NCBI GenBank assembly: GCA_938002815.1
Contig: CALKZT010000004.1
Span: 1-34,499 of the forward strand
Length of the DNA: 34,499 bases
Reading direction: 5' to 3'
From: an uncultured bacterium
GTDB taxonomy: Bacteria; Desulfobacterota; DSM-4660; Desulfatiglandales; CALKZT01
Of this stretch, positions 1-34,499 are shown in pieces (position 1 is the stretch's first letter; each line of letters starts with the position of its first letter). The notes under the pieces were generated by a model. It was not told the origin of the DNA, did no database searches, and was given only the letters and a program-made list of their open reading frames with translations. The translations under genes and the position numbers were made by a program.

Positions 1-1350
1 AAAGTCCTTGTAGATCCCATTTTTCTCAGGGGTGGTCCAATCCACTATGGGTCTTGTTATAAAATATGCTCCGCCTACCCTGAGCCTCTCTAAAGGCTTA
101 TAATAGAAATAGAGCTTATGGCCTTTCCTGTTGGCACCGTAGAAATCCATGTCTGCCATTGAACCTAAGAGTGCATCCTTCTCTATCCTTGCGTATTTGT
201 ACCCCAGCAGCCAATCATACTTCCCCTTTAACGTTCCTAAGTCAAATCCGATGTAATAGGCACTATCCTGATCTTCTGGGACATTTGAATCGGTATTCCG
301 TATATAATCAAATGTAAGTTTAAGCGGATATGGAAGAGTGTTTAGTGTGAATAAAAGCAATCCTTCCACAAGATTGTAATCGTACATGTATCCATAAACA
401 GTATACGGCTTTGAATTTGCTATAGCAAAAGTATTGCCACCACCATTTTTATACTGAGCTAAATTCAGATATTTTGTGTTAGCCAAATTACTCCAGTCGT
501 ACCAACTAACCGCCATAGTCAAATTAAAGGGCTTAGTTTCGTATCTAACTCCTAACTGCTCTATGAAAAGCCATGCATCATCTGTTTGATCTTTTACCTC
601 ATTTACCGACATCTGCCCGAGCTGCACAAAGGGAATTAGCTTTCCAAAGCCCTTGTATTCGTATTTTTCATAGAAACCCTCTGGATTTACATCAGGATCC
701 CACATTATGTCAGTGTGTAAAAATGTATTTTTGAACTTTCCTCCTACTAACTCGAGGCCTTCTAACCACTTGGGTCTATACACTCCATAGGCCCTGTGTA
801 TATATATACCCTTATCATTAAAATCGTCCGTAAAGGTCTGGTTTGTGGTTGTAGCCTCTCTATTTGTGTCCTGATTACTTGAGAGCATAAAATGAGCTGA
901 AAGCTCATCACTTATATTACCGTCAAAAAATAGCCTAGCCCTTAATCTGAACTGATCCCTATCTGGTTTCTCTAAGCCTCTGCCGTCTTCCCGATTGTGT
1001 ATCCCCTCGTATCTAAGCCTCAGATCCCCAGAAACCTTGCTCTGCTTAATCCATTTGGGGAGCCATTCTTTCACCTTTTTTACCTCCTCTGAGGCCACCT
1101 CTTTTGCTTCAGTCTTTGCTACCTCCTTGGCCTTTTGGGTCTGGGAGGTGAGATTATCCTCCTGCTCTTGGAGTTTCTTTTTGAGTTCCTGGATCTCCTG
1201 CTGCTGCCTTTGAACCATCTCTTCCAAAGTCTTAAGACGCGATATCAATTCCTCTTTTGTGGGCTGCGCAGCCACATTAATGGCCTGTGCCATTAGGCAT
1301 GAGAAAAAAACTAAGATCATAAAGAGAGCTCTCCTCAAAGAGTTTTTCAT
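1..1350 (-). CDS. Putative outer-membrane porin (Porin_5-like), 3' end beyond window
   Basis: The reading frame is open for 450 codons from ATG at 1350 to the left edge, so the C-terminus is missing. The N-terminus is a signal peptide (basic MKNSLRR, then a hydrophobic stretch to about residue 22, likely cut near AQA23 or VAA28). Residues 32-75 are rich in Glu, Gln and Lys and look like a coiled coil. From about residue 105 (KVSGDLRLRYEG) the protein alternates aromatic and polar residues as in outer-membrane beta strands. This layout matches the putative porins of family PF16930, which form channels for small solutes; the substrate cannot be read from sequence. GGGAGG lies just upstream of the start. 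Family assignment is from memory of the pattern, so the exact family is less sure than the porin call. Confidence 0.8.
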   Translation of the reverse strand, partial: MKNSLRRALFMILVFFSCLMAQAINVAAQPTKEELISRLKTLEEMVQRQQQEIQELKKKLQEQEDNLTSQTQKAKEVAKTEAKEVASEEVKKVKEWLPKWIKQSKVSGDLRLRYEGIHNREDGRGLEKPDRDQFRLRARLFFDGNISDELSAHFMLSSNQDTNREATTTNQTFTDDFNDKGIYIHRAYGVYRPKWLEGLELVGGKFKNTFLHTDIMWDPDVNPEGFYEKYEYKGFGKLIPFVQLGQMSVNEVKDQTDDAWLFIEQLGVRYETKPFNLTMAVSWYDWSNLANTKYLNLAQYKNGGGNTFAIANSKPYTVYGYMYDYNLVEGLLLFTLNTLPYPLKLTFDYIRNTDSNVPEDQDSAYYIGFDLGTLKGKYDWLLGYKYARIEKDALLGSMADMDFYGANRKGHKLYFYYKPLERLRVGGAYFITRPIVDWTTPEKNGIYKDF

Positions 1351-1782
1351 CTAAATCCTCCCATATAAATGGATTCGAATTCCCACAAACTATTAGCAAT
1401 TAGTGTGCCCGGTGATATTCTAAACCACCTAAATGGTCTCCATATCCCCAGATGGAGTCAAAAGAGAAACCCTAAGCTCATAAGAGTTGTGGAGGATATG
1501 GATTTTACGAAGGCCTATATAAGGAGAACAAAAATAGATATATCCTCAAAGTTTTTATGAGCTTGAAGTCAGGGCAAGGGAGAAGCTCGAAAGGGCAGGA
1601 AACTTTTTGGCCACAGCCCCTTTAGAAAGAACTGATAAGGGGCTCTGCCCAATCCGTGAGGCATATGCGTCAGAGCTATGGTGAAAGGGGTCGGTTGCCT
1701 CCAGATATTTGGGTGAGCATGTCCTATTGCAAAACCAGAGCTCATGTCATAGCTTTTTACGAGCTGTAAAGGGGGTCTTAGG
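1351..1782. other. 432-base spacer between divergent porin and DUF3786 genes
   Basis: This spacer must hold the porin promoter (- strand) and the promoter of the operon starting at 1783 (+ strand). I see no convincing -35/-10 pair for either. Its right half holds coding-like but frame-broken sequence, listed separately. A 63-codon open frame at 1369-1560 (+) has no good ribosome site and no recognisable similarity, so I did not call it as a gene. Confidence 0.5.
1541..1769 (+). pseudogene. Possible frame-broken small gene upstream of DUF3786 gene
   Basis: Two adjoining frames read like protein. The frame at 1541-1684 gives YELEVRAREKLERAGNFLA and then a segment ending IREAYASELW before a stop. 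The frame at 1665-1769 gives ERGRLPPDIWVSMSYCKTRA and ends at TAA 1767-1769, 13 bases before the next start. Both use the AGG/AAG/GAG-rich codons of the neighbours, and the switch falls near 1675-1682. No single frame joins them and no clear start codon was found. Either a small gene has decayed here, there is a sequence error, or the resemblance is chance. I recognise no family. Confidence 0.22.
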
Positions 1783-2376
1783 ATGGCATTGAGGGAAGTC
1801 ATACAGGATTATTTGGGATTAGCCTTTTCGGCTGATCTATCCCAAATAGCTAGGTGTACCTGCGCAGAGATTGGGGTGGATTCCTTGAGGCTTGAGGCCT
1901 TTGGGTCTCTTTGGGATGTGAGGAGGGATGGCGTGTACTTAGGAGGGACCTTGGAGGAAGGGCCGAAGGGCGTCTTGATAAGTATGTACCTGAGTCGCCT
2001 ATCAGAGATGGATATGAAACTCTTGCCCTTCAAATCCTTCAAGGAGTTACCAAACAGCATGCCTTACCAGGATGCCTTTAAGGCAAGGGCAGAGATGATA
2101 TTGGTGCCCCATATCTTTAAGATTATGAAGAACTTCGACAAGATCCTTGAGAGGCTTAAAGGTGAGGATGCCAAAGGACTGCTAAACGGGGATATCTCAT
2201 TTATTGTGAGGCCATTCCCTAAGATAGCTCTGGCCTATATATTTTATCTGCCCGATGAAGATTTTCCTGCCTCGGCGACCTGCCTGTTTTCCAATAATGC
2301 CCATCAATTTATGAGTACAGACGGTCTTGCTGACACAGCTGAGCAGACTTCAAAGGTAATTATATCCATGCTGTGA
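1783..2376 (+). CDS. DUF3786 domain protein
   Basis: This 197-residue protein starts at ATG 1783 after a GGGGG-containing ribosome site. It resembles the DUF3786 family (PF12654) of anaerobes: a central FKSFKELPNS segment, then DISFIVRPFPKIALAYIFY and the closing part with FSNNAHQFMSTDGLAD. In this family the middle FPKI/P and 'WxxDEEFP'-type stretch is typical; here it reads LPDEDFP. The family has no established function. There is no signal peptide or membrane segment, so it is probably cytoplasmic. Its stop overlaps the start region of the next gene, so the two are probably co-transcribed. The assignment rests on remembered motif patterns. Confidence 0.7.
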   Translation: MALREVIQDYLGLAFSADLSQIARCTCAEIGVDSLRLEAFGSLWDVRRDGVYLGGTLEEGPKGVLISMYLSRLSEMDMKLLPFKSFKELPNSMPYQDAFKARAEMILVPHIFKIMKNFDKILERLKGEDAKGLLNGDISFIVRPFPKIALAYIFYLPDEDFPASATCLFSNNAHQFMSTDGLADTAEQTSKVIISML

Positions 2377-2405
2377 AGGGGGTGTCTATTTTGGGAGAGG
2401 AGCCA

Positions 2406-2783
2406 ATGGCCAAAATCCCTTTGGATGAGAATATCACTGTCCAGCTATGGGACAAAAGCAGGATCTTGGCAGGGGACAGATACTACATCTGCCTGGAGGC
2501 GAGGGCGGAGATCCCCTATTCCCTGGAGGACTTGGATGGAATGGCGGATAAGGAAAAGGCCTACCAGGTGTTAAGAGAGCTCTATGGAGAAAAAATCCCC
2601 TATGTCTATGTCCAAGAGAGGCATTTTATAGATAAGGGAGCGAAGGAAGATGTCATGAAGGGATTTTTGGAGAATTTCTATAAAAACAAATTGCCCTATC
2701 TCAGAAACCCCCATTTTCGAAAAAGATCTATACAGGCCAAGGTGAGGGAGCTCAGACAAAAAAGACCCCAGTTGTTCTTATAA
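2406..2783 (+). CDS. Small hypothetical protein
   Basis: I do not recognise this protein. From ATG 2406 it has 125 residues. I chose this start because GGGAGAGGAG lies directly upstream; an in-frame GTG at 2373, overlapping the previous stop, would add 11 residues. It begins MAKIPLDENITVQLWDKSR, has an acidic centre (YSLEDLDGMADKEK) and a strongly basic tail (RKRSIQAKVRELRQKRPQLF). It has no membrane segment and no cysteine pairs. It follows the DUF3786 gene closely and is likely translated with it. The basic tail could bind nucleic acid or ribosomes, but that is only a guess. Confidence 0.65.
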   Translation: MAKIPLDENITVQLWDKSRILAGDRYYICLEARAEIPYSLEDLDGMADKEKAYQVLRELYGEKIPYVYVQERHFIDKGAKEDVMKGFLENFYKNKLPYLRNPHFRKRSIQAKVRELRQKRPQLFL

Positions 2784-2813
2784 GCCAATCTAATGGGGGC
2801 AGCTCATATCTTC

Positions 2814-2829
2814 ACCCAAATTTTTGGGT
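2814..2829. repeat. Inverted repeat between hypothetical gene and PiT gene
   Basis: ACCCAAA, two T, TTTGGGT form a perfect 7-base inverted repeat in the 101-base gap after the gene ending at 2783. No T-run follows, so it is not a standard intrinsic terminator. It may reduce read-through or act in the phosphate transporter mRNA leader. Confidence 0.35.
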
Positions 2830-2884
2830 TGAATTCCTTTCTCCTAATGTGTAAAAGGCCTTGGGTTTCTGGAGATTCAGGGAG

Positions 2885-4153
2885 ATGGAATACCTCATAG
2901 CGGGGAAATTACACTATTTTCTTCTGGCCTTTTCTGGGTTCATAAGCCTCTACCTGGCCATTAACATAGGGGGTAATGACCTTGCCAATGCCATGGGCAC
3001 CTCTGTGGGATCTGGTGCCTTAACGTTAAAGAAGGCAGTACTGCTATCCGTTCTCTTTAACTTCCTTGGTGCAGTCTTAGCAGGTGGGCACGTTACAGAC
3101 ACCATTCGAAAGGGTATAGTGGATCCAAATCTACTTGCATCCATGCCAGATCGTTTTGTCTTAGGTATGCTATCTGCCCTCATTTCCAGCAGTGTATGGA
3201 TTCATCTGGCCTCTCATTTTGGACTCCCTGTTAGTACCACCCATTCCATTGTGGGGGCAGTTGTGGGTTTTGGGATCATAGCAGTAGGTCCCAAATCTAT
3301 AAGCTGGGGAAAACTTATAGGTATCGTGATGAGCTGGATTGTCTCCCCTGTGACAGGTGCATTGGTGGGAGGCTTCATGTACTGGGCAGTAAAAAGACTG
3401 GTACTCAGTTCTGACGAGGCCTTTAAGGCAGCAAAGTTCTATGCCCCCTTTTTCTTTGGATTGGTCCTGTGGGTTGTCTCCTTTTCTGTTTTCTTTGAGG
3501 GATTAAAGACGATTGATCTAAGGCTTACACTTGGCCAGACCTGGATACTTTCCCTTTTCTTAGGACTTTTGGCCTATTTCACAGGTTACACCTATATCAG
3601 AAGGAGATCCCACAAAACGGACTCCTGGTTTTCCTCTGAAGACTCCAAATATGTGGATAAGCTTTTTGGATATCTCCAAATAATTACAGCCTGCTATGTG
3701 GCCTTTGCCCATGGATCAAACGATGTGGCCAATGCGGTAGGACCTTTCGCGGCAATTTACTCCACTTTGAGCACGGGAAGTGTTTCAGGAAAGGTGGAGG
3801 TGGATCTCTGGATGCTTATGGTGGGCGGGCTTGCCATAGGCTTTGGACTCACTTCCTTTGGGGTAAAAGTGATGGACACAATAGGCAAAAGGATCACAGA
3901 GGTAACAAAGGTGAGGGGCTTTTGTGCCGAATTTGGAGCAGCCACCACCATTTTGATCTGCTCAAGGCTCGGCTTGCCCATAAGCACTACTCATGTCTTG
4001 GTGGGATCTGTGATAGGCGTTGGTTTTATGAGGGGAATGAGCGCCCTCGACACAAGGGTCATCCTGAATATAATCTCTTCGTGGTTTTTAACAATTCCTT
4101 TTACCTCTATTCTTTCCTTGCTAATATACTGGGTTTTGACGAAACTTATCTAG
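2885..4153 (+). CDS. pit: PiT-family inorganic phosphate transporter
   Basis: This is a low-affinity phosphate permease of the PiT (PF01384) family, driven by cation symport across the inner membrane. From ATG 2885 it has 422 residues, nearly all hydrophobic helices. The two signature repeats are plain: GGNDLANAMGTS at 29-40 and HGSNDVANAVGP at 276-287, one in each half, as expected from the family's internal duplication. Each is followed later by a PxSTTH motif (LPVSTTHS and LPISTTHV). A TTG at 2861 would add eight residues; I prefer 2885, with GGAG ten bases upstream. The DUF47 protein that follows within 20 bases is the usual partner. Confidence 0.93.
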   Translation: MEYLIAGKLHYFLLAFSGFISLYLAINIGGNDLANAMGTSVGSGALTLKKAVLLSVLFNFLGAVLAGGHVTDTIRKGIVDPNLLASMPDRFVLGMLSALISSSVWIHLASHFGLPVSTTHSIVGAVVGFGIIAVGPKSISWGKLIGIVMSWIVSPVTGALVGGFMYWAVKRLVLSSDEAFKAAKFYAPFFFGLVLWVVSFSVFFEGLKTIDLRLTLGQTWILSLFLGLLAYFTGYTYIRRRSHKTDSWFSSEDSKYVDKLFGYLQIITACYVAFAHGSNDVANAVGPFAAIYSTLSTGSVSGKVEVDLWMLMVGGLAIGFGLTSFGVKVMDTIGKRITEVTKVRGFCAEFGAATTILICSRLGLPISTTHVLVGSVIGVGFMRGMSALDTRVILNIISSWFLTIPFTSILSLLIYWVLTKLI

Positions 4154-4172
4154 AATTCAATGGGAGGCGGGC

Positions 4173-4838
4173 ATGAGGACCAAGTTCATGTTCCTTTTTT
4201 TTAAATCTCCTTTTGAAAATTTGAGGAGACACGCAGAGGTTGTGGTAAGCTGCTCCAGCCTCTTTGAGGAGGCATTCAATGCACATTTAAGGGGAGATTT
4301 TTTAACCTTTGAGGCCCTAACCGACAAGGTGGCTGAACTCGAATCAAAGGCCGATGCAATCAAAAGAAACATAAGGGGTCATATGCCAAAGGGGGTCCTC
4401 ATGCCTGTGGATAAATTCCAGTTCTTTATGTACCTTAGGGAACAGGATAAGGTGCTGGATTCCATAGAAGCGGCCCTTTTCTGGCTCAGCTATAGAAATG
4501 TGAAAATAGAGAGTCAATTTGCAGAGGACTTTGAGTTTCTGGTGCGGCTCACCAAAAAGGCCATAGATTTGATGCTTCCGATGATGGATCTTGCGGTGGA
4601 TTATTTCAAGACGGGCCTAAAAGAACCACGGACAAAACTAAAGTCCATAATAAGGGATATAAGACAGGTTGAGCACGAAGTAGATCAGTTAGAAAGGGAA
4701 CTTATAAAAGGGATCTTTCAGTCAGGGGGGGATCCCGTCTATCTCTTTCACATGATCCGCCTCATAGAGACCATTAGCTCTATTACGGATCATGCACAGA
4801 ATGCAAGTGATATGATGAGGGCCATGATTGCTGAGTAA
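4173..4838 (+). CDS. DUF47 family PhoU-like Pit accessory protein
   Basis: This 221-residue all-helical protein matches the DUF47/TIGR00153 family, distant relatives of PhoU that are encoded next to PiT permeases and are thought to modulate phosphate uptake. Typical marks are the N-terminal SPFENLRRHAE, a long helix with KVAELESKADAIKRNIRGH, the DKFQFFMYLREQDKVLDSIE stretch, and the tail ETISSITDHAQNASDMM. It has no membrane segment and should act at the cytoplasmic face of the permease. It starts at ATG 4173 after GGGAGGCGGGC, 19 bases behind the permease stop. It overlaps the tmk start by 11 bases. Confidence 0.9.
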   Translation: MRTKFMFLFFKSPFENLRRHAEVVVSCSSLFEEAFNAHLRGDFLTFEALTDKVAELESKADAIKRNIRGHMPKGVLMPVDKFQFFMYLREQDKVLDSIEAALFWLSYRNVKIESQFAEDFEFLVRLTKKAIDLMLPMMDLAVDYFKTGLKEPRTKLKSIIRDIRQVEHEVDQLERELIKGIFQSGGDPVYLFHMIRLIETISSITDHAQNASDMMRAMIAE

Positions 4839-5487
4839 GAGAGTTAATCTATTTGTCAGTTTTGAAGGGATCGAAGGAAGCGGAAAGACAACCCAGGCCA
4901 GGATGCTTTTTGAACTCCTCAAAGCCAAAGGCATACCGTGTGTTCTCACAAGGGAACCTGGTGGCACTCGCATCGGGGAGCAGATTCGAGAGATCCTTTT
5001 ATGCAAGAAAAACAGCTCATTGGTGCCCCTGGCCGAACTTTTCCTCTATGAAGCAGATAGGGCTCAGCACTTTGAAGAGGTGATCAGACCCTCGTTGCTC
5101 AAGGGTATGTGGGTGATTTCAGATCGCTGTTTTGATGCCACTTTGGCCTATCAAGGGACAGGAAGAGGTCTTGATTGGGATCTCCTAAGGGGCCTGAATC
5201 AGCTGGCCTCCAATGGGCTTATGCCGGACATCACGTTTCTGATCGATTGTCCTCCTCAAATAGGCCTAAAGAGGGCAAAGGATCGCGCAGAGACCCAGTT
5301 GGCTGGTGGGGGGCTTGATAGGTTTGAAAGGGAGGGGTTGGGCTTCCATCAAAGGGTCAGGGAGGCTTACATTAACCTTGCAAAAGGGGAAAAAAGGTTT
5401 TGTATACTGGATGGGCTCAAGGATCCTTCTACCTTACATAGGAAGATAGTCCAAGAAATTAGGGGGAGATTTGATATTGGGCTTTGA
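4828..5487 (+). CDS. tmk: Thymidylate kinase
   Basis: It phosphorylates dTMP to dTDP with ATP in the cytoplasm, an essential step of dTTP supply. The 219-residue length is normal. The P-loop GIEGSGKT is at 14-21, the REPGGTRIGEQIRE dTMP-binding segment at about 42-55, and the DRX motif reads SDRCFDATLAYQG near 98-110, with Cys in place of the more usual Tyr/His. The LID region around DRAETQLAGGGLDRFE carries the mobile arginines. The start is a TTG at 4828, inside the end of the DUF47 gene, with GAGGG upstream; no ATG or GTG fits better. It overlaps holB by 17 bases, the conserved tmk-holB-ricT order. Confidence 0.94.
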   Translation: MLSKRVNLFVSFEGIEGSGKTTQARMLFELLKAKGIPCVLTREPGGTRIGEQIREILLCKKNSSLVPLAELFLYEADRAQHFEEVIRPSLLKGMWVISDRCFDATLAYQGTGRGLDWDLLRGLNQLASNGLMPDITFLIDCPPQIGLKRAKDRAETQLAGGGLDRFEREGLGFHQRVREAYINLAKGEKRFCILDGLKDPSTLHRKIVQEIRGRFDIGL

Positions 5488-6460
5488 GGTGGTCTTGGGT
5501 CAAAGTAGGGTGGTAAAGTACCTAAAAAGGGCGATCCAGAAAAATAGGATTGCCCACGCCTATCTTTTTGTGGGCCCACAGGGGGTGGGTAAGACACTGG
5601 TGGCAAAGCTCTTAGCGGCCCAAGTGATGGGGCATAATTGCAATGGCTGTCTTGTGTGCAGGAGTTGTAAGTCTATACTTTGGGGGAATCACCCAGATCT
5701 CTTGACTGTGACCCCACTAAACAAGGAGGTAACCATAGAACAGATAAGGAGTTTGAGGGAGGAGATACTGAATCCACCCTTTGAATCTCCCACCCGTTTT
5801 ATATTGGTTCAGTATGCCCACAAGATGACCCTTGAGGCTTCCAATGCCTTTTTGAAGGTCCTGGAGGAGCCTAACAAAGGGAATGTGTTCATATTGGAAA
5901 GCCCAGACGAGGGCCTTTTGTTGCCCACAATCGTCTCCAGGTGCGTTAAACTCCAGTTTGGGCCGATTTCTAAGGAAGAGATAGCTTTTTTCCTCAGGGA
6001 AAAGTATGACCTGTTGCCAGATGAGGCCCAAACATTAGCTGCGGTCAGTAACGGGAGTATCAAAAAGGCAGTCCAGTTTATGGAAAAGGGGCTCCTAAAA
6101 AGGAGGGCAGAGATCTTCTATAACCATACAGAGGCCCTCAAAAGGACATTAGGGGAAGGAGCTTTTGGCCCCCATGACATTATAATACCAAAGGATGTGG
6201 ATCCCTCGGATTATCTTTTTCTGCTCCTTACTTGGTACAGGGATCTGATCGCCTCGGCCGTTGGAGTAGAATCCCAACTCTTTTTTCATCAGGACTTTAG
6301 GACTAAACTCAAGGAGCTCTCCAAAGGGGCTCAGTTACATTTAGTCTTATCCATCCCTCTCGAAATAGAGAGGGCAAGGCAGGATATGGGGAAAGAGGCC
6401 AATCTTGGTCTTCTGATGGGTGAGCTTTTCCTGGCTTTTAAAGATGGCTTGGGGATATGA
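5471..6460 (+). CDS. holB: DNA polymerase III delta' subunit
   Basis: Delta' is a fixed subunit of the clamp loader that opens and loads the sliding clamp. The 329-residue protein has a P-loop GPQGVGKT at 35-42, a four-cysteine zinc module at C57, C60, C63 and C66 (CxxCxxCxxC), the SNAFLKVLEEP segment near 124-134, and the SRC motif at 156-158 that supplies the arginine finger. The Walker B stretch reads ILVQYAHKM, without the acidic pair of an active ATPase, as expected for delta'. It starts at TTG 5471, with AGGGGGAGA just before it, inside the end of tmk. A second TTG at 5477 is possible. Confidence 0.92.
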   Translation: MILGFEVVLGQSRVVKYLKRAIQKNRIAHAYLFVGPQGVGKTLVAKLLAAQVMGHNCNGCLVCRSCKSILWGNHPDLLTVTPLNKEVTIEQIRSLREEILNPPFESPTRFILVQYAHKMTLEASNAFLKVLEEPNKGNVFILESPDEGLLLPTIVSRCVKLQFGPISKEEIAFFLREKYDLLPDEAQTLAAVSNGSIKKAVQFMEKGLLKRRAEIFYNHTEALKRTLGEGAFGPHDIIIPKDVDPSDYLFLLLTWYRDLIASAVGVESQLFFHQDFRTKLKELSKGAQLHLVLSIPLEIERARQDMGKEANLGLLMGELFLAFKDGLGI

Positions 6461-6461
6461 G

Positions 6462-7253
6462 ATGTTAAAGGTCGTGCAGGTAAAGCTAAGGCCTGAGTGG
6501 AGTATCAGGAGATACGATGCAGGGGACCTTGTGCTGTCTCCTGGGGACCTGGTCCTTGTGGAATCAGAGGTCAAGGAATCCTTGGGGGTTGTATGTGGGG
6601 AGACAAAAACCATACCTGATTTAGAACTCAAATTTCCTCTCCCAAGGGTAATCAGAAAGGCCACCCCTGAGGAGATATCGGCCTATAGTAGCAGGTTATC
6701 CTTTGAGAGGGAGGTCTATGAATACTGCTACGAGAGGGTAAAGGCCAGGGAGCTGCCCATGAACCTGGTTACAGTAGAAGAGATACCCGAAGAAGAAAAG
6801 ATCATGATCTACTTCACTGCAGAAGGCAGGGTAGACTTTAGGGCCCTCGTAAAGGATTTGGTGAAACGTTTTAGGACCCGTATTGAGATGAGACAGATAG
6901 GTGTCAGGAACCAGGCCAAAATGGTGGGGGGAATAGGGTCCTGCGGAAGAATTATTTGCTGTTGCTCATTTTTGACTAATTTTGAGCCGGTTTCCATAAA
7001 GATGGCAAAAAACCAAGGGCTTCCACTGAACCCCAGCAAGATATCGGGGATGTGTGGAAGGTTGATGTGCTGCTTAGGCTTCGAACAGGAGTTCTATGAG
7101 GAACAAGAAAAACAGTATCCCCCCATTGGCACAAGGGTGACCACAGAAAAGGGAGGGGGAAAGGTAACAAGGATCAACTTTCTAACAAAGAGTATTGGGG
7201 TGCTTTTGGATACGGGAACAGAAACAGAAATAAAGCTTGAGGAGTTGAAATGA
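6462..7253 (+). CDS. ricT: PSP1-domain protein, RicT/YaaT family
   Basis: RicT (YaaT) proteins contain the PSP1 C-terminal domain. In Bacillus, RicT forms an Fe-S-binding complex with RicA and RicF that influences RNA processing; the role in Gram-negatives is not settled. The protein is 263 residues from ATG 6462, one base after the holB stop. I chose this start because [20 protein letters not shown] matches the usual N-terminus; a GTG at 6420 would add 14 unlikely residues. The signature is the Cys-rich core [13 protein letters not shown] followed by [19 protein letters not shown], with seven Cys that could bind Fe-S. Its last four bases (ATGA) overlap glyQ. Confidence 0.92.
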
Positions 7254-8092
7254 ACTTTCAGGACGTGATATTCAACCTTTCTAAATACTGGGCCCAAAAG
7301 GGCTGTGTCCTGGTACAACCCTTTGATATGGAGGTAGGAGCAGGTACTTTCCATCCAGCAACTTTCCTTAAGGTCCTGGGTCCATCCCCCTGGAAGGTGG
7401 CCTATGTACAGCCTTCGAGGAGACCCACAGACGGAAGATATGGTGAAAATCCTAACAGACTTGGACATTATTACCAATACCAGGTGATCCTTAAACCTTC
7501 ACCCCTGGAAGTACAGGAGATCTACATAGGGAGCCTTAGGGAGCTTGGGATAGACCCATCGGAACATGACATCAGGTTTGTTCAAGATGACTGGGAGTCT
7601 CCTACCTTAGGTGCCAGTGGTCTTGGTTGGGAGGTCTGGTTAGACGGTATGGAAATTACCCAGTTTACATATTTTCAACAAGTGGGTGGCATCAGGCTGG
7701 ACCCGGTCTCTGTTGAAATCACATACGGTCTTGAAAGAATCGCAATGTTTTTGCAGGAAAAGGATAACGTATTTGAGCTAGTATGGACAGACGCGGTCAC
7801 CTATGGTGACATTCACAAGGCCTCTGAGTATGAACTTAGCAAGTACAATTTTGAGCTTGCAGATGTAAAGATGCTTCTTGCTGTCTTTGAAATGTTTGAA
7901 AGTGAATCCCTTAGACTAATTAAGCAAGGGCTAACATTACCTGCATATGAATACTGCCTCAAGTGTTCTCACATCTTTAATATTTTGGACGCAAGAGGTT
8001 CCATTAGCGTAGCAGAAAGGGCACAATATATAGAGAGGATAAGGAATCTCGCAAAAAGTTGTGCAAAAACCTATTTAAAACAATCTGAATAA
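7250..8092 (+). CDS. glyQ: Glycyl-tRNA synthetase alpha subunit
   Basis: This is the catalytic subunit of the bacterial alpha2beta2 glycyl-tRNA synthetase, a class II enzyme that charges tRNA-Gly. The 280 residues are close to the usual 290-300. Highly conserved blocks are present: [39 protein letters not shown], and [20 protein letters not shown]. The start ATG at 7250 overlaps the ricT stop in an ATGA. It is followed after 37 bases by glyS. The last 250 bases are clearly richer in A+T than the first half, although the protein is intact. Confidence 0.97.
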
Positions 8093-8129
8093 GAAATACT
8101 CTGAAAAGAGAAAATTCAGGAGGTTAAAG

Positions 8130-10199
8130 TTGGCATTAGAATTTCTTCTGGAAGTGGGTACTGAGGAAATACCCTCTGCCTATATTGAAAGTGCCTTAAA
8201 CCAAATGGCACAACTGGCAAGAAAATATTTGTCTCAGCACCTAATCGAAATAAGTGGTGAGATAACCACCTTCGGGACGCCGAGAAGGCTGGGATTGATC
8301 ATAAAGGGACTTTCTGAGAGACAGGCAGATACACATAAGGAGATCCTGGGTCCACCGGAGAATGTAGCATATGATAAAGAGGGAAAACCCACCAAAACTT
8401 TATACGCATTTTTAAACAAATTTAAGGCAAGACTTGAAGAACTTACCCTAATAGATACAAATAAAGGCCGATACGTGGTTTTAAAAAGGTTTCAGGAGGG
8501 AAGACCTACCCATGAACTCTTAGCCGAGATCCTTCCGGGGATACTATCCGATATAAATTGGCCCAAATCCATGAGGTGGGGGAATCTCAGGACCTCCTTT
8601 GCAAGGCCTATCCACTGGATAGTAGCCGTGGTGGACGGAAGGATCGTACCTTTTGAATTCGGGGGCGTGAGAAGTGGTAATATCACCTATGGTCACAGAT
8701 TCATGTCCGAGGGTCCCATCGAGGTAAGGGGTGTGGCGGATTATTTGGCTCAGATGGAGAAGGCATGGGTGATGGTGGATATCAACAGGAGGAAAAAGGC
8801 AATAGTGGATCAGATAAGAGAGGTAATTTCCGGGGAAGGCTTAGAGGCAGTAATTGAGGAAGAACTCTTGGATGAGGTGGCAAACCTTGTGGAGTGGCCC
8901 TTTGTGTTAAGGGGGAAATTCGAAGAGAGATTTCTAAATATGCCGGATGAGGTCCTGATAACCGTTATGAAGACCCAACAGAGATACTTCCCTGTGATGG
9001 GAAGTTCCAAAAGATTGGCCCCCTATTTCTTGGTTACAAATAACACAAAGACAGCCGATCCACTAAAGTCTATTAGGGGTAATGAGAGGGTCCTGAGGGC
9101 CAGGTTCCAAGATGCGGAATTTTTCTACCAAGAAGATCTAAAGGTCCCCTTGTTGGATAGGCTTGAAGGACTGAGGGGGGTTATATTTCATGTCTCTTTG
9201 GGCTCCTATTATGATAAGGTCACCAGAATGCTTGAGATTGTCAGGTATCTCGCCCCCACCATTGCACCCCAAAAACAAGACCAAATCGAATTGGTGCTTA
9301 GGCTTTCGAAATGTGACTTATTGACTCACATTGTCTTTGAATTTCCTGAATTGCAGGGGATAATTGGTAGCCATTATGCCTTCAGGGAAGGCTATCCTAT
9401 AGAGATAGCCAGGGCAGTAGAGGAGCATTACTGGCCCCTTAGGGCTAGCGACGATATTTCAAAATCTGATCTCGCAAACTGTGTTGGCATTGCGGATAGG
9501 ATGGATACGATTGTGGGTTTCTTTGCTATTAACCAGATCCCCACAGGGAACACAGACCCATTTGCACTCAGAAGGCATGCTCTTGCGATATTAAGAATAA
9601 TAGATGAGATGGAGTACAATATAAGTCTTTCCGAGCTGATCAAGTTCGTAACAAGAAATTATGCTAAATACATATCCTTGGATAAGGACGAGGTCTTTTC
9701 AAGAGTTTACGATTTTTTTAAAGAAAGGCTAAAACATAAATTTCTGAGATCAGACTATGACCAGGAGATAATTGACTCTGTAGTTAGTTTAGATATAGAT
9801 CCTGTCTATGATGTAAAAAGAAAGATTCAAATACTTCAGCAAAATCGTAGAAGTGATACTGTGTCAAATGTCATTTTGGCTTTTAAAAGAATTAACAACA
9901 TAATTAAAGGACAAGATAAATTCACCTTTCAGACAGATCTACTAAAACAAGAAAGTGAACTTGAACTTATAGGTGCATTTGAAGAGAAAGAGAAATATTT
10001 TAAAGAGATGCTAAAGAAAAGAGATTATCTCGCTGCACTAAATTCCCTCTCTGAGCTCAAGATGTTTATAGACCGACTCTTTGAAGAAGTGGAGATCATG
10101 TCGAAGGATCCAAACATAAGGGCCCAGAGGCTTGGTCTCCTCCTCAAGGTAAGGGAGCTCTTTTTTGGGTGGGCAGACTTCTCAAAACTAAACGTCTAA
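8130..10199 (+). CDS. glyS: Glycyl-tRNA synthetase beta subunit
   Basis: The beta subunit supplies tRNA recognition and has HD-like and anticodon-binding domains. The 689-residue length is normal. It opens with ALEFLLEVGTEEIPSAYIE, the standard beginning, and holds STFGTPRRL-type and MRWG/FARPIHWIVA segments and a late GNTDPFALRRHALAILRII block. The start is a TTG at 8130, seven bases behind a perfect AGGAGG (8118-8123); there is no nearby ATG, so the rare start codon is well supported. The part from about 9600 to 10060 is A+T-rich compared with the rest, with no break in the frame. Confidence 0.96.
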   Translation: MALEFLLEVGTEEIPSAYIESALNQMAQLARKYLSQHLIEISGEITTFGTPRRLGLIIKGLSERQADTHKEILGPPENVAYDKEGKPTKTLYAFLNKFKARLEELTLIDTNKGRYVVLKRFQEGRPTHELLAEILPGILSDINWPKSMRWGNLRTSFARPIHWIVAVVDGRIVPFEFGGVRSGNITYGHRFMSEGPIEVRGVADYLAQMEKAWVMVDINRRKKAIVDQIREVISGEGLEAVIEEELLDEVANLVEWPFVLRGKFEERFLNMPDEVLITVMKTQQRYFPVMGSSKRLAPYFLVTNNTKTADPLKSIRGNERVLRARFQDAEFFYQEDLKVPLLDRLEGLRGVIFHVSLGSYYDKVTRMLEIVRYLAPTIAPQKQDQIELVLRLSKCDLLTHIVFEFPELQGIIGSHYAFREGYPIEIARAVEEHYWPLRASDDISKSDLANCVGIADRMDTIVGFFAINQIPTGNTDPFALRRHALAILRIIDEMEYNISLSELIKFVTRNYAKYISLDKDEVFSRVYDFFKERLKHKFLRSDYDQEIIDSVVSLDIDPVYDVKRKIQILQQNRRSDTVSNVILAFKRINNIIKGQDKFTFQTDLLKQESELELIGAFEEKEKYFKEMLKKRDYLAALNSLSELKMFIDRLFEEVEIMSKDPNIRAQRLGLLLKVRELFFGWADFSKLNV

Positions 10200-10257
10200 G
10201 AGCATTTAACTCTTGATTTCCAGGGGCCCAAAACTACTTGTGTGCTTTTTCTACTAC

Positions 10258-10287
10258 TGTGGGATTTTTCCCACACCCATTATGGGT
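10258..10287. repeat. Two abutting inverted repeats between glyS and lpxC
   Basis: TGTGGGA-TTTT-TCCCACA at 10258-10275 is a perfect 7-base stem with a 4-base loop. It shares its last base with ACCCAT-T-ATGGGT at 10275-10287. No T-run follows. They lie in the 194-base gap 10200-10393, in which I see no gene. They could slow read-through from the glyS operon or bind a regulator. Confidence 0.35.
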
Positions 10288-10393
10288 CTCTACCAGGGAG
10301 AAGCCCTCTAAAAAAGGTTCCCCGGGGCATTAAACTTCGGTGGAATGAAGAATGCAAAGACCTTTGCCAGACCAATTTGTGCCAGGGGATAAA

Positions 10394-11242
10394 ATGCAGA
10401 AGCGGACCATAGCAAAGGGGATAAGCTTGAGGGGTATCGGGCTTCATACAGGTGAAGAGGTTCAAATCAGGATTATGCCAGAGCCATCTGGGAGGGGCAT
10501 ATCATTTTATAGGGTAGACTACCCTGAGAAGGTGTGGATTCCTGGAAACCTAAAGGAGGTCAAGTCCACCTCCTATGCCACCACCATAGGGAGCAATGGG
10601 ACAAGGATATCTACAGTGGAGCACCTCATGTCTGCCCTATATGGCTTGGGGGTAGATAGTGCCTTAGTAGAGGTGAAAGGTCCTGAAATCCCGATAATGG
10701 ATGGAAGCGCCCTTGAATTTGGGGAGGCAATCCAGGAGGCTGGTCTTAGGAGCATAGGGAAAGAGAGAAGGTATTTAAAGATCCTCAAGGAACTCACCGT
10801 GGAGGATGGCCAAAGTTCCATAACGGTAAGGCCCTTCGAGGGTTTCAGGGTACATTATACCATTGAATTTCAGCATCCCCTTATTAATAGGCAGGAGCTT
10901 GAGCTGGATATAGATGAAGAATCCTTCTTAAGACTCATATCCCCTGCAAGGACCTTTGGTTTTCTAAACGAGGTCTATTCCCTTAGAAAGGCGGGCCTTG
11001 CAAAGGGTGGGTCATTGGAAAATGCCGTGGTACTGGACCATAAGAGGGTCTTAAACCCTGAGGGGCTTAGATTCTCTGATGAATTTGTAAGGCACAAGAT
11101 ACTTGATTTTGTAGGGGATATCTCTCTTTTGAGCCTCCCCGTAAAAGGATTTTTTATGGTCAAAAGATCTGGCCATACGCTAAATCATAGGTTTCTAAAA
11201 GAACTTATCGCCAAAAGAGATCACTGGGAGGTCTGTGGATAA
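10394..11242 (+). CDS. lpxC: UDP-3-O-acyl-N-acetylglucosamine deacetylase
   Basis: LpxC is a zinc deacetylase and performs the committed step of lipid A synthesis in the cytoplasm. From ATG 10394 the protein has 282 residues. I chose this ATG because GGGGATAAA precedes it and MQKRTIAKGISLRGIGLHTG fits the usual start; an upstream ATG at 10352 would add 14 residues. Zinc ligands are H77 (in STVEHLMSAL), H234 and D238 (in FVRHKILDFVGD). Likely catalytic residues are E76 and H261 (in SGHTLNHRF). PARTFGFLNEV and KGGSLENAVVLD are also typical. It stands between two inverted repeats and may be its own transcription unit. Confidence 0.95.
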   Translation: MQKRTIAKGISLRGIGLHTGEEVQIRIMPEPSGRGISFYRVDYPEKVWIPGNLKEVKSTSYATTIGSNGTRISTVEHLMSALYGLGVDSALVEVKGPEIPIMDGSALEFGEAIQEAGLRSIGKERRYLKILKELTVEDGQSSITVRPFEGFRVHYTIEFQHPLINRQELELDIDEESFLRLISPARTFGFLNEVYSLRKAGLAKGGSLENAVVLDHKRVLNPEGLRFSDEFVRHKILDFVGDISLLSLPVKGFFMVKRSGHTLNHRFLKELIAKRDHWEVCG

Positions 11243-11267
11243 TCTATAGCCAAGTTATCCTCCTCCG

Positions 11268-11289
11268 TTAGGGGAAATTTCCCACCTAA
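11268..11289. repeat. Imperfect palindrome upstream of TRAP operon
   Basis: TTAGG and CCTAA flank the perfect palindrome GGAAATTTCC, with a two-base bulge (CA) on the right side; the core can be read as GGGAAATTTCCC at 11272-11283. It lies 26 bases after lpxC and about 70 bases upstream of the proposed dctP promoter. It could be an operator or an end-of-transcript structure for lpxC. Confidence 0.35.
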
Positions 11290-11355
11290 AAGCTTAAACT
11301 TTTCCATCAGATACCCATTAGAAGAGGCTTCTATCTTCAGAAACCACAATAACCG

Positions 11356-11385
11356 TTGACACCTTGCCCTTCCATAGGCTATAGA
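11356..11385 (+). promoter_or_regulatory. Predicted promoter of dctP operon
   Basis: A perfect TTGACA (11356-11361) is followed after 18 bases by TATAGA (11380-11385, 4 of 6 matches to TATAAT). The dctP ATG is at 11415, behind AGGGAGG at 11403-11409, leaving a short leader. Confidence 0.45.
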
Positions 11386-11414
11386 GGGCCAAATACCTTT
11401 TCAGGGAGGTTGAG

Positions 11415-12485
11415 ATGAAGTTAGGGAAAATGCTCTTTGTTTTAGGGGTTGCTGGTCTGGTGCTCCTTTTAGGGGTAAGTGGTGGTCATGCCAAGATGCA
11501 GGTAAAGTTTGGGCATGTGGCACCACACGGCCACGGTCAGACCATAGCGGTTGACTACTTTGCCAAGTATGTATTTGACAAGACCAATGGCGAGATAGAG
11601 ATAAAGACCTTCCCCATGGGCCAGCTGGGTGGTGAGAGGTCCATGGCAGAGCAGGTCCAGGCAGGGACGATACAGATTGCCTCAATTACCACTGCTGTGC
11701 TATCCAACTTTGTCCCTCAGGCAGCGATCCTGGATCTACCTTTCTTGTTCCCCGACAGAAGGACGGCATATACAGTACTTGGAAGCGAGGTGCGGGAACT
11801 CCTCTTTGATTTCTTCCCCAAAAAGGGGTTTGTGGCGTTAGGATTTACGGAAAATGAGTTTAGGGATCTCACCAATTCCAAAAGGCCCATAAAGTCACCT
11901 GTTGATCTACAAGGTCTAAAGATCAGAACAATGGAAAGCCCTATTTTTATCGACACCTACAAACAATTGGGGGCTAATCCTGTACCAATGCCCTTCCCCG
12001 AGATATATAACGCACTTCAACAAGGGGTGATAGACGGACAGGACAATCCCCTCTACACCTCCATACTCATGAAGTTTACAGAGGTAAACAAATTTGCCAC
12101 AATCAGTGGCCATCTCCTCACAGAATGTATAATCATCGTAAACCAGGATTGGTGGAACAAACTAAAGCCTGAATACCAACAGATCTTAAAGGAAGCAGCA
12201 TACAATACAGAGGTGGTAAACAGGGGTTATACCTTGCAGGATACACTGGCATTAAAGAAACTTGCCAAGATAGATCAGAGTACCTGCAAAGAGACACCTG
12301 GCCCAAGTATATATGAAGTCCTTAAGAGCCAAAATGTGCAGGTGGTGGAATTGACTGCAAAGGATAAGGAGGAGTTCAAGAAGGCAGTGGAACCTATCTA
12401 CAAGAAATACAGAGAGGAGATAGGAGGCGAATTCTTTGATCTCTTCATGGCCAAGATCAAAGAGGTGACCAAGAATATAAAGTAG
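11415..12485 (+). CDS. dctP: TRAP transporter solute-binding protein, DctP family
   Basis: This is the periplasmic receptor that captures an organic acid and delivers it to the DctQM permease. It has 356 residues with a signal peptide cut near A26 (SGGHA/KMQVKFGH). The conserved arginine that grips the substrate carboxylate is R171 in GLKIRTMES, and QGVIDGQDNP at 203-212 is the standard binding-cleft segment. Such receptors bind C4-dicarboxylates, lactate, pyruvate, 2-oxoacids, sialic acid and others; the sequence alone does not decide. The downstream 2-hydroxyacid dehydrogenase favours lactate or glycolate. A hairpin separates it from dctQ. Its G+C is about half, much higher than dctQ. Confidence 0.94.
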   Translation: MKLGKMLFVLGVAGLVLLLGVSGGHAKMQVKFGHVAPHGHGQTIAVDYFAKYVFDKTNGEIEIKTFPMGQLGGERSMAEQVQAGTIQIASITTAVLSNFVPQAAILDLPFLFPDRRTAYTVLGSEVRELLFDFFPKKGFVALGFTENEFRDLTNSKRPIKSPVDLQGLKIRTMESPIFIDTYKQLGANPVPMPFPEIYNALQQGVIDGQDNPLYTSILMKFTEVNKFATISGHLLTECIIIVNQDWWNKLKPEYQQILKEAAYNTEVVNRGYTLQDTLALKKLAKIDQSTCKETPGPSIYEVLKSQNVQVVELTAKDKEEFKKAVEPIYKKYREEIGGEFFDLFMAKIKEVTKNIK

Positions 12486-12490
12486 CCCGG

Positions 12491-12513
12491 TGGGCAGGGG
12501 TATTCCCTGCCCA
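12491..12513 (+). promoter_or_regulatory. Stable hairpin in dctP-dctQ gap
   Basis: TGGGCAGGG, loop GTATT, CCCTGCCCA form a perfect 9-base G+C-rich stem seven bases after the dctP stop. No T-run follows, so it is not a classic terminator. It fits an mRNA-stabilising or partial-termination element that raises receptor over permease levels. The dctQ ATG starts eight bases after the stem. Confidence 0.6.
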
Positions 12514-12521
12514 GAATTTCA

Positions 12522-13004
12522 ATGAAAAAGCTACTGACAAAATTAGAAAGAATAGAAGAGAATTTCCTTGGTTTTACATTAATAGCTGTTGCTCTCTTTG
12601 TGTTTATTCAGGTTATCTTGAGATACGGATTTAAATTAGCACCCTCTTGGGGGGAAGAACTTGATAGATATATAGCAATAATGCTTACATTTATGGGCAC
12701 CAGTTTGGGTGTCAAGTATAATACACATTTCAATGTTGAAGCTTTTATTCAATTTGTTCCTAAAGGTATACAAAGGTACATCAATTTGTTGGTTTATATG
12801 CTTTGCTCAGTTTTTTTTGGAGTTATTGTTTATCTTACAATCTTAAATATATCCAAACTTTCCAGATTTGGTTCCATGACCCCAACCTTAAGAATCCCTA
12901 TGTATGTACCTTACATACCCATAAGTGTATTTTGTGCCATTGCATCTTTAAGATATATACTGAAGGCAGTTAACCAATTAGTGTCTAAAAAGGATAGTGG
13001 ATAA
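12522..13004 (+). CDS. dctQ: TRAP transporter small membrane subunit, DctQ family
   Basis: This is the small subunit that pairs with DctM in the inner membrane. It has 160 residues with four predicted membrane helices at roughly 15-35, 50-65, 85-107 and 128-148. The family motif SWGEELDRY is at 42-50, followed by MGTSLGVKYNTHFNVEAF. No Shine-Dalgarno sequence is visible in front of ATG 12522: the bases are CCCAGAATTTCA, directly after a hairpin. The gene is strikingly A+T-rich next to dctP (hand counts of three 60-base lines give 24, 20 and 16 G+C). Confidence 0.93.
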   Translation: MKKLLTKLERIEENFLGFTLIAVALFVFIQVILRYGFKLAPSWGEELDRYIAIMLTFMGTSLGVKYNTHFNVEAFIQFVPKGIQRYINLLVYMLCSVFFGVIVYLTILNISKLSRFGSMTPTLRIPMYVPYIPISVFCAIASLRYILKAVNQLVSKKDSG

Positions 13005-13022
13005 CGGTTACAAAAAATATCC

Positions 13023-14300
13023 ATGTTCACTGCACTCATAATTAGTTTTGTCCTCCTTTTAATACTTGGGGTGCCTATCTCGGTTACCTTGGCCAGTGTA
13101 ACGATGATAGTCCTCTACTTTTTCACTCCTTCCCCTTTGATAGCCATACCACAGCAACTCTTCAATGGACTCGATAATTTTGTGATGCTTTCGGTACCTT
13201 TTTTCATCCTGGCAGGATCCATTATGACCCAAGGGGGTATGGCCAAGAGATTGATAGATGTAATGAACTTCTTGATTGGCCACATAAGGGGAGGAGGGGC
13301 GATTGCTGCTATTTTGAGCTGTTTATTTTTTGCGGCCTTAAGTGGTTCGAGCCCTGCTACGGTAGTAGCCATTGGTTCCATTATGATTCCAGCCCTCAAG
13401 AGGTCAGGGTATCCAGAGGGATTTAGCATAGGTCTCCTCACCACTGCAGGGTCTTTGGGGATTGTGATACCCCCAAGCATTCCCATGATATTCTATGCCC
13501 TTGTGATGAATGTCTCTGTGGCAGAGCTCTTCATGGCAGGGATATTGCCAGGGATTATGATTGCTCTATGTTTTATGATCTACTCTTTCATATTGGCCAG
13601 AAAGAACAACTGGAGGTTTGAAAGGAAGATCCCATTTAGGGAGGGTATCGGATATCTGAAAGAGGGCAGCTGGGCCCTCATGCTACCCGTAATAGTACTG
13701 GGAGGTATATATTCGGGTATATTTACCCCCACTGAGGCAGCTGCCATATCAGTGGCATATTCTCTATTTGTGGAACTCTTCATATATAAAGAACTGAGCT
13801 ATGAAAAGCTGAGAAAGGCTGCTGTGGAATCAGCGGTTTTAAGTGGGAGCTTGCTCTTTATCCTCTCATGTGCCATGAGTTTCATATGGCTCCTTACTAC
13901 AGAGCAGATCCCTGAAAGGCTGGCAGAGGCCACAATGCAAATTGCCAAGACACCCAAAATGTTCCTTTTTATGGTGGTAATCCTATTCCTTTTTATGGGT
14001 TCGTTTATAGACGATGTATCGGCCATGATGATTTTGTCTCCGCTCTTTTTTGAAACCTTGAGGAGATTCAACATAGACCTTGTCCATTATGGTATTGTCA
14101 TGGTCTTGGTAATTGAATATGGATTTTTGACTCCTCCCTTTGGCCTGAATCTATTTGTGGCAATGGGGCTTACAAAAAAGTCATTGATAGAGGTGAGTAA
14201 GGCTGTTTTGCCTTTTTTAATAATACTGCTGGTGTGTCTGCTTATCTGTACCTATGTGCCCTGGATCTCCCTTTATTTACCCACTACCTTTTTGAGGTGA
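13023..14300 (+). CDS. dctM: TRAP transporter large membrane subunit, DctM family
   Basis: This is the sodium-coupled transport subunit of the TRAP system. The 425-residue length is standard and the sequence is almost entirely membrane helices. Family blocks are GVPISVTLAS at the start, FFILAGSIMTQGGMAKRL, the GSSPATVVAIGSIMIPALKR segment, GIVIPPSIPMI, and GIFTPTEAAAISVAYSL. The start ATG 13023 has no clear Shine-Dalgarno sequence (TACAAAAAATATCC precedes it), so translation may depend on coupling to dctQ 18 bases upstream. The FAD dehydrogenase gene begins one base after its stop. Confidence 0.95.
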   Translation: MFTALIISFVLLLILGVPISVTLASVTMIVLYFFTPSPLIAIPQQLFNGLDNFVMLSVPFFILAGSIMTQGGMAKRLIDVMNFLIGHIRGGGAIAAILSCLFFAALSGSSPATVVAIGSIMIPALKRSGYPEGFSIGLLTTAGSLGIVIPPSIPMIFYALVMNVSVAELFMAGILPGIMIALCFMIYSFILARKNNWRFERKIPFREGIGYLKEGSWALMLPVIVLGGIYSGIFTPTEAAAISVAYSLFVELFIYKELSYEKLRKAAVESAVLSGSLLFILSCAMSFIWLLTTEQIPERLAEATMQIAKTPKMFLFMVVILFLFMGSFIDDVSAMMILSPLFFETLRRFNIDLVHYGIVMVLVIEYGFLTPPFGLNLFVAMGLTKKSLIEVSKAVLPFLIILLVCLLICTYVPWISLYLPTTFLR

Positions 14301-14301
14301 G

Positions 14302-15672
14302 ATGAAGAGACGAGATATAGAGATACTTTCAGGCTTCGTTGAACCCCAAAGGGCATCCTGGGGAGAGTCTGTTTTGGACCTTCACTCAAAGGACCAATCC
14401 CATCATGGGCCTCACAGGCCAGAGCTTGTAATCTGGCCCCTCTATGTCCATGAGGTCTCAAGGATCCTTGCCTACTGCAATGAACATGAGATCCCTGTCA
14501 CTGCCTGGGGTTCAGGTTCAAGCCTGGAGGGCAACCCTGTTCCGGTGATGGGAGGGGTAGTCCTCAACTTTACCCAGATGAATAGGATCCTTACCCTCAG
14601 GGCAAATGACTTTCAGGTAGATGTGGAGCCGGGACTTATATATCAGGACCTAAATGAGAGGCTCAGGCCTTTGGGGCTCTTTTTTCCCCCTGATCCTGGG
14701 GCAAGGGCCACCATTGGTGGGATGATAGGGAACAATGCCAGTGGCACCAGGACAGTAAAATATGGGAGCACGAAGGACTATGTCCTGAGGTTGAAGGTGG
14801 TCTTGGCCAACGGAGAGGTAATATCCATCGGATCCAGGGCCTCAAAGAGCTCTTCAGGTTATGACCTCTTGCACCTTTTTGTGGGCTCTGAAGGTACCCT
14901 TGGAATAATAGTGGAGGCCACTTTGAAACTGGTGGGCATGCCCCCCGATTCCTCTGCGATGCTGGCTAGCTTCAGGGAGATTAGGTCCGCTGGGGAGGCA
15001 GTCTTTGGTATAATGAGAGCTGGTTTAGAACCCGCAGCCTTAGAGGTTTTATCCACAGAATGTGTGGAATTGATAAAAAAGGAGACAGGACTCCAAATAG
15101 AGTCCGGGAATTTACTCTTTGTGGAGTTCTTGGGTCCAGGCAAGTCCTATCTGTGGGAGGTAACCAGCCTTTGTGAGGATATACTGAGGGAGAATGGGGC
15201 TGTCTATCTTGAGAAGGGAATAGGAAGGGACAAAAGGGACCAGATATTTAGGGCAAGGCATCAACTGGGTGAGATGATCATAAGGAATCATCCCAATAGG
15301 GGTTTTTTGACCACTGATGTGGCTGTACCCATAAGCCACTTCCCCGAGCTTTTGGTGTATGCAAGGGAACTTACAGCGGGGGTAAACTTTCCCGCTTATG
15401 TCTTCTCCCATGCAGGGAATGGGAATATCCATGTGGTCCTGATGGGCAAAAAAGAGGATAGAGAAGAGTGGGCTAAGATAGGTATGGTAAACGACAGTAT
15501 CGTAAAGAAGGCCTTGGAAGTGGAAGGTACTTCCACAGGAGAGCACGGGGTTGGGATTGGAAAGTCCAAATTTATGGAATTGGAGCACAAGTCCTCCCTG
15601 CCTTGGATGAAGAGGGTAAAAGAACTCTTCGATCCCAAAGGCATCCTAAATCCCAAAAAGATCTTCTTATGA
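14302..15672 (+). CDS. FAD-linked D-lactate/glycolate dehydrogenase (GlcD/Dld1 type)
   Basis: This belongs to the PCMH-type flavoproteins that oxidise D-2-hydroxyacids to 2-oxoacids and pass electrons to a membrane or protein acceptor. It has 456 residues. The N-terminal FAD-binding domain carries WGSGSSLEGN (69-78), FPPDPG (128-133) and GGMIGNNASGTR (139-150). The C-terminal FAD-oxidase domain carries HAGNGNIHVV (370-379) and GEHGVGIGK (413-421), both typical of the D-lactate dehydrogenase/GlcD group. No Fe-S partner (GlcF-like) is encoded beside it. It is directly behind dctM, and GAGGTGAG serves as ribosome site. Substrate may be D-lactate, glycolate or a longer 2-hydroxyacid. Confidence 0.9.
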   Translation: MKRRDIEILSGFVEPQRASWGESVLDLHSKDQSHHGPHRPELVIWPLYVHEVSRILAYCNEHEIPVTAWGSGSSLEGNPVPVMGGVVLNFTQMNRILTLRANDFQVDVEPGLIYQDLNERLRPLGLFFPPDPGARATIGGMIGNNASGTRTVKYGSTKDYVLRLKVVLANGEVISIGSRASKSSSGYDLLHLFVGSEGTLGIIVEATLKLVGMPPDSSAMLASFREIRSAGEAVFGIMRAGLEPAALEVLSTECVELIKKETGLQIESGNLLFVEFLGPGKSYLWEVTSLCEDILRENGAVYLEKGIGRDKRDQIFRARHQLGEMIIRNHPNRGFLTTDVAVPISHFPELLVYARELTAGVNFPAYVFSHAGNGNIHVVLMGKKEDREEWAKIGMVNDSIVKKALEVEGTSTGEHGVGIGKSKFMELEHKSSLPWMKRVKELFDPKGILNPKKIFL

Positions 15673-15681
15673 GGTGTTACG

Positions 15682-16722
15682 ATGGAGTGGGACTGGGATA
15701 GGCTTAAAAGAAGACAGGATACGAGAAAAGTACCTGACCTGGACGGAATATTTAAGAACTTTGGGAGGCTAAACACCAAAATCCCCGGGGGAGGAATGGG
15801 GCTCTTTATCTTCATTGTAATGCTAATCTGGGGGTTTACCTGTGTATATACGATTGGTGCAGATGAAACAGGGGTCGTCCAGAGGTTCGGTAAGTTTGTG
15901 AGGTTGTCACCCCCAGGGTTAAATTTCAAGCTTCCGGCAGGGATAGAGAGTCTAAAGACGGTGAAGACCAGGTATGTATTCAAAGAAGAATTTGGATTTA
16001 GGACCGTGGAGCCGGGCATTAGGACCACGTATGCCACAAAAGGGGCCTTTGAGGCAGAATCCTTGATGCTCACAGGGGATCTAAATGTGGCAGTAGTTCC
16101 TTGGGTCGTACAATACAGGATAGAGGATCCCTACAGGTATCTTTTCAAGGTAAGGGATGTGAGATCTACCCTGAGGGATCTCGCAGAGGCCACCATGAGA
16201 CTTGTTGTGGGAGATAGGAGTATAAACGAGGTGATAAGCAAGAGGGAGGAGATGGCTAAAGAGGCTATGGGAGTCCTCCAAAATGAACTGGACAAGGCAG
16301 AAACGGGGATAAGGATCGTGACCATAGAGATGAAAAGGACCAATGTCCCAGAGCCTGTACAGCCTTCCTTCAACGAGGTGAACCAGGCCCTTCAAGAAAA
16401 GGAGAGGACTATATACCAAGCAAAGGAAGAATACAATAAGGCAATACCTGCTGCACGTGGGCAGGCAGAAAAGATAATAAGCGAGGCTGAGGGATATGCA
16501 TTAGAGAGGGTGAATAGGGCAAAGGGAGAGACGAACAGGTTCTTGGCCCTTTACAAGGAATACCTGAAGGCACCAGAGGTTACTAAGAGGAGGCTTTATC
16601 TGGAGACCTTAAACGAAGTATACGAAAAGGTGGGTGATGTGGTACTGGTGGATGAAGAATTAAAAAGTCTGATACCATTTTTGAATCTCTCCAAGGAAGG
16701 ACAAAAAGGGGTTCAGAAATGA
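15682..16722 (+). CDS. hflK: HflK-like SPFH/band 7 membrane protein
   Basis: HflK and HflC form a large cage on the periplasmic side of the inner membrane that encloses and modulates the FtsH protease. This 346-residue protein has a short basic cytoplasmic N-terminus, one membrane helix at about 39-58, then the SPFH domain starting at ADETGVVQRFGKFVRLSPPG and a long helix (ERTIYQAKEEYNKAIPAARG onward, rich in Ala, Glu, Lys). The long Gly/Met-rich N-terminus of some HflK proteins is reduced here. It lies nine bases behind the dehydrogenase gene and overlaps hflC by four bases. Confidence 0.92.
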   Translation: MEWDWDRLKRRQDTRKVPDLDGIFKNFGRLNTKIPGGGMGLFIFIVMLIWGFTCVYTIGADETGVVQRFGKFVRLSPPGLNFKLPAGIESLKTVKTRYVFKEEFGFRTVEPGIRTTYATKGAFEAESLMLTGDLNVAVVPWVVQYRIEDPYRYLFKVRDVRSTLRDLAEATMRLVVGDRSINEVISKREEMAKEAMGVLQNELDKAETGIRIVTIEMKRTNVPEPVQPSFNEVNQALQEKERTIYQAKEEYNKAIPAARGQAEKIISEAEGYALERVNRAKGETNRFLALYKEYLKAPEVTKRRLYLETLNEVYEKVGDVVLVDEELKSLIPFLNLSKEGQKGVQK

Positions 16723-17663
16723 AATCCAAGGGTTTGCCTATCATCCTTATCTTACTCGGTATCCTTGCCTACGATGGGTTATTTACGGTGGATGAAACAG
16801 AACAGGTGGTGATTACCCAACTTGGAAAACCCATAGGGAAAGCCATTACAGAACCGGGTCTGTATTTTAAAATACCCTTTGTCCAAAAGGCCAACTTCTT
16901 TCCGAAGAATATACTCTCGTGGGATGGAGATCCCGGTCAGATCCCCACATTGGACAAGACATATATCTGGGTAGATACCTTTGCCAGGTGGCAAATAAAG
17001 GACCCTCTCCGTTTTCTTCAGACCGTAAACAATGTAACGAATGCCCTTGCAAGGCTGGATGACATACTTGACTCTGCAGTAAGAAACCTGGTTACCTCCT
17101 ATCCCTTGATTGAGTCTGTTAGAAACTCCAATAGGCCCATGGAGATGGAGGAGGGTTCCAAGGCTGAAGAGGAGGAGGTACAGAGGGAGGTCCAAATCGG
17201 TAGAAACAAGATGACTGAAATGGTCTATCAGCAGGCATACCCTAAATTGGAGCATTACGGAATCCACCTGGTGGATGTAAAGTTTAAGAGGATCAGCTAT
17301 GTGGAAGAGGTGCAGAAATCAGTATTCGCACGGATGATAGCAGAGAGAAAGCAAATGGCAGAAAAATTCAGGTCTGAGGGAATAGGGGAGGCCAATAAGA
17401 TACAGGGTGCCAAGGAAAGGGATCTGAAGGAGATTATGTCAGATGCTTACAGGAGGGCGGAAGAGATAAAGGGTAAATCGGATGCAGAGGCAGCAAAGAT
17501 CTATGCAGAGGCCTACAATCAGGCCCCTGAGTTCTATTCATTTATAAAGGGATTGGAAGTGATGAGAAATTCGGTAGAAAAGGACACAAAGGTTGTTATC
17601 TCTACAAAATCCGAGATATTTAAATTTTTTAAGTCGCAGGGTATATTCAGCAATAAAGATTAG
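16719..17663 (+). CDS. hflC: HflC-like SPFH/band 7 membrane protein
   Basis: This is the partner of HflK. It has 314 residues with one N-terminal membrane helix (about 5-19) followed by the SPFH domain: DETEQVVITQLGKPIG, then EPGLYFKIPFVQKANFF, typical of HflC. The region ARMIAERKQMAEKFRSEG with EANKIQGAKERDLKEIMSDA is the conserved helical stalk. The start ATG 16719 overlaps the hflK stop in ATGA, so the two are translationally coupled. An acidic insert (EMEEGSKAEEEEVQREV, around residue 145) interrupts the middle of the domain. Confidence 0.93.
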   Translation: MKSKGLPIILILLGILAYDGLFTVDETEQVVITQLGKPIGKAITEPGLYFKIPFVQKANFFPKNILSWDGDPGQIPTLDKTYIWVDTFARWQIKDPLRFLQTVNNVTNALARLDDILDSAVRNLVTSYPLIESVRNSNRPMEMEEGSKAEEEEVQREVQIGRNKMTEMVYQQAYPKLEHYGIHLVDVKFKRISYVEEVQKSVFARMIAERKQMAEKFRSEGIGEANKIQGAKERDLKEIMSDAYRRAEEIKGKSDAEAAKIYAEAYNQAPEFYSFIKGLEVMRNSVEKDTKVVISTKSEIFKFFKSQGIFSNKD

Positions 17664-17673
17664 GGGGTGAGCT

Positions 17674-18162
17674 ATGGTAAGAACCGAAATATCTCTCTTT
17701 TTAAAGAATGTGCCAGGGGAGCTTGGGAAGCTTGCTGCACTATTGGGGGAGGCAGGGATCAACATTGATGCCCTCACCATACAAGATGCCTCGGAATATG
17801 TACAGAATCTTTTTAAGGCTAGAGGTAGGTCCCTTAAGAGGGTTGCCCCTGCTGCAAGTTATACATCTATGCAAAAGGACTCTGCAGAATATGCCCTTAT
17901 AAGACTCCTTGTAAACGATACTGAAAAGGCTATGAATCTTCTTTTGAAAAATGAATATGTGTTCGATATTATGCCTGTAATAGCAATACAGATCGAGAAT
18001 AGACCTGGGATGTTGGCAGAAATATCTAAGAAATTTGGAGAGAATGCTATCAATATTAACTATGTCTACGGTTCAGCGACAGAGGGTAGTCCAAAATCTC
18101 TATTTGTATTTTGTCCGGAGGACATAGAATTGGCAGCAAAGATATTTAAAGACTGGGCTTAA
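17674..18162 (+). CDS. Tandem ACT-domain protein
   Basis: ACT domains bind amino acids and regulate enzymes or act as sensors. This 162-residue protein consists of two: residues 1-95 (EISLFLKNVPGELGKLAALL ... EAGINIDALTI) and 100-162 (VIAIQIENRPGMLAEISKKF ... ENAININYVYG). The first domain is unusual: between IQDAS (36-40) and AEYALIRLLV (71-80) there are about 30 extra, basic, Ser-rich residues where typical two-ACT proteins continue directly. It follows hflC by ten bases. No catalytic domain is present, so it is likely a small regulator; the ligand is unknown. Confidence 0.88.
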   Translation: MVRTEISLFLKNVPGELGKLAALLGEAGINIDALTIQDASEYVQNLFKARGRSLKRVAPAASYTSMQKDSAEYALIRLLVNDTEKAMNLLLKNEYVFDIMPVIAIQIENRPGMLAEISKKFGENAININYVYGSATEGSPKSLFVFCPEDIELAAKIFKDWA

Positions 18163-18166
18163 GGAG

Positions 18167-19870
18167 CTATTCCTTCGACTCTTTTAGGTCTATTACCTTT
18201 AGGTCCACAGTAAAGTGGCCCTTATATGAGTCCAGTGAGGGCGTATATATGAGGTCTACGCACCTACCCCTCAAATCTCCCGAAGGAGAGGCACCAAACC
18301 AAATTGCACTAAATATCTTGTTCCCTTTTCTCAAAATCAGTCGTAGGTGGTCCCCCCCTATGACCCTTGTGGCTGCTATCTCAACGGCGCGGCAGAGAAA
18401 AGTGGGCTCTGGATTTCCATCCCCAAAGGGTTCTAACCTCTTCAGTGCCTCTACATCCTCTATGGTGAGCTCCCTTAGGTCTAATTCCATATCTATATAA
18501 GGGCTCGGAGCCAGAGAGGTAAGGTTTAACCTCTCCTGGAGCTGAAGAGAGAGTGCCTCCTCGAAGGAGTCCAGTGCCGAAAGGTCCAGGGAGAGCCCTA
18601 CTGCACCGCTGTGCCCACCAAACTTCAATAATAGATGACTTTGTGTCTTTATAAGTTCAAATAGGTCCACTTCAGGTATACTCCTACCGGATCCTTTCAG
18701 AATCCCTCCCTTTGACCTGAGTATCAAGGTGGGCCTGTAATGGTTGGTGGAGACCTTTGAGGCCACAAGCCCAAGGATCCCTTCATGCCAATCCTCTTTG
18801 TAGCACAATATAAGAGGGGGTGGCTCTCTGTACTTTACACGGATTTCGTTTTCCACCTCCTTTAGCAATTCCTCCTCCATGGTGCGCCTTCTGTTATTGA
18901 GGGATTCCATCAGGTCTACCAAGGACCTTACCCTCTTTTCGTCATCCCCTATTAAGGCCTCAAGGGCGACTTTTGGATCTCCTATCCTCCCCGGTGCATT
19001 GATTCTGGGTGCCAAACGGAAGCCAATATCCTCTGTATTCAACCTCCTTGTGTCTAAGGATGAGACCTCCTTTAGATAGGTGAGGACAAACTCCTCTGAC
19101 CTGTTGAGCTCTTCTAATCCGTTCTTAACCAACAACCTTGTCTGATTCCCTGACAGATTTACCCTATCGGCCACCATGCCGATGGTTATAAGGCCCAGAT
19201 AGCCCTTTAGGTCAGGTTCCTTTCTCCTCCTGAAGAACCCCTTTTCTCTCAAGAACCTCCTGATGGAGACTGCAAGAAGGAAGGCCATAGAGGACCCAGA
19301 AAGCTCCCAAAGGCCATCTTCAGAGGGGAGTCTTTTGGGGTTTATCAGCGGCCAGTCTACCTTAAGATCAGAAGGGACCCGATGATGATCTGTTACAACC
19401 ACACTGAGCCCTGATTTCAGGGCATATCTTAGGGGGTCTACATCTGTGGTCCCACAGTCCACGGTTATGATACACCCGTAGCCCTCATGGACTGCCCTCT
19501 CTATCAGGTGCTTATGTACGCCGTATCCGTCTAAGAGCCTATGGGGGACCATACAACCCACCTCTGCACCCAGGTCTTTTAGGAATCTATATAGGCAAGC
19601 AGTCCCCGTAATTCCATCGGCATCGTAGTCACCATATACGAGGATCTTGGTGCAAGAGCCTATAGCCTCTGAAATTATCCTTGTCCCCCATTCCATATCT
19701 GGAAGGGAGTAAGGATCCACAAGTCCCTTTAGGCTTGGGTTCAAAAAGGCCCTTGCCTCATCCGCTGTGTCTATACCCCTTCTGATGAGAAGGGCCCCAA
19801 GGAGAGTGGGGATCCCCAAGGCCTCTTTGAGACCTTGGGCTTCTTTTGGGGGCGGCGGAGGATTCCACAT
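18167..19870 (-). CDS. recJ: Single-stranded-DNA-specific exonuclease RecJ
   Basis: RecJ degrades single-stranded DNA 5' to 3' in recombination and mismatch repair. It has 567 residues, the expected length. DHH-phosphoesterase motifs are YGDYDADG (79-86), VDCG (137-140) and the DHH triplet at 161-163 (VVVTDHHRVP). Further blocks are ITIGMVADRVNLSGNQTR, APRINAPGRIGDP, and the DHHA1 part with GSGRSIPEVD and KFGGHSGAVGLSL. The terminal OB-like domain holds LEPFGDGNPEPTF. It is the last gene of a minus-strand group, 14 bases behind kdsB, and ends four bases from the oppositely directed ACT gene. Confidence 0.96.
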   Translation of the reverse strand: MWNPPPPPKEAQGLKEALGIPTLLGALLIRRGIDTADEARAFLNPSLKGLVDPYSLPDMEWGTRIISEAIGSCTKILVYGDYDADGITGTACLYRFLKDLGAEVGCMVPHRLLDGYGVHKHLIERAVHEGYGCIITVDCGTTDVDPLRYALKSGLSVVVTDHHRVPSDLKVDWPLINPKRLPSEDGLWELSGSSMAFLLAVSIRRFLREKGFFRRRKEPDLKGYLGLITIGMVADRVNLSGNQTRLLVKNGLEELNRSEEFVLTYLKEVSSLDTRRLNTEDIGFRLAPRINAPGRIGDPKVALEALIGDDEKRVRSLVDLMESLNNRRRTMEEELLKEVENEIRVKYREPPPLILCYKEDWHEGILGLVASKVSTNHYRPTLILRSKGGILKGSGRSIPEVDLFELIKTQSHLLLKFGGHSGAVGLSLDLSALDSFEEALSLQLQERLNLTSLAPSPYIDMELDLRELTIEDVEALKRLEPFGDGNPEPTFLCRAVEIAATRVIGGDHLRLILRKGNKIFSAIWFGASPSGDLRGRCVDLIYTPSLDSYKGHFTVDLKVIDLKESKE

Positions 19871-19884
19871 GGGGGTGTTTGATT

Positions 19885-20628
19885 TTACATTTCTCTTCGT
19901 AGGAGAAAGGCCTCAACCCTTTGGATATCAGAAGGCAGGTCTACCTCAAGACTGTCAGAGGGGCTTGGGAGTACCAGTATCTTGTAGCCATTTTCCAGGG
20001 CCCTTAGCTGCTCTAATTTCTCAATCCTTTCAAGCCTGCCCTGAGGCAAGGCCGAAAAGATATCCAAGAAAGCCTTCATGTAGCCGTAAAAGCCCAAATG
20101 CTTTTGAAAGGAGACCACTACTTCCTCTCCCCTCCTATACGGGATGGGCGCCCTTGAGAAATAGAGGGCAAAACCCTCCTTGTCTACCACCACCTTCACC
20201 ACATTGGGGTCCATGACCATCTCCATGTCCCTTATGGGATACATGAGGGTAGTAATGTGAAGGCCTGGATCTTTCAAAAAGGTTTCTATCATGACCTTTA
20301 GGGATGAAGGCTCAAAAACAGGCTGATCGCCCTGGATGTTGATGATGAGGTCCTCCTGTAAGAGGCCCAGGGCGCTGGATGCCTCCTGGATCCTGTCTGT
20401 ACCAGAAGGGTGTTGCCCCTTTGTGAGTATTGCCTCCCCACCAAAGGATCTCACAACATCCCTTATCTCAGGGCTGTCGGTGGCCACAAACACCTCCTCA
20501 AAGAGGTCAACCTCTTTTGCCCTCTCGTACACATGCTGTATCATGGGTTTCCCAAGTATCTTTGTTAAGGGCTTTCCAGGGAACCTCTCTGATCCCATTC
20601 GGGAGGGAATAAAAGCGTAAACCTTCAT
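19885..20628 (-). CDS. kdsB: 3-deoxy-manno-octulosonate cytidylyltransferase
   Basis: KdsB couples KDO to CMP, activating it for transfer to lipid A. It has 247 residues, normal. The nucleotide-binding N-terminus PSRMGSERFPGKPL (8-21) is textbook, followed by ATDSPEI, GQHPSGTDRIQE and NIQGDQP, which carry the CTP and magnesium contacts. FSRAPIPYRR and KHLGFYGYMKAFL are also family marks. Together with lpxC and lptE it shows that the organism makes lipopolysaccharide. Its start overlaps the queD stop by four bases. Confidence 0.97.
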   Translation of the reverse strand: MKVYAFIPSRMGSERFPGKPLTKILGKPMIQHVYERAKEVDLFEEVFVATDSPEIRDVVRSFGGEAILTKGQHPSGTDRIQEASSALGLLQEDLIINIQGDQPVFEPSSLKVMIETFLKDPGLHITTLMYPIRDMEMVMDPNVVKVVVDKEGFALYFSRAPIPYRRGEEVVVSFQKHLGFYGYMKAFLDIFSALPQGRLERIEKLEQLRALENGYKILVLPSPSDSLEVDLPSDIQRVEAFLLRREM

Positions 20629-21011
20629 GGGGTGAAACCCTCAGGGCTGATATAAGAGGCACAGGCATTTTCACTCTCCCAGACCACAACCCTGGTGACC
20701 TTTACTCCCTCTCTCTTGAGGCGTTTTGCCATTTCTTCGGCAATCCATCTTGCGAGATTCTCTGAGGAAGGGCTCATCTCCTTAAAGGGTTCCAGTTCGT
20801 TTAAAAAACGGTGGTCCAGGTAGCCCAAGACCTCTTGGAGAGAGACCTTTAGCTCTTTGAAGTCCAACAATATGCCTTCACCATTCAACCTCTCCCCACA
20901 GACACATACCTCCACCTTCCAATTATGGCCATGGAGCCTTTCGCAACCGGTCTTGAAGAAGCTTAATTGATGGGCTGCGGAAAACGTGTCAATGACCTTC
21001 AACTCATACAT
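20625..21011 (-). CDS. queD: 6-carboxytetrahydropterin synthase
   Basis: QueD turns dihydroneopterin triphosphate into 6-carboxytetrahydropterin, the second step of queuosine/7-deazaguanine synthesis. This 128-residue protein has the zinc ligands H14 (FSAAHQL), H27 and H29 (ERLHGHNW), the catalytic Cys C23, and H67 in YLDHRFLNE. E112 in WESENACASY closes the active site. PTPS-family members with other pterin substrates look similar, but the CxxxxHGHN spacing supports QueD. No other queuosine gene is in the window. It starts inside the end of the zinc-ribbon gene (13-base overlap). Confidence 0.93.
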   Translation of the reverse strand: MYELKVIDTFSAAHQLSFFKTGCERLHGHNWKVEVCVCGERLNGEGILLDFKELKVSLQEVLGYLDHRFLNELEPFKEMSPSSENLARWIAEEMAKRLKREGVKVTRVVVWESENACASYISPEGFTP

Positions 21012-21238
21012 GACTTCTCCTCATAGGGCCTGCCACATACTGTGCACCGGCCATTTTCTATGATACCAGTACAATTTCCATCAGGGCACAGGATCCTCTC
21101 CTCCAGATCCAGTTCCCCTTCTGTCTCTTCCAAAAGAGCCCCACAGAACATGCAATACACTGCCTCAGAAGGACTTTCCCTGAGGCATAAATTACAGCGC
21201 CTGGAGGCCAGCTTTGCCTTACAGACTGGACATTCCAT
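20999..21238 (-). CDS. Small multi-zinc-ribbon protein
   Basis: I do not recognise a named family. From ATG 21238 it is 79 residues with 11 Cys. The pairs are C3/C6, C15/C18, C29/C32, C51/C56 and C65/C68 (CPVC, CNLC, CMFC, CPDGNC, CTVC), so it could hold at least two zinc ribbons. I chose 21238 because GGGGAGGAGA (21241-21250) stands right in front; an in-frame ATG at 21280 lies upstream of the predicted transcription start. It is the first gene of the unit with queD, kdsB and recJ. It may act in RNA or protein binding; function unknown. Confidence 0.78.
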   Translation of the reverse strand: MECPVCKAKLASRRCNLCLRESPSEAVYCMFCGALLEETEGELDLEERILCPDGNCTGIIENGRCTVCGRPYEEKSCMS

Positions 21239-21261
21239 GGTCTCCTCCCCAATTTTGGGCC

Positions 21262-21290
21262 AATGTAGCCCATAGCCCATGCCTTGTCAA
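21262..21290 (-). promoter_or_regulatory. Predicted promoter of zinc ribbon-queD-kdsB-recJ unit
   Basis: On the minus strand TTGACA (21290-21285, perfect) is followed after 17 bases by TACATT (21267-21262, 4 of 6). Transcription would begin near 21255, just ahead of the ribosome site and ATG 21238. This supports the shorter start of the first gene. Confidence 0.5.
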
Positions 21291-21460
21291 TTTCCTCTAA
21301 GGGAGAATGAACTTTTGGGGATCCCAATGCCCTTTTAACCCTTGATCTGGTGGCTTATTATGATAGTATTTCGAGACTGTGGAATAGGAATCGAACTTTC
21401 CATTTTCTCAAAGGGTCTTTCTTTAATGGTTGGGGCTCTTTATGACCTATCTTTGGGGCT

Positions 21461-21466
21461 TATAAT
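21461..21466 (+). promoter_or_regulatory. Possible glnS -10 element
   Basis: A perfect TATAAT lies 80 bases upstream of the glnS ATG. The best -35 at the right distance is only TTTATG (21439-21444, 16-base spacer), so the promoter call is weak. Confidence 0.28.
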
Positions 21467-21546
21467 AGAAAGGGTCTTTAGGATTCTTTTTAGATCCTGA
21501 GAATCTCTTTGTGGACGGAAGACTGGAAGAATGTGAGGTAAAATAA

Positions 21547-23250
21547 ATGCCAGAAGAAAAAGAGATTAGGGCCAAAAACTTTATTGAGAGGATCATAGAA
21601 GAAGACATAAGACTGAACAGAAATGAGGGCAAAGTAGTAACTCGTTTTCCACCTGAGCCTAATGGGTATTTACATATAGGACATGCAAAGTCAATAGTAT
21701 TAAATTTTGGACTTGCCCAACAGTATAACGGAAGGTGCCATCTGAGATTCGATGATACAAATCCCACAAAAGAAGATGTAGAGTATGTAGAGGCAATAAA
21801 GGAGGATATCAGGTGGCTTGGGTATGATTGGGGTGAGCACCTATATTATGCTTCTCAATATTTTGATCAGTTCTACAACTGGGCTGTAGAATTGATAAAA
21901 AAGGGTAAGGCCTATGTATGCCACCTTTCTCCTGAAGAGCTTAAAAATTCAAGGGGCACTCTCACAGAGCCTGGAAAGGAAAGCCCGTATAGGAACAGAT
22001 CAGTGGAGGAAAACCTCCTTTATTTCGAAAAGATGAGAAGGGGAGAGTTCAAAGAAGGGGAGGCGGTCTTAAGGGCGAAGATAGATATGGCCTCATCAAA
22101 TCTGAACATGAGGGATCCTGTGCTCTTTAGGATAATAAACGTACCGCACCATAGAACAGGGAGTGATTGGTGCATATATCCTACCTATGATTTTGCCCAC
22201 CCCCTTTCAGATGCCATAGAAGGCATAACCCATTCCATATGTACCTTAGAATTCGAGGACCACAGGCCCTTGTATGACTGGGTGATAGAAAACGTTACTG
22301 TTCCATCAAGGCCAAAACAGATAGAATTTGCGAGACTAAACCTCTCCCATACGGTTATGAGCAAGAGGATCTTATCTCAGCTGGTCCAGATGGGCATAGT
22401 GGATGGATGGGATGACCCAAGGCTTCCTACCATTTCAGGGCTCAGGAGGAGGGGCTATTCACCGGAGGCCATCAAGGCCTTCTGTGAAAAAATAGGCGTG
22501 GCAAAGAGTAATAGTGTCGTTGATATGGGGTTCCTTGAGCACTGCCTAAGGGAAGATCTCAACAAGAGGGCACAGAGGGCCATGGTGGTGACACAACCCC
22601 TAAGATTGGTCATCCTAAATTATCCCGAGGAGAAAGAGGAACTCCTGGAGGCCCAAAACAATCCTGAGGATCCTTCCATGGGTACGAGGTTTGTCCCCTT
22701 TTCAAGGGAGCTCTTTATCGAGGAAAAGGACTTCATGGAGGTCCCGCCCAAGAAGTTTTACAGACTCTCGCCAGGAAGAGAGGTGAGGCTGAGATATGCC
22801 TACTATGTAAGGTGTGTAGGTGTGATAAAGGATCCCAAGACCAATAGGATACGGGAAGTCCACTGTACCTACGACCCAAACACAAAAGGAGGCTGGTCCG
22901 AAGATGGGCGAAAGGTAAAGGCAACCCTCCACTGGGTCTCAGCACGCCATTCTGTGGATGTAGAATTGAGAATCTATGATAGGCTGTTTGTGAAGGCTGA
23001 TCCAAAGGAGATAGCTGAAGATCTCCCCTCAGCCATAAACCCCAATTCCCTTACCATAATTCCCAATGCAAAGGCAGAACCTATGCTAATGGGGGCAGTT
23101 CCAGGAGAGAGGTATCAATTTGAAAGGGTTGGCTATTTTTGTGTTGATACAAAATATTCTACCCATGATCTAAAAGTTTTCAATCTGTCTGTCAGGCTAA
23201 AGGATGACTGGGAAAAGATAGCAAAAGGGCTGCCTTCCTCCCAGTCTTAG
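21547..23250 (+). CDS. glnS: Glutaminyl-tRNA synthetase
   Basis: A class I synthetase that charges tRNA-Gln directly. The 567-residue length fits GlnRS rather than the shorter GltX. It has [15 protein letters not shown] with the HIGH motif at 43-46, the RFDDTNP pocket, and the KMSKS-equivalent MSKR at 271-274 ([12 protein letters not shown]). The C-terminal double beta-barrel anticodon domain includes [13 protein letters not shown] and [14 protein letters not shown], diagnostic of GlnRS. Its presence implies that at least part of Gln-tRNA is made directly and not through Glu-tRNA amidotransferase. It is a single-gene unit, convergent with the next gene, with nine bases between stops. Confidence 0.97.
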
Positions 23251-23258
23251 ATCTAAAG

Positions 23259-23819
23259 TTATTTTGTGCCCAAAAGGCCTTCTTTTAAAGACCTGTCCGC
23301 TGGATCGTCACAGAGCCATATCCCAAACAAGGCCTTTTTAAATGGAAGGCCTGAAATTTTCCTCTTTTCTGAATTATTGATCCTTACTACTGTCTCTTTT
23401 GTTGGCAGGTAAATGAACTCGTAGGTGTCACCTTTCTTGGCAGGGGCGTTGAATATTGAGTTAAACTCCTCTATCTCCCTTTGAAGCTTTGAAGTATCCT
23501 TTTTTGTGCTTTTTTCAAAACCTTCTTTCCAAGTCTCTATTAACTTTTCAGCCGGAACTTCATCGTAAATAAACTTGAGAATTATTGCCATTGGTTGATC
23601 TGCCTCGATTATACTTAAAGCATCTGAACTCTTTTCCTTTAGATACAGTCCGGCCACATAAACCTTCACTAACATCTTTTTTCTAAGACCTGTGCCGTTC
23701 AGAATTAGCTTCTGGTCGGCTACTGATATACCATCTTCAAAGTGAACCCCTGCTATTTCAGCACCATAGGCCAATCCTACCATAAGGGCAAGGACCAAAA
23801 GAATCACAAGCTTTTTCAT
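23259..23819 (-). CDS. Secreted chalcone isomerase-like protein
   Basis: This 186-residue protein has a signal peptide (MKKLVILLVLALMVGLAYGA, cut near residue 20) and one chalcone-isomerase-like domain (PF16036 type). Family signs are EIAGVHFEDGISV, LILNGTGLRKKMLVKVYVAG, LYLKEK, AIILKFIYDEVPAEKLIETW, and the late FKKALFGIWLCDDPADRSL. Bacterial members are periplasmic, and most are thought to bind lipids or hydrophobic ligands rather than isomerise chalcones. It has a strong AAAGGAGGTAGGT ribosome site and its own predicted promoter, so it is probably well expressed. Confidence 0.88.
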   Translation of the reverse strand: MKKLVILLVLALMVGLAYGAEIAGVHFEDGISVADQKLILNGTGLRKKMLVKVYVAGLYLKEKSSDALSIIEADQPMAIILKFIYDEVPAEKLIETWKEGFEKSTKKDTSKLQREIEEFNSIFNAPAKKGDTYEFIYLPTKETVVRINNSEKRKISGLPFKKALFGIWLCDDPADRSLKEGLLGTK

Positions 23820-23848
23820 ACCTACCTCCTTTGCTCTTTTAGGAACTT

Positions 23849-23876
23849 CTTATAGCATAGCCAACCCCATAGACAA
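23849..23876 (-). promoter_or_regulatory. Predicted promoter of chalcone isomerase-like gene
   Basis: On the minus strand TTGTCT (23876-23871, 4 of 6) and TATAAG (23854-23849, 5 of 6) are 16 bases apart. The ATG at 23819 follows after a leader of about 24 bases with AAAGGAGG. Confidence 0.42.
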
Positions 23877-24021
23877 GAGTTTAGAGGACTAGATAGACCT
23901 GGATTCCAGATGTGGATCTAAAGGGAGGCTTAACCTAGGACCTACAAAATGGAAGTAAGCCATCTTGGGAGATATTTCCCGACCACTATTCTTGTAACCG
24001 TCTCGGTCAGTGGGGACAATT

Positions 24022-25044
24022 CTAAAGGTCGTGTTTGAAGGTAAATATGAGGGCACTAAGGGATAGATTTGCCGGCGCTCCCTGTTTTATCTGAACGTCA
24101 AGTTCCCTCAACTTTCTCAAAAATAGTTTCAAATCTTCTATTTCCCATTTTTTGGACTGCATCTCTATTTTTTTAAGGACAAATTCTCTCCCCTGGGCCA
24201 ATAAATTTAGTATTTTTTGCCTTGGAATCCTTTTGGATATCAGATCCTTATATGTTAACATTAAATGAATTTGCCTGTTTAGAACACCCAAAAGCTTTAC
24301 GGGCATATCTTTTTCGGATTCATAAATCTTATCCACGAGCCTTGTGATTTTGGAATAGTCTTTATCTAAAAGTGCATCTGCAAGGTCAAAAATATTGAAA
24401 TTTCTGCTATAAATCCAATAAGTATTTAAATCTTCTTCATTGAGAATATTTTTGTCCTGGAAGTAAAGAGATGCCTTTAATATTTCAGCCTCCAATATGT
24501 ATCTATCATCTCCTACCATTTCTAAAAATTTGTGGAGAACATGTTCTGTAATGTCTAAGCCGTTTTTCTTAAATTTAGCTTTTGCCCAGATGATTAGCTG
24601 GTTTATTGCTAGTTTAGGGAATTTTACTATTTCACCATGTGCCCTGATCAGAGAAATTATATCTTCTCTAAGCGATTTCACATCTTTTTTCTCAGACAAA
24701 AGCACCAAAAGATTCCGTTTGTTGGGCCTTTCAAGATACTTAACAAATGATTTTACGGTTATTTTTGATATGCCGTCAAAGTTCCTGACCGCCAAAAAGG
24801 TACAACCACCAAAAAGAGGAGACTTATAAAGTCGTGATATAATCTCGCTTATATCCTCTTCAGAGCCCTGAACAAAATCAAAGATTAGTCTTTCATTATG
24901 AATTGTCATAAGCTTTTCTTTCAATAGTTTAATTGTGGCCTCTTTTTCGTATAAGTCTTCACCTATAAAGATATATACGGGCTTTATATTCCCAGTTTTT
25001 ATCTCAGATAAAAATCGATCAGAGGACAATTCTAATGGAGGCAT
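24022..25044 (-). CDS. holA: DNA polymerase III delta subunit
   Basis: Delta is the clamp-opening wrench of the clamp loader. The 340-residue protein has the expected layout: KPVYIFIGEDLYEKEATIKL at the start (P-loop position degenerate, as in all delta subunits), a hydrophobic clamp-contact region SPLFGGCTFLAVRNF, and the helical end with LRELDVQIKQGAPAN, which is strongly conserved in HolA. It is the last gene of the long minus-strand unit, 17 bases behind lptE. It is A+T-rich compared with leuS. Delta' (holB) is also in this window. Confidence 0.92.
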   Translation of the reverse strand: MPPLELSSDRFLSEIKTGNIKPVYIFIGEDLYEKEATIKLLKEKLMTIHNERLIFDFVQGSEEDISEIISRLYKSPLFGGCTFLAVRNFDGISKITVKSFVKYLERPNKRNLLVLLSEKKDVKSLREDIISLIRAHGEIVKFPKLAINQLIIWAKAKFKKNGLDITEHVLHKFLEMVGDDRYILEAEILKASLYFQDKNILNEEDLNTYWIYSRNFNIFDLADALLDKDYSKITRLVDKIYESEKDMPVKLLGVLNRQIHLMLTYKDLISKRIPRQKILNLLAQGREFVLKKIEMQSKKWEIEDLKLFLRKLRELDVQIKQGAPANLSLSALIFTFKHDL

Positions 25045-25061
25045 TTGGGATTAACCCAGTT

Positions 25062-25607
25062 TCAAAATTTTATAAAGCCCGTAGTATAAATTAGCGAGGT
25101 CACTCTTTCAGATATCTTTGATATAGCCAATTTCAGATTATAGTTATTTCTCATGGGATCTTCTGATATGTGGTAAAGTTCACGTTCATGGATTCTGGGC
25201 TCAGCCCAGAGGATTTCATTTGTTTTTGAATCAATAAGCTTAACAGAAAAGAGGATATTGACATAAGCACTGGCCAATAGAGGATAAGGGAACTCTTTCC
25301 TATCAACCAGAATATTTTTTGTGATATAACCGCTGGACTCCTCTGAGAATTTGAGTATATCAATATTCAGTTCATATTGTGATGTGGACTTATCTGCTAT
25401 CTTCAAACCATAATCTCTTAATAATTTTGTCTTTATTTGATCTTGTAAAAACCAGCTTAATTCTGGAACCGTGGTAACAGCGTCGTTAACTTTTACATAT
25501 ATTAGAGGGGCTTGCTCTTTAGGAGAACTATAACTATGGTAGAAGGAATACCCACAACCGCTAAAGGCAAACACAAAAATGATAATAAAAATTAGTTTTG
25601 ACTTCAT
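25062..25607 (-). CDS. lptE: LPS-assembly lipoprotein LptE
   Basis: LptE plugs the LptD barrel that inserts lipopolysaccharide into the outer membrane. It has 181 residues with a lipoprotein signal peptide ending FAFSGC at residues 13-18, so Cys18 would be lipidated. The GCGYSFY start of the mature protein is typical of LptE (LPS assembly lipoprotein, PF04390). The rest is poorly conserved, as usual. Position supports the call: leuS-lptE-holA is the standard order in Proteobacteria. It overlaps leuS by four bases. Confidence 0.87.
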
Positions 25608-28171
25608 ACTACGATATTTATCAGTTTTCCTTGCGCTACAATCACTTTCTTTGGCTCTTTTTCTCCCAAGAACTTCTGAATTTTGGGATCCTTAATGGCG
25701 TAATCTTTTAGGGCTTCGTCTGAGATGTGGGCATCCACTTCTATCTTGGATCTGAGTTTTCCGTTTACCTGTATCACCACCAATTTGGTCTCCTTTTTGA
25801 GTGCCTCTTCGGAATACTCAGGCCATCCCATTTCGGATAACCTTGCCTCATTACCCAAAAGCCCCCAAAGTTCCTCTGTTATATGGGGGACAACGGGATT
25901 GAGGAGGGTCAAGGCGGTTTCTAGCGCCTCCCTTATGACCGGCCAAAAATCCCCCCTCTTTTCTGCCTCAGAGATGGCCTTTGTGACCAGGTTCAACAAC
26001 TCCATTACAGAGGCTATAGCAGTGTTAAAGTGGAATCTCTCCTCTATATCAGAGGTCACCTTCTTGATGCATTCGTGGGTCTTTCTTCTTACCTCCCTCA
26101 AGATCGAAGAGAGCCTCTGATGGTCATAGCCCTTTTTTGCCACAAGGGCATCCCTGTTTTCCACTATCACGTTCCAAAGCCTATTTAAGAACCTGTAGGC
26201 ACCTTCTACCCCCTGTTCGGACCATTCCAGGTCCCTCTCAGGGGGAGCAGCAAAGAGACAGAACATACGAAGGGTGTCAGCACCATACTCACCCACCAGC
26301 TCCTCGGGGTCCACCACGTTTCTCTTGGATTTTGACATCTTCACAGAAGGCCCTACCACTACGTCTGACCCACACTTATGGCAGGTTTTGCCGTCTGTTT
26401 CCGAAGGGAATATATAACTATGAGTTGGGCACCAATAGGTCTCCTTGCATACCATGCCCTGGGTCAGGAGCCGAATGAAGGGTTCGTCAAAGCTTACATA
26501 CCCCATGTCCCTCAAGACCTTTGTATAGAAGCGGGAATACAGGAGGTGTAATATTGCGTGCTCTATACCGCCTATGTACTGGTCCACCGGAAGCCAATAA
26601 TCCACCTTTTCCCTCTCAAAAGGGCCCTCTGTGTACTTTGGTGAGGCATATCTGATATAGTACCAAGAAGATTCCACAAAGGTATCCATGGTATCTGTCT
26701 CCCTCCTCGCCCTTCCCCCACAGTTGGGACAATCTGTCTCATAGAAACTAGGCTCAAAGGGGAGCGGCGATTTACCATCTGGCCGCATCTCCAAATGGAG
26801 GGGGAGAATCACTGGCAGATCCTTTTCAGGGACGGGGACCGTGCCGCACCTTTCACAATATACAATGGGAATGGGAGCACCCCAGTACCTCTGTCTGCTG
26901 ATTCCCCAATCTCTCAGTTTGTATCTGACGGTCTTCTTCCCAAGGCCTTTTTGATCCAGGTATTCGGCAATCTTTTCTATGGCATCCCTGTTGAAGAGAC
27001 CGTTGAACTGACCTGAATTTACCAAGTAGCCATCACCTTCATAGGCATGATCCATCACATCTTCCCTTAAGGTGCCCTCTTTGGGCATTATCACAACCCT
27101 CAAGGGGAGGCCGTATTTTTTTGCAAACTCAAAGTCCCTCTGGTCGTGTGTTGGGACACACATGATGGCACCCGTGCCATATTCATAGAGGACAAAATTC
27201 GCAATAAATATGGGGATCCTTTCCTGGGTAAAGGGATTCACACAATATCTACCAGTGAATACCCCTTCCTTTTCGGTCTCCTCGGCGGTTCTTATAAAGG
27301 ACTTCAACTTGAGGGTGCGTTCTATAAAATGCGAGACCCTCTCCTCAAAATCTGTGCCAGAGACCAGAACCTTGGCCAGTGGATGTTCTGGTGCCATACA
27401 CATGAAGGTTGCCCCATAGACAGTATCGGGTCTTGTGGTGAAGACCTCCAAATCCCCACCACCTTCGATGGGAAACCTGATAACCGCACCGTAACTTTTG
27501 CCTATCCAGTTCCTCTGCATGGTAAGCACCTTTTCAGGCCAGCCAGAAAGTCTTTCGCAGTATTGGAGTATTTCCTCTGCATAGTCTGTGATCTTCAAAA
27601 ACCAGCTGTCCATTTCCTTTGGGACCACTTCCTGATCAGTGTGCCTCCAGCACCTGCCATTCTCTACTTGTTCATTGGCCAGCACACTTTGACACTTGTC
27701 ACACCAGTTCACAAAGGTCTTCTTTTTATAGGCCAAACCCTTTTCATACATCTTGATGAATATAAGCTGTTCCCATTTATAATAATCTGGGTCACATGTG
27801 GCGAATTCTCTATCCCAATCATAGCTAAAACCCAGACGTTTTAGCTGTTTCTTCATTGCTTCTATGTTTTGATATGTCCACTTCGCAGGGTGAATGTTGT
27901 TTTCTATGGCAGCGTTCTCTGCAGGTAGTCCAAATGCATCCCAACCCATTGGATGTAATACATTATAACCTCTCATCCGTTTATATCTCGCAACAACATC
28001 TCCAATTGTATAGTTTCTGACATGACCCATATGAATCTTGCCGGATGGGTAGGGAAACATCTCAAGCAAATAATATTTAGGCTTGTTCTTGTCTTCTACA
28101 ACCTTGTATAACTTTTCTTTCTCCCATATCTCTTGCCATTTTAGCTCAATTTTTGCCGGGTTGTACTTCAT
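25604..28171 (-). CDS. leuS: Leucyl-tRNA synthetase
   Basis: A class I synthetase that charges tRNA-Leu and edits mischarged tRNA. It has 855 residues. HMGH is at 47-50, KMSKS at 611-615, and the ZN1-type CDKC and CERC/CPNC pairs are in place. The CP1 editing domain has [13 protein letters not shown] and [19 protein letters not shown]; the editing aspartate in HDQRD is kept, but the flanking MCVPT differs from the usual MAVPA/G. The start ATG 28171 lies inside the end of nusB (26-base overlap). Confidence 0.97.
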
Positions 28172-28625
28172 CCATTCCCCCTAATTCAGATTGTAGATTG
28201 TGGTTAGAATGCAATTCAGGATATATGTTCTTATATATGTAGTCCATTATTCCATTGACAAATTTGGCTGCATCTCCATTACCAAAAGTTTTTGCCATTT
28301 CCACTGCTTCGTCTATACAGACTTTGGGTGGCACATCCGAACTGAGGTAAAGAAGCTCTGCAGAAGAAAGCCTGAGTATGCACCTTTCAACTTTCCCTAT
28401 CCTTTCAAATTTCCAATTCTTTGATGCCCTTGAGATGTAGGAGTCAATTTCAGTCAAGTGCTCTTCCACCAAGGACAAAATCCTCAAAGCATACTGAAGC
28501 CCCTTTTCTTTCCAGTTGTGTACGTATTGAAGCTTGTCTACTGCGTGCTGTAATGGTTCTGGATTGAACTCCAAGTGAAAGAGGACCTTCAGGGCAATCT
28601 CCCTGGCATATCTCCTTCCTGGCAT
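28146..28625 (-). CDS. nusB: Transcription antitermination factor NusB
   Basis: NusB binds boxA RNA with ribosomal protein S10 and prevents premature termination, mainly on rRNA operons. It has 159 residues, all helical. The start [17 protein letters not shown] and the closing [20 protein letters not shown] are family-standard; the latter is the most conserved part of NusB. A tail of about 25 residues after the last core helix is polar and probably flexible, and its coding sequence overlaps leuS. The place behind ribH is the common order in Proteobacteria. Confidence 0.96.
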
Positions 28626-28652
28626 GGTTATTTCCTAATGAGAGCTGATCTC

Positions 28653-29117
28653 TCAGGATCCTTTCAGGAGATTTACCATTTCTATGGCGGCCATTGCGGC
28701 TTCAGCTCCTTTATTGCCCGCCTTGCTTCCTGCCCTTTCAATGGCCTGTTCTAAATTGTCGGTGGTAAGCACTCCAAAGGAGACAGGGACCTCGGTCTCC
28801 AAGGAAACAAGGGCAATACCCTTGGCCACCTCAGAGGCCACATACTCAAAATGAGGGGTAGATCCCCTAATCACTGCCCCCACTGCTATAATGGCGTCAA
28901 AATTTTTCGTTTTTGCCAGCTTTTTTGCCATCAAAGGTATCTCAAAGGCCCCTGGTACCTTGTAGACAGAGATATCCTCTTCAGAGGCCTCATGTCTGAG
29001 GAGTGCATCCACTGCGCCTTCTAAAAGCCTTTGTGATATGAAGTCGTTGAACCTACTTACAACAATGGCAAATCGAAACCCTTTTGCTAACAGCTTTCCT
29101 TCAAAGATCTTGGGCAT
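28653..29117 (-). CDS. ribH: 6,7-dimethyl-8-ribityllumazine synthase
   Basis: It condenses the ribBA product (dihydroxybutanone phosphate) with the pyrimidine intermediate to give lumazine, the penultimate step of riboflavin synthesis; it assembles into pentamers or capsids. The 154 residues are typical. [33 protein letters not shown] and [16 protein letters not shown] cover the active site, with the catalytic His in the TPHFEYV stretch. It lies 10 bases behind ribBA and 27 ahead of nusB. Confidence 0.97.
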
Positions 29118-29127
29118 CGTGATACTC

Positions 29128-30345
29128 CTACTGTAACTTTTTGGAGATGAGAGTCATTATATGTCCGAGTTTTTCGCATTTGGTCATGAGGTACCTTTCA
29201 TTCTCCTTTCTGGGCTGGATCTCAATGGGCACCCTCTCTGTAACCTCTAAACCGTACCCTTCTAACCCCTTTATCTTCTTGGGGTTGTTGGTGATGAGCC
29301 TCATCTTCTTCACACCTAAGGAAACCAGCATCTGGGCACCCACACCATAGTCCCTGAGGTCTGGCTCAAAACCCAGATGAGCATTGGCCTCAACGGTATC
29401 CAGGCCTCTGTCCTGTAGCTCATAAGCACGCAGCTTGTTGGCGAGCCCAATTCCTCTCCCTTCCTGCCTAAGGTAAAGGATCACACCTCTCCCTTCCTGC
29501 TCAACCATCTCCATGGCCTTTTTAAGTTGTTCTCCACAATCACACCTATAAGAACCAAACACATCGCCAGTGAGACACTGGGAATGTACCCTCACCAATA
29601 CAGGCTCATCTGTAGAGACATCTCCCTTTACGAGGGCCACATGTTCGTAGTTGTCTATATCATTTACGAAGGCAATGGCTTCAAATTCGCCATATGGTGT
29701 TGGGAGCACGGTCTTTGCCACTTTGTGCACAAAGGTCTCGTTCTTCAGCCGATAGGCAATCACGTCTGCGATGGTTGCTATCTTTAGCCCATGCTCGTCA
29801 GCAAACTTCTCCAGGTCGGGCATCCTGGCCATGGTTCCATCGTCTTTCATGATTTCACATATGACAGCAGCAGGCTTTAGCCCCGCAAGCCTTGCCAGAT
29901 CCACAGAACCCTCGGTTTGACCTGCCCTAAATAAGACCCCGCCTCTTCTGGCCCTCAGTGGGAATACATGGCCCGGGGATACCAGGTCTTCGGGTTTGGC
30001 ATCGTCTCTTATGGCAGTAAGTATAGTGTGGGCCCTATCATAGGCAGATATGCCAGTGGTTACCCCATGCCTTGCCTCTATACTTGTAAGGAATGCTGTC
30101 TGGAATTTACTGGTATTTGTGGAAACCATGGGCTGAAGCCTCAGCCTCTCTACTATGTCAGGGTGGAGGGCAAGGCAAATAAGTCCCCTACCGTATTTTG
30201 CCATAAAATTGATTGCCTCTGGAGTGACCTTTTCTGCAGCTATGGTAAGGTCGCCTTCGTTTTCACGGTCCTCGTCATCCACCAGGATGATCATCTTTCC
30301 TTGTCTCAGATCCTCCAAAACTTCTTCTATCCTTGCTATAGCCAT
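29128..30345 (-). CDS. ribBA: Bifunctional DHBP synthase / GTP cyclohydrolase II
   Basis: The N-terminal half makes 3,4-dihydroxy-2-butanone 4-phosphate from ribulose 5-phosphate; the C-terminal half opens GTP. It has 405 residues. The RibB part shows [11 protein letters not shown] (23-33) and [15 protein letters not shown]. The RibA part shows the zinc site [15 protein letters not shown] with three Cys, then [20 protein letters not shown]. Both active sites look complete, so the fusion should be bifunctional. It starts one base behind ribE. Confidence 0.97.
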
Positions 30346-30346
30346 C

Positions 30347-31003
30347 CTATCTCCAGCCGTACTCTAAAAGTTTTTCCATAGTAATTTCTTCCCCCATATT
30401 TACAACCTTTTGGGTGTTATGTGTCAATATAGAGTACACATACTTTCCCAATATATCTACTTCAATATTCACCTTTGAACCTGGCCTCTTGTACTTGAGG
30501 GTTGTAACCTCGAAAGTGTGTGGGATGATGTTGGTCTCCACCCACTCAGGGGCGCAGGCGTTTATGGTAAGGCTTATGCCATCTATGGCTATGGAGCCCT
30601 TTTCCACCACATAGGGCCTAAGCGATCTCTCCATTTGAATCTTCATCACATGAGACCTCTCTACCAGCTTCACCGCCAGGATAGTACCCACAGAATCCAC
30701 ATGGCCGAGGACAAAGTGGCCCCCAAGCCTGTCCCCAACCTTCAAGGACCTCTCAATATTTACCAAGGCCCCTTTTGTGAGATACTTCAATGTGGATCTC
30801 TCGAGGGATTCGTGGGAGACATCCATGAAGATTTGGCCTGAAGCATATTCCACGAGTGTGAGACAGACCCCGTCCACAGCTATACTCTCTCCGATAGTGA
30901 GGTCATCCAAGGGGAATAGCGGCCTAAGCCCGATCTTCAGGCCTTGTCCGATCCTTGAGACGGTCTCAACCTGTGCTATTCCTTCCACCAATCCTGTGAA
31001 CAT
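30347..31003 (-). CDS. ribE: Riboflavin synthase alpha subunit
   Basis: It dismutates two lumazines to riboflavin. The 218-residue protein opens with [11 protein letters not shown], the family signature, and has two similar lumazine-binding barrels; the first has AVDGVCLTL and the second AIDGISLTI, starting after [15 protein letters not shown] near residue 95. It is first in the minus-strand unit ribE-ribBA-ribH-nusB-leuS-lptE-holA. The usual partner ribD is not in the window. A TATAAT at 31032-31027 is a possible -10. Confidence 0.96.
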
Positions 31004-31026
31004 CTTATATCCTGCCGCTTCTTTTC

Positions 31027-31032
31027 ATTATA
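31027..31032 (-). promoter_or_regulatory. Possible -10 of riboflavin operon
   Basis: TATAAT on the minus strand lies 24 bases ahead of the ribE ATG. No matching -35 is seen at 16-18 bases, so this is weak. No FMN riboswitch precedes it. Confidence 0.25.
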
Positions 31033-31393
31033 AGATGGTTCTGCCTTGAAGGATCTATAACTATATTACATCCAAAATCGATAAGCAATCCTCTCCCAAC
31101 CCTTTGAATCTGGCTTTTTTGGAAAAAATAAGCCCTTCCATTCCCTATGGGGCATAGGTTTTCTATCTCCCCCTATTGATCCAAAGGGGGCACAAAATGG
31201 GGTTACCCACAGGTTAGTCCTTTGGTTCCCAAAGAAGGCCCTGAAGCTCAACACAGCTCTTTGCTTCTCTTTTCTTAGAAAGGCTATTCCCTCGGCCCCG
31301 ATGGGCCTATTCTTGAGGGTAGGGTGGAAAAGGAAGTGACCCTAAGGATTTAGGGGATCAAAAAGATTAGGAGGTATCAGAGAAATTTTCTGG

Positions 31394-31422
31394 TTGACAT
31401 ATTTCATCAATAGTGATCCAAT
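31394..31422 (+). promoter_or_regulatory. Predicted promoter of PadR-permease operon
   Basis: Perfect TTGACA (31394-31399), a 17-base spacer and TCCAAT (31417-31422, 4 of 6). Transcription would begin about 31429, inside the palindrome listed next. The padR-like ATG is at 31464 behind AAAAGGAGGTGCC. Confidence 0.55.
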
Positions 31423-31436
31423 GTCAGTACTGACAA
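31421..31436. promoter_or_regulatory. Predicted operator of the PadR-like repressor
   Basis: TGTCAGTACTGACA (31422-31435) is a perfect 14-base palindrome overlapping the end of the -10 and the expected start of transcription. With its left flank it reads ATGT-N8-ACAA, one base from the ATGT-N8-ACAT pattern known for PadR-family operators. A further half-site TGACAT overlaps the -35 (31395-31400). Confidence 0.5.
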
Positions 31437-31463
31437 AATCCATAATCAAAAGGAGGTGCCATT

Positions 31464-31853
31464 ATGTGCAAGGATATAGGGGGATTGCAAGGGGGCTTTG
31501 GTCACAACTGCTGTTTTGAGCAGCAGCCTAAATTGGAGGGCTTTATCATCCCTTGCATTCTCTTGCTTTTAAAGAAAAACCCTTCCCATGGGTACGAGCT
31601 GGTGGAGCGGCTGGGAAACCTCCATTTTTTGGAAGCGGTTCCAGATCCCGGGGTAATTTACAGACACCTACGCCGCCTTCAGGAAGAGGGGATGGTCTCA
31701 GCACGTTTAGATCCCGGAAGCGGAGGGCCTGCACGAAAGGTCTACTCCCTTACTCCGGAAGGTGAAAGCTATCTTCAGGCATGGGCTGTTCAGATTCGGA
31801 GGCGAAAAAAGTCTTTGGAGGCCTTTTTAGAGGAGCTGGACCGTGACCTTTAA
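31464..31853 (+). CDS. PadR-family transcriptional regulator with Cys-rich N-terminus
   Basis: This 129-residue winged-helix protein matches PadR regulators: SHGYELVERL (41-50), then DPGVIYRHLRRLQEEG (61-76), the recognition helix, and the wing SGGPARKVYSLTPEGESYL. A C-terminal helix (IRRRKKSLEAFLEELDRD) should mediate dimerisation. The N-terminus ahead of the DNA-binding domain is unusual, MCKDIGGLQG then GFGHNCCFEQQP, with Cys2, Cys16, Cys17 and His14; a fourth Cys is at 31. These could sense a metal or redox state. It probably represses its own promoter and the two permease genes, which overlap it. Confidence 0.88.
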   Translation: MCKDIGGLQGGFGHNCCFEQQPKLEGFIIPCILLLLKKNPSHGYELVERLGNLHFLEAVPDPGVIYRHLRRLQEEGMVSARLDPGSGGPARKVYSLTPEGESYLQAWAVQIRRRKKSLEAFLEELDRDL

Positions 31854-32322
31854 CATTGCCCTATATCTCTTAGCGGGAATAGCCCTTATCTATTCCTTTC
31901 GCCGCGACAGGCAAAAGACGAAAAGGGCGCTTCAGTCTGCCAAAAACTCTTTTTTGAACATGCTGCCTATGATGCTTGGGATTATTGGCCTGATAGGGGT
32001 CATTTTGGTTCTTATCCCCCAAGAGGTGATTGGAGGCCTCTTTGGTGGCACAAATCCTTTGGGCATGCTTCTCATTTCCATCGTGGGTGCAGTCACCTTG
32101 ATTCCCGCTTTCATTGCCTTCCCCTTTGCCTCTTCTTTGATGAAGGCAGGTGCCAGCACTGCGGCAGTAGCCCTCTTTATTACCACCTTATTGATGGTGG
32201 GTGTTATTACATTACCCCTTGAAATTAAATTTTTTGGCAAAAAGTTTACCCTCTGGCGAAATGCCCTTAGTTTTTTACTGGCTATAGTTATCGCTTTACT
32301 GATGGGGGTGATCCTTCAGTGA
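31843..32322 (+). CDS. Half-size permease, first subunit (YraQ/ArsP-like)
   Basis: This 159-residue protein has about five membrane helices (roughly 4-18, 38-58, 73-92, 105-123, 140-158) and no signal peptide. It resembles one half of the predicted permeases of the DUF318/ArsP_1 group (PF03773), normally 300 residues or more. Key stretches are IPAFIAFPFASSLMKAG (87-103) and EIKFFGKKFTLWR (127-139), both repeated in the next gene. The start is GTG 31843, with GAGGAG upstream, overlapping the regulator gene by 11 bases. Substrate unknown; metalloid or metal export is one possibility from the family, not from the sequence. Confidence 0.75.
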   Translation: MTFNIALYLLAGIALIYSFRRDRQKTKRALQSAKNSFLNMLPMMLGIIGLIGVILVLIPQEVIGGLFGGTNPLGMLLISIVGAVTLIPAFIAFPFASSLMKAGASTAAVALFITTLLMVGVITLPLEIKFFGKKFTLWRNALSFLLAIVIALLMGVILQ

Positions 32323-32831
32323 AAGATGCTCTTCGAGGCTACGGGCTATTTATTCTGGTAGTGGGGATAGACGCCTTTCTATGCTGGAATTATCCGGTAA
32401 AAGGGACTGGGGCCATCAAGGGCTCCCTGAGCTACCTAGTGGAAATGCTCCTATTTATTCCTCCCATTTTTGTCCTTGTAGGACTTTTGGATGTCTGGGT
32501 GCCACGTGCCATCGTGGAAAGGAGCGTGGGACCAGAATCTGGCATCGGAGGTGTGGTCCTTTCCATCCTTGTGGCAACAGCAGCTGCGGGGCCCCTTTAT
32601 GTGGGTTTCCCAGTAGCCGCAGCCCTCCTCAGAAAGGGTTGTAGGCTTGCCAACGCGGTAATTTTTTTGGGAACTTGGGCAACGGTTAAGATACCCATGC
32701 TGATGATGGAGATCAAATTTATGGGATTGGCCTTTTCTCTCTTGCGCTTTGCACTAACTCTCCCATCCGTAATTGCGATGGGTTACCTGATGGAGAGGGT
32801 GCTAAGACCACAAAGGGCGAAAGGGGTCTAA
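32319..32831 (+). CDS. Half-size permease, second subunit (YraQ/ArsP-like)
   Basis: This 170-residue membrane protein starts at GTG 32319, overlapping the previous stop (GTGA). It has about five membrane helices. GPLYVGFPVAAALLRKG (91-107) and EIKFMGLAFSLLR (131-143) match the same two stretches of the first subunit, and in both proteins the FP proline and the EIKF glutamate are exactly 33 residues apart. The two genes therefore look like the two repeats of one transporter, encoded separately, and probably form a heterodimer. The basic tail RPQRAKGV is likely cytoplasmic. Confidence 0.75.
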   Translation: MKDALRGYGLFILVVGIDAFLCWNYPVKGTGAIKGSLSYLVEMLLFIPPIFVLVGLLDVWVPRAIVERSVGPESGIGGVVLSILVATAAAGPLYVGFPVAAALLRKGCRLANAVIFLGTWATVKIPMLMMEIKFMGLAFSLLRFALTLPSVIAMGYLMERVLRPQRAKGV

Positions 32832-32947
32832 TTTTAGAGACAGTTGGGGATGAGACGCGTCCTAAACTCTCTGGATTAACATGGATCAGAAAGACCATCT
32901 TTAGGTATTGAGAAAAATAAAAAACAAAAGTTACGAATGTGCTACGA

Positions 32948-33637
32948 TTAAACAGCTAATAGATTTCTTTTGATTTCCTCATTTTCCATCAACTCTTTGA
33001 TGCTGGATTCATATTTGATCTGTCCTTTTTCAATTATATAGACCCGTTCTGCTACTTCTGTTGCAAAATAGTAATTCTGCTCTGAAAATAAAATGGTAAT
33101 CTCATTTCTTACTGAGGAAATTATATCAAGTAGTTGATCTACTATAACCGGTGCTAAACCTTCGCAAGGTTCATCTAATATTAGAAATGATGGGTTTGAG
33201 GCAAGAGCACGAGCAATGGCCAGTATTTGCTGCTCTCCACCTGATAGTGACCCTCCTCTCTTCCCCGCTAGTCTTTTCAAAATTGGGAAAAGATCAAATA
33301 GTACCTCCTTAGTCCATTTGCCTTTTCGGTAGTTGTGAACTACCTCAAGATTCTCCTCAACGGATAAGTCTGCAAATATTCTTCTATCCTCTGGGACATA
33401 TCCGATCCCCAGTTTGACCCTCTCATAGGTAGTTAATGAGGAGATGTCGATATCTTTAAAAAATATTTTACCAACTTTATGCCTAACATATCCCATAATA
33501 GTTTTTATGGTGGTAGTTTTCCCTGCACCATTTCTACCTAAAATACATACAATTTCATCTTTGTTCACTTCCAATGATACACTGTAAAGAACATGGGTAT
33601 CACCATAATATGAGTGAATATCTGAGATTCTAAGCAT
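32948..33637 (-). CDS. livF: Branched-chain amino acid-type ABC transporter ATPase LivF
   Basis: One of two ATPases of a Liv-type (HAAT) importer. It has 229 residues: P-loop GRNGAGKT (34-41), signature LSGGEQQ, Walker B FLILDEP. The switch position reads FSEQN, with Gln where most ABC proteins have His; this is normal for LivF. The substrate may be branched-chain amino acids, but related systems import amides, urea or aromatic acids. It overlaps livG by eight bases. The livFGM stretch is A+T-rich compared with most of the window. Confidence 0.94.
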   Translation of the reverse strand: MLRISDIHSYYGDTHVLYSVSLEVNKDEIVCILGRNGAGKTTTIKTIMGYVRHKVGKIFFKDIDISSLTTYERVKLGIGYVPEDRRIFADLSVEENLEVVHNYRKGKWTKEVLFDLFPILKRLAGKRGGSLSGGEQQILAIARALASNPSFLILDEPCEGLAPVIVDQLLDIISSVRNEITILFSEQNYYFATEVAERVYIIEKGQIKYESSIKELMENEEIKRNLLAV

Positions 33638-34388
33638 AATCCTTCTTCCCGAGATAAGCCTCTTTTACTCTTGTATTTGTTTTGATCTCTTCTGGATTAC
33701 CTGAAGCTATTATACTACCTTGGTGAAGTACGTATATTTTTTTTGCTACAGTAAAAACAACCTTCATGTCATGTTCTGTGAGGAAAAAGGTTGTACCTGT
33801 CTCTTGTGCGAGTTTTAAAATCAGTTGAATCATACCTTGAGTCTCTGCTGGATTCATCCCTGCGGTGGGTTCATCTAACAGGATGAGTTCCGGGGAACTG
33901 ACAAGGGCGATCCCAATTTCTATCAGTCTTTTTTCCCCATATGAGAGACTCCCAACCTTCCTATCCTTTATCTTAGAGATTCCAAGCAGATCAAAAGTCC
34001 TGTCGAGGTCTTTTTTGATCATCCTGTCATTTTTATAATTATAAAACAAGTTGTATGCCTTCTTTTTAGCAAATATTAGGGGAATTGTCATATTCTCTGC
34101 AACTGTAAGATTTGGGAATATGTTTAGTATCTGAAATGACCTACCTATACCTTTGAAGAAAAGTTTATGGGTTTTAACTCCTGTTATGTTTTCTCCTTTA
34201 AAGTAGATAGTGCCATTTGTGGGTTTGTATTTACCTGTAATTACATTGTAAAATGTCGTCTTACCTGCACCATTTGGACCTATTAATGCTGTAATTTCTC
34301 CCTTTGTTATAGTTAGACTTACGTCACTTAATGCTTTGAATGCGCCATAAAAGTGCGTAATGTTTTTAATTTGTAGTAGGTTTTCCAT
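33630..34388 (-). CDS. livG: Branched-chain amino acid-type ABC transporter ATPase LivG
   Basis: The second ATPase of the same importer. It has 252 residues: P-loop GPNGAGKT (37-44), signature LSYGEKR, Walker B LILLDEPTAGMNP and an intact switch His in TEHDMKVVF. GIGRSFQILNIFPNLTVAEN is typical of LivG. It begins inside the end of livM (23-base overlap), so the three genes are co-transcribed. One hand-counted line (34021-34080) has only 15 G+C in 60. Confidence 0.95.
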   Translation of the reverse strand: MENLLQIKNITHFYGAFKALSDVSLTITKGEITALIGPNGAGKTTFYNVITGKYKPTNGTIYFKGENITGVKTHKLFFKGIGRSFQILNIFPNLTVAENMTIPLIFAKKKAYNLFYNYKNDRMIKKDLDRTFDLLGISKIKDRKVGSLSYGEKRLIEIGIALVSSPELILLDEPTAGMNPAETQGMIQLILKLAQETGTTFFLTEHDMKVVFTVAKKIYVLHQGSIIASGNPEEIKTNTRVKEAYLGKKDYA

Positions 34389-34499
34389 ATTTGATCCGTG
34401 GGATTAAATCTGCTATAGTCCCAAGTATCCCTTTTGGGAAAAACATTACTATTATCAATAAAATCCAGCCTAAGAACAAGAGCCAGTTTTCAGAATACT
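34366..34499 (-). CDS. livM: LivM-type permease subunit, C-terminal end only
   Basis: The frame enters from the right edge and ends at TAA 34366. The visible 43 residues read YSENWLLFLGWILLIIVMF, then FPKGILGTIADLIPRIKYGK. A last membrane helix followed by FFPKGILG is the standard C-terminus of LivM permeases. The binding protein and LivH should lie further right, outside the window. Confidence 0.8.
   Translation of the reverse strand, partial: YSENWLLFLGWILLIIVMFFPKGILGTIADLIPRIKYGKPTTN

Follow-up and report, generated by a model that had tools for sequence, protein, structure and literature searches.

The window analysed here is a stretch of 34,499 nucleotides from an uncultured bacterium, and the locus of interest comprises three genes on its forward strand. 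The first, padR (31464-31853), encodes a PadR-type repressor of 129 aa (PF03551, E 9.5e-17) and is preceded by a ribosome-binding site, AGGAGG, read directly from the same strand at 31451-31456. It is followed by permA (31843-32322) and permB (32319-32831), which encode half-size ArsP_1 permeases of 159 aa and 170 aa (PF03773, E 1.1e-6 and 3.1e-9, respectively). permA begins with GTG within padR, an overlap of 11 bases, and permB overlaps permA by 4 bases (GTGA); these overlaps and the ribosome-binding sites speak for a single operon. Families, coordinates and overlaps were all verified, in agreement with the initial annotation of this DNA, which had proposed a PadR-like repressor gene and two overlapping half-size permease genes. 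On the 5' side lies a riboflavin operon on the reverse strand, its first gene starting at 31003, and on the 3' side are two branched-chain amino-acid type ABC ATPase genes, also on the reverse strand (32948-34388). No significant intrinsic terminator was detected 3' of permB (fold z -0.88), and no known RNA elements were found within the window.

The permease halves are assigned to PF03773 by scores close to the cut-off of 32.3 bits: permB scored 36.9 bits, and permA 28.4 bits as a protein, slightly below the cut-off, and 32.5 bits in a six-frame search, above it. Both align to the first half of the model and are homologous to one another (hhalign 98.6%), and each represents one ArsP-type repeat. 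ArsP itself is a duplicated four-helix unit, although single-unit members have also been mentioned (PMC7176098); the window genes thus encode one repeat each rather than the two four-helix repeats per chain of an ArsP exporter. The AF2 model of PermB is confident (pLDDT 88.9) and had no PDB fold match with an E value below 1, while sequence searches found no solved structure for PermA or for the full-length ArsP of the same genome. A PDB match of PermA to a CDK5 activator (E 0.08) was taken as chance.

When 84,980 species were scanned with a permA alignment, 364 relatives were found, and the best 80 of these were kept. Within this set all relatives were half-size, permB adjoined wherever the contig permitted, and in 63 of the 80 permA ended in ATGA, GTGA or TTGA, a coupled 4-base overlap with permB. 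A frameshift artefact was considered as the origin of the split and rejected, because relatives in many phyla have the identical split and overlap. As 63 of these 80 loci keep the coupled overlap and the half-size layout, the division into permA and permB is old. The C(S/T)C motif, which is present in all ArsP homologues surveyed (PMC4435449), was found in none of the 81 PermA and none of the 80 PermB proteins examined, and 61 of the 81 PermA proteins have no cysteine at all. The halves are therefore not ArsP in the functional sense set by this motif, and a thiolate transport path through the permease is unlikely, given that no half has the motif and most PermA proteins are without cysteine. 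A full-length ArsP with CSC is encoded elsewhere in the same genome (contig C31; G000:C31:762-2181, locus L043), adjoining a Thioredoxin_3 gene.

Linkage to PadR was scored as the presence of a gene resembling the window's padR (>40 bits) within the fetched stretch of a locus. The initial annotation had held that wide occurrence of the permeases without the regulator would speak against its reading, and half of this came to pass: among the best 80 of 364 loci, which were picked by similarity to the window and are related by descent, so that the counts are neither independent nor estimates for the whole family, the pair lacks such a PadR gene in 45 and has one nearby in 35, mostly in Bacillota. 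Linked padR genes are mostly directly upstream of the pair and on the same strand; in Desulfofundulus and Desulfovirgula padR is downstream of permB. All ten of the closest loci among these 80 have PadR. Presence of PadR changes state 13 times on the permA tree, which indicates repeated association of PadR with the permease, and the combined unit recurs in many lineages of oxygen-avoiding microbes. Some of the pairs without PadR have ArsR, TetR, Crp or DUF134 genes, and in the host's own order half-permease pairs are common but without this PadR; in one order relative (L039) an ArsR gene precedes the pair. Because pairs occur so widely without PadR, the permease is not tied to this regulator; it is combined with several, of which PadR is the commonest among the loci examined.

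Other genes were observed around the pairs. A small cupin-like gene is situated between padR and permA in four loci (L112:3672-3974, L115:519-821, L133:3598-3900 and L124:3620-3883), and a small protein rich in Cys and His is encoded ahead of permA in Desulfofundulus and Desulfovirgula (L077:3662-3949, with counterparts in L073-L075); the L077 protein had no Pfam match. In Erysipelotrichaceae and similar MAGs (L090, L098, L100, L101 and L108) the pair is downstream of DUF134/Nitro_FeMo-Co genes, and in some of these rhodanese-like genes also precede it. At L017:611-1417, the locus of this type included in the Pfam run, a Nitro_FeMo-Co (PF02579)-like domain is fused to the front of a permA-like half, and a separate permB-like gene comes next. 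A layout like this was seen in the order relatives L019, L021, L023, L025, L028, L029, L032 and L033, and perhaps constitutes a second split-permease arrangement with a built-in metal or cofactor domain.

PadR proteins have mainly been described as phenolic and drug sensors. The window PadR scored 61.2 bits against PF03551 (cut-off 27) and is the sole match to this family in the genome. Its AF2 model (pLDDT 82.9) has a firm winged helix and a single long C-terminal helix (residues 98-128), preceded by a disordered arm (residues 1-22, below 50 pLDDT). With 129 aa, and modelled as a monomer, the protein agrees in size and helix content with PadR subfamily 2 (PadR-s2; about 110 aa with one C-terminal dimerisation helix). 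The N-terminus reads MCKDIGGLQGGFGHNCC, with cysteines at positions 2, 16 and 17 in the arm and C31 in helix 1, so that the Cys-rich N-terminus noted in the initial annotation is indeed present. At least two cysteines precede the HGYE motif in 34 of 36 PadRs from modules of this kind and in 2 of 15 other PadRs of the host's order, an enrichment that is suggestive because the compared sets differ in relatedness. A cysteine is found at position 31 in 72% of the 36 module PadRs, and some of these proteins have few arm cysteines (e.g. L078 and L091). Together with C31, the flexible arm could coordinate a soft ion or be modified by an electrophile, and we infer, as was originally proposed, a metal, metalloid or thiol-reactive compound as inducer or substrate. 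A PadR with a CPC arm was also seen in another setting, L067:324-5539, between Thioredoxin_3/thioredoxin reductase-like genes and CobW and aquaporin genes, where no permease pair is present.

Upstream of padR, a -35 element TTGACA (31394-31399) and an extended -10 element TGA-TCCAAT (31414-31422) can be read on the forward strand, the former aligning with TTGACA of L069, L070, L112 and L115 and the latter with TGATATATT / TGATATAATG of relatives. In these relatives TTGACA-N16/17 is followed by TATATT (L069-L071) or TATAAT (L112 and L115), and by this alignment the promoter is real and correctly placed. Its description as strong could not be upheld: the -35 element is perfect, but the -10 hexamer TCCAAT (31417-31422, 17-base spacing), albeit with a TGn extension, matches the consensus at 4 of 6 positions, has no A at position 2, and a promoter scan made no call at the TTGACA/TCCAAT site.

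Two symmetrical elements overlap this promoter on the forward strand. A perfect 14-bp palindrome, TGTCAGTACTGACA (31422-31435), covers the presumed transcription start, as the initial annotation had stated, whereas conservation in relatives points to a different operator, the dyad TAGTGA-tccaatg-TCAGTA (6-N7-6, 19 bp; 31411-31429), which spans the -10 element and is overlapped by the palindrome in its right half only. Perfect palindromes of at least 14 bp arose in 0.9% of shuffles of the last 120 bases and in 4% of shuffles of the whole 460-base gap, frequencies that make the palindrome unusual yet not decisive alone. That the palindrome is the main operator and the dyad coincidental is very unlikely: symmetry of the ATCA-N4-TGAT type does occur in L069 and L071, but partial conservation of the palindrome extends only to the nearest relatives, L069-L071, and L112, L115, L133 and a group with a TATATG version keep the 6-N7-6 dyad and not the palindrome. 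By such footprinting the palindrome is disfavoured as sole operator; it is perhaps an accessory half-site.

The proposed operator dyad occurs in two versions. TAGTGA-N7-TCAGTA is shared by the window, L069 and L071, differs at one or two bases in L070 and L112, reads TAGTGG-N7-TCATTA in L115 and is perfect in L133 (TAGTGG-tatacta-CCACTA, within a 25-bp palindrome), while TATATG-N7-CATATA is found in L086, L089, L096, L110, L129, L134, L142, L146 and others. Among spacers of 0-15 upstream of module PadRs, a spacer of 7 had the largest dyad excess over dinucleotide shuffles (z=7.2); spacers of 9, 11, 5 and 1, which share the same dyads, were also raised and even spacers were mostly at background. 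When called at a score of at least 10/12 to either version, the dyad precedes 25 of 36 PadR loci (window included) versus 3 of 45 loci without PadR (Fisher p 2e-9, a nominal value as the loci are related and both versions were read off the same sequences). In the presumed recognition helix (YRxLRR), YR is followed by His in 7/7 TAGTGA loci and by N, T, Y, I or L in 18/18 TATATG loci. The seven His/TAGTGA PadRs form a single clade (support 91), and their pairing therefore counts as one event; His is also found in two outgroup PadRs outside such modules (L064 and L066; YRHLRQ). A genome-wide search for TAGTG-N9-CANTA gave 10 matches, compared with 20 for the reversed control, so there is no enrichment, and as PF03551 matches only this gene, the window PadR is best regarded as a local autoregulator. 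With the PadR-permease linkage recurring, the dyad tracking PadR and N-terminal cysteines typifying module PadRs, the proposal of a self-regulated transport operon was supported, and we regard padR-permA-permB, as judged from its sequences, as a real, recurrent module.

The unit has probably been acquired by horizontal transfer, the simplest reading of its relationships. permA is 75% identical to L069-L071 and groups with permA of MAG UBA4795 and an Armatimonadetes MAG (tree support 96), while PadR (74-81%) and permB (76%; L070) are also close to proteins of the Firmicutes MAG UBA4795 or the Armatimonadetes MAG. By comparison, the nearest permA among 60 order relatives is 46% identical (L034), and the window LeuS is 61% and 47% identical (in two pieces) to that of UBA4795 versus 66-69% to those of most order relatives. 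The case for transfer is built on identity and tree because the base composition of the unit is no different from that of its flanks, a result that also means the transfer may be old. No plasmid-borne close relatives were found, the best PadR matches being 40%. MAG UBA4795 has two copies of the module (L069:3607-4839 and L070:3465-4992), and permB of the L069 copy, at 122 aa, looks truncated.

By analogy, the best functional parallel is chrI-chrA1 of Bacillus cereus SJ1, in which the PadR-type ChrI is co-transcribed with the chromate transporter ChrA1 and induced by Cr(VI) (PMC2936356). As in the window, a small PadR gene is directly upstream of, and co-directional with, a transporter gene and there are signs of horizontal transfer; chrA-PadR pairs have been noted in many genera (PMC2936356). 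The systems differ in that ChrA1 is a CHR-family transporter, whereas the window permeases convincingly match PF03773 only; that ChrI is thought to sense chromate via basic residues, whereas the window PadR has a Cys arm; and that a toxic oxyanion is the established inducer there, whereas a soft metal(loid) or electrophile is the putative inducer here. ArsP/DUF318/TC 2.A.119 exporters (PMC4435449, PMC7176098) share PF03773 and the four-helix repeat, but in the window the two repeats are on two genes, without C(S/T)C, outside an ars operon and with PadR rather than ArsR as regulator. LmrR and bcPadR1/2, of PadR subfamily 2, resemble the window PadR in having a winged helix and one C-terminal helix, and repress an adjacent transporter through inverted operators of the ATGT/ACAT type (PMC3506622), as is predicted for the window protein. 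The pump of LmrR is an ABC transporter, however, and the window dyad is of the TAGTGA/TATATG-N7 type. To our knowledge LmrR also lacks an N-terminal Cys arm. The best named families for the permease halves are the NCBIfam families SaoE (NF040736) and SO_0444 Cu/Zn efflux (NF033936), with E values of 2e-4 to 0.2; these are full-length, and the halves score 10-20 bits against cut-offs of 300-325. For the window PadR the best named family is PhaQ (TIGR02719; 71.6 bits, below the cut-off of 139), named for regulation of polyhydroxybutyrate genes. Finally, an interaction network of Exiguobacterium antarcticum B7 links an ArsP_1 permease to a PadR-like protein (PMC6016940), but with a single permease gene and as a network prediction only.

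From the genes and their overlaps, the recurrent linkage, the conserved dyad and cysteines and the missing C(S/T)C motif, we consider it fairly probable that the unit is an efflux module, autoregulated and derepressible, that acts on a soft metal(loid) or a thiol-reactive compound. The small LmrR-like PadR would bind as a dimer to the dyad across the -10 element and block RNA polymerase, so that padR and permA-permB would be expressed at a low level. Binding of a thiol-reactive ligand (most probably a soft metal(loid) ion or another electrophile) to C2, C16, C17 and C31 would release the repressor from its operator and allow transcription of all three coupled genes. PermA and PermB, contributing one four-helix repeat each, would then pair in the membrane as one permease and export the compound.

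Arsenic is a candidate substrate because arsenite methyltransferase or ACR3 genes adjoin the pair in a few relatives (L079, L092 and L123) and ArsR is present in L039. Such neighbours and membership of the Pfam ArsP_1 family could indicate a strict ArsP organoarsenical exporter, with PadR replacing ArsR, that removes methylarsenite or aromatic arsenicals. This is quite unlikely, as the arsenic genes are mostly at loci without PadR, the module has no arsM or acr3, C(S/T)C is missing from both halves throughout and the genome keeps its full-length CSC ArsP elsewhere. Alternatively, PadR may be an LmrR-like drug sensor that takes up hydrophobic or cationic compounds in the dimer pore, with the cysteines incidental and the pump exporting these compounds. 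The small PadR-s2 build is the same (PMC3506622) and LmrR and bcPadR1 control drug and bacteriocin tolerance. The strong enrichment of the Cys arm in module PadRs makes this explanation unlikely. We also know of no drug-transport member of the permease family.

A further explanation reverses the direction of transport: the permease may import, for example, sulfur or selenium species, and PadR would respond to the thiol or sulfur status of the cell and not to a toxin. Consistent with import, a gene for a putative selenium transporter of the YedE type is found in Desulfofundulus (L072) about 700 bases 5' of the pair, and rhodanese-like and Nitro_FeMo-Co/DUF134 genes flank related pairs. Most neighbours of these types, however, come from loci without PadR or are isolated cases, the module has no uptake component and characterised ArsP relatives are exporters. 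Import is thus improbable to a similar degree as drug sensing, and efflux of a soft metal(loid) or thiol-reactive compound is the reading we prefer.

Here we have described a module for which no account was found in the open-access literature searched. Our searches gave no solved structure for the superfamily of the half-size permeases, and the split pair lets each permease repeat be studied alone. The module further illustrates that an 'ArsP_1' annotation without the C(S/T)C motif should not be taken as arsenic resistance. Regulation can readily be tested through the predicted operator in its two versions and the recognition residue that goes with them. More tentatively, and with somewhat less than even confidence, we propose that the module is widespread in anaerobes, that its Cys-armed PadRs are metal(loid) or electrophile sensors of a new, thiolate-based class, and that its two-gene permeases, without a fold match among solved structures, act on a substrate other than organoarsenicals. 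If true, the Cys-armed PadR could serve as a biosensor part, and such a transporter-linked branch of PadR would extend the sensors of anaerobes by a class for soft metals or electrophiles.
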